Origin: an uncultured bacterium
Lineage (GTDB): Bacteria > Bacillota > Clostridia > Oscillospirales > CAG-272
Assembly (NCBI GenBank): GCA_949293405.1
Contig: CASFDI010000015.1
Span: forward strand, 1-39,452
DNA length: 39,452 nt
Direction of reading: 5' to 3'
This document shows positions 1 to 39,452 of the stretch, one piece after another. A program made the translations under genes and the position numbers. Position 1 is the first letter of the stretch, and every line of letters begins with the position of its first letter. The notes beneath the pieces were generated by a model, which did not search any database, had not been told where the DNA came from, and worked only from the letters and a program-made list of their open reading frames with translations.

Positions 1-255
1 AAAGTTAAAAGAACTTTTTTTATCATATAATTTCATCGTGCCCACAATAATTTTATATTTAAATGCGTTTATTACTTCGCTAAAGAAAGCAGGTGATGTA
101 GAATTTATAAAATCCAATGATGTATCAATAAAACGGTACAAATCTTCTAAATGATAACAGCAGACCAAAATATTCTCAGTTTCATATGCAATAGCAGATA
201 TGTTCTTTTGAAAATCGTCCAATTTATCCCATTCAATTTTAAGATTGTTATTCAT
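1..255 (-). CDS. Partial AbiU2-like HEPN-domain protein (3' end outside window)
   Basis: An open frame starts at the ATG at 255 (minus strand) and runs off the left edge after 85 codons without a stop. The protein begins MNNNLKIEWDKLDDFQ and contains SPAFFSEVINAFKYKII followed by MKLYDKK. This order (helix, SPAFF, long helix, L.DK) resembles the N-terminal half of AbiU2-type HEPN proteins, which are linked to phage abortive infection or toxin-antitoxin function. The catalytic RxxxxH motif would lie outside the window, so activity cannot be judged. The DNA is AT-rich like the next gene on the right, which is divergently oriented. The family call is a by-eye resemblance; a generic HEPN or unknown helical protein is the alternative. 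Confidence 0.5.
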   Translation of the reverse strand, partial: MNNNLKIEWDKLDDFQKNISAIAYETENILVCCYHLEDLYRFIDTSLDFINSTSPAFFSEVINAFKYKIIVGTMKLYDKKSSFNF

Positions 256-343
256 ATACCACCGGAAAATCCACTTGATGTAAGTTGCACTTATAATATA
301 TCAGAAATTTAGTTAAAATGCAATATTATTTGTTGCACCTGAT

Positions 344-395
344 ACACCTATTGTAATTGAATTCCTGTGGTTGGACAGCAATAGGTGTTTTTCTT
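344..395 (+). terminator. Intrinsic terminator, rightward
   Basis: A perfect 10-bp inverted repeat (ACACCTATTG at 344-353, CAATAGGTGT at 379-388) is followed directly by a T-rich run. The loop is long (about 25 nt). No plus-strand gene precedes it in the window, so it may be left over from a lost gene or act as a leader attenuator. Confidence 0.55.
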
Positions 396-525
396 TTTTT
401 GCGTCAAAATCGCTGTAATAGTATTCTTTTTCCTTTGCTATAAAAGGTGTAAAAATATGAAATGTGGGATATTAAAAGGTTTTTCAGGTTTGTCGAACAT
501 ATTTTCTTCTGATACTAAAAGTGCC

Positions 526-553
526 TTGATTTTTTATTCCAAAGGTATATAAT
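526..553 (+). promoter_or_regulatory. Candidate promoter of the HEAT-like gene
   Basis: TTGATT at 526-531 and TATAAT at 548-553 with a 16-bp spacer. The start codon at 593 lies about 33 nt after the expected transcription start. Confidence 0.5.
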
Positions 554-592
554 AGTATTATGTATTTAAAGCTTTTTGAGGGGAAATATAAT

Positions 593-1948
593 ATGAACAA
601 ATCTGAATTCAAGCGGGCGATGTGTTGCGGTCTTGGCAGATGCGTGGTTGAACTGTCCTCATCCGGTAACATCAACAAATACAAGAATATAGTACTGTGG
701 GGCTGTTTGCATCATTTATCTTACGATAAAGTGTTTGAGGGAACGCGTGCATATTATGTTTATAAATTGACAGAATTTTTCCAAGACGAAATGTTTTTCT
801 TATGCCCTGTAGCAGAAAAATTTTCCTCGCTTTCTGCTTGCGCCGATTCGGATACTTTCGCACATTGTTGTGAACTTCTTTGTTGTTTTGCTGAATCCGG
901 AAACGACTTTGCGGAGCAAATTCTGAAAGAGAAGTATGCAGATTTATATTCCTTTTTATCAGAAGAATCTGATAAAGCAAAATTGAAAAAGGCTTCGGTG
1001 AATTTTGAAAACCTGTGTGTTTATTCAGATTCTCTGTATGGCTTTTCCTTCTTCTGCAAAATATGCAAAGATATAGGAGAATTGTTCTTACATAAAAAAG
1101 ATGCGGATTTTTCGTGGTTTTATCATAACGGCGAAAGTCGATTCGGCAAAAAGCGAGTACAGGCCTTTTTGAAAAAGAAAGCCGTCAAGGAAAATGAATA
1201 TGCTGTCTTTTATGACAGGCTGTGTTTGGAAAATGTAAAAGAACAGGACACTACTGCAAGAGCAGAAACAACTGCAAAACGGATTGAAAAAGTGAGAAAA
1301 GGAACCGAGAGTTTGCGGGATCGGCTTAGATTGCGCTATAACAAGAACTTACAGCAAAGCAACTTTCTTGCAGAGATGATCCGTTCCACCAATGACGAGA
1401 ATCGCAAGGCACAGCTGTTGCAATGCTTTTGCGAGGATTGCCCCATTAAAAGCGAAGATTTGATTGCTTATTATCAGAAAGGAAATATTGCCTTAAAAAA
1501 AGAGGCCTTGCGGATTTTAAGTGAGCGTCGGGAAAGTCAACTGCGCGAATTTGCTTTAATGGTGCTGCAAGAAGATCCGGGGAACGGCAGTGTAGTGATT
1601 TTGTTGTTGAATAATGGTCTTCCGGGTGATGAAAAAATTCTGTTTTCCGCTCTCATAAAACTTAAAATTGATTATGGAGACAGTGAAAATTGGCATGATG
1701 CATTTTCCGCTGTAATGGTGGCCGATTTCAAAAAAATATCTGTCCCGAAGGAAGTATTATATTATATTTACGAGAATTCGCTATGTTCTTTTTGTCGCGG
1801 GAGCGCAATCCGTCTTCTTGCACGGAAGAGATGGCTTACGGAAGATATATTGCATGAATGCCTTTATGATTCCAATTACGAAATAAGATTGTGGGCAGAA
1901 AAGAAACTCAACAGAAAAACTGCTGGAAATGCAAAAACAGACTTATAA
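593..1948 (+). CDS. HEAT-repeat-like protein of unknown function
   Basis: 451 aa. The ATG at 593 is chosen over the in-frame ATG at 560 because GAGGGG sits 7-12 nt upstream of it. No signal peptide or membrane segment is visible. The N-terminal half is rich in Cys and aromatic residues. From about residue 200 it is strongly helical and charged, with a coiled-coil-like stretch around 225-260. The C-terminal third has paired helices of HEAT-like character (AIRLLARKRWLTEDILHECL, then YEIRLWAEKKLN at the end). HEAT repeats usually mediate protein binding; no catalytic motif is seen. The gene is far more AT-rich than the rest of the window, which suggests recent acquisition. Neighbours are an AbiU2-like gene and a membrane protein, so a role in an accessory island is possible but unproven. 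Confidence 0.8.
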   Translation: MNKSEFKRAMCCGLGRCVVELSSSGNINKYKNIVLWGCLHHLSYDKVFEGTRAYYVYKLTEFFQDEMFFLCPVAEKFSSLSACADSDTFAHCCELLCCFAESGNDFAEQILKEKYADLYSFLSEESDKAKLKKASVNFENLCVYSDSLYGFSFFCKICKDIGELFLHKKDADFSWFYHNGESRFGKKRVQAFLKKKAVKENEYAVFYDRLCLENVKEQDTTARAETTAKRIEKVRKGTESLRDRLRLRYNKNLQQSNFLAEMIRSTNDENRKAQLLQCFCEDCPIKSEDLIAYYQKGNIALKKEALRILSERRESQLREFALMVLQEDPGNGSVVILLLNNGLPGDEKILFSALIKLKIDYGDSENWHDAFSAVMVADFKKISVPKEVLYYIYENSLCSFCRGSAIRLLARKRWLTEDILHECLYDSNYEIRLWAEKKLNRKTAGNAKTDL

Positions 1949-2135
1949 AAATGAAATACAGAGGAAAACCGTGAACCTGACGATTGCAAAGTCAGCCGAT
2001 CCTGAAAACGCCATTACATTTACGATCCGAACGAGCTTTCCGAATAAGAAAAGCAGAAAAAGTACTGCCTGTTTGACTCAAAAAAACCGATCTGCGGGAC
2101 GGAACGGTCCGTAAAGAAAGGAGACACATGAGTAA

Positions 2136-3506
2136 ATGCTTGCCATTATACTGAAAAACAAAGAGCAATATGTATCGCCCATATTTGCGGTAAAAGAGGC
2201 GGGATGGCGTTCTGAGGTACTGGCATTTGACAGTCGGCAGTCGCATATTGAAAGAATCAGAATGTGGCGCCCCCATCGTCAGGTGTTCATTGTCGATTGG
2301 GAAGACTTCGAAGGAAAAAGAAAAAAATGGACGGGTTATGATTGGGTTCTGGATGACAGCAGATTATGGAAAGCCCTGCGGTTCCGGAAGAGAGCCGATA
2401 TCAGCTCGTTTCCGGAATTCGGGAAATACACGGGTGAGATCACTCTTCCGGAATGGTTCGAGCTCCGGCAGGAGAAGGACATTCTGAGTCTAATGAAGCT
2501 TACATTCGGTTTTCATGATTCCTTCCTGATGAGAGTCGATCAGAACGGTCAGGATATCGAAATTGAATTTGATACTACTTGGGGTTGTATCGTCACCGTA
2601 AAGTTTCAGGGTGTACGGGATGTGGCTTTTGTGGACCGGATCGGTATTATATATGATTCTGAACTTGAACAAACGGACGGCGGTTTTCGTTGGATGGTCA
2701 CTTGCTTTGACTCCGGCGGAATCGGAGGAGTCGTGGATGACGCTCCTTTTTCGGGAGAGCCTTATATTTTCTGTGATAACATCAAGTGGAACATGAGAAC
2801 CGGCATGAGCCGTTATAGTGGCGAAAAGAAATACAACACACTTGACGAGCTGTACAATGATCTGAAATCTGTGTCTGATCATGTGTTTCTCAAAGACGGT
2901 CAACTCATTCTGCATCATAAAAATGACACGCTTGTGATAGAGAAAAGCCCGAAAGGTTACAGAACTTATTTTAATGGTAAGCAGGAAAAGGAAATTACGG
3001 GTGATATTTTCGAGCATGCAAGTGATTTTTTAACGCAGATCAATCCCGAAGACATAGAAGAGGAAGTTCTGGCAGATATTCAGTCGGTCAAGCCGTTGTA
3101 TATATGGCATTATATGAAGTATGCACTTTTCATTTCTGTTCTGTGGTCTGCGCTTGGGTTGTTCTTGCATTTTGGGGAAAAAATGCATTGGGTGTTGCTT
3201 GCAGTGTTATTTCTGCCTGTTTTACTGCTCGTTCTGATCTGTCCGGTCGTCTTTTTAATCGGGGAAACAGAACGAAGATATATGATCACGCCGACAAAAA
3301 TATATTATTTTAATGGAGATGTTTTCTGTTCATTGCTTTATATTTCCGAAATAAAAGACATCAAGTTATATCGCAGTTTATTAAAAAAGGGGATCGGAAC
3401 AATAAAAATCAGGCAGAAGAATGCAATCACATTCGGCGAGGGGCTTATTGCGGTCAAAGAGGCAGAAAAAATTTATAAGCTGATCAATCAAACAAGAGTC
3501 GTGTAG
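2136..3506 (+). CDS. Membrane protein with C-terminal bacterial PH-like domain
   Basis: 456 aa. The first ~310 residues are soluble. They include a segment near 120-205 (FGFHDSFLMRV, then DGGFRWMVTCFDSGGIGG) whose DNA is partly duplicated at 3863-3949. Two hydrophobic segments lie at about 325-347 and 350-375, followed by a short domain (RRYMITPTKIYYFNGD, then YISEIKDIKLYRS) that looks like a bacterial PH domain of the YdbT/bPH type. The topology suggests anchoring with both ends cytosolic. The start is awkward: the good AAGGAG site (2118-2123) serves an ATG at 2128 that opens only an 8-codon frame (MSKCLPLY, stop), while the long frame begins at 2136. Either translation is coupled, or an indel has damaged the original start. 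Function unknown. Confidence 0.75.
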   Translation: MLAIILKNKEQYVSPIFAVKEAGWRSEVLAFDSRQSHIERIRMWRPHRQVFIVDWEDFEGKRKKWTGYDWVLDDSRLWKALRFRKRADISSFPEFGKYTGEITLPEWFELRQEKDILSLMKLTFGFHDSFLMRVDQNGQDIEIEFDTTWGCIVTVKFQGVRDVAFVDRIGIIYDSELEQTDGGFRWMVTCFDSGGIGGVVDDAPFSGEPYIFCDNIKWNMRTGMSRYSGEKKYNTLDELYNDLKSVSDHVFLKDGQLILHHKNDTLVIEKSPKGYRTYFNGKQEKEITGDIFEHASDFLTQINPEDIEEEVLADIQSVKPLYIWHYMKYALFISVLWSALGLFLHFGEKMHWVLLAVLFLPVLLLVLICPVVFLIGETERRYMITPTKIYYFNGDVFCSLLYISEIKDIKLYRSLLKKGIGTIKIRQKNAITFGEGLIAVKEAEKIYKLINQTRVV

Positions 3507-3561
3507 TCTGAATATCCGAAGATGATATCCGACTGCTGAGCCTGTAACGGAGAAAGGAACC

Positions 3562-3720
3562 ACGATATTTTATTCAGACATTCCTCCCGAAAAGCGGCAT
3601 CGCGGCCGATTCTGTTATCTGAAACCGTTCAATGAATACCCCGGCAGTTTTGACAACTGAACAAACAGAGAGATCTGCAGGGAAGTGGACGCCTGTTTTA
3701 ATCAGCATGAAGTGATATCC
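3562..3720 (+). pseudogene. Possible decayed small gene
   Basis: AGAAAGGAACC (3551-3561) resembles a ribosome-binding site but is followed by ACG, not ATG. The frame then reads sensible protein-like sequence (YSDIPPEKRHRGRFCYLKPF), meets a TGA at 3658-3660, continues in frame as TNREICREVDACFNQHEV, and stops again at 3721. A lost start plus an internal stop fits a dead gene. The family is not recognised; this rests only on composition and may be chance. Confidence 0.3.
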
Positions 3721-3837
3721 TGAATATTCTTCAGGATTATGCAGATGCTCCGAAAGCAGAATCAGGATTGAACAGGTGATACCGTAAAAACAGATCAATG
3801 ACCGAGGGGGCACAGCAGAGATCACTGCCGATGCGAA

Positions 3838-3968
3838 TAGATAATTCTGAACCTGGACAACAGGACGGCGGTTTTCGCCGGATGGTCACTTGCTTTGACT
3901 CCGGCGGAATCGGAGGAGTCACGGATGACGCTCCTTTTTCGGGAGAGCCATACATCTTTTGCGACCGG
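3838..3968 (+). pseudogene. Duplicated fragment of the PH-protein gene
   Basis: Bases 3863-3949 match 2675-2761 over 87 nt with only four differences (two adjacent pairs). Weaker similarity extends about 20 nt upstream (ATTCTGAAC shared) and a few codons downstream (GEPYIFCD shared in protein). The frame stays open but the fragment has no start or remaining domains, ending in an unrelated tail at 3998. It is a partial duplication or the remnant of a second gene copy. Confidence 0.75.
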
Positions 3969-4082
3969 GTTCCGTGGCGAGTTGTAAAGGTCGGGTAAAA
4001 CTGTTTTGACCGGATTTCAGGCTGGGCAGAGACCTGCAATGAACGGTCAGGTGTGCTGTCCCCTTCCGGAAAAGGATCCCGC

Positions 4083-4170
4083 AAGAACCGAGTAAGAACC
4101 GGATAAGTATCGGATAAGGACCGGGCAAGGACCGGATAAGGATAGAATAAGTATTGAATAAGACCCGGAT
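4083..4170 (+). repeat. Eight tandem 11-bp repeats
   Basis: Eight consecutive units of exactly 11 bp, consensus AAGGACCGGAT, run without gaps from 4083 to 4170 (for example AAGAACCGGAT, AAGTATCGGAT, AAGGACCGGAT, AAGTATTGAAT). Units differ by one to a few substitutions. The period is close to one DNA helical turn, so each unit faces the same side of the helix. No coding frame is supported here. Confidence 0.85.
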
Positions 4171-4277
4171 CGGGGATGGCAAGGCGTTCCGATGCCGGCT
4201 CCTGGATGCTCAGTGCCCTCCGGGGGCCGGGGTTTGCCGCACGAGCATGCCCGGACTGTTGCGGCAGTCCGCAGATG

Positions 4278-4321
4278 GCGGGTGTTCATATTCCGTCCAT
4301 ATGAACACCCGCTTTTCTTTT
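4278..4321 (+). terminator. Strong intrinsic terminator, rightward
   Basis: Perfect 14-bp stem (left arm 4278-4291, right arm 4299-4312, starting GCGGGTGTTC), 7-nt loop, then TTTTCTTTT. No intact gene precedes it closely. Confidence 0.85.
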
Positions 4322-4470
4322 AAACAGAACCGGCAGAAGGGTGACGGCTTCACAGCCCCAAGGACCGTCAATCCTTTACAAACAACCCGTCTGTCGTGAA
4401 TTAGATGACCGATTGCTTCTGTGACAACGGATGCGATCTGGGGAATCCCACCCCGGCGTTCCGTTTCATC

Positions 4471-4511
4471 AAGGTTTCCCCAGCGCCATATGGCGCTGAG
4501 GAAACCTTTTT
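4471..4511 (+). terminator. Strong intrinsic terminator, rightward
   Basis: Stem AAGGTTTCC plus CAGCGCC (4471-4487), ATAT loop, complementary arm to 4508, one internal C/A mismatch, then a T run. The base of the stem is A/T-rich on the left, so weak leftward activity is also possible. Confidence 0.8.
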
Positions 4512-4822
4512 ATCAGCGTTAAAATCGGGCAGAAATTCGTTCCGTTTCCGCTCGCCGCCCGGATGGCGCTTTTCGGAGCTATGGCGGCTGCAGGGTAACA
4601 TGGAAGGGAGAAGGCACCGCAGCCCGGTGGCAGGACCGGTGTCTCATATAGGAACATCACTGTCCCGGGAGACCGGATTCCTTTGCAGCCGGGGCGGTCT
4701 CTTGGCAGGGATCCATGGTGCAAAAAACGAGAGTGTCAGACCCCCTGACGCAGAAAGTCTGCAGCTATATGAATTTCAAGCTTTCAGTTCCGTTTTGCTC
4801 TTCGCGCACCTCCGCTCCTGAA

Positions 4823-4851
4823 GAAAAACCGTCCGGTAAAACCCGGACGGT
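4823..4851 (-). terminator. Terminator of the kinase/regulator operon
   Basis: On the minus strand ACCGTCCGG (4851-4843) pairs with CCGGACGGT (4836-4828) across a 6-nt loop and is followed by TTTTC. It lies about 150 nt beyond the kinase stop codon. Confidence 0.8.
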
Positions 4852-4998
4852 GCACTGCTTTATGCTGTTCTGCCGCAGGAGAGTCCTTTTCCATGGTCCG
4901 CTTCTGACGGACTTGCGCAGCAGAACACGGGTGTTTTGTTTGCATGAATGTGTGCACGGATGGCGGCGCCTGCTACAAAGGCGGCGCGGCCGTATGCT

Positions 4999-7011
4999 TT
5001 ACGCAAGCGGCAAAGTTGCCGAAAAGATCGTGACATCATCTTTGCGTTCATATGTCAATTTTCCGTGCATGGATTCGATGGCGGCTTTGGCCAGGAAGAG
5101 TCCGAGACCGGAGTTGTTTTCGGAAGGATCTCCCGAAACGAACGGATCAAAGATATTTTTGTCGGTTGTAACGCCCCGTCCGTCATCGATGATATTGAGA
5201 TGACAAAACCCTTTGCTTTTTGTTGCCGTTACAGACAAATGTGTGCAGAACGAGTGCTCGATGGCGTTTAACACCAAATTCAGTATTACGCTCTTCAAAG
5301 CGGCTTTTTTTGCGTACACATTTAATTTTTCGGGAAGCGTAACTGTGAGAAAGATGCCGTTTGCCTCGCAGTCGGGGCGCAGATCGTCGGTTACACTGCG
5401 CACCAGCTCGCTCAGATTCAATATTTCGGACTGTTCCGCAACATGGTTTTGCCTGCCGTACTTTCCCAGATCTGCAAAATCTTTTTTCAGTTCTGCATTT
5501 TTCTGCAATAAGGAATCCACTTTTGCAACCAGTTCCGGCACAGATAAATTCTGTCGCAGATCCAACAGGGAACCGTTCATGCTGAAGACGGTTTTTTTCA
5601 TGTCGTGGCTTACATACAGTAAAATTTTATCGCGTTCGGAAAGGACATTTTTCAGACTGCGCGTCTGCAATTCCACTTCCTGCTCCAGATTGGTCGTAAG
5701 GTACCGGTTGCGGATTTCCGCATAGATAAATTCACGAAGGCCCAACACCAGCGTGATTCCGAGCATCGCAAGGCACAGCCAGAATGCGGGGGAGAGCACA
5801 ATAAACGGAAGCGATTGAGACAGAAACAAGGCCGTGAGGGTCAACACGCCGGAGACGACGTTGTTCAGACGCAGTCCGATCGGCTTGCCTTTGCATACAT
5901 CGTAAATCGTAAACCCGAAGACAAGGGCAATGCTGACGAGCGCCAGAATGAAATAGGCACGGCTGATTGCCGTATAGGCAGACGCACTCGTGCAGAAAGG
6001 GGACAGAAAGGATAATACGGCCGCGGCAAGGGCGCAAGCGGTCGCCAAAGGCAGAACCGGAATCTTTCTTATCTTCTTCGGAAGGTATAGCGCAGAGGCA
6101 AAGAGGATAAAGCCCGTGAAAAAGCGGCGTATCCCAAGCAGCAGATACGGAACGGTGGTAAACCCGAATAACAAGTAAGTGGAAAACAATGCTGAGAAAA
6201 TGCCGGCGGCAAACAGCAGCTGCGGAATGAAAGAGAAGGAGCGCCTCAGAATACAGATCAACAGAAACAGCAGAAATGTTGCAGCCCCGATAATCGAGCC
6301 GATCAGAAGGACCGAGCGGTTCCCGGCAACCGTTTTCTGAATCGCCGCATCGTCTCCGATCAGAATACCGCCTGATAATCCTGTGAAGTTCTCGTTGTCC
6401 GCTTCGTAATGGATCGTGACGAGGCATTCTCTGGAGTACTTGTTCTCGGCAGAAATGGGAATATCGATAAACAGAGGCTCTGTGGCAGTCTGATGTGTGA
6501 CCGTATCATCAAATTCAGACGGGGATGAGTAATTGGTATAGTACTCGGTATTGTATCGGTCAATCGAGCCGACATACTCTTTATTCTGATATTGTACATA
6601 CACACTGCATGCAGAAAATACGGGGGGAATGTACATGGTCAGGTGCCAGTTTCCGTCCGGTTTCAACAGATGATTCAGGCTGTCGCTCTCTGCCCACTCT
6701 TCTATCGTCAATGTATCTATATAAAACCGGTATGTTCCGCGTTTTGCGGATTCGGTGCCGCTGTTTTCGCCGGATACAATCTGGTCCAGTTCCGCAAATT
6801 CATCCGGAAGATAGTTGAACGCCGTCATGTTCATAACGCCTTGCACATCCAGGATGGAGACGGTGTTTACGGACACACCGTTATAGTCTTTTTTCCGGAC
6901 AGGCGTATCCCGGATGGCAGTGCGCTCCGCAAAACTTAAAATAATCGAAAGTGCCGAGCAGAAAAGAACCAAACCAATCAAGATAGAGATATTTTTCATG
7001 TTCTTTTTCAT
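4999..7011 (-). CDS. 7TM-type sensor histidine kinase
   Basis: 670 aa. Order: N-terminal signal/anchor (about 5-27), a beta-rich extracytoplasmic region (about 30-215), a seven-helix membrane block (about 228-430), a coiled-coil linker, then the kinase core. His469 in LYVSHDMKK is the likely phosphorylation site. The N-box reads LNLVLNAIEHSF, the G1 box DDGRGV and the G2 box NSGLGLFLAK. This layout matches 7TMR-DISM receptors, which sense small extracellular ligands, often carbohydrate-like. The ATG overlaps the regulator's TGA (ATGA), so the two are translationally coupled. The HisKA helix is divergent (SHDMKK rather than SHELR). Ligand and targets cannot be inferred. Confidence 0.9.
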   Translation of the reverse strand: MKKNMKNISILIGLVLFCSALSIILSFAERTAIRDTPVRKKDYNGVSVNTVSILDVQGVMNMTAFNYLPDEFAELDQIVSGENSGTESAKRGTYRFYIDTLTIEEWAESDSLNHLLKPDGNWHLTMYIPPVFSACSVYVQYQNKEYVGSIDRYNTEYYTNYSSPSEFDDTVTHQTATEPLFIDIPISAENKYSRECLVTIHYEADNENFTGLSGGILIGDDAAIQKTVAGNRSVLLIGSIIGAATFLLFLLICILRRSFSFIPQLLFAAGIFSALFSTYLLFGFTTVPYLLLGIRRFFTGFILFASALYLPKKIRKIPVLPLATACALAAAVLSFLSPFCTSASAYTAISRAYFILALVSIALVFGFTIYDVCKGKPIGLRLNNVVSGVLTLTALFLSQSLPFIVLSPAFWLCLAMLGITLVLGLREFIYAEIRNRYLTTNLEQEVELQTRSLKNVLSERDKILLYVSHDMKKTVFSMNGSLLDLRQNLSVPELVAKVDSLLQKNAELKKDFADLGKYGRQNHVAEQSEILNLSELVRSVTDDLRPDCEANGIFLTVTLPEKLNVYAKKAALKSVILNLVLNAIEHSFCTHLSVTATKSKGFCHLNIIDDGRGVTTDKNIFDPFVSGDPSENNSGLGLFLAKAAIESMHGKLTYERKDDVTIFSATLPLA

Positions 7012-7685
7012 AGGACCTCTCCCGTAAAACAGTATCCTTTATTGAATTCGGTACGGATGATGCTTGAGGGCATGGCGGCATTTAATTTCCTGCGCAGCGA
7101 GGATAAATGCGCGCGTATGGTCGTGGTATGCAGACTGGGCGCACACCAGATTTTTTCATAGATTTCGTCAGCGGTAAAGCACTTGCCCCGGTTTTTTACC
7201 AGAAAAAACAAAATATTGAATTCCGAAGGTGTAAGCGAAATAAGCTCGCCCTTGTATTTTACGGTACGCGTATTGGAGTTGATGGAAAAAGATCCGAAAG
7301 CCTCCACCGCGTCCGATTTGGGGAGCAGCCGCAGTGCAATATGTGTCTCCAGAAGCCGCATCGAACAGGGTTTTACAACATAATCGGAGGCCCCCGAGGT
7401 AAGCCCTGTCAGAACGGTATCCTCGCTGTCCAGGGAAGAAAGAATGATCACCGGCGGCAAAGCAGGAACTGCTTCGAACAGATCCATCCCCATGCTGTTT
7501 CTGAGTATCAGGTCCAGAACCACGGCATCGATGCTGTCCACTGTCGTCAGCAGACTGACCGCTTCTTCGACATCCGAGGTGGTCAGAACAGTATTTGCGG
7601 GAGAAAAATACGCGGTCATTTCCTTGATCAGCCTGTCATCGTCTTCTACAAACAGCAATGTTCTGCCGCATACGGTATAATTCAT
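7008..7685 (-). CDS. OmpR/PhoB-family response regulator
   Basis: 225 aa. The ATG at 7685 is chosen because GGGAG lies about 8 nt upstream and the receiver domain starts at once (RTLLFVEDDD). The acidic pair sits at residues 15-17, the phospho-acceptor is Asp58 (VVLDLI), and YVVKPCS supplies the conserved Lys. The C-terminal winged helix is clear (LTPSEFNILFFLVKNRGK, then IRAHLSSLRRKL and GYCFTGE). It should be phosphorylated by the kinase encoded immediately downstream and then bind DNA. It is the first gene of a two-gene operon with its own promoter. It lies about 1.4 kb from the RiPP locus and faces away from it, so a link to that locus is open. Confidence 0.92.
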   Translation of the reverse strand: MNYTVCGRTLLFVEDDDRLIKEMTAYFSPANTVLTTSDVEEAVSLLTTVDSIDAVVLDLILRNSMGMDLFEAVPALPPVIILSSLDSEDTVLTGLTSGASDYVVKPCSMRLLETHIALRLLPKSDAVEAFGSFSINSNTRTVKYKGELISLTPSEFNILFFLVKNRGKCFTADEIYEKIWCAPSLHTTTIRAHLSSLRRKLNAAMPSSIIRTEFNKGYCFTGEVL

Positions 7686-7821
7686 ACATGTTCTCCCTTG
7701 GGTAAATCTGCAGATTGGAAATGGAGGTTGCAAGAGTAAGAAGGCTTGTACACAGGGAAGTGTGAGCAGAACGGGGTGCCACACACCAATCCGGAAGGAA
7801 TAATCTCTGTGAACCATATAG

Positions 7822-7850
7822 ATTCTACCACAAAACCGGGATAAAATCAA
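7822..7850 (-). promoter_or_regulatory. Promoter of the two-component operon
   Basis: On the minus strand TTGATT (7850-7845) and TAGAAT (7827-7822) with a 17-bp spacer, about 130 nt before the regulator start. This leaves a long 5' leader. Confidence 0.6.
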
Positions 7851-9059
7851 CATACAACTTCCGAGGACCGGCCTCAAAGAGAGGTAAGGATGTAAGTTTG
7901 CCGGTCAGAATACAGAATGGAGGCATGCCGGCGGTTTGCGTACCGCGATGAGTGAACAGGAATATACAGGGGAAGCAGATCCGTCTGCACAAGAAGACTC
8001 TGAACTGTTTTCTGAAGGGGACATCCCCGGCTTGTTGCCGATAAACATCCGGATTCGGGATCGGCAGTATGATCGGCAAAGAGAGACCATCCTGCTATGT
8101 CGGTTGTGAAAAGGAAAGGGCCGTCCGGATGAAACGCCGGAATGATCCAACAGGGCAATTCAACAAAGCATTGCCCGGTTTTTTGTTTATTGCGGCTCAG
8201 AGCCAACAGGGGCCGCAGGCTGACTCCGGGGACAGCGGTCCGGAATAGGCGGATCGTGTCCGGCCGGAAGGAAGCGGGCGGTATTTTTCCTGTCCGTATT
8301 TCCCGGGGGAAAAGGGAGGAGACGGGTGTATAACCGCACACATATCCCGGGGTCATTTCCGGGATCAGACGCGGCAGCGGCTGCAGTGCGGAATTCGTCG
8401 CACCTTTGGTATGGGACAGCGGTACGGAATGAGAATTTGCCTTGCTTGTTCGTCGTTTTTCCACTTTTTGCCTTGGATGATTGATAATCGACGCCACCTG
8501 TTGTTGTGTTTTTGGCTTATTTTTTATTTGAAATATTAAAAATAATAGAATTTATAAATTATACTGATTGAAATATACCTGTGAAGAATTGTTAAGATTC
8601 GCGTTAAAGGGGGCCTTCAGGGTCCTTTTTGGATTATAATAGGATAGAATACGCCATAGCAATATGTGTCGGGAAATCATTCATCGGGTAAACAAGATCT
8701 GTTTTATGATTGCATGACGAATGAGAAAAATGCACTGTATTGTTGACGGTCTGTGCGACAATCTTCTGTTGGTTCTGTGCATTGGATTCCCGGTCTCGGG
8801 CAGGGCTGTGTTCGGTTCTGACTTCACCCGGAAGAATGTATCAGAGATCCGGAGGAGTTTTTCTGAAATGCACAAACGGAAGGGGCCGCACCTGTACATC
8901 TGTTTGCCAGCACCACGGATATGCTGTGAATGTGCAGCGCACCGCAGGGAGCGTCAGGAGGGGTGCCCGGTTGTTTTTCAGCACGGAAGCGACAGACGGC
9001 CGGAGCACAGATAATTTATATCGTGATGATTGTAAAAACAGAAAAGGGGTAAACGGATT
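7851..9059. other. 1.2-kb intergenic region before the RiPP locus
   Basis: No convincing intact gene. It contains a rightward terminator (8153-8184), a 53-codon frame at 7948-8109 with no ribosome-binding site, and a sharply AT-rich stretch at 8505-8600. The latter carries TTGAAA (8528-8533) and TATAAA (8553-8558), spaced 19 bp. An imperfect hairpin with a T tail (8605-8630) and a TATAAT (8635-8640) lacking a good -35 box follow. The promoter of the STAS-led operon probably lies in 8500-8700 with a long leader, but I cannot fix it. Confidence 0.5.
8153..8184 (+). terminator. Intrinsic terminator, rightward
   Basis: GGGCAAT (8153-8159) pairs with ATTGCCC (8170-8176) across a 10-nt loop, followed by GG and six T. 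Confidence 0.65.
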
Positions 9060-9356
9060 ATGACAATCGAAAAGACCAGTGAAGGTACGGAATTAACATT
9101 GGCGCTTACCGGAAGGCTGGACACAACCACTGCGCCGCAGCTGGAAACCGAAATGAAAAGGAGTATCGCCGGCATGGAAAGTCTGATTCTGGATTTCGCC
9201 GGATTGGAATACCTGTCTTCGGCAGGACTGCGCGTGCTGCTTGCGGCGCAGAAGGTGATGAACAAGCAGGGGAAAATGGTGATCCGCCATGTGAACGAAA
9301 CCATATCCGAAGTATTTGAAATCACCGGATTTTCGGATATCCTGACGATAGAGTAA
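9060..9356 (+). CDS. STAS-domain anti-sigma factor antagonist
   Basis: 98 aa, a single STAS domain of normal length for SpoIIAA/RsbV proteins. The signature is DFAGLEYLSSAGLRVLL; Ser53/Ser54 sit where the regulatory phospho-serine lies. In this family the unphosphorylated form binds an HATPase kinase and frees that kinase's target; a PP2C phosphatase resets it. Both partners are encoded downstream (12634-14274 and 14271-14675), so a local partner-switching circuit is likely. AAGGGG lies about 11 nt before the ATG. It is the first gene of the RiPP block. Which sigma factor or other target is released is inference. Confidence 0.9.
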   Translation: MTIEKTSEGTELTLALTGRLDTTTAPQLETEMKRSIAGMESLILDFAGLEYLSSAGLRVLLAAQKVMNKQGKMVIRHVNETISEVFEITGFSDILTIE

Positions 9357-9392
9357 GGTGCGGTCCCGGAATACATACGGACGGATATTTGA

Positions 9393-10934
9393 ATGAAAAC
9401 GGCTTATTTTGGAATAGATGCTCTGGCGGACTGTCTGGAAGTGCTGCTGCGCGACGGACATGAGGTGGTCAGGATTTTCACCACGGAAGTGGACGAATAC
9501 GACCGCACGGATAGAATCTGCGCCATAGCAGACCGACAGGGAATCGCCGTGCAGAAGACGCGCGTTTCACAACAGGACATCGCCGATTTGCGCGACATCG
9601 GTGTGGAGCTTACCGTGACTGCAGGCTATCCTTGGAAAATCCCGGTGACCGATGCGTTTATGCAGGTCAATTTGCATCCGGCACTTCTTCCGGAAGGCAG
9701 AGGGCCGTGGCCCATGCCGGTCGCCATCCTGCACGGCAAAGCGTCCGGGGTAACATTGCATAAACTGACGGAAGAATTTGACAAGGGAGACATCCTTTTG
9801 CAGACAAAGATCCCGCTTGCCGAAGGGGAAACCCTTCTCACGCTCGGCGACCGGATTCAGTCCGAAGCGGCACAGTTGCTCGGGATTTTTTTACGGGATC
9901 CGGAAAAATACTGGGCAGAAGCGCGGCCGCAGGGCCACGGCGAATACTGGCCGGAGCCGGACGATTCCGCGCGCACTCTACAGGTCGGTGAGGAAGCGCG
10001 CGTGCGTGCTCTGAAACTGCGTGCGTTCGCCGGATACGGGTGCCTGGTGTACGAAAACGGCATCCCCTGGGTGACCGACGGGGATGGGCAGAAAAAAGAG
10101 CTGTATTTCCGGAAACTGTCTCTTTCCGACCGGCAGAAAACCGAGCGGATCCGGCACAGGTATGCCCCTGCACTTTCCGATTATACTTTTGCACTGCTCT
10201 GGTGCTGGCGACGGCAGATGGCGTTATCTGTCTGTATCGGAGAAGATTTTTTTGTTGTCAAGGGAGAGGGATATTACTTTTTTCCCATTGGGTCGGCCGA
10301 AAAAACGGTGTATTTCCTGAGGGAACTGCTGAAGCGTGAAAAAGTGGTTCTGCGTTTTTGCGACGAGCAGGCAAAGGCGGTGATCCTGCGGGAATTTCCT
10401 GCGTCCGCCTGTCGTCTCTGTGAAGACGACTGCGACTATGTGATCGAAAACAGACAACTGCACGATCTGCCCGGCGGGGAACTGATGCGGCGCAGAAACG
10501 ATCTTCACCATTACATCCATCTGGATCCTCCCCCTGTTGCCGAGCCGATCACACGGCAGAATCTGGCGGAGGCGGCCGCTCTCTCCGAGCGAATCCGGCT
10601 TACGGGCAGCGCAGACGGCGACGCCGAACGGGAAGCCTTCCGTCATTTTTTCGATCTCGGGCTGAAAGGGGTCCTGATACGCCGGGGAGGGGTCGTCGGA
10701 TTTGCAGTCGGCTCGGAAAAAGACGCGCACACCCTGCAGGGACATTTCAGCAAATGCACCGAACGCGTGCGCGGCGCATCGCTCTTTGCCATTCGCAGCT
10801 GTTCCGATCTGATGGCAGATCAGTATGAATATACCAATCTCGAGGACGATATGGGAAGCGCGGGGCTGAGGACCTTCAAGCGTTCCCTGAAGGCGCAGGT
10901 CGTTCCGTCCTATACGATTGAATTGAGGCAGTAA
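9393..10934 (+). CDS. Formyltransferase / DUF2156 fusion protein
   Basis: 513 aa. Residues 1-190 form a formyl-transferase N domain of the methionyl-tRNA formyltransferase type: NLHPALLPEGRG gives Asn93 and His95, and EFDKGDILL gives Asp130, the usual Asn/His/Asp catalytic set. Residues about 255-513 look like DUF2156, the GNAT-like fold of phosphatidylglycerol lysyltransferases: LSDYTFALLWCWR, DYVIENRQLHDLPGG, RRRNDLHHY, LGLKGVLIRRGGVVGFAVG and NLEDDMGSAGLRTFKRS. DUF2156 enzymes can use aminoacyl-tRNA as donor. Joining a formyl donor domain to such a fold is unusual. It sits inside a RiPP locus, so it may modify a peptide, lipid or transported molecule. The substrate is unknown. The upstream ribosome-binding site is weak. 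Confidence 0.8.
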   Translation: MKTAYFGIDALADCLEVLLRDGHEVVRIFTTEVDEYDRTDRICAIADRQGIAVQKTRVSQQDIADLRDIGVELTVTAGYPWKIPVTDAFMQVNLHPALLPEGRGPWPMPVAILHGKASGVTLHKLTEEFDKGDILLQTKIPLAEGETLLTLGDRIQSEAAQLLGIFLRDPEKYWAEARPQGHGEYWPEPDDSARTLQVGEEARVRALKLRAFAGYGCLVYENGIPWVTDGDGQKKELYFRKLSLSDRQKTERIRHRYAPALSDYTFALLWCWRRQMALSVCIGEDFFVVKGEGYYFFPIGSAEKTVYFLRELLKREKVVLRFCDEQAKAVILREFPASACRLCEDDCDYVIENRQLHDLPGGELMRRRNDLHHYIHLDPPPVAEPITRQNLAEAAALSERIRLTGSADGDAEREAFRHFFDLGLKGVLIRRGGVVGFAVGSEKDAHTLQGHFSKCTERVRGASLFAIRSCSDLMADQYEYTNLEDDMGSAGLRTFKRSLKAQVVPSYTIELRQ

Positions 10935-12620
10935 ATGAAGCAGGACACAATGTTTGTAAAAAAACTATACGGGCGATTCTTTCTGCCCGCTCTGCTCAGT
11001 TCTCTTGCGCTCGCTGTAGGCGCGGTGGCTGACAGTCTGTATGTCGGCACAAGCGTCGGCGAGAGCGGCCTGTTCGTGATCGGGGCTGCTTATCCGATCT
11101 ATATGATATTCAGTACGCTGAGTATCGGTATGGCGTCGGGCGGGGCGGTACATTTCGCCGCTGCGCTGGGGGCGGGGGAAGAAAAAAAGGCGCGTAACAT
11201 CTTTTTCAGCACCTTATTTTTTGATCTGGCGGGAATTGTTCTGCTTGTTCTGCTCGGTCTTATCCTGCGCGAACCGCTGATCCGTTTATTGGGGGCGGCG
11301 GCTGACAGCGAAACCAGTCACACCATGCGCTCCTACATGACGCTGATGCTTGCTGTATCGCCCGTCTTGTTCCTGCAGGCACCCCTGCAGTTTTTTGTTT
11401 ATTCGGACGGCAATCCCAGGCTTGCCTCTGCCGCACTGATTGCAGGAAATGTGTGCGACTGCGTGTTTGGCTTTCTCTTCATTGTGGTCCTGAAAACCGG
11501 CGTCATCGGTTCGGTCCTTTCCACGCTCTGCGGTGCAATCGTTATGGAATGCATCTGCCTTACACACTTTTGCCGCGGAAAAGGGGCGCTTCGCTTCCGC
11601 ACATGCGGCAAACCGGTCCTGCGTGTCGCGACGCGGTCCTTCTTTACCGGATTTTCCACCGGAGCGGTCTACTTTTACCAGTTTGTAACCGTCCTTGTGA
11701 TCAATCGCATTCTGCTTACTATCGGCGGTGAATGGGGGGTTGCGGTATACGATGTGGTGTTCAATCTGGGCAGTGTAGTCACCGCGGTTACCGAAGGAAC
11801 AGCCATGGCGCTGATTGCGCTTGTTTCCACTTTCTACAGTGAACGGAATGCGGCGGGGATACGCGGCAGTCTGCGCCTGGCCTGCATCTGTTGTTTTGCG
11901 CTCACCGCAGTACTGGGTGGAGGATTGGCATTAATGGCGCCGGAATGCTGTTCACTGTTCGGCATTTCGGATACTTATCTGCGTGAAGCTGCCTACGCAA
12001 TGCGGCTGTATATGGCGGGCATGGCTTTCGCTTGCCTCAACGGCGCGCTTGCCGCGTACTTTCAGAGTATCGTGGCGGAAAAGATTTCTTATCTGATCAC
12101 CGCGCTTCGTTCCTTCGCGCTGCTGCTCCTGTTTGCAGGGCTGTTTTCGATGGGCGGCTATGGCGTCTTCTGGTATTGCTTTCTTTGCGCGGAGGCTGTG
12201 TCGTTCGTTATCGCGGCGGCAGCCGCCATCCGGAGGAATGTATTCAAAGAGGACGGTGCCGCTGTCTTCTCCGAAACATTTATCGGCAAGTCTGAGGAAA
12301 TATCCGACCTGTGTGAGCGCATACAGCATTTCCTTACGGTGCAGGGGGCATCGGAAAAGAGAGGTTATTTCATTTCCCTCTCGGCAGACGAGGTGTTCCG
12401 GCTGATTGCGGCGAACGGGGACACGGTCGTTCTGCAATTCACCTTGATCTATCGGGAAGGCAGGGACTGTGTCCTGCATTTCCGGGATAACGCGAAGCAC
12501 TTCGATCTGACCCAGTTGTCCGAAGAGGATGAAATCGGTCTGAGAATCATCAAAAACAAGGCAAAAAGTTTTTACTACCGGCCGCAAGTCGGATTCAATA
12601 CGCTTACGGTCACATTCTGA
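10935..12620 (+). CDS. MATE-type transporter fused to a degenerate HATPase domain
   Basis: 561 aa; the ATG follows the previous stop directly. Residues 1-435 have about 12 hydrophobic segments with MATE/MOP character (FFLPALLSSLALAVGAVADS near the start). Residues about 450-561 resemble an RsbW/SpoIIAB-type HATPase: SADEVFRLIAANG lines up with the N-box of the separate kinase (IDELFGNIAHYA) but has Leu in place of the essential Asn. The G1 box reads RDNAKHFD (Ala for Gly), and EIGLRIIKNKAK replaces the G2 loop. ATP use may therefore be lost, leaving a binding or decoy module tied to the membrane. MATE proteins usually export drugs or lipid-linked compounds using ion gradients. Its cargo here is unknown; control by the partner-switching proteins is inference. 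Confidence 0.8.
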   Translation: MKQDTMFVKKLYGRFFLPALLSSLALAVGAVADSLYVGTSVGESGLFVIGAAYPIYMIFSTLSIGMASGGAVHFAAALGAGEEKKARNIFFSTLFFDLAGIVLLVLLGLILREPLIRLLGAAADSETSHTMRSYMTLMLAVSPVLFLQAPLQFFVYSDGNPRLASAALIAGNVCDCVFGFLFIVVLKTGVIGSVLSTLCGAIVMECICLTHFCRGKGALRFRTCGKPVLRVATRSFFTGFSTGAVYFYQFVTVLVINRILLTIGGEWGVAVYDVVFNLGSVVTAVTEGTAMALIALVSTFYSERNAAGIRGSLRLACICCFALTAVLGGGLALMAPECCSLFGISDTYLREAAYAMRLYMAGMAFACLNGALAAYFQSIVAEKISYLITALRSFALLLLFAGLFSMGGYGVFWYCFLCAEAVSFVIAAAAAIRRNVFKEDGAAVFSETFIGKSEEISDLCERIQHFLTVQGASEKRGYFISLSADEVFRLIAANGDTVVLQFTLIYREGRDCVLHFRDNAKHFDLTQLSEEDEIGLRIIKNKAKSFYYRPQVGFNTLTVTF

Positions 12621-12633
12621 AAAAGGGTGATTT

Positions 12634-14274
12634 ATGAAACAGAGAATGATTTCGCTGCGGATGAAACTGTTACTGGCCATTGCTCTGCTGGTGCTTGTGC
12701 TGAGTACTGTGGTCGTGTGTGTGAGCTATTTTACATACCGCAATACCATGAACGAGCATTACGAAACGCTTGGAGAAAATATTGCGCGGACCGCGATCTC
12801 CCTGATGGATGAGGAGCAAATGCGCATGTTCAAAAACGGTGTATTTGAGGGCGGCGAAGCGGTTATGCAGACGGCAGAGTATCGGAATGTCCTGTCTTTG
12901 CTCAAGGATATCAAAAACAGCAACGATGTGCTGTACCTCTACATGATCTATCCCACCGAACAAGGATCCTACTTTCTGTTTGATACCGACGAATCCGAGG
13001 AGTCCTGCCCGTACGGCTTCTTTATGGAATATTACGAGGGAAGTTTCGATTCCATTGTCGGGGATCTGGTGGCAGGGAACCGTGTTCCTGCCGTCATTTC
13101 GGATGAAGAATACGGTTGGATCATCAGCATCTCCTATCCGTATAAAAGCAGTGACGGCGAACTGCTCGGCTATGTCTGTGCGGATATACCGATGGACAAT
13201 GTGGTGCGGGACCGGCAGAACTACCTGCTCACCACCCTGCTGCTTCTGGCGGGCGTTACGGCGGCATTTGCCGTACTGTACTATATTCTGTTCAATTATG
13301 TTTTCGTCCGTCCCATCAAGAGAATGGCGGGTGCGGCAGCCGAATTCGTATCCGGCGGGCAGGATGGGGAATTCTCATCCTCTATCGCATCGCTGTCCGT
13401 GCGCTCGCACGATGAGTTGCGGCTGCTGTGCAACTCGATGAAAACCATGGAACAGAACATCCGGGAATATGTCAATAACCTGCGGGAAGTGACATCGGAG
13501 AAAGAGCGCATCGGCGCGGAGCTGGATGTGGCCCGGCATATTCAATCCTCCATGCTGCCCTGCATTTTCCCGGCATTTCCGGAGCGCAGGGAATTCGATA
13601 TCTACGCAACCATGACTCCGGCGAAGGAAGTGGGCGGCGATTTTTACGACTTCTTTATGGTGGACGAGCGGCATCTTGCCATTGTAATGGCAGATGTCTC
13701 AGGAAAGGGCGTGCCCGCCGCACTGTTCATGGTCATCGGAAAAACGCTGATCAAGGACCATACCACTCCCGGCAGAGATCTCGGGGAGGTATTTGGTGAG
13801 GTCAACAGACTGCTGTGCGAGAGCAACAGTGAAGGACTGTTCATCACCGCGTTTGAGGGCGTGCTGGACCTTTTCACAGGAGAATTCCGGTTCGTGAACG
13901 CCGGACACGAAATGCCGTTTATCGGACGGAAGAATGTCTTCCATCCTGAAAAAATACGGCCCGGCTTTGTTCTGGCGGGCATGGAGGAAATGCGGTACCG
14001 TTCAGGCGTACTGTACCTGGATGCAGGAGATAAGCTGTTCCAGTACACGGACGGTGTGACAGAGGCCACAGACGCGGCCAACACGCTGTACGGCATGGAG
14101 AGACTGGAAGCAACCCTTTCCGCTCACGGAGCAGATACCCCGCAACAGATCTGCGAAGCGGTCAAAGAGGATATTGACGCCTTCGTGAAGGACGCACCGC
14201 AGTTTGACGATATCACCATGCTTTGTCTGGAGTTCAAGGAAAAAATGCAGGCAGAAAAGGAGGAAGGACAATGA
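12634..14274 (+). CDS. Membrane sensor with HAMP and SpoIIE/RsbU-type PP2C phosphatase
   Basis: 546 aa. One transmembrane helix at about 10-33, an extracellular sensor domain (about 35-190), a second helix (about 195-220), HAMP (about 222-275), then a coiled-coil signalling helix ending DVARHIQSSMLP. The phosphatase follows with GGDFYDFF (about 334), ADVSGKGVPAALF (about 352), QYTDGVTEATD (about 470) and DDITMLCLEF near the end; the acidic residues that bind metal are present. It should dephosphorylate the STAS protein of 9060-9356 in response to an outside signal, shifting the HATPase partner. The stop overlaps the next start (ATGA), coupling it to the kinase. Confidence 0.92.
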   Translation: MKQRMISLRMKLLLAIALLVLVLSTVVVCVSYFTYRNTMNEHYETLGENIARTAISLMDEEQMRMFKNGVFEGGEAVMQTAEYRNVLSLLKDIKNSNDVLYLYMIYPTEQGSYFLFDTDESEESCPYGFFMEYYEGSFDSIVGDLVAGNRVPAVISDEEYGWIISISYPYKSSDGELLGYVCADIPMDNVVRDRQNYLLTTLLLLAGVTAAFAVLYYILFNYVFVRPIKRMAGAAAEFVSGGQDGEFSSSIASLSVRSHDELRLLCNSMKTMEQNIREYVNNLREVTSEKERIGAELDVARHIQSSMLPCIFPAFPERREFDIYATMTPAKEVGGDFYDFFMVDERHLAIVMADVSGKGVPAALFMVIGKTLIKDHTTPGRDLGEVFGEVNRLLCESNSEGLFITAFEGVLDLFTGEFRFVNAGHEMPFIGRKNVFHPEKIRPGFVLAGMEEMRYRSGVLYLDAGDKLFQYTDGVTEATDAANTLYGMERLEATLSAHGADTPQQICEAVKEDIDAFVKDAPQFDDITMLCLEFKEKMQAEKEEGQ

Positions 14275-14675
14275 AGGAGCTGACGGTTGACGCAACGGTG
14301 GAAAACATCGCTATAGTCACAGACTTTGTAAATGCACAGCTGGAAGACCTTGGCTGTCCGGTGAAAGTGCAGATGCAGATTGATATTGCCATTGATGAAT
14401 TATTCGGCAATATCGCGCATTACGCCTATGACCCGGATGTCGGTCCTGCTACCGTCCGTGTGGAAGTCGATGAAGAGCCGTGCGTTATCATTACCTTTAT
14501 CGACAACGGCGTGCCGTACGACCCACTCAAGCGTGCGGATCCCGACACCACGCTGTCTGCGGAAGAGCGGGAAATCGGCGGGCTTGGTGTTTACATGGTC
14601 AAAAAAAGCATGGATGATATTTCCTACGAATATCGCAACGGACAAAATATTCTGCGCATCAAAAAGCGTATCTGA
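14271..14675 (+). CDS. RsbW/SpoIIAB-like HATPase, anti-sigma kinase type
   Basis: 134 aa. The ATG at 14271 overlaps the phosphatase stop and has AAAGGAGGAAGG just upstream. N-box IDELFGNIAHYAY (Glu43, Asn47), G1 box FIDNGVPYDP (Asp78, Gly80) and G2 box IGGLGVYMVKK are intact, so ATP binding and serine kinase activity are expected. In known systems such kinases hold a sigma factor or other target until the unphosphorylated STAS protein displaces it. The neighbours supply the STAS protein, the phosphatase and, at the end of the locus, a sigma factor. That sigma factor looks ECF-like, not SigB/SigF-like, so the real target is uncertain. Confidence 0.9.
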   Translation: MKELTVDATVENIAIVTDFVNAQLEDLGCPVKVQMQIDIAIDELFGNIAHYAYDPDVGPATVRVEVDEEPCVIITFIDNGVPYDPLKRADPDTTLSAEEREIGGLGVYMVKKSMDDISYEYRNGQNILRIKKRI

Positions 14676-14701
14676 AGAGGCAGAAAAGGAGAATCAGAAA
14701 C

Positions 14702-15181
14702 ATGGAAAAGCAGATCTTCCGGGAAAAAAGTGTCGAAAGGGTATCTTCACCCGAACAGCTGAACGATTACATACGGGTATCCAATCCTTCTGTCTGGATG
14801 ACCCTGGCGGCGATTATCGTGCTGCTGGTTGGGGTTTGCGTATGGGGGATACTGGGACGGCTGGAAACCACGGTAAGCGTTGCCGCGCTTGCCGGGGACG
14901 GATCGGTCGTCTGTTATGTGAAAGAGGCAGATGCCAGGGAGATCGCCAGCGGCATGACGGTGCGCATCGGTGAGAACCAGTTCACAGTACAGACTATCTC
15001 CGCATCCCCTGTCACGGTCGCACAGGGCGGGCCGTTCAGCGACTACCTTCTGCATGTGGGCGGCCTGCAGGTTGGCGAGTGGGTATACGAGGTTGTTCTG
15101 GACGGGAATCTGGCGGACGGCGTGTATGCCGCGGAGATTGTGGTGGACAGTGTCTCGCCTATGTCGTTTGTCCTGAATTGA
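14702..15181 (+). CDS. Short NHLM-type HlyD-like secretion adaptor
   Basis: 159 aa. The N-terminus (VERVSSPEQLNDYIRVSNPS) and the one transmembrane helix that follows (about 37-58) match the start of HlyD-like adaptors from Nif11/NHLP-type peptide export loci. The rest is a small beta-rich domain. The long coiled-coil hairpin and lipoyl parts of full-length HlyD proteins (usually more than 400 aa) are missing, and the ends flow together without a break, so this is a reduced form, not a frameshift. A short adaptor makes sense in a one-membrane cell with no outer-membrane channel to reach. It lies just before the exporter genes with a strong ribosome-binding context (AAAAGGAG). Confidence 0.75.
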   Translation: MEKQIFREKSVERVSSPEQLNDYIRVSNPSVWMTLAAIIVLLVGVCVWGILGRLETTVSVAALAGDGSVVCYVKEADAREIASGMTVRIGENQFTVQTISASPVTVAQGGPFSDYLLHVGGLQVGEWVYEVVLDGNLADGVYAAEIVVDSVSPMSFVLN

Positions 15182-15190
15182 GGCGCGCCG

Positions 15191-17383
15191 ATGGAAACGA
15201 AAAAGAAAACCGGAAAGAAGAAAATAAAGGCGCCGCTGACGAAGGGAGTAGCCAAAGTGCCTGTCGTCATGCAGATGGAAGCACTGGAATGCGGCGCCGC
15301 TTCGCTGACCATGGTTCTGGCGTATTACGGAAAATGGGTGCCTCTGGAACAGGTGCGCGCGGATTGCGGCGTTTCGCGTGACGGCTCAAACGCCAAAAAT
15401 GTACTCAAAGCGGCGCGAAGCTACGGATTGGTCGCCAAGGGATATCGCTATGAGCCGGAGGATCTGAAAAAAAACGGCAAATTCCCCTGCATCATCCATT
15501 GGAATTTCAACCATTTTCTGGTGCTGGACGGCTTCAAGGGCAACAAGGCATACCTGAACGACCCCGCGAAGGGCAACTACGCGGTTTCGATGGAAACATT
15601 TGACCGATCTTTTACGGGTATCTGTCTGATGTTCGAGCCGGATGAAAACTTTGAGCCGGGCGGCAAACCCAAGAGCATCCTTGCCTTCGCGAGAAAGCGG
15701 TTGGTCGGAGCGGGGGCGGCGGTGACCTTTGTGGTGCTGACCACTGTCATAGCCTCTCTGCTCGGGATCATTCAGCCTGCTTTTTCACGGATTTTCCTGG
15801 ACCGGCTTCTCACCGGGAAAAATCCAGAATGGTTCTATCCCTTCCTGGGGGCGCTGGCTCTGATGGCGGTGGTGCAGCTGGTCATGGCATGGATCCAGGC
15901 GGTATGGTCCCTTCGGATCAACGGGAAAATGTCGGTGACAGGCAGCGCGTCGTTCATGTGGAAAGTACTGCGTATGCCGATGGAATTCTTTTCACAGCGT
16001 ATGGCGGGAGATATTCAGATGCGGCAGGGGTCCAATGCGAGCATTGCGGGGTCCCTGGTAAACACTTTTGCACCGCTGATACTGGACGCAATCATGATGG
16101 TGTTTTATCTCGTGGTCATGATACGCTACAGCTGGATCCTGACGCTCATCGGCATTGCCTCCATTATTGTCAATATGCTCGTGGCGCGGCTGATCTCGAA
16201 GAAGCGGGTCAACATCACCCGCGTGCAGATGCGCGATGCAGGAAAGCTTGCGAGCGCGTCGGTTGCGGGCATCGAGATGATCGAGACCATCAAGGCCAGC
16301 GGCGCTGAAAACGGATACTTTGAAAAATGGGCGGGGTATCAGGCAAGCGTCAACACGCAGAAGGTGAAGTTTTCGCGCCTCAACCAGTATCTGGGCCTGA
16401 TTCCTTCCTTTGTTTCCGAACTTTCAAACACGGCCGTCCTGATTATCGGCGTGTGGCTTACCATGCGCGGGCAGTTTACGGTAGGTATGATCATGGCATT
16501 CCAGGGATTCCTGGGCTCCTTTACCGCTCCCGCACAGAAACTGATTTCCGCCGGGCAGACTCTGCAGGAGATGCGCACCGAGATGGAGCGGGTGGAGGAT
16601 GTCATGGAGTATCCCACGGATGTCGAATTCGAAGATGCGCAGCAGGACGCCGAATACGACAAACTCAGCGGCCTTGTGGAACTGAAGAATGTCACCTTCG
16701 GCTATTCCAGACTGGCGGCACCGCTGATCGAAAACTTCAACCTGACGCTGAAGCCGGGCAGCCGAGTGGCGTTTGTCGGTTCATCAGGGTGCGGCAAGTC
16801 CACTCTTTCAAAACTCATATCCGGCTTATATAAACCCTGGAGCGGCGAGATCCTGTTCGACGGAAAGCCGATCTCTGAAATAGACCGCAGCGTGTTTACC
16901 GGCTCCTTGGCGGTGGTGGATCAGGATATTATTCTCTTCGAGGACACCATTGCCAACAATATCAAGATGTGGGATACTTCCATCGAGGATTTTGAGATGA
17001 TCATGGCTGCGCGCGACGCGAAACTGCATGAGGACATCATGCAGCGTGAAGGCGGATATCAGTATAAGATCACCGAAGGAGGTAAGGATTTTTCGGGCGG
17101 CCAGCGACAGAGAATGGAGATCGCGCGCGTGCTGGCGCAGGATCCCACCATCATTATTATGGATGAGGCGACAAGCGCCCTGGATGCGAAAACCGAATAC
17201 GAGGTCGTAAATTCGATCAAGGAGCGGGGCATCACCTGCATTGTCGTAGCGCACAGACTGTCCACGGTGCGGGACTGTGACGAAATCATTGTAATGGATA
17301 ATGGAAAAGTGATAGAACGCGGGACCCACGAACAGCTTTATGCGCTGGGCGGTGCGTATGCAAAACTCATTTCCAATGATTAA
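15191..17383 (+). CDS. ABC exporter with C39 leader peptidase (PCAT type)
   Basis: 730 aa. Residues about 20-150 are a C39 peptidase: Gln28 and Cys34 in VMQMEALECGAASLTMV, His108 in NFNHFLVLDGF, Asp124 in YLNDPAKG, a complete catalytic set. A six-helix membrane domain follows (about 175-450), then the nucleotide-binding domain with Walker A GSSGCGKST (about 530), signature SGGQRQR (about 635), Walker B IIIMDEATSALD and the H-loop VVAHRLS. Such proteins cut precursor peptides after a Gly-Gly motif and export the core. All seven downstream precursors end their leaders in GlyGly, so they are the evident substrates. It is the first of two ABC genes, 9 bp apart, matching the paired NHLM export arrangement. 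Confidence 0.93.
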   Translation: METKKKTGKKKIKAPLTKGVAKVPVVMQMEALECGAASLTMVLAYYGKWVPLEQVRADCGVSRDGSNAKNVLKAARSYGLVAKGYRYEPEDLKKNGKFPCIIHWNFNHFLVLDGFKGNKAYLNDPAKGNYAVSMETFDRSFTGICLMFEPDENFEPGGKPKSILAFARKRLVGAGAAVTFVVLTTVIASLLGIIQPAFSRIFLDRLLTGKNPEWFYPFLGALALMAVVQLVMAWIQAVWSLRINGKMSVTGSASFMWKVLRMPMEFFSQRMAGDIQMRQGSNASIAGSLVNTFAPLILDAIMMVFYLVVMIRYSWILTLIGIASIIVNMLVARLISKKRVNITRVQMRDAGKLASASVAGIEMIETIKASGAENGYFEKWAGYQASVNTQKVKFSRLNQYLGLIPSFVSELSNTAVLIIGVWLTMRGQFTVGMIMAFQGFLGSFTAPAQKLISAGQTLQEMRTEMERVEDVMEYPTDVEFEDAQQDAEYDKLSGLVELKNVTFGYSRLAAPLIENFNLTLKPGSRVAFVGSSGCGKSTLSKLISGLYKPWSGEILFDGKPISEIDRSVFTGSLAVVDQDIILFEDTIANNIKMWDTSIEDFEMIMAARDAKLHEDIMQREGGYQYKITEGGKDFSGGQRQRMEIARVLAQDPTIIIMDEATSALDAKTEYEVVNSIKERGITCIVVAHRLSTVRDCDEIIVMDNGKVIERGTHEQLYALGGAYAKLISND

Positions 17384-17392
17384 GGAGAGCAT

Positions 17393-19603
17393 ATGGGTTG
17401 GTTTGACGAACAGATAAAACAGAGGAAACAGAACGATGACGAAATGTTTGCCGAAGCCTTCGCGGGTATCGCGGGTGCGGTGACCGGAGAAAAGATTTCG
17501 GCGCTCAGCAGCGATGCCCAGAAAACCAAAAACGCTGTCGGCGAAATTTTACAGTATTATCGCGTCAAGCCGTGCGAGGTGCCCGATTCGGTAAAGGACA
17601 TCAACGAGCGGCTGGAATACCTGTTGCGGCCATACGGTATCATGCGCCGCACGGTCAGACTGGAAAAGGGATGGTATAAGGAAGCGGTCGGCGCGATGCT
17701 TGCGATTAAAAAATCAGACGGATCCGCCGTAGCGCTGATCCCGTCCGGATTTTCCGGCTATACCTATTTCGATGCAGAAAAAGGTAAACGGGTGCGTGTC
17801 GGGAAAAAAACGCAGCTTCTGTTCGAAGACGAGGCGATTGCCTTTTATGCCTCGTTCCCACTTAAAAAGATCGGGATCAGGGATCTGGTGATCCATATCG
17901 TCAAGTCTCTGTCGGGCGCCGATTTTGTACTGATCGGACTGGCAACGCTGGCGGTTACACTGATCGGAATGCTTACCCCCCGCTTGACCAACCTCCTCTT
18001 CTCCGACATTCTGGAGAGCAGCAGTCCGCGGTTGCTGTTGGCAGTCGCGGTCTTCATGATATGCGTGTCCCTCAGCACGCTTCTGATCAGCGGGGTCAAG
18101 GCGCTCCTGATGGCACGCATCAATACGAAAATGGGCCTGTCGGTGCAGGCCGCCACCATGATGCGCATTCTGTCTCTGCCTGCAGATTTCTTTAAAGAAT
18201 ACAGCGCCGGGGATCTTGCGTCGCGTGCCGGCAGTGTACAGTCCTTGTGTAGCATGCTGATTTCAGCCGTGCTCTCGACCGGGCTTTCATCGGTGTTTTC
18301 CTTGGTTTATATCGGGCAGATTTTCACCTATGCGCCGGCGCTTGTTGTGCCCGCGCTTCTGGTGATCCTCGCTACCATTGCGGTTTCCGTTATCACGACC
18401 TTCGTTCAGCTGAGGGTAAGCAGACAGCAGATGAAACTCGGCGCGGAAGAAAGCGGTCTGACCTATGCGCTTATCTCAGGCGTACAGAAGATCAAACTCG
18501 CCGGTGCGGAAAAGCGCGCCTTCGCAAAATGGGGGAATCACTTTGCCGCTGAAGCGCGCCTCGAATACAATCCCCCCGCCTTTATTAAACTGAACGCTGT
18601 CATCACCACCGCGCTTTCTCTGGCGGGTACCATTATCATGTACTATTTCGCGGTGACAAGCGGAGTCACGGTTGCCGACTACTATGCGTTCAATACCGCT
18701 TACGGTATGGTGACCGGTGCGTTCATGGCGCTTGCAAGTATCGCACTGATGGCGGCTAATATCAAGCCCGTGCTTGAGATGATCAAACCTATCCTGGACA
18801 CCTGCCCGGAAATATCAGAGGGAAAGCGCGTAATTGAGCGCCTTTCCGGCGGTATTGAACTCAACAATGTGAGCTTCCGTTACAATGAAAGCATGCCGCC
18901 CGTTGTGGATAATCTGTCCCTGAAGATCCGGCCGGGACAGTATGTCGCGCTTGTCGGCGCAACCGGATGCGGGAAATCCACGCTGATGCGCCTGATGCTC
19001 GGCTTCGAAACGCCGCAGAAGGGCGCGGTCTATTACGACGGAAAAGATCTTTCGACCATTGATCTGAAATCTCTGCGCCGCAGAATCGGCGTAGTGATGC
19101 AGAACGGCAAACTGTTTTCAGGCGATGTGTTTTCCAATATCACCATTTCCGCACCCTGGCTGACGCTGAACGATGCCTGGGAGGCCGCGGAGCTTGCGGG
19201 CATTGCCGATGATATCCGGCGTATGCCGATGGGGATGCACACCATCATTTCCGAAGGCTCCGGCGGGGTATCGGGCGGTCAGCGGCAGCGCCTGATGATT
19301 GCCCGTGCAATCGCCCCGAAACCGAAAGTGCTGATGTTCGACGAGGCGACGAGCGCGCTCGATAATCTCACGCAGAAGAGGGTCTCTGAAAGTCTTGACC
19401 AACTGAAATGTACGCGGATCGTGATTGCCCACAGACTTTCCACCATCCGGCGCTGCGACCGCATCATCTATCTGGAAGGCGGGAAGATCATTGAGGATGG
19501 CACTTACGATGAACTGATTGCAAAAGACGGTAAATTTGCCGAGCTTGTCGCCCGCCAGAGACTGGATGATACCGAGTATATCGGGAAAACTACACTTTTC
19601 TGA
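17393..19603 (+). CDS. Second NHLM-type ABC exporter, without peptidase
   Basis: 736 aa. The first ~150 residues are a soluble domain unlike C39 (YKEAVGAMLAIKKSDGSAVA, then GFSGYTYFD), typical in place of the peptidase in the second ABC protein of NHLM loci. The membrane domain spans about 165-445. The nucleotide-binding domain has GATGCGKST (about 522), VSGGQRQRLM (about 626), VLMFDEATSALD and IAHRLS, all intact. It probably pairs with the C39 exporter as a heterodimer or works in parallel. The gene is separated from the first precursor by 132 bp containing a strong hairpin, perhaps to set different expression levels. Confidence 0.9.
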   Translation: MGWFDEQIKQRKQNDDEMFAEAFAGIAGAVTGEKISALSSDAQKTKNAVGEILQYYRVKPCEVPDSVKDINERLEYLLRPYGIMRRTVRLEKGWYKEAVGAMLAIKKSDGSAVALIPSGFSGYTYFDAEKGKRVRVGKKTQLLFEDEAIAFYASFPLKKIGIRDLVIHIVKSLSGADFVLIGLATLAVTLIGMLTPRLTNLLFSDILESSSPRLLLAVAVFMICVSLSTLLISGVKALLMARINTKMGLSVQAATMMRILSLPADFFKEYSAGDLASRAGSVQSLCSMLISAVLSTGLSSVFSLVYIGQIFTYAPALVVPALLVILATIAVSVITTFVQLRVSRQQMKLGAEESGLTYALISGVQKIKLAGAEKRAFAKWGNHFAAEARLEYNPPAFIKLNAVITTALSLAGTIIMYYFAVTSGVTVADYYAFNTAYGMVTGAFMALASIALMAANIKPVLEMIKPILDTCPEISEGKRVIERLSGGIELNNVSFRYNESMPPVVDNLSLKIRPGQYVALVGATGCGKSTLMRLMLGFETPQKGAVYYDGKDLSTIDLKSLRRRIGVVMQNGKLFSGDVFSNITISAPWLTLNDAWEAAELAGIADDIRRMPMGMHTIISEGSGGVSGGQRQRLMIARAIAPKPKVLMFDEATSALDNLTQKRVSESLDQLKCTRIVIAHRLSTIRRCDRIIYLEGGKIIEDGTYDELIAKDGKFAELVARQRLDDTEYIGKTTLF

Positions 19604-19611
19604 AAAATATT

Positions 19612-19643
19612 TCCGGAAAATTCGGCCTTCCGGCTTTTCCGGA
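19612..19643 (+). other. Hairpin between exporter and precursor genes
   Basis: TCCGGAAAA (19612-19620) pairs with TTTTCCGGA (19635-19643); the enclosed CGGCCTTCCG can extend the stem. There is no T tract after it, so it is more likely an mRNA processing or stability element than a terminator. Confidence 0.55.
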
Positions 19644-19735
19644 GCGTATCAATAGACAGAAGCCCATGCGATCAGGTCATGTGAGTGTATCGGAGTCCTC
19701 ATTACAAAATTATAAACAATCGGGGAGGAACACGG

Positions 19736-20149
19736 ATGGAGCTGAGCAAAGACATGCTCGGGAAGGCAAAAGAAGCAAAAAGTCCTGAGCAGCTGTCGGC
19801 ACTTGCCAAGGAGAACGGCGTGGAACTGACAGCAGAAGAAGCGGAAGAATATTTTGCACAGATGCATAAAGAAGGTGAGCTTTCCGATGAGGAGTTGGAT
19901 CATGTTTCCGGAGGAGGCTGCCACAAGAAGGACGGCAGACTGATCGTTACCACCCGATACGGCTGTGATCTGTGGGCCTGTACGCATTGCGGAAGCACAA
20001 AGGTGTACAACTCACTGTCAGGAGGACAGCAGATGCATTGCTGCATCAGTCCCACCCCGGTCCTCAATCCGGGCACCTGTTCTTCCTGTAAATTCATGTC
20101 GTATGAGAAAGGCCTATGGCTTTGCAATCACCCAGAAAATACAAAATAA
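19736..20149 (+). CDS. Nif11-type RiPP precursor 1
   Basis: 137 aa. The ATG at 19736 has GGGGAGG upstream. Leader residues 1-60 follow the Nif11-like pattern (KEAKSPEQLSALAKENGVEL, then GELSDEELDHVSGG), with the predicted C39 cut after Gly60. The core starts GCHKKDGRLIVT and has nine Cys: Cys62, a YGC, the pair CTHCG, an extra CC, the pair CSSCK, and a last Cys in GLWLCNHP. About 28 residues lie between the two CxxC pairs, the longest loop of the set. The paired CxxC arrangement resembles a zinc ribbon, so the product might bind metal or carry radical-SAM-made crosslinks. Confidence 0.9.
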   Translation: MELSKDMLGKAKEAKSPEQLSALAKENGVELTAEEAEEYFAQMHKEGELSDEELDHVSGGGCHKKDGRLIVTTRYGCDLWACTHCGSTKVYNSLSGGQQMHCCISPTPVLNPGTCSSCKFMSYEKGLWLCNHPENTK

Positions 20150-20166
20150 CATATCAGGAGGGAATT

Positions 20167-20571
20167 ATGGGAAACGAATTATTTGATCAGGCGAAAGCGG
20201 CAAAGAGCGCTGAGGAACTGCAGAGCATCGCCAAAGAAAACGGCGTTGAGCTTTCCGATCAGGAGGCCGCGGAGTATTTTGCGCAGATGCACAAGGCCGG
20301 GGAGCTTTCCGATGATGAACTGGATCATGTTTCGGGAGGAGGCTGCCACAAGAAGGACGGCAGACTGGTCGTTTCCATGGGTTACCACTGCGATCAGTGG
20401 ACGTGCGTTCATTGCGGAAGGAGCAACATCTTCAATTCAGATGTGAACGGACAGATCCATTATTGTCCCAACGGCGACATGGTCAGAAACCCGCGTTCCT
20501 GTGCTACCTGCAAATTCAAGTCGGTTGAAAAAGGACTCTGGATTTGCAACCACCCCGAAAACACGAAGTGA
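20167..20571 (+). CDS. Nif11-type RiPP precursor 2
   Basis: 134 aa; AGGAGGG lies 7 nt before the ATG at 20167, only 17 bp after precursor 1. The leader ends DDELDHVSGG with the cut after Gly58. The core starts GCHKKDGRLVVS and has eight Cys: Cys60, YHC, CVHCG, one loop Cys, one just before the second pair (SC), ATC completing CATCK, and GLWICNHP. The inter-pair loop is about 27 residues (SNIFNSDVNGQIHY in its first half). It closes a two-gene group ended by a terminator at 20696-20716. Confidence 0.9.
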   Translation: MGNELFDQAKAAKSAEELQSIAKENGVELSDQEAAEYFAQMHKAGELSDDELDHVSGGGCHKKDGRLVVSMGYHCDQWTCVHCGRSNIFNSDVNGQIHYCPNGDMVRNPRSCATCKFKSVEKGLWICNHPENTK

Positions 20572-20600
20572 CAACTCAGACGGGGACAAGGGACGGCGAA

Positions 20601-20660
20601 TGATCGGAACAGGCGAAGGGGCCAAAGAGTGTCGGGAAATCGCCGGGCACAGCACATGCC
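20601..20660 (+). pseudogene. Possible trace of a lost Nif11 leader
   Basis: In the frame starting GAA at 20607 the DNA reads EQAKGPKSVGKS, close to the leader start of precursors 2 and 5 (DQAKAAKSAEEL, EQARATKSPEEL). Similarity fades before 20660 and the hairpin/terminator follows. It may be the stump of another precursor gene, but it is short. Confidence 0.3.
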
Positions 20661-20674
20661 GAAGCATGGGTGCG

Positions 20675-20694
20675 CGCTCATTCAGAAATGAGCG
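20675..20694 (+). other. Perfect hairpin upstream of the terminator
   Basis: CGCTCATT (20675-20682) pairs perfectly with AATGAGCG (20687-20694) across CAGA. It stacks directly against the next terminator hairpin and may protect the 3' end of the precursor 1-2 transcript. Confidence 0.6.
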
Positions 20695-20695
20695 G

Positions 20696-20716
20696 AACCG
20701 CGTTCTGCGGTTTTTT
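20696..20716 (+). terminator. Terminator after precursor 2
   Basis: AACCGC (20696-20701), GTTCT loop, GCGGTT (20707-20712), then further T. It lies inside the precursor array, 125 bp after precursor 2 and 36 bp before precursor 3. Confidence 0.75.
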
Positions 20717-20751
20717 ACTACAAATCAAAATGATTAATGGGGGTCATACAG

Positions 20752-21156
20752 ATGGATCAGAAGGAGTTATTTGAAAAGGCGAAGGCCGCCGCAAGTGCAC
20801 AGGAGTTGTTGACACTCGCCAAAGAAAACGGTGTGGAACTGACTGAAGAAGAAGCGGCGGATTATTTTGCACAGATGCATAAAAGCGGCGAACTTTCCGA
20901 TGAGGAGCTGGATCATGTTGCAGGCGGCGGCTGCCATAAAAAGGACGGCCGGCTGATTGTCACCATGTTCTATAGCTGCAGTGGGTTTACCTGCATGTAT
21001 TGCGGCAAGCAGAGCATGGAGGAGCATCGTCATGCGATCAATCTTCCGAGCGGTCAGTTCAACCGTATCACGGTCACGCCCATGTGCAATTACTGCAAAT
21101 ACTTTAAGACCGAACGGGGATTGAGAGTATGCAACAATCCCATCAACTGTAAATAA
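20752..21156 (+). CDS. Nif11-type RiPP precursor 3
   Basis: 134 aa. The ATG at 20752 (MDQKELF) is chosen over the in-frame ATG at 20737 because GGGGGT lies about 10 nt before it. The leader ends EELDHVAGG with the cut after Gly59. The core starts GCHKKDGRLIVT and has eight Cys: Cys61, YSC, CMYCG, CNYCK, GLRVCNNP and a unique Cys next to the C-terminal Lys (INCK). The loop of about 26 residues carries an EHRHA motif. Trp of the common GLW motif is replaced by Arg. Confidence 0.9.
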   Translation: MDQKELFEKAKAAASAQELLTLAKENGVELTEEEAADYFAQMHKSGELSDEELDHVAGGGCHKKDGRLIVTMFYSCSGFTCMYCGKQSMEEHRHAINLPSGQFNRITVTPMCNYCKYFKTERGLRVCNNPINCK

Positions 21157-21186
21157 CCGGCGCAAGAGGCCGGCAGGGATTCCGCT

Positions 21187-21411
21187 TCTCCGAAGAAAGC
21201 GAAAGAAACGAAGCACACGGAAAAAATACCGTGCACGCCAAAGGGAGGACATGGGCGTGACTTTGGACGAAGCAGCTGAGTATTCCGGCCAGGTGCAAGG
21301 AGAGGGAACACTTCTGATGAGGAAGCGGACCATGTATCGGGAGGCGTGCACCGGACGAAAATGCATTGCCCGGGATACGGACCTGTCGTGCGGCAGGTCG
21401 GTCCGGGATGA
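21187..21411 (+). pseudogene. Decayed Nif11 precursor between precursors 3 and 4
   Basis: Three frames together retrace a leader. Near 21190 the DNA reads PKKAKETK, matching MEKAKETK of precursor 6. From 21251 another frame reads GVTLDEAAEYSGQ, matching GVELTEEEAADYFAQ. From 21313 a third reads SDEEADHVSGGVH, matching SDEELDHVSGGGCH. At least two frameshifts, an altered GG-C junction (GGVH) and loss of KKDGRL show it is dead. The order and spacing match an intact leader; the core is unrecognisable before the TGA at 21409. Confidence 0.8.
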
Positions 21412-21436
21412 AACCAGTTGAGGAGATACAGAGAAA

Positions 21437-21817
21437 ATGGAACTGAACGAAGAACTTCTGAAGAAAGCCGCGAAAGCGAAGAGTGCCGAAGAACTGCGCT
21501 CGCTCGCCATGGAAAACGGCATGGAACTGACCGACGCGGAAGCGGCCGGATACTTTGCAGAGATACATAAAGAGGGGGAGCTTTCTGACGAAGAACTGGA
21601 CGGTGTCGCGGGGGGCGGCTGTCACAGGAAGGACGGCAGACTGGTTGTGACGGTCATGCACAACTGTGATCTGTTCACCTGCAAGCAGTGCGGCAAGACG
21701 GGGGTGCATTGGCATTCATCTTCAAGGAGCAACCAGTACCCGCGCTGCGACGACTGCAAGTACTGCACCTATGAGTCGGGGCTGTGGTTGTGCAACAATC
21801 CCGGCAATAGGAAGTAA
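21437..21817 (+). CDS. Nif11-type RiPP precursor 4
   Basis: 126 aa; GAGGAG lies about 12 nt before the ATG at 21437. The leader ends EELDGVAGG plus Gly61, with the cut after Gly60. The core starts GCHRKDGRLVVT, the only one with Arg in the KK position. Eight Cys: Cys62, HNC, CKQCG, CDDCK, an extra Cys two residues later (KYC), and GLWLCNNP. The loop is short (about 17 residues) with VHWHSSSR. It follows a dead precursor copy and starts the second dense run of precursors. Confidence 0.9.
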   Translation: MELNEELLKKAAKAKSAEELRSLAMENGMELTDAEAAGYFAEIHKEGELSDEELDGVAGGGCHRKDGRLVVTVMHNCDLFTCKQCGKTGVHWHSSSRSNQYPRCDDCKYCTYESGLWLCNNPGNRK

Positions 21818-21839
21818 AGTCGAAGTCCGGAGGAACATC

Positions 21840-22247
21840 ATGGAACTGAGCAAAGAACTGCTGGAACAGGCAAGGGCGACGAAGAGTCCGGAGGAGCTTT
21901 TGTCGCTCGCAAAAGAAAACCGCGTGGAACTGAATGAAGAGGAAGCGGCCGCTTATTTTGCAGAGATGCATAAGAGCGGCGAACTCTCCGATGAGGAGCT
22001 GGACGGTGTCTCGGGAGGCGGCTGCCACAAGAAGGATGGCAGACTGGTCGTCACGATATGGTATGGCTGTGACGAATTTGTCTGCAGTTACTGCGGACGC
22101 AACCATACAGAGACACACGCCCATTCGATCCCGCAGTCAAACGGCACGGTCCAACGCTCCTATTTTCCTCCCAACTGCCATTACTGCAAATATATATCCT
22201 ATGAGGGCGGTCTGTGGCTGTGCAACAATCCTTCAAAAATCAAATAA
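21840..22247 (+). CDS. Nif11-type RiPP precursor 5
   Basis: 135 aa; CGGAGG lies 7 nt before the ATG at 21840, and the gap to precursor 4 is 22 bp. The leader ends EELDGVSGG with the cut after Gly60. The core starts GCHKKDGRLVVT with the seven shared Cys only: Cys62, YGC, CSYCG, CHYCK, GLWLCNNP. The loop of about 26 residues includes HTETHAHS. This and precursor 6 show the minimal full cysteine pattern of the family. Confidence 0.9.
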   Translation: MELSKELLEQARATKSPEELLSLAKENRVELNEEEAAAYFAEMHKSGELSDEELDGVSGGGCHKKDGRLVVTIWYGCDEFVCSYCGRNHTETHAHSIPQSNGTVQRSYFPPNCHYCKYISYEGGLWLCNNPSKIK

Positions 22248-22262
22248 TATCAGGAGAGAGTC

Positions 22263-22643
22263 ATGGAACTGAACAAAGAGTTGATGGAAAAGGCAAAAGA
22301 GACAAAGAGTGCGCAGGAACTTTTGTCGCTTGCCAAGGAAAACGGTGTGGAGTTGACCCAGGAAGAGGCGACGGCTTATTTTGCAGAGATGCATCAGAGC
22401 GGTGAGCTTTCCGATGAGGAACTGGATCATGTGTCAGGCGGCGGCTGCCATAAGAAGGATGGCAGATTGGTTGTAACGGTCCGGTACAGTTGTGAACATT
22501 TTGTCTGTAAACACTGCGGCAGAGAAGACTCGCCGAATCATAAGCATGCTGGTGTGCCGATATCTCCCGGGTGTGATATTTGCAAGCATATGTCCTATGA
22601 AGGCGGTCTGTGGCTTTGCAATCATCCTGCTAACAGGAAATGA
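22263..22643 (+). CDS. Nif11-type RiPP precursor 6
   Basis: 126 aa; AGGAGAG lies just upstream of the ATG at 22263, 15 bp after precursor 5. The leader carries EKAKETKSAQELLSLAKENG and ends EELDHVSGG with the cut after Gly60. The core starts GCHKKDGRLVVT with seven Cys (Cys62, YSC, CKHCG, CDICK, GLWLCNHP). The loop is about 17 residues and reads NHKHAGVP in its centre. Its leader is the best match to the decayed copy at 21187-21411. Confidence 0.9.
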   Translation: MELNKELMEKAKETKSAQELLSLAKENGVELTQEEATAYFAEMHQSGELSDEELDHVSGGGCHKKDGRLVVTVRYSCEHFVCKHCGREDSPNHKHAGVPISPGCDICKHMSYEGGLWLCNHPANRK

Positions 22644-22687
22644 AATGGATGTACAATGTAAAACAAAAAATGTTCTCGGAGGGAAAC

Positions 22688-23023
22688 ATGGACTACAAGG
22701 AATTGTTTGAAAAGGCAAAAGAGGCAAAGAGCGCCGAAGAGCTCATCGTGCTTGCAAAAGAAAACGGCGCGGAGCTGACCGAGGAAGAGGCGGCGGACTA
22801 TTTTACACAGTTGCATCAGAGCGGCGAGCTCTCCGATGAGGAGCTGGACCATGTATCGGGCGGCGGCTGTCACAATAAGGACGGCAGACTGATCGTCACC
22901 GAGTTCTACAGCTGCGAACATGCCGTTTATACAAAAATCAACTATTCCTCCTGCGTTACTTGCAAATATTCGTCCTATGAAAAGGGCTTGCGGCTTTGCA
23001 ATCACCCCGCGAACAGAAAATAA
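22688..23023 (+). CDS. Nif11-type RiPP precursor 7, short form
   Basis: 111 aa. The ATG at 22688 (MDYKELF) has GGAGGG upstream and is preferred over an in-frame ATG at 22640 that overlaps precursor 6. The leader ends EELDHVSGG with the cut after Gly59. The core starts GCHNKDGRLIVT, then YSCEHAVYTKINYSSC. The first CxxC pair and the whole hypervariable loop are absent, leaving five Cys (Cys61, YSC, CVTCK, GLRLCNHP). It cannot form the ribbon suggested for the others, so it may be a different product or a helper peptide. The frame is intact. Confidence 0.88.
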   Translation: MDYKELFEKAKEAKSAEELIVLAKENGAELTEEEAADYFTQLHQSGELSDEELDHVSGGGCHNKDGRLIVTEFYSCEHAVYTKINYSSCVTCKYSSYEKGLRLCNHPANRK

Positions 23024-23110
23024 CGGGGGAAAAGGGATCCGTTCGCGTATGGATGCCAAAAGCGCAAAAGGAAGGCACGGCATACCTGCCTGTCGGTACA
23101 TCCGCAGGGG

Positions 23111-23130
23111 AGAGCGGTGCCGCTCTTTTG
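23111..23130 (+). terminator. Terminator/attenuator between precursors and radical SAM gene
   Basis: AGAGCG, GTGC loop, CGCTCT, then TTTTG. The short T run suggests partial termination, which would give much more precursor than enzyme mRNA. Confidence 0.6.
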
Positions 23131-23179
23131 TTGCATCGCGTTGGTGCATCTGAAACAGACCAATCTTTCGAGGTATGAT

Positions 23180-24580
23180 ATGAACTATATTCTGAATCCG
23201 AATATCGCATTGCGCAGCTGGCGGCTGGTGCCGTATGCCTATTATATCAGACACCGGCGGGACGCATGCGGGCTTTCGCGTGAGGAATTCGAACTGCTGA
23301 GCCGCTGTGACGGTACGGAAGAGCTGGAGGAGAGCGAACTGCTGCACCGGCTGACTGAATCGGGTATGGTGCGTCCATGCACAGGCGGGGAGCTGCTGAC
23401 CGACTGGCAGAAGCCGAGATCCTGCGACAACCGCTATTTTCCATCGATGAGCGTGATGATCACAGGCAAATGCAACTACAATTGCCTGCACTGCTTCAAT
23501 GCGGCAGACAACGCGCCCCTGATGAGCGAGTTTACACTGGAAGAAGCGGAAAAACTCATCGGAGAAGCGGAAACATGCGGCATCAACGCGGTGACCGTCA
23601 CGGGAGGCGAGCCGATGCTGCATCGGCATTTCTTTGAGATTATCGAAAGCATCTATGCGCACGGCATGTATGTGCGCGAACTCAATACCAACGGATTCTT
23701 CATCGATGATGATGCGCTTGCAAGACTGAAGGCGATTGACGGTGATATCCGCATCAAGATTTCTTTTGACGGCATCGGTCATCACGACTGGCTCCGCAAC
23801 CGCAAGGGCGCGGAAGAGAACGCACTGCGCGCCATCCGGCTTTGCGTGAAGTACGGGTTCTTCACGCAGGTGCAGACCAATGTGCACCGGAAGAATATCG
23901 ATACACTGCTGCAGACGGCGGAGCAGATGGACGACATGGGCGTGGAGCACATGCGCATCATCCGCACGACAGAAGCACCGCGCTGGCTGCAGAATGCGGA
24001 CGGCGCAACGCTCGGAATCGGCGAATATTATGATACCATGTTTGACTTTCTGCGTGCGTATATCCAAAAGCCGCACAGGATGAGCCTCGATATCTGGCAG
24101 GTCGCACAGGTTTATCCCGACATCAAAAGTTACCGCGCCCGCCCGGTGGAGTGTGCGGAAGGGGAGTACAAGGACAGCATTCCGGTCTGCCGCGGAAACC
24201 GCGGAATGGTCTCTGTCGATGCTGACGGGAATGTGGTGCCCTGTCATCAGCTTTCGGGTTACTACGCCCAGCACGGCCTCTGTCTCGGCAATGTGAAGAA
24301 GGAGGGGCTCCAGCCGCTTCTGCAGGCAGGGAACTATATCGGCGAGGTCTGCGCCACGCTCGGACAGCTGAAAGCGTCCAACGAAAAGTGCGCTTCGTGC
24401 CGGTATTTCCGCTATTGCGCAGGAGGGTGCCGCGCCATTGCACTTGCGTTCACGCATGATAAGTTCGGAACAGATCCGTCCAAATGCGAATTCTTCAAAA
24501 ACGGCTACTATGAAAAACTGGTGTCCGCCATGGGGGATTGGCGGAATCTCGCGCCGGTTTCCTGTGATGAAGGGGAATGA
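23180..24580 (+). CDS. Radical SAM/SPASM peptide-modifying enzyme
   Basis: 466 aa. The ATG at 23180 has CGAGG upstream. Residues about 1-85 form a small domain (RLVPYAYYIRHRRDACGLS, then EFELLSRCDGTEEL) that may be a PqqD-like recognition element for the leader. Cys98, Cys102 and Cys105 in GKCNYNCLHCF bind the SAM iron-sulfur cluster, and TGGEPMLH (141-148) contacts SAM. The C-terminal SPASM region has VVPCHQ, then CASCRYFRYCAGGC (CX2CX5CX3C) and a final KCEFF, fitting two auxiliary clusters. Relatives make thioether or carbon-carbon crosslinks in RiPPs (sactipeptide, ranthipeptide and similar). The Cys-rich precursors just upstream are the likely substrates. The exact chemistry cannot be read from sequence. 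Confidence 0.92.
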   Translation: MNYILNPNIALRSWRLVPYAYYIRHRRDACGLSREEFELLSRCDGTEELEESELLHRLTESGMVRPCTGGELLTDWQKPRSCDNRYFPSMSVMITGKCNYNCLHCFNAADNAPLMSEFTLEEAEKLIGEAETCGINAVTVTGGEPMLHRHFFEIIESIYAHGMYVRELNTNGFFIDDDALARLKAIDGDIRIKISFDGIGHHDWLRNRKGAEENALRAIRLCVKYGFFTQVQTNVHRKNIDTLLQTAEQMDDMGVEHMRIIRTTEAPRWLQNADGATLGIGEYYDTMFDFLRAYIQKPHRMSLDIWQVAQVYPDIKSYRARPVECAEGEYKDSIPVCRGNRGMVSVDADGNVVPCHQLSGYYAQHGLCLGNVKKEGLQPLLQAGNYIGEVCATLGQLKASNEKCASCRYFRYCAGGCRAIALAFTHDKFGTDPSKCEFFKNGYYEKLVSAMGDWRNLAPVSCDEGE

Positions 24581-24581
24581 G

Positions 24582-24788
24582 ATGAAAAACAGATTGGATA
24601 GATTGCGGGGGCTGTTCGATTATCAGCGCTTTGCAGGCAACAGGCACCTTGCGGCGCTTATCGAGCAGACCACAACCATGCATGCCGAATCGCTTTCCGA
24701 CGAGGATCTGGAACATGTAAGCGCAGCCGGAGAGATCAATACGGCGCGCACCGGCAAGAAAGATGAAGAATGCAATGGCGACGAGTGA
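24582..24788 (+). CDS. 68-aa leader-like peptide ending in an AAG motif
   Basis: The ATG follows the radical SAM stop by one base with AAGGGG upstream. Residues 38-50 read LSDEDLEHVSAAG, parallel to LSDEELDHVSGG of the Nif11 precursors but with Ala-Ala-Gly in place of Gly-Gly. The N-terminal part (LRGLFDYQRFAGNRHLAALI) differs from the Nif11 leaders. The tail after AAG is 18 residues, acidic and basic, with one Cys. It could be another precursor type, a decoy/chaperone leader, or an inactive relic. Its 3' end overlaps the sigma gene. Confidence 0.65.
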   Translation: MKNRLDRLRGLFDYQRFAGNRHLAALIEQTTTMHAESLSDEDLEHVSAAGEINTARTGKKDEECNGDE

Positions 24789-25284
24789 ATATACAGCGGA
24801 ACGCACAATGGAGCGCATATACCGGGAGTTCAGCGACAAGGTGCTGCGGTATGCGCGCTCAAAAATATCCGATCTGCACGATGCGGAAGATGTCTGCTCC
24901 ACAGTTTTTCTGAGGGTACAGCAGGGGCTGCCGCGTTACGACAGCGCGAAAGCCTCTCTTTCCACATGGATCTATTCGATCGCCCGCAATACGGTCGCTG
25001 ATTTTTACAGACATACGCGCGCGGTGGAGCCGCTGAACGAGGAAATCGTCTGTTGTGAGGAAGACGGGCTGGAGAATCTGTACAACGATGAAACGCTGGA
25101 GGCGCTTGCCGCTGCATTGGAGAGCCTGCCCAAGCGTGAAAGCGATATCATCGTATTGCACTATTATTCCGGTAAACAACTCAAAGAGATCGCAGTACTG
25201 ATGAAAATGTCCTATTCAAACATCAAATCACTGCACAAAAAGGCGCTTGCGCACTTAAAGAAATTACTGCAATTCCGGTTGTGA
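24763..25284 (+). CDS. ECF-like RNA polymerase sigma factor
   Basis: 173 aa from the ATG at 24763; ATGs at 24775 and 24808 are alternative starts. Region 2 is clear (YREFSDKVLRYARSKISD, then HDAEDVCSTVFLRV and STWIYSIARNTVADFYR). Region 4 follows (LPKRESDIIVLHYYSGKQLK, then MSYSNIKSLHKKALAHLKKL). There is no region 3, so it is ECF type. It overlaps the 68-aa peptide gene, suggesting coupled translation, and closes the RiPP block. It may drive the precursor genes. Classical partner-switching kinases hold SigB/SigF-type factors with region 3, so direct capture by the HATPase of 14271-14675 would be unusual. Confidence 0.88.
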   Translation: MKNAMATSEYTAERTMERIYREFSDKVLRYARSKISDLHDAEDVCSTVFLRVQQGLPRYDSAKASLSTWIYSIARNTVADFYRHTRAVEPLNEEIVCCEEDGLENLYNDETLEALAAALESLPKRESDIIVLHYYSGKQLKEIAVLMKMSYSNIKSLHKKALAHLKKLLQFRL

Positions 25285-25564
25285 GGCGAAAGCGCGTTTA
25301 TTCACTTTGTTCTGTTCTGCATGCCTTTCACTGACTGAGAAGGGAAAATGATTTTACCGATAGATACAGTCTGCAGGAATGGGTACAAGGGTGCCTTAGG
25401 GGATCGGATACATAGAGCACGAAGTGCTGGGGACAAGGGATGCTTTGCAGCTTGAAAAGACAGGAAGCACCCGATTTCAAGAAGGCGCCTTGGGGATTTT
25501 CATCATAAGCGTGTCGCAAAGACGAACCGATCCGCAAAGGCAAGTCGGGAATTTTATGTCTTAT

Positions 25565-25592
25565 GAGTCCGGTATTGCACCGGACTCTTTTT
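25565..25592 (+). terminator. Terminator downstream of the sigma gene
   Basis: GAGTCCGG (25565-25572) pairs with CCGGACTC (25580-25587) across a 7-nt loop, followed by TTTTTG. It is the first strong terminator after the RiPP block, 280 bp past the sigma stop. Confidence 0.8.
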
Positions 25593-26169
25593 GTATGCGG
25601 CATGATATAAGTACCTGAGTGGCAGAACCAACCGAATCCAGATGAAATCAACTGTTATACAGAAGCAAGCACATGAATTCCTGAAAATAATCAGGGAAGA
25701 TCAGCCGTTTTCAGAAAGATCCGCTTTTCGCGAAGGATGCTGAAAACATGTATCAACCGATCCGGAAAGCTCTTTTTCAATTCCTTTCGTTTCGGCGATC
25801 ACCTTTTTTGCCAGACGGTTAATAGACAGAAAGGTTTGCGAAAAGGGAACTGATGCAGAATGCTCTTCTGGTTTGGAAAGTAAGTCCGGCAGAAAATCCT
25901 GCGGAAAAGACTGAACGCCGGGGAAGGGCTTGCCCCGGTAACCGTGCGGTATCCGAGGGCCCGACAGGATTTGTACGCTGGGGGGCGGATGGCGTCGTGC
26001 ATGCCCTGCAAGAATCGGGTCAGGTAACTCAAAGCCCGGCTTGCAACTGCCTGTCAGCGTGATCAGTCTTTGGTATACTGATGTGGGGCAGAGCGGTCAC
26101 TCTGTGCAGACCGCCCCGGTATTGCACCGGTGTCTGCCGCCTTCCGTGCCGGCGGCCGCCCGTCCATGA

Positions 26170-26198
26170 TTGACGGCGGGGGTGTTTTATGTTACAAT
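26170..26198 (+). promoter_or_regulatory. Promoter of the tandem Nudix gene
   Basis: TTGACG (26170-26175) and TACAAT (26193-26198) with a 17-bp spacer. The leader to the ATG at 26391 is about 185 nt. Confidence 0.65.
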
Positions 26199-26390
26199 AT
26201 CGGTATATGGGTCCGGCTCCCCGGCAAAGCGCAGGATAATATCAGGTCGGGGGAAGCGGAGGAGCATGGAAAAATCGGGCGGAAAGAGGCAGGCAGTATT
26301 AAGCAATATGAGAATGCGGCCCGATTAAGACACAGAAGTCAGATAAGCCGTCCGTTATGGGCAGATCGGTCAGACAGGAAAGGCGGAAGG

Positions 26391-27380
26391 ATGATGCAGC
26401 AGAATTTTACGGCTCCGGTCAACATTCGTTTTTTTCATCCGTCGCAAGCGGATGATGCGAGCTTTGCGATTGCGGTGATCGTGACCCGCTGTGGGACGCG
26501 GTGGGTGTACTGCCGCCATCGGGAGCGCAGCAGCTGGGAGATGCCGGGCGGGCATCGTGAGCCGGGAGAGAGTATGGACCAGGCGGCGCGCAGGGAACTT
26601 GCCGAAGAAACAGGCGCCGCAGAGGCCGATCTGACCCGGATCTGCGCCTATCATGTAGAGGATGATCCGGTGTACGGCATGCTGTATTATGCAACGATAG
26701 ACGCACCGGGAACACTTCCCGTGACAAGCGAGATGACTGAGGTCGCTCTGTTTGAAACACCGCCCGCTCAGTTGACATACCCTGCGATTCACAGCGCGCT
26801 GTTCCGCCAGGTGCAGGGCTGGCTCAATGTGCGTTCCGGTGCCGGGGAGTTATGGGATGTCTACGATGAGAACCGCATGCCCACCGGCCGGGTGCACCGT
26901 CGGGGTGATGATTTGCGTCCGGGTGAGTTTCATCTGGTGGTGCATGCCTGGCTTATGAACAGCCGCGGAGAGTATCTTCTGACTAAACGCTCGCCCGGGA
27001 AAGGTTTTCCCGGTATGTGGGAGACGCCCGGAGGATCGGCGCTCGCGGGGGAGGGGAGTCTTGCGGCTGCGCTGCGCGAGGTGCGGGAGGAGACCGGTCT
27101 GATGCCTGACCCCGCGTGCGGCAGATGTATTTTCACTTGCCGTAGGGAAGACAATTTTCTCGATGTGTGGCTGTTCCGGTTCGAGTATGATCCGGAACAG
27201 ATTGTGTTGCAGCAGGGAGAAACCTGCGCGTGGATGTCGGCTGACAGGGATACACTCCGGCGCCTTGCCGAAAGCGGCGCGCTTGTGCCGTTCCCTTATT
27301 CCATCCCGCCCACAGATTCGGTGGATGACGAACCCTGCCGCAGCGCAGAAGTCAAAGATCGGAAGGCAAAAAAGCCGTGA
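26391..27380 (+). CDS. Protein with two tandem Nudix hydrolase domains
   Basis: 329 aa from the ATG at 26391 (a second ATG follows directly); GGCGGAAGG lies upstream. Domain 1 (about 15-145) has the Nudix box GGHREPGESMDQAARRELAE followed by ETG. Domain 2 (about 155-300) begins LWDVYDENRMPTG, as in isopentenyl-isomerase-like Nudix proteins, and has a second full box starting GGSALAGEGSLAAALREVRE. All metal-binding Glu residues appear present in both. Domain 1 resembles 8-oxo-dGTP-type enzymes. Nudix proteins hydrolyse nucleoside diphosphates linked to a second group. Two active domains in one chain is uncommon; the substrates are unknown. The C-terminus is basic and probably flexible. Confidence 0.88.
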   Translation: MMQQNFTAPVNIRFFHPSQADDASFAIAVIVTRCGTRWVYCRHRERSSWEMPGGHREPGESMDQAARRELAEETGAAEADLTRICAYHVEDDPVYGMLYYATIDAPGTLPVTSEMTEVALFETPPAQLTYPAIHSALFRQVQGWLNVRSGAGELWDVYDENRMPTGRVHRRGDDLRPGEFHLVVHAWLMNSRGEYLLTKRSPGKGFPGMWETPGGSALAGEGSLAAALREVREETGLMPDPACGRCIFTCRREDNFLDVWLFRFEYDPEQIVLQQGETCAWMSADRDTLRRLAESGALVPFPYSIPPTDSVDDEPCRSAEVKDRKAKKP

Positions 27381-27454
27381 CGGGCGAAAGTCTCTTGTCG
27401 CGCAGATCACGGACCCTGACGGATAACATCTGATATTCAATAGGAGAAGCCGGA

Positions 27455-28384
27455 ATGATTTATACCGTTACATGTAATCCTGCCTTGGATTATATCATAA
27501 ATCTTGACCACCTGACACCTGGTGCCATTCACCGCGCCGGTGGCCAGACCGTTTCGTGCGGCGGCAAAGGGATCAATGTTTCCCGCATGCTGCGCACGCT
27601 CGGTGTGCAGAGCGTTGCGCTCGGGTTTGTTGCCGGATTCACCGGTAAGGCAATGGAGGAAGAACTTGTGCGTCTGGGAATCCGGTCGGATTTCGTCCGT
27701 CTCACACACGGCATGAGTCGCATCAATGTTAAAATCCGCACCGATACCGAGACGGATATCAACGGCACCGGTCCCACGGTCAGCTATGCAGACTTTGAGC
27801 TTCTTAGTAATAAACTGAAGGGCCTGACATCGCAGGACACACTTGTGCTGGCCGGGAGTGTACCTCCGTCTCTCGGTGCAGAAACTTATGCGCGCCTGAT
27901 GCGCTCAGCGCAGGAATCCGGAGCACGGACAGTGGTGGACGCCGAGGGTGACCTGCTTGCCTGTGCACTCTCCTGCCGCCCGTTTCTGATCAAGCCCAAC
28001 GCAGAAGAACTCGGCGCGCTGTTTTCTGTCGTAATCCGCACGCAAAAGGAGGCTCTGGAGTATGCGGCGCGACTTCAGGAGCGGGGGGCGCGGCATGTGC
28101 TGGTCTCGCTTGGAGCGGACGGCGCCGTGTTGCTTACTGAGGAGGGAATGCAATACTGTATACCGGCCATACACGGACCGGTTACCGATACTGCCGGAGC
28201 TGGAGATGCCATGCTGGCAGGATTCCTTGCGGGATACGGGGAAACGGGGGATGTTGCCGGGGCGCTGCGGCTTGCTGTTGCAGCCGGAAGCGCAACCGCC
28301 TGCTGTACGGGACTTGCCCGGGCAGAAACAATTGATGAATTCTACAGAAAAATACCGGCAGATCAGCCGACCTGTATAGGATAG
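27455..28384 (+). CDS. fruK: 1-phosphofructokinase (PfkB family)
   Basis: 309 aa, normal length. The start MIYTVTCNPALDY is typical of the FruK/LacC branch, with CGGKGINVSRML, LVLAGSVPPS, IKPNAEELG and the catalytic DTAGAGDAMLAGF (Asp is the general base). It phosphorylates fructose 1-phosphate to the 1,6-bisphosphate; tagatose-6-phosphate kinase is the close alternative. AGGAGAA precedes the ATG. No fructose PTS or FruR gene is nearby, so the specific substrate rests on family resemblance. It stands alone between terminators. Confidence 0.88.
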   Translation: MIYTVTCNPALDYIINLDHLTPGAIHRAGGQTVSCGGKGINVSRMLRTLGVQSVALGFVAGFTGKAMEEELVRLGIRSDFVRLTHGMSRINVKIRTDTETDINGTGPTVSYADFELLSNKLKGLTSQDTLVLAGSVPPSLGAETYARLMRSAQESGARTVVDAEGDLLACALSCRPFLIKPNAEELGALFSVVIRTQKEALEYAARLQERGARHVLVSLGADGAVLLTEEGMQYCIPAIHGPVTDTAGAGDAMLAGFLAGYGETGDVAGALRLAVAAGSATACCTGLARAETIDEFYRKIPADQPTCIG

Positions 28385-28407
28385 TTTCATGAACGCATCC
28401 GGTCATT

Positions 28408-28427
28408 GAAGCGATGCTTCGGTTTTT
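28408..28427 (+). terminator. Weak terminator after the PfkB-family gene
   Basis: GAAGC, GAT loop, GCTTC, GG and five T. The short stem suggests modest strength; a second terminator follows at 28475. Confidence 0.45.
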
Positions 28428-28474
28428 CATCAGGGCAACTGAGACCGGTGTCCATCCGTACCGGATATAAACAG

Positions 28475-28499
28475 AAAAGCCGCCATCAGGCGGCTTTTT
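28475..28499. terminator. Bidirectional terminator between converging genes
   Basis: AAAAGCCGCC (28475-28484), ATCA loop, GGCGGCTTTT (28489-28498). The A and T tracts serve both strands, ending the PfkB-family gene on the right-going side and the small membrane protein on the left-going side. Confidence 0.85.
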
Positions 28500-28509
28500 C
28501 GTTTTGCCA

Positions 28510-28764
28510 TCAGGCAAAGTAGACGATGCGGTCGTGAAGCAGCTCGGTGATAAAGTCGAGCACCCACGCAATTATATTTCCGACGCCGGTCAGAAGGACC
28601 AGCAACCCGACAATCAGGGTTGAAATCCTGCCGGTTTCCACGAAACGGATGATGCGGTATACGCCGCCGATGATGTACCCGAAAAAGAACTGAAGAATCA
28701 GCTTCAGAATTTTCGGTAACGCCTCGTATGTGCCCGTAATGGCGCCCTTGCGTCTGTGTGCCAT
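28510..28764 (-). CDS. Small membrane protein, 84 aa
   Basis: The ATG at 28764 (MAHRRKGAI) is preferred over one at 28800 because AAGGAGG lies 9 nt upstream and the longer start would sit at the transcription start. Two hydrophobic segments are visible: ILKLILQFFFGYIIGGVY and TLIVGLLVLLTGVGNIIAWV. The pattern resembles short YqaE/Pmp3-like proteins (GVGNIIAWVLDFITEL), which influence membrane potential, but the match is partial. It has its own strong promoter and terminator. Confidence 0.75.
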   Translation of the reverse strand: MAHRRKGAITGTYEALPKILKLILQFFFGYIIGGVYRIIRFVETGRISTLIVGLLVLLTGVGNIIAWVLDFITELLHDRIVYFA

Positions 28765-28805
28765 ATCAAATGCCTCCTTGTAACTGCGGTAGTTCCGCAT
28801 CTATT

Positions 28806-28834
28806 ATCATAAACGATGATGCGGTATTTGTCAA
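28806..28834 (-). promoter_or_regulatory. Strong promoter of the small membrane protein
   Basis: On the minus strand TTGACA (28834-28829) and TATGAT (28811-28806), 17-bp spacer. The transcript begins with a short hairpin (ATGCGGAACTACCGCAGT) before the ribosome-binding site. Confidence 0.8.
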
Positions 28835-28886
28835 GAGGAAACCTTTCACAGGCACGCGCACTTTATCGGCGCCATATACTGTCAAT

Positions 28887-28920
28887 GAAAACTCCGCCGC
28901 ATCGTACGGTGCGGCGGAGT
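28887..28920 (-). terminator. Terminator of spoVG
   Basis: Perfect 11-bp stem (ACTCCGCCGCA at 28891-28901, its complement at 28910-28920), followed on the minus strand by TTTTC. It lies about 22 nt beyond the spoVG stop. Confidence 0.88.
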
Positions 28921-28941
28921 GAGTGTGTAATGATCGGTTGA

Positions 28942-29253
28942 TCAATATGCAAGTGCGGTATGGTCTGATGCGTCCCGGTTCTCTTCGGCCTGGGTTGCGA
29001 CCAGTTGCACATGGTAGGCGTCGATGACTGCCTGTTCGAGCTCTGCGCGGAACTGTGCGTTGATCGGATGCACGATATCGCGGAAACTGCCATCCGGATT
29101 CTTGCGGGAAGGCATTACGATAAAATAGCGTTCGCGTGCGTAGATGACCTTGATGTCATGGACAGCAAGTGCGTCGTCGAGCGTAACGGAAACCACCGCT
29201 TTCATGGGGCCTTCATCAAAAAATTTTCTGATCTTGATATCGGTGATCTGCAT
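28942..29253 (-). CDS. spoVG: SpoVG-family RNA/DNA-binding regulator
   Basis: 103 aa, near the usual SpoVG length. It opens MQITDIKIRKFFDEGPMKAV and carries VSVTLDDALAVHDIKVI and FIVMPSRK, hallmark segments. AAAGGA lies 8 nt before the ATG at 29253. SpoVG binds nucleic acid and affects septation, sporulation and stress or virulence regulation in Gram-positive bacteria. A TATAAT box on the minus strand (29329-29324) lies about 70 nt upstream without a clear -35. Divergent from murC. Its presence does not by itself prove sporulation. Confidence 0.95.
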   Translation of the reverse strand: MQITDIKIRKFFDEGPMKAVVSVTLDDALAVHDIKVIYARERYFIVMPSRKNPDGSFRDIVHPINAQFRAELEQAVIDAYHVQLVATQAEENRDASDHTALAY

Positions 29254-29428
29254 AATAAAAGTCCTTTCTGTCTTGGGTGCGCTGCAATTCGTGACATATC
29301 CAGTATGTTCCACTGTTGAAAGTATTATACAATCCGAAAGTATTTTTTTCATAAATGAACGGTTAACAAACGGATAAATATAATTGAATTTTTCTTGAAT
29401 GCCGGACGAGCGTCCGGGGAGGCATAAC

Positions 29429-30778
29429 ATGGGAATCGACAATACACGGCGGGGAGCGGAGGGGACAGCCCGCCTTCTTTACGGTGCGTCGCATCTCGCT
29501 TTTGCGGGAGCAGGCGGAGTCTGTATGTCTGCGCTGACGGTGCTGGCCGGTGAGCGCGGTTTTTCTGTGACAGGATATGACAGATGTGCATCGGATGCAA
29601 CAGAGGAGCTTATCCGACGCGGCATATCGGTACAGACAGGTGAAAAACTTCGGCTCGGGCAGGCGGATGCGCTGATCTATTCGGCCGCGCTGAGCCCGAA
29701 CGATCCGCTGATCCTGGATGCCGTACAGCGTGGTATTCCGCTGATATCACGGGCAGACTTTCTTTCGTACCTGATGGAGTCTTTCCCGGTGCGCATTGCG
29801 GTGGCAGGAACACACGGGAAAAGCACGGTAACCGCCATGATCAATGCGGTGCTTCAGGCGGCAGGTAAAAATCCAACGGTTGTTTCCGGCGCGCCGCTCG
29901 GGGTGGGGCAGCCTTCCTTTATTGCGGGCGGGAACGAAATCTTCCTCTTTGAAGCCTGTGAGTATCGCGGCTCTTTTCTCTCCTTTTCTCCTACCATCGG
30001 CGTGATACTCAACATCGATCTGGATCATACAGACTGCTATCCGGACCTTGCGGCCGTGACCGAGGCATTCCGCTCATTCGCTATGCGGTGTGAGACAGTG
30101 CTTGTCGGGACCAGGGCTGCTCCTTTGCTCGGCAGGAGTGCGGATTTCGGTACAGCAGACGGGATCAGCTGCGAAAACGGGCTGTTCCGCTTTCATACGG
30201 AATATTGCGGCGGGCTTCTGCCCGTCAGTCTCAGGGTTCCCGGTGTGCACAACGCGGAAAATGCACTCGCGGCCATTGCGGTTGCTAAGCATCTCGGCCT
30301 GCCAAATGGGGCGGTGACGGCCGGCCTTTCGGGGTTCGGTGGAATTGAACGGCGTCTGACGGTGCGTGGAACAGCCGGAAAAATCACGGTCTATGACGAT
30401 TATGCCCATCACCCTGCTGAAATCCGCGCCTCAGTGGCCGCTGTACGGCGCATGAGTCCGGGAAGGATCGGCGTTATATTTCAGCCGCATACCTATTCGC
30501 GCACGCGTGCACTGTTTGACGGTTTTGCCGAGGCTCTGACACTTGCCGATCGGGTCTGGATTGCAGATATTTATCCGGCGCGTGAGACCGATACGCTCGG
30601 CATGTCGGGGGCGCTTCTGGCATCCCGTATCCCGCGTGCGCAGTACTGTTCCGACCGGGCACAGATTGTCCGTTCTGCAGGTACCTGGGCCCGTCCGCAT
30701 GACACACTCCTGGTTATGGGGGCCGGAGATATCAACAACATTATTCCCGATCTGCTCGGCTTTTTACAGCAAAAATAA
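29429..30778 (+). CDS. murC: UDP-N-acetylmuramate-L-alanine ligase MurC
   Basis: 449 aa; GGGGAGG lies 7 nt before the ATG at 29429. Key segments: LAFAGAGGVCMSALTVLA (UDP-binding loop, GAGG in place of the usual GIGG), DALIYSAALSPNDP, the ATP P-loop VAGTHGKSTVTAMI, FEACEYRGSFLSFSP, NIDLDHTDCY, HNAENALAA, and YDDYAHHPAEIRA with QPHTYSRT. It adds the first L-alanine to UDP-MurNAc in peptidoglycan synthesis. The EYRGSF signature is typical of clostridial MurC. A single-gene unit here, away from other mur genes. Confidence 0.95.
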   Translation: MGIDNTRRGAEGTARLLYGASHLAFAGAGGVCMSALTVLAGERGFSVTGYDRCASDATEELIRRGISVQTGEKLRLGQADALIYSAALSPNDPLILDAVQRGIPLISRADFLSYLMESFPVRIAVAGTHGKSTVTAMINAVLQAAGKNPTVVSGAPLGVGQPSFIAGGNEIFLFEACEYRGSFLSFSPTIGVILNIDLDHTDCYPDLAAVTEAFRSFAMRCETVLVGTRAAPLLGRSADFGTADGISCENGLFRFHTEYCGGLLPVSLRVPGVHNAENALAAIAVAKHLGLPNGAVTAGLSGFGGIERRLTVRGTAGKITVYDDYAHHPAEIRASVAAVRRMSPGRIGVIFQPHTYSRTRALFDGFAEALTLADRVWIADIYPARETDTLGMSGALLASRIPRAQYCSDRAQIVRSAGTWARPHDTLLVMGAGDINNIIPDLLGFLQQK

Positions 30779-30815
30779 AATGCACCCTGTCTGCCTTTTG
30801 CAGACGGAGTGCATT
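30771..30815 (-). terminator. Leftward terminator of the malic enzyme operon
   Basis: On the minus strand AATGCAC (30815-30809) and GTCTGC (30805-30800) pair with their complements across CAAAA-type loop, with a 3-nt internal mismatch, then TTTTATTTTT. It faces murC's end; without a T run rightward it serves mainly the minus strand. Confidence 0.75.
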
Positions 30816-30929
30816 GCATTGCCGGCGCGTATCGGATACGGGCGTCTGTGCGGAACAGTCCGTAGGCACCGGCAGGACTGCGGCGGGAGCGTCACACCGT
30901 GCGGGCCGCACTTCTTGATGCACTGGCGG

Positions 30930-31427
30930 TCAGTGGTAGATGATTTCCCAGGGATTGTCCGACGCCGGGTCAATGGTCGCACGCATTTCCTCGTTCCAGG
31001 AGCAATATCCTTCACGGTAACGGTTTTCAAAAAAGAAGGGCAGATATTCTCTGAAGTTCGGGGCAAGCTTCATTTCCTGCAGTTTCTCGGGTCTGATCCA
31101 GAATACACGCCCTTCATCGGTGGCATCAAGGAGCGTTCCGGTATAATCGTTTGTCCGGTAGAAATAAGTGAAGTATTAGTCGTCGGTCGCATTGTTGTAC
31201 CAGTACATCATGCCGCAGTACTGCAGGTTGCGGATTTCAAGTCCGGTTTCTTCGCGGATCTCTCTGACGGCACTGTCATAGATGGCCTCGCCCGGCTCGG
31301 CGTGTCCGCCCGGGAACGCGATGCCGGGCCAGCTTTTGGTGCGTTCCTGCACGATGACCTCACCGGTCCCGGGATTCTGAACCATCACCATGTTCGTAAT
31401 TTCACAGGATGCCGTATTTTCCTCCAT
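30930..31427 (-). pseudogene. Nudix hydrolase gene interrupted by one in-frame stop
   Basis: From the ATG at 31427 the frame carries VMVQNPGTGEVIVQERTKSW and a full Nudix box (GGHAEPGEAIYDSAVREIRE, then ETG), then YWYNNATDD and a TAA at 31178-31176. Past that codon the same frame stays open for 81 more codons of sensible Nudix sequence (YFTYFYRTNDYTGTLLDATD, then EGRVFWIRPEKLQEM and NPWEIIYH) to a TGA at 30932-30930. A single substitution such as AAA or GAA to TAA explains it. The whole would be about 165 aa, a normal MutT-like length. It is either a very recent pseudogene or a sequencing error. It is last in the operon after the serine hydrolase. Confidence 0.85.
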
Positions 31428-31478
31428 GTACAAATTGTAGAATTACTTCCTGAGCAGGCCGGAGAGATACCGTGGGAG

Positions 31479-32870
31479 TCACAGCGTTTTTCCGGGCTTT
31501 ACAGTATGGATGGTGCGCGGATTGTATCCGCCGATGCGCAGTCTGGCGGCACCTGCCTCGCCTGACAGTCCGAATGTAATCCGATGCGGGCAGGTCGTCA
31601 GACGGATTTCAATGGTCGGGCGTCCGTCCGAGATGCCGGCGCTGGCGTATCCGGACAGCTCTTCTTTTTCATTGGCACACATCAGACCGATCAGTTTGGG
31701 TTTGAGTCCACGGGCATAAAAGGAAACCGGAACATATTTGCCGAACGGAGCGCGCAGCACATGGGTACGCGAGCCATCGGAGAAGACCAGCTCCAGGCCG
31801 TCCTCAAATGCCGTAAAACGGAACCAGGTAATGACACCCTGCGGATCGTCCGCACGCCAGCAGATGCCGTCACAGGGAGAGCGCTCCGGGATGCCGGAGA
31901 GCGGCAGATAAGGCGGAATTTCTTCCTGCGCGCCGTCGGCATCGCTCAGATGACTGAGAAGCATAAACAGAGAGTCCATCTCGTCCTGCATGGTACAGCC
32001 TCCGGTCATCTGTCCCTGTACCGCGATCACCATGCCGCGTTCCGGCAGGATCACCATCAATTGCCCGCAGGCGCCGTCGCCCCGGTATCCCTCTCTGGCG
32101 TTGCACCAGAACTGATATCCGTAACCGCTCTGCCAGTCGGGTGTCTCATTGGAGCTGTTGTCCGAATGGGGCAGATGAACCCGCCGGGTCCACTCCTCGG
32201 AAAGCAGGCGCCTGCCTGCGAAGAGACCGCCGTCCCGGTAGAGCATGCCCAGTTTGATGATATCGTCGCTGCTGACATGAATACCGGTTCCTCCTTCGCA
32301 CAGGCCACATGGCAGCCGGTTCCAGCCGATGCCGATCATATCCATTGCGCAAAAGAGATTGTGATTGAGAAAATCCAGCAGGTGCATGCCGCTTTTGCGT
32401 TCCACAATAGCCGAAAGAATGAGCGACGCCCCGGTATTGTAGGTGAAATGGGTGCCGGGGTCGTATGCAGGAGCAATCGAAAGGAAGGCAGAAACAGGAT
32501 CTTCAGTCATCGAAATTGCGGAATAAACACAGGCAGAATGACCGGTATTCATGGAAAGCAGATGATGTACGCGCAAGTGTCTGAAGCGATCGTCCATGTC
32601 GGGCGGACACTTCTCCGGGAAGATATCGATCAGCAACTCATCGGTTGAGAGCAGACCGCGGTCGCACAGAATTCCGATGGCGGTGGAAGTGAAACTCTTG
32701 CTGAGCGAGTAAACTTCACGCCGGTCGGAGCAGGAATAGGGGGCAGCGGCACAGCGGACAAGGGTCTGGTCGCCCTGTACGATCTGCAGGGTATGTATTT
32801 CGGGTGTGCGGCGGAAGAACTGTGCAACGGCACTCCGGTTTACTTCCGGGGCAATCATGCAGTCGGACAT
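31479..32870 (-). CDS. Serine hydrolase of the beta-lactamase class C family
   Basis: 463 aa; AAGGAG lies 6 nt before the ATG. Ser55 and Lys58 in VYSLSKSFTS form the SxxK motif, HLLSMNTGH and FTYNTGASLILSAIVE follow as in class C/esterase relatives, with GDGACGQLMVILPERGMV near the third motif. There is no signal peptide, so it is probably cytoplasmic and an esterase or peptidase, not an antibiotic-resistance enzyme. The C-terminal ~120 residues form an extra beta-rich domain. It lies 10 bp downstream of the malic enzyme gene in one operon. Confidence 0.85.
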   Translation of the reverse strand: MSDCMIAPEVNRSAVAQFFRRTPEIHTLQIVQGDQTLVRCAAAPYSCSDRREVYSLSKSFTSTAIGILCDRGLLSTDELLIDIFPEKCPPDMDDRFRHLRVHHLLSMNTGHSACVYSAISMTEDPVSAFLSIAPAYDPGTHFTYNTGASLILSAIVERKSGMHLLDFLNHNLFCAMDMIGIGWNRLPCGLCEGGTGIHVSSDDIIKLGMLYRDGGLFAGRRLLSEEWTRRVHLPHSDNSSNETPDWQSGYGYQFWCNAREGYRGDGACGQLMVILPERGMVIAVQGQMTGGCTMQDEMDSLFMLLSHLSDADGAQEEIPPYLPLSGIPERSPCDGICWRADDPQGVITWFRFTAFEDGLELVFSDGSRTHVLRAPFGKYVPVSFYARGLKPKLIGLMCANEKEELSGYASAGISDGRPTIEIRLTTCPHRITFGLSGEAGAARLRIGGYNPRTIHTVKPGKTL

Positions 32871-32880
32871 ATTCTTCTCC

Positions 32881-34053
32881 TTACAGGCGTGCGACGCCCG
32901 TCTCGTGTGCAGCGCGCACCACTGCCTCGGCCACCGCTTTTGCTACTGCGGGATCGAGGGCATCCGGAATCACACGGTCTGCCCGCAATTCCGCGTCCGG
33001 AATCAGGGAGGCAATGGCGTAGGAAGATGCGACCTTCATCTCTTCATTGATCTCGCGGGCACGGCAGTCCAGCGCTCCGCGGAAAATGCCCGGAAATGCC
33101 AGCACATTGTTGATCTGATTCTGAAAATCGCTCCGTCCGGTCCCCACCACAGCGGCTCCTGCCGCCAGCGCACGGTCGGGCATAATTTCCGGGACCGGGT
33201 TTGCCATCGGGAACACAATGGCGCCCTTCGCCATGGAAGCCACCATTTCCTCAGAAACCACGCCCGGGGCAGATACCCCGATGAAGACATCCGCGCCGCG
33301 CATGGCGTCAGCCAGTGTGCCGTGCAGATCGCCCGGATTGGTGCAGGCAGCCATTTCCTCCTGCGCGGGATTCAGCCAGGGCTCGCCCCGTGCGACAATG
33401 CCATTGCGGTCAACCAGAATCAGATCCTTAAGACCAAAGTGCAGAAGATGGCGTCCGATGGCAATCCCCGCACTTCCGGCGCCGTTGATCACACAGCGAA
33501 TGCTTCCGAATTCTTTACCGACCACCTTGAGACTGTTGATCAGAGCGGCTGCCACCACAATGGCGGTGCCATGCTGGTCATCGTGGAAGACCGGAATGTC
33601 GCAGATCTCCTTGAGTTTGCGTTCAATTTCGAAACAGCGCGGTGCACTGATATCCTCGAGATTGATGCCGCCGAAGGAGCCACTGATCAGATAGATTGTG
33701 CGGACGATCTCGTCCACATCTTTTGAACGGATACAGAGGGGAAAGGCATCCACACCGGCAAACGCCTTGAACAGCGCGCATTTTCCCTCCATCACCGGCA
33801 TACCTGCTTCGGGGCCGATGTCCCCAAGGCCCAGCACAGCAGTGCCGTCCGTGATCACCGCAACCAGATTGGAGCGGCGTGTCAGCTCATAGGATTTATC
33901 CGGATGTGCCTGAATTTCAAGACAGGGCTGAGCCACCCCCGGGGTGTATGCAAGGGAAAGATCCTTGCGGTCTTCAATTTTGCAGCGGGTGACTACTTCA
34001 ATTTTACCGTTCCACTCGTAGTGCTTGCGGAGCGATTCCGCGCGGATATCCAT
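32881..34053 (-). CDS. NAD(P)-dependent malic enzyme
   Basis: 390 aa, the short bacterial form. The ATG at 34053 ([14 protein letters not shown]) follows AAGGA; a GTG at 34074 would overlap that site. Key segments: [11 protein letters not shown] (catalytic Tyr), [20 protein letters not shown] (catalytic Lys and metal region), [15 protein letters not shown] (metal-binding Asp), and the nucleotide fold [12 protein letters not shown]. It converts malate to pyruvate and CO2 with NAD(P)H formation. No C-terminal phosphotransacetylase domain is present. Its promoter is divergent from that of cca. Confidence 0.95.
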
Positions 34054-34091
34054 GTCTTTTTTCCTTCTTTCCACATATAATTTTCTGCTTC

Positions 34092-34120
34092 ATTTTAGCA
34101 CAATTCTGCCGGTATTGCAA
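34092..34120 (-). promoter_or_regulatory. Promoter of the malic enzyme operon
   Basis: On the minus strand TTGCAA (34120-34115) and TAAAAT (34097-34092), 17-bp spacer. Confidence 0.7.
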
Positions 34121-34147
34121 CGATTTTATGAAAAAAAGCAAATGCGG

Positions 34148-34176
34148 TTGCGAGGGGGAGAAAAGTATGCTATAAT
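34148..34176 (+). promoter_or_regulatory. Promoter of cca
   Basis: TTGCGA (34148-34153) and TATAAT (34171-34176), 17-bp spacer. Transcription should begin near 34183, which rules out the ATG at 34182 as the cca start. Confidence 0.75.
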
Positions 34177-34211
34177 GGGGAATGAACGAGAGAAAACAGG
34201 AGGACGGCAGA

Positions 34212-35411
34212 ATGCAGCAGATCCTATTGCCGCAGGGGGTGTGCCGGCTGATGCAGCGGTTCCGCGATGCGGGATATACGGTACACGCGGTGGGCGGCTG
34301 TGTGCGCGATGCGCTGCGAGGCGTGCCGGTACACGACTACGATCTGACAACCTCAGCACTGCCGCAGCAGGTCTCCCGGCTCTTTTCCGACTGCCGCCTC
34401 ATTGAAACGGGAATACGACACGGCACCGTGACGGTCATCTGGGAACAGGTCCCATACGAAATCACGACGCACCGCCTCGACGGCGATTATCCGGATGGCA
34501 GACATCCCCGGCAGGTGACCTTTACTGCGTCACTCCGTGAGGATCTCGCAAGGCGGGATTTCACTGCGAATGCCATTGCATATGCGCCCTGGGACGGTCT
34601 GATTGACCCGTTCGGCGGGGTTGCGGACATCCGTTGCGGTATCCTGCGCGCGGTGGGAACGCCCGAAGTCCGTTTCCGTGAGGACGCACTGCGTATTTTG
34701 CGCGGCGTCCGGTTTGTTGCAAGATTCGGCTGGCGTGCAGATGCCGCAACCGACCGTGCACTGATCGGGTGCGCGCCGTTGCTGCAGAATATTTCCCGGG
34801 AACGCATCCGTGAAGAACTGTGCGGTTTTTTTAAGGCAGATGAGGTGTTTGCGTGTCTGATCCGTTACCGCGCCGTCTTTGAGGCGGCCCTGCCGCAATT
34901 GGAGGCGCTTACCCGATCCGCCTATCATGAGAGTGCCGGACACGCCCGTCAGGTGTCTGCCGAACACCCCTGGATTCGGCTGCTGGCATTGTTGTTGCCG
35001 CTCGGGGAGGCGGCAGATGCAGCGATTGCATCGCTGAAACCCGATGGCAGAACGGCGGCAGATCTTTGCTTGTTGCGTGATGCAATCATGCAGGGACAGC
35101 CTGAAAGTAACCGCGATGCGGCCGCCCTCTATATCCGGCTCGGTCCCGGGCGCGTCCGGTTGCTCTCCGCTCTTCTGCATGCCTGCGGCGGTGAATGGAG
35201 ACGGGTCGAAAAAGTCTGGGATGAGATCGGGCGGCAGCAACGCCCCTATACGCTTTCCATGCTGGCCCTTGACGGTGATGACCTGAAAAAGTACGGTCTG
35301 TCAGGGGCAGCCATCGGGCATACGCTGCAGCGGCTGCTGACAGGCGCGTGCCTCGGCATTTATGAAAATACAAAAGAATCCTTACTTGCTCATCTGGAGG
35401 AATGTACATGA
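34212..35411 (+). CDS. cca: CCA-adding tRNA nucleotidyltransferase
   Basis: 399 aa from the ATG at 34212, which has AGGAGG about 8 nt upstream. Signatures: VGGCVRDALRGVPVHDYDLT (nucleotidyltransferase loop with the DYD metal site), RRDFTANAIAY, IDPFGG, and FREDALRILRGVRFVARFGW. It adds or repairs the CCA end of tRNA. Class II form; the HD phosphohydrolase domain of some relatives is not obvious. Its stop overlaps the start of the FAD oxidoreductase gene. Confidence 0.95.
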   Translation: MQQILLPQGVCRLMQRFRDAGYTVHAVGGCVRDALRGVPVHDYDLTTSALPQQVSRLFSDCRLIETGIRHGTVTVIWEQVPYEITTHRLDGDYPDGRHPRQVTFTASLREDLARRDFTANAIAYAPWDGLIDPFGGVADIRCGILRAVGTPEVRFREDALRILRGVRFVARFGWRADAATDRALIGCAPLLQNISRERIREELCGFFKADEVFACLIRYRAVFEAALPQLEALTRSAYHESAGHARQVSAEHPWIRLLALLLPLGEAADAAIASLKPDGRTAADLCLLRDAIMQGQPESNRDAAALYIRLGPGRVRLLSALLHACGGEWRRVEKVWDEIGRQQRPYTLSMLALDGDDLKKYGLSGAAIGHTLQRLLTGACLGIYENTKESLLAHLEECT

Positions 35412-37117
35412 ATACGGTTTTTGAGACGGTGCGTCATGATGTGGATCTGTGTGTGGTGGGAGGCGGCATGGCGGGTACAATCGCCGCCATTGCAGCGGCA
35501 CGCCACGGCATCCGGGTTGCGCTGATGCAGGACCGGCCGATGCTGGGCGGAAATGCCTCATCCGAAATCCGCATGTGGATCGGGGGTGCACACGGGCGGG
35601 ACAACAGGGAAGGCGGCATTCTCGAAGAGATCGAACTTGAGAATTTTTACCGCAATCCGGGGCATAAATTTTCGATCTGGGACACTGTGGTTTATGAAAA
35701 GGCAATGCTGGAACCCGGTATTACCCTGCTCATGAACTGCTCCTGTCTTGACGCGGATATGCGTGACGGACAGGTGGAGTGGGTACTCGGCTGGCAGACC
35801 ACCACTCAGACTTATCACAAGGTTTACGCGCGTATTTTCGCGGACTGTTCGGGTGATTCGGTGCTGGCGCCCCTGACTGGCGCGGAATACCGGTACGGCA
35901 GAGAGGCGCGCGCCGCTTATGACGAACCGATTGCACCGATCGAAGAGGACCGGAAGACCATGGGCATGTCCATTCTCTTCCAGACGCGTGAGACCGACAG
36001 CCCAAAGCCCTTTATCAAACCCGACTGGGCTTATACATACGACGATGCGGATATTCCGCACCGGCCGCAGGTCGTGGACGGCAAACACAATTTCTGGTGG
36101 ATGGAGGTGGGCGGGGAAGCCGACTGCATCCGCGATACGGAAGAGTTGCGGGACGAACTGCTCAAGATTGCCTATGGCGTGTGGGATCACATGAAGAACC
36201 GCGGTGACCACGGGGTGGAAAACCATGAACTGGACTGGATCGGTATGCTCCCCGGCAAGCGCGAATCCCGCCGGTATGTGGGGGACTATGTGGTGTGTCA
36301 GTCGGATGTCGAAGCGGCAGGCAAACATTTTCCCGATATTGTCGCGTACGGCGGCTGGTCGATGGACGACCATTTTCCGGCGGGAATCCATCACCTGGAC
36401 AGTCACCCCACCATCTACCATCCGGCGCCCTCTCCATGGGGCATTCCTTACCGCGCGCTGTATTCGCGCAATATTCCCAATCTGATGTTTGCCGGGCGCA
36501 ACATCAGTACAACGCACACCGCCATGAGCTCTTCGCGTGTCATGGCAACCTGCGCCCTGGTCGGTCAGGCTGTGGGAACGGCAGCGGCATGCGCGGTTGC
36601 AGAGGACTGCCTGCCGGACCAGATTGACATCCGTGCCCTGCAGGTGATGCTGATGGAAGACGATTGCTGGCTGCCGTATACCGAGCCGCGCCCGCTGCCG
36701 GCTCTGACTCGTGAGGCAGAAGTGTCCCACCCGGTGGTGCGCGACGGGGTGGAACGCGGCGATGATCATCTCTTGAAGGTCAAGAGCGGTGAAACGGTTT
36801 CCTATACATTCGCAAAGGAACAGTTTGTACACGGCGTGCGGCTTGTATTTGATTCGGATTTCAACCGCAACTATCATAATATGCCCTGTTGTTTTCTGTA
36901 TGGGGAGGAGCGGTTCGTGTTCCCGGCTACCATGGTGACCGACTTCACGGTGACGGTGGTCGCACAGGACGGCAGCAGAAGTGAAATCCCGGTCACCAAG
37001 AACCGGCGCAGACTGGTCCGGCTGGAAATCAACAAACCCGCCGTCCGGGTGGAACTCTCTATGCAGAAGGCGTTCGGTACCGACGAAATGCGGCTCTTTT
37101 CCTTCGAGGTCAACTGA
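35408..37117 (+). CDS. FAD-dependent oxidoreductase with C-terminal beta domain
   Basis: 569 aa. The ATG at 35408 overlaps the cca stop (ATGA) and has GGAGG 7 nt upstream; an in-frame ATG at 35402 is too close to that site. VDLCVVGGGMAGTIAAIAAA is the FAD-binding Rossmann motif, followed by MLGGNASSEIRMWI, ARIFADCSGDSVLA and LMFAGRNISTTHTAMSSSR, as in the FAD_oxidored family. Residues about 430-569 form a separate beta-rich module (GETVSYTFAKEQFVHGVRLV). Relatives often sit in carbohydrate or xenobiotic degradation loci. Substrate unknown; translational coupling with cca is probably incidental. Confidence 0.85.
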   Translation: MNTVFETVRHDVDLCVVGGGMAGTIAAIAAARHGIRVALMQDRPMLGGNASSEIRMWIGGAHGRDNREGGILEEIELENFYRNPGHKFSIWDTVVYEKAMLEPGITLLMNCSCLDADMRDGQVEWVLGWQTTTQTYHKVYARIFADCSGDSVLAPLTGAEYRYGREARAAYDEPIAPIEEDRKTMGMSILFQTRETDSPKPFIKPDWAYTYDDADIPHRPQVVDGKHNFWWMEVGGEADCIRDTEELRDELLKIAYGVWDHMKNRGDHGVENHELDWIGMLPGKRESRRYVGDYVVCQSDVEAAGKHFPDIVAYGGWSMDDHFPAGIHHLDSHPTIYHPAPSPWGIPYRALYSRNIPNLMFAGRNISTTHTAMSSSRVMATCALVGQAVGTAAACAVAEDCLPDQIDIRALQVMLMEDDCWLPYTEPRPLPALTREAEVSHPVVRDGVERGDDHLLKVKSGETVSYTFAKEQFVHGVRLVFDSDFNRNYHNMPCCFLYGEERFVFPATMVTDFTVTVVAQDGSRSEIPVTKNRRRLVRLEINKPAVRVELSMQKAFGTDEMRLFSFEVN

Positions 37118-37181
37118 GTCGACTGACGTCCTTCCTTCGTCCTGAAGCGACGATATCCGCCTTAAAATTCACAAAAAAACG

Positions 37182-37210
37182 TTGCGTTTCAGAGAAACCG
37201 GTGTTATAAT
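37182..37210 (+). promoter_or_regulatory. Promoter of the two-TM hypothetical gene
   Basis: TTGCGT (37182-37187) and TATAAT (37205-37210), 17-bp spacer, 48 nt before the start codon region. Confidence 0.75.
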
Positions 37211-37264
37211 AATAGTGAAGTTCAGCCAGCGTATCATTTTCAGTCCGGAGGGAGTGTTTTTCCG

Positions 37265-37933
37265 ATGATTGATGTCCGCGGTAACAGTAAGTTTTTCAAG
37301 CCGCGCCGCTTGCTTTCTTATATCGGCGGTGTGATTGCGCTGTCCGCTTTTCCGGCATACTTTATTACCGTGTCCTTTCTGCCGGTTGTTATTCTCGTAG
37401 CGGTAGGTGCCATATGCATTGTAGTCAACCGTGAGATGAACGAACTGGAAGATGACTTTTTGCGCAGTCTTGAGCGCTTGCGTACCGATTTTGCAAATGC
37501 GTTTTCCGAGGCGCATTATGATGTCAAGCATCCCGAACGCCGTATGCTGATTAAGGTTCTGCCTTCTTTTATCCGTAAGGATGAGCACACGCTGACCCGT
37601 CGGCTGGCGAAAGGATCACTGATCACTTCCCAATATCGCCTTTGCGCTATCGGACTTTTACCCGATTGTCTGCTGATCCGTGAGGCAGAGTTTGACCTGC
37701 TTTCAGAGGAGGAACCCGAACCGCGGGAGCGCTCCTATCCCTATACTGCATGCGGTTGCGCGGTATGCATCGAACCCACAGGAGATACACCGGCCAGGCT
37801 GGTTCTGACCGACAGTAACGGGGAGCAGTTATTTGAGTCTACCGTTCCGTTTGACAATGATACCGATATCCTGGTAGACAATCTCAATCATCGTATTGAG
37901 CGCGCCCGTTCGCGGTCGCAGACCGTATCCTGA
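37265..37933 (+). CDS. Two-TM membrane protein of unknown function
   Basis: 222 aa; AGGGAG lies upstream of the ATG. A hydrophobic hairpin at about 17-55 (LLSYIGGVIALSAFPAYFI, then VVILVAVGAICIVV) is followed by a coiled-coil-like segment (REMNELEDDFLRSLERLRTD) and a cytosolic domain of mixed strands. No family recognised. It is probably co-transcribed with the YegP-like gene 57 bp downstream. Confidence 0.8.
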   Translation: MIDVRGNSKFFKPRRLLSYIGGVIALSAFPAYFITVSFLPVVILVAVGAICIVVNREMNELEDDFLRSLERLRTDFANAFSEAHYDVKHPERRMLIKVLPSFIRKDEHTLTRRLAKGSLITSQYRLCAIGLLPDCLLIREAEFDLLSEEEPEPRERSYPYTACGCAVCIEPTGDTPARLVLTDSNGEQLFESTVPFDNDTDILVDNLNHRIERARSRSQTVS

Positions 37934-37990
37934 AAACGGACGGATTTTCAGACGGGCTTATTCTGAGATATTATTTTTGTGAGGTAAAAA

Positions 37991-38689
37991 ATGGGCAGAA
38001 TTATTATTAACAAGCGGGACAACGGTGGATACATGTTCCACATCTACGCTAAGAACAAAATCATGGTTGCGAACTCGCAGGTCTATACGGCGCTTGATTC
38101 CTGCAAGAACAGTGTGCGCAGCGTCATGACCAATACGCCCTCCATCCCCGTACTGGATATGACCTTGCGTGAGCCGCCGGAGGTGAAGGGATCCCGGTTT
38201 GAGATTTATCTGGACCGTGCCAACCGCTACCGGTTCCGTTTCCGTTCTTCCAACGGGCGGATTGTGATTGTCTCTCATATCGGGTATTCCACTAAGGATA
38301 CCTGCAAGAAGAGTATCGAGAGTGTACGCGTCAATGCATATGATGCGGAAGTGTTCTTTGAGACCGCAGAGGGAGAACTGAAGCCGGTCCGCCTGCCGGT
38401 TGATACCGCAGGGCGGGTTGATCAGATCCCGGAGCCTACGGACAGCGAGGTGCTGTGCGAGGCAGAAGAAGAGGAATTCACCCCTTACGAGGAGCAGGAA
38501 GCGGAACAGGAACTGGCATCCCAGCCCTTGCCGCAGGATAAAGCTGCCGCAACGCCCAAAGCAGAAAAAGCCCAGCCGACGGGTACCTGCGCCGGCTGTT
38601 CTGCCTGCACGGAAACAGCATCTGCTCCGCAGCCTGAGGAGAAAAAGAAAAAGCGCGGTTTCTTCGCGCGGCTGTTCGGCAGAAAATAA
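37991..38689 (+). CDS. Protein with two YegP-like (DUF1508) repeats
   Basis: 232 aa; GTGAGG precedes the ATG. Repeat 1 (about 10-60) reads GYMFHIYAKNKIMVANSQVY then CKNSVRSV. Repeat 2 (about 68-115) reads RFEIYLDRANRYRFRFRSSN then CKKSIESVRVNA. Both match the DUF1508/YegP pattern, and repeat 2 ends in the normal way. The region 145-205 is acidic and low in complexity, with CAGCSACTE, and the tail (KKKKRGFFARLFGRK) is very basic and amphipathic, perhaps membrane-binding. Function unknown. Confidence 0.88.
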   Translation: MGRIIINKRDNGGYMFHIYAKNKIMVANSQVYTALDSCKNSVRSVMTNTPSIPVLDMTLREPPEVKGSRFEIYLDRANRYRFRFRSSNGRIVIVSHIGYSTKDTCKKSIESVRVNAYDAEVFFETAEGELKPVRLPVDTAGRVDQIPEPTDSEVLCEAEEEEFTPYEEQEAEQELASQPLPQDKAAATPKAEKAQPTGTCAGCSACTETASAPQPEEKKKKRGFFARLFGRK

Positions 38690-38757
38690 GAGTAACAGCA
38701 TATCCGCAAATGTCCCGGCACCTTTGATTTTGCCGGGCGAAATCCATACAGAATCAC

Positions 38758-38802
38758 CGGTGGTCTGCATATACGACAGTATATGCGGACCGCCGTTTTT
38801 TT
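38758..38802 (+). terminator. Terminator after the YegP-like gene
   Basis: CGG-TGGTC-GCATATAC arm (38758-38774), GACA loop, complementary arm to 38795 with a couple of wobble/mismatch positions, then seven T. Confidence 0.88.
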
Positions 38803-39248
38803 GTTTATCGGCTCTGTACGGTCCACCTTGGCCAGGTTGATGTCATCTGTTGCTTCGTGCGGCTGCAGCCGTATACGGTGTCGGATCCTTTCTGCATGAA
38901 GGTTGCAACGCCCTGTTCTTTTTACAAACCCGGAATAAATTACGGAAAAAAGTAACCGCATCTCCCGAAATTCCGATCTGATAGATGAAAGCCTTCCACG
39001 AAAAGGAAGGATCGTGATCAACTGACTGTGGTAAGCGCTTACACAGTGGCTACCGGAGCTCTTCGTCTTGCCATTCTTTCACCGGACGAAAAAAAAGGTC
39101 CCGCTGGATGGGTGTCCCGCTTAATGTACAGAATTGCAACACCTTTTTAAAGGCATAAATCGAAGATATATTTTAAGGCAGATTTCTTATTAATGGATTA
39201 TACTACGCGGAAACGGTAAACATTCTGAACGATTGCGAGGTAATTGGG
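38803..39248. other. Regulatory interval before a lipoprotein gene
   Basis: About 450 bp without a gene. It contains the cre-like palindrome at 39030-39043 and an AT-rich stretch (39140-39215) with TATACT but no convincing -35 box. The long leader before the lipoprotein start is unexplained. Confidence 0.5.
39030..39043. promoter_or_regulatory. Catabolite-repression (cre)-like or LacI-type operator
   Basis: GGTAAGCGCTTACA lies in the near-perfect palindrome TGTGGTAAGCGCTTACACA (39027-39045). Read on the minus strand, TGTAAGCGCTTACC fits the CcpA cre consensus TGWAARCGYTWNCW at 13 of 14 positions. It lies about 205 bp before the lipoprotein gene, so carbon-source control of that gene is plausible. 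Confidence 0.65.
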
Positions 39249-39452
39249 ATGAAGAGAAAATCAGTTCTGTCGGCTCTGCTCTGCCTGCTGACCGCAACAC
39301 TCTTTCTGCTCGGCGGATGTACAGGCGGTTCGGTTCATTTCCGAATTCTTTCCGGAGATGAACTTTCCATACAATCGGTCGGCCGGCATGTGGGTGATCC
39401 GCTCAGATCGCTGACAATAGCAGGGGTCACCTATACGCTTCACTACAGCGGG
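39249..39452 (+). CDS. Partial lipoprotein (3' end outside window)
   Basis: The frame opens at the ATG at 39249 with GCGAGG upstream and is still open at the window's end (68 codons). The first 24 residues are a lipoprotein signal: KRK, a hydrophobic run (LSALLCLLTATLFLL) and lipobox LLGGC with Cys24. Mature sequence begins CTGGSVHFRILSGDELS. Too little remains to name a family. The cre-like operator upstream would fit a sugar-binding or surface protein, but that is inference. Confidence 0.8.
   Translation, partial: MKRKSVLSALLCLLTATLFLLGGCTGGSVHFRILSGDELSIQSVGRHVGDPLRSLTIAGVTYTLHYSG

What the first reader, a model, noticed from the sequence alone, without database searches (positions are those of the whole stretch)
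19736..23023. Seven Nif11-type precursors with fixed ends and a hypervariable, often His-rich loop framed by CxxCG...CxxCK
All intact copies share a near-identical leader and the core start GCHKKDGRL[IV]V[TS]. Six also share the pair CxxCG ... CxxCK and the end GL[WR][LIV]CN[HN]P. Between the two pairs lie 17-28 residues that differ completely among copies; four loops carry His clusters (EHRHA, THAHS, NHKHA, HWHS). This looks like a conserved metal-ribbon-like scaffold presenting a variable loop, diversified by gene duplication. Such a product class (a secreted, possibly metal-binding or radical-SAM-modified mini zinc ribbon) is not one I recognise.
Basis: partly seen in the sequence, partly recalled or inferred. 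Interest (0 to 1): 0.92.

Follow-up and report, generated by a model that had tools for sequence, protein, structure and literature searches.

The report
Exported mini-proteins with paired metal sites
An unnamed bacterium related to gut Clostridia carries seven linked genes for small proteins, apparently exported, that look built around one or two bound metal ions, beside a radical enzyme whose presence goes with a single cysteine at the start of each product; this mixes a known peptide-export system with an unusual, protein-like cargo.

Summary
In detail: seven intact Nif11-leader precursors lie at 19736-23023, clustered with an NHLM exporter (first subunit with a C39 peptidase) and an unassigned radical SAM/SPASM enzyme. 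The loop is not arbitrary. With relatives from other Clostridia, loops show an enriched ligand pair [H/C]-x-[H/C] (45 seen, 15.0 expected in 69 loops; no other spacing of 1-7 is enriched). The core thus has eight ligand-like positions, best read as two nested metal sites: B (C16, C43, C46, C58) and, inside it, A (C21, C24, loop pair). Copy 7 lacks all of A and keeps all of B; several relatives look alike.

The enzyme does not track this fold. It tracks a cysteine directly after the GG site, also in unrelated cores (mini zinc ribbons, single-Cys and hydrophobic cores): Cys lies within three residues of the junction in 39 of 48 cores of enzyme-seeded loci, 1 of 24 of exporter-seeded loci without the enzyme.

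I read it as leader-guided export of small metal-structured proteins whose N-terminal cysteine the enzyme probably modifies. Metal, modification and bioactivity are untested. The duplications are old (synonymous sites near saturation), with no sign of recent adaptive loop diversification.

The parts
19736..20149 (+). precursor copy 1: Nif11 leader + core CHKKDGRL...; loop pair H-C-C
20167..20571 (+). precursor copy 2; loop pair H-Y-C
20752..21156 (+). precursor copy 3; loop pair H-R-H
21251..21411 (+). decayed remnant of an eighth copy: leader pieces (LDEAAEY, TSDEEADHVSGG) in two frames
   Evidence: three frames read separately, not joined
21437..21817 (+). precursor copy 4; loop pair H-W-H
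21840..22247 (+). precursor copy 5; loop pair H-A-H
22263..22643 (+). precursor copy 6; core begins with C1 at 22446; C16, C21, C24, H32, H34, C43, C46, C58 are the proposed ligands
22688..23023 (+). precursor copy 7: site A (C21, C24, loop pair) absent; C1 and site B (C16, C43, C46, C58) kept
23180..24580 (+). radical SAM/SPASM enzyme, presumed peptide maturase (CxxxCxxC, SPASM domain, RRE-like N-terminal region by eye)
24582..24788 (+). small leader-like protein ending LSDEDLEHVSAAGE..., conserved beside sigma factors
24763..25284 (+). ECF-type sigma-70 factor (TIGR02937 102.5 bits against 42.9)
15191..17383 (+). NHLM exporter subunit 1 (TIGR03796, 974 bits against cut-off 853) with C39 peptidase domain
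17393..19603 (+). NHLM exporter subunit 2 (TIGR03797, 747 bits against cut-off 709)
14702..15181 (+). short HlyD-like protein; only positions 1-47 of 421 of TIGR03794 match
14271..14675 (+). RsbW-like HATPase (anti-sigma type)
   Evidence: HATPase_c_2
12634..14274 (+). SpoIIE-type PP2C phosphatase

Best explanation
The locus makes and exports small, metal-structured proteins through a RiPP-type route. Step 1: the Nif11 leader is recognised, presumably by the RRE-like N-terminal region of the radical SAM/SPASM enzyme (inferred). Step 2: the enzyme modifies the one residue shared by most of its presumed, very diverse substrates, the cysteine directly after the GG/GGG motif (inferred from association; chemistry unknown, a thioether or an anSME-like Cys oxidation being the nearest precedents by fold). 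Step 3: the C39 peptidase domain of the NHLM ABC exporter cuts at the double glycine and exports the core (domains shown; cleavage and export inferred). Step 4: the core folds around two nested metal sites, probably zinc: B = C16/C43/C46/C58 and A = C21/C24 plus the loop pair [H/C]x[H/C] (inferred from conservation, spacing and the unit-like loss of A). The rest of the A loop is loosely constrained and would be the surface that distinguishes the paralogues. The most likely role is as secreted effectors or signals in gut communities, one exporter and enzyme serving many products. Role and bioactivity are untested.
For: Exporter: TIGR03796, TIGR03797 and Peptidase_C39 above cut-offs. Similar gene order in several other genomes, e.g. 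L009, L011, L012, L014, L026, L029, L035. Core: in 44 aligned cores, C16, C24, C43, C46 and C58 are in 44 of 44, C1 in 43, C21 in 42 with His in the other 2. Loop: [HC]x[HC] in 29 of 44 loops, shuffles 9.0 +/- 2.5, 0 of 2000 reach it; in 69 loops the i,i+2 spacing alone of spacings 1-7 is enriched, 45 against 15.0 +/- 3.4. Cores with the inner [CH]xxC pair have two or more H/C in the loop in 68 of 69 cases, those without in 3 of 8 (Fisher 1.6e-5). Variants read as B-only: copy 7, L011:7494, L012:7510, L014:7115, L016:6039 and two in L095. Sister cores look like ordinary zinc ribbons: eight of ten typed cores give zinc-domain Pfam hits, all below cut-off, best E about 1e-4. Junction Cys within three residues: enzyme-seeded loci 39 of 48 cores, exporter-seeded loci without enzyme 1 of 24, Fisher 1.4e-10; by locus majority 9 of 13 against 0 of 7. 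All loci, before hand exclusions: 114 of 137 against 17 of 80, Cys within four. Non-canonical cores alone 63 of 74, and positions +2 to +6 are not conserved. In genome G552 the array beside the enzyme has 9 of 10, another array 0 of 3. Three genomes whose fetched array lacked the enzyme carry it elsewhere in the genome. Enzyme model pLDDT 93.7; best folds SkfB, SuiB, anSMEcpe, which act on peptide substrates (substrates partly recalled).
Against: Foldseek finds no PDB match for the core model at E 0.001 (best 7.7; model pLDDT 82, block 31-40 only 55), and Pfam hits on 44 cores are weak. 15 of 44 loops lack [HC]x[HC]. Two of the seven B-only variants still have 3 or 4 His/Cys in the loop (L014:7115, L095:2072), and homology of L012:7510 to the canonical core was judged by eye. 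L095 has a close enzyme (452 bits) but 0 of 3 junction Cys; L096 and L111 have 0 of 1. Two genomes with canonical cores have no enzyme hit at E 1e-50 (L102/G088, L027/G1483), and a third (L010) only a fragment at a contig end. 10 of 68 cores in loci without the enzyme still have the Cys. Shared ancestry of leader and enzyme could produce part of the association. No metal, modification or export was measured.
Confidence: 0.55

Rival explanations
1. The cores are sacti- or ranthipeptide-like: the radical SAM enzyme uses all seven conserved cysteines as thioether donors, and the CxxC pattern is a cross-link pattern, not a metal site.
For: Enzyme's nearest folds include SkfB and the sactipeptide enzyme of 5why/5wgg; Nif11 or NHLP leaders with a radical SAM enzyme as only candidate maturase are known (PMC3023750, passages).
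Against: C21 is replaced by His in 2 of 44 cores and the loop pair is H-x-H, H-x-C or C-x-C; His cannot be a thioether donor. Enzyme-linked cores whose only Cys is at the junction exist (L009, L028, L089, L112). Canonical cores occur in two genomes without an enzyme hit.
Confidence: 0.15
2. The products are metallophores or metal buffers: the two sites acquire or store zinc (or copper, nickel, iron) outside the cell rather than build a structural fold.
For: Eight ligand-like positions, His clusters; if cut after the second G, the N-terminus would be Gly-Cys-His in all seven window copies, an ATCUN-like motif (motif recalled; sequence). In L109 two proteins that look like cation efflux transporters by eye lie beside the enzyme.
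Against: The His after C1 is not conserved in relatives; no metal transporter was seen among the window genes annotated (neighbourhoods of relatives were not annotated in full); other enzyme-linked cores have no His/Cys set (L028, L089). That the spacing is typical of structural sites is recalled, not tested.
Confidence: 0.1
3. The junction Cys is a lineage mark of the leader clade that travels with the enzyme, and the enzyme acts elsewhere (or on only some precursors).
For: Leaders are homologous throughout; L095, L096 and L111 break the rule; canonical cores in genomes without an enzyme hit keep C1 (L027, L102).
Against: Position +1 stays Cys while +2 to +6 vary across unrelated cores; a divergent leader-like ORF beside the enzyme in L110 still reads GSC at a similar place (by eye).
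Confidence: 0.25
4. The arrays are undergoing adaptive loop diversification, as in phase- or antigen-variable cassettes.
For: Loop non-synonymous difference 0.60 against 0.17-0.26 in the flanks.
Against: Synonymous differences near saturation in every part (mean pS 0.69-0.90), so copies are old; loop alignment is uncertain. Cassette exchange was not looked for.
Confidence: 0.1

Closest known systems
Nif11-derived precursors (N11P, TIGR03798), e.g. prochlorosins
   Same: Nif11 leader ending in GG, arrays of paralogues with variable cores, NHLM-type exporter
   Different: No LanM or cyclodehydratase seen among the window genes annotated; window cores are 51-76 residue metal-site-like proteins instead of short Cys/Gly/Ser-rich peptides
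Nif11/NHLP clusters with a radical SAM enzyme as only candidate maturase (TIGR04064, TIGR04103; PMC3023750, PMC4289311, passages)
   Same: Leader class, exporter and enzyme superfamily
   Different: This enzyme meets none of the cut-offs of the 25 best NCBIfam families shown (TIGR04103 77.6 against 725 bits; TIGR04064 not among them). Paired metal sites or a junction Cys rule did not appear in titles, abstract starts or passages seen
Zinc ribbons and other small structural zinc folds
   Same: CxxC knuckles, His/Cys exchange at ligand positions
   Different: Ligand order (one Cys, then a nested CxxC + [HC]x[HC] site, then CxxC and a last Cys) was not recognised by Pfam (weak hits only) and matched no PDB fold at E 0.001
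Sactipeptides and ranthipeptides (e.g. ruminococcin C)
   Same: Gut bacteria, SPASM enzyme, Cys-rich core
   Different: Here only the junction Cys is shared by most of the enzyme's presumed substrates

Membership tests
Nif11-like leader RiPP precursor (TIGR03798) | score at or above curated cut-off 32.3 bits | tested here: inconclusive
   1 of 7 copies passes (33.8); six score 26.0-31.1, E 8.2e-6 or better
Nif11-like leader RiPP precursor (TIGR03798) | leader ends in double glycine followed by a variable core | tested here: met
   7 of 7 copies end V[SA]GGG before the core
NHLM export system | TIGR03796 and TIGR03797 above cut-off | tested here: met
   974 against 853 and 747 against 709 bits
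NHLM export system | full HlyD-type subunit TIGR03794 | tested here: not met
   45 against 156 bits, positions 1-47 of 421 only
Radical SAM/SPASM protein | Radical_SAM and SPASM domains, CxxxCxxC | tested here: met
   Pfam above cut-off; C98, C102, C105 invariant in 33 of 33 aligned sequences
RiPP maturase | leader recognition and modification of a precursor | not testable with these tools
   nearest folds SkfB, SuiB, anSMEcpe and gene neighbourhood only; RRE read by eye
Any named NCBIfam radical SAM maturase | equivalog cut-off | tested here: not met
   of 81 families matched the 25 best were shown; none reaches its cut-off
Zinc ribbon / zinc finger (Pfam) | gathering score | tested here: inconclusive
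   44 cores scanned at E 0.05, best E 1.3e-4 in one member; member 1's hits are below cut-off, scores and cut-offs of the others were not shown; full-length window copies have only zinc hits below cut-off
Metalloprotein | bound metal | not testable with these tools
   only ligand pattern, spacing and unit-like loss
Sactipeptide or ranthipeptide | Cys thioether cross-links made by the enzyme | not testable with these tools
   His substitution and single-Cys cores speak against it as a whole-core pattern

The most novel reading that the evidence does not exclude
Clostridia, many from animal guts, run a RiPP-style export platform for folded cargo: one leader-guided radical SAM enzyme edits a single N-terminal cysteine on otherwise unrelated mini-proteins (paired-zinc cores, zinc ribbons, other small cores), giving each exported protein a common reactive or capped N-terminus. 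Modification would then be independent of the core, unlike most known RiPP classes.
Probability: 0.35. Interest if true: 0.85.

Novelty: new variant of a known kind. Interest (0 to 1): 0.66.

Why it matters
It would extend Nif11/NHLM systems from short modified peptides to small metal-structured proteins, offer a compact two-site scaffold with a loosely constrained loop, and point to a radical SAM enzyme whose substrate rule (leader plus one junction Cys) tolerates very different cargo, which is both an open enzymology question and a possible tool.

Tried and rejected
A ribbon-specific maturase was the first idea; rejected because zinc-ribbon-like cores occur without the enzyme (L039, L043, L046) and enzyme-linked cores occur without ribbons (L028, L048, L089). 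A RING-like cross-brace (weak Pfam hits) was rejected because the ligands missing together in copy 7 are the inner CxxC plus loop pair, which a cross-brace would split. Recent duplication with fast loop evolution was rejected on synonymous saturation. Foldseek on the core model gave nothing usable. Searches of plasmid, phage and viral-contig collections gave no relative (with copy 6; with A1). Chemistry could not be inferred from NCBIfam or fold, as SkfB, SuiB and anSMEcpe are all near. The anSME catalytic residue was not checked.

Caveats of counts. One search was seeded partly with the pattern GGGCH[KRN]KD, so junction counts from L009-L057 are biased; the unbiased comparison is the enzyme-seeded against the exporter-seeded part. 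Of 16 enzyme-seeded loci (E 1e-90 or better) 13 entered it: L109 and L115 gave no recognised Nif11 precursor, L110 only a divergent one seen by eye. Of 19 exporter-seeded loci newly fetched, 9 entered: nine had no recognised precursor, and L126, with one weak precursor without Cys, was left out by me. Of those 9, L117 (1 of 1 with Cys) and L132 (0 of 1) were set aside as undetermined because their contigs end near; L117's genome, G358, has the enzyme on another contig. One search also dropped precursors cut by a contig end, those without a parsed GG and repeats. The no-enzyme set (68 cores) leaves out six loci by hand (L010, L016, L020, L023, L030, L117: contig ends or enzyme elsewhere); one search has no such exclusion. 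In one search at least four of the 20 listed failures are parsing errors of the junction (L018, L019, one of L021, one of L038), left uncorrected. leave out six duplicate loci, and one search also L050 and L038; one of its eight cores without the inner pair (L021:2574) is an ordinary ribbon. The B-only list rests on cores picked for an intact C-terminal CxxC...C, so cores with A but without B would have been missed. A2 holds 44 of the 48 cores listed.
Full report
What is there. The window is a whole contig (C15) of an unnamed 1.9 Mb genome, 92.1% complete. Seven intact precursors lie in a row at 19736-23023, with a decayed eighth between copies 3 and 4. Upstream are the two NHLM exporter subunits, the first with a C39 peptidase, a short HlyD-like protein, an RsbW-like HATPase and a SpoIIE-type phosphatase; downstream a radical SAM/SPASM enzyme, a small leader-like protein and an ECF-type sigma factor. 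Several other genomes keep much of this order (L009, L011, L012, L014, L026, L029, L035), others have the enzyme and array without the exporter in the fetched stretch (L015, L017-L019). The family is patchy: 10 of 295 genomes of the taxonomic family match at E 1e-12, the own genome included, and besides it only G088's match spans essentially the whole model (4-134 of 134); the nine other same-genus genomes listed have no match. Record titles of relatives are mostly uncultured Clostridia, Lachnospiraceae, Ruminococcus and similar bins; some name an animal gut source (roe deer caecum, horse faeces, yak rumen; 'Lapin' bins), many name none.

The core. I aligned 44 cores from the window and relatives (48 were listed). 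C16, C24, C43, C46 and C58 are invariant, C1 is in 43, C21 in 42 with His in two. The stretch between C24 and C43 is variable, but 29 of 44 contain [HC]x[HC] against 9.0 +/- 2.5 in shuffles (0 of 2000 reach it). In a larger set of 69 loops, of spacings 1-7 only i,i+2 is enriched (45 against 15.0 +/- 3.4). Window copies 1 and 2 use H-x-C, copies 3-6 H-x-H, several relatives from 'Lapin' bins C-x-C. His/Cys exchange at a fixed spacing is what metal ligands do, and not what thioether donors can do.

Two sites. Which ligands belong together is suggested by natural losses. Copy 7 lacks C21, C24 and the loop pair, and keeps C16, C43, C46 and C58. I read the same kept set in L011:7494, L012:7510, L014:7115, L016:6039 and two cores of L095; of these, L014:7115 and L095:2072 still have 3 and 4 His/Cys in the loop. 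Over 77 cores, the inner [CH]xxC pair goes with two or more loop His/Cys in 68 of 69, its absence in 3 of 8 (Fisher 1.6e-5). Hence a nested site A inside site B. Against this: 15 of 44 loops do not show the pair in that spacing; the AlphaFold model (pLDDT 82, block 31-40 at 55) has no PDB match at E 0.001; and sequence searches give only weak zinc-finger hits (best E 0.006).

The loop's history. Among the six full copies mean synonymous difference is 0.69 (leader), 0.70 (core start) and 0.90 (core end) per site, i.e. near saturation, while non-synonymous difference is 0.17, 0.22 and 0.26 there and 0.60 in the loop. The copies are old, the ends are held, and the loop apart from the ligand pair is loosely constrained. 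Positive selection is not shown.

The enzyme's rule. Enzyme-associated loci contain many cores unlike the canonical one: mini zinc ribbons (L026, L029, L035, L038, L090, L092, L112, L113), a 65-residue core with a single Cys (L028), hydrophobic ones (L048, L114), an acidic one (L089); these labels are by eye, with weak Pfam support for eight ribbons. What most share is a Cys right after the GG run. In loci found by the enzyme 39 of 48 cores have Cys within three residues, 9 of 13 loci by majority; in loci found by the exporter and lacking the enzyme, 1 of 24 cores and 0 of 7 loci. Over all loci, 114 of 137 against 17 of 80 with Cys within four, or, with six loci excluded by hand and within three, 113 of 133 against 10 of 68, and 63 of 74 when canonical cores are left out; positions +2 to +6 are not conserved. 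One genome, G552, holds both kinds: 9 of 10 beside the enzyme, 0 of 3 in the other array. Three arrays that lacked the enzyme on their fetched stretch (L016, L020, L023) have it elsewhere in the genome. Exceptions stand: L095, L096 and L111; and canonical cores in two genomes with no enzyme hit (L027, L102).

The enzyme model is confident (pLDDT 93.7). Its closest solved folds are SkfB (thioether), SuiB (carbon-carbon link) and anSMEcpe (Cys to formylglycine) (anSME and sactipeptide chemistry from PMC8326336 passages, SuiB recalled). They do not decide the chemistry.

Literature. Nif11 leaders with this exporter type and with radical SAM enzymes are known (PMC2887384, PMC3023750, PMC4289311: passages read). 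Searches for Nif11 with zinc ribbon, zinc, metal-binding or rSAM plus cysteine, and for RiPP with zinc ribbon, showed no description of such cores in titles and abstract starts; other papers listed were not opened, and most subscription journals are not held.

Verdict. Export is well supported by domains, metal sites moderately, modification of C1 by association only. Function remains inferred.

Noticed in passing
window 24582-24788: A small protein whose end resembles a Nif11 leader end (LSDEDLEHVSAAGE) belongs to a conserved family; 23 of 26 hits lie within 300 bases of a sigma-factor hit, in loci with and without the radical SAM enzyme (duplicate loci and one fragment included). Possibly a regulator or sensor of leader traffic.
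   Followed up: partly
window 12634-14675 and 24763-25284: SpoIIE-type phosphatase, RsbW-like HATPase and an ECF sigma factor in one cluster suggest partner-switch control; an anti-anti-sigma factor was not among the genes I annotated.
   Followed up: no
window 9393-10934: Fusion of a formyltransferase domain with a phosphatidylglycerol lysyltransferase C-terminal domain; similar genes near arrays in L017, L018, L116.
   Followed up: no
L039, L043, L121: Nif11 cores that look like an amphipathic helix followed by a zinc ribbon, with no radical SAM enzyme found in the locus.
   Followed up: no
window 20692-20718: Terminator-like hairpin with a T run between copies 2 and 3; could divide the array's expression. 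The number of such sites in the region (14) is near the shuffle mean (13.0).
   Followed up: no
L110 11102-11650 (-): A 182-residue ORF beside the enzyme with a divergent leader-like start reading EGSC and a large protein-like core.
   Followed up: no
L109 5407-8250 (+): Two ORFs that look like cation efflux transporters by eye lie just upstream of a sigma factor and the enzyme.
   Followed up: no
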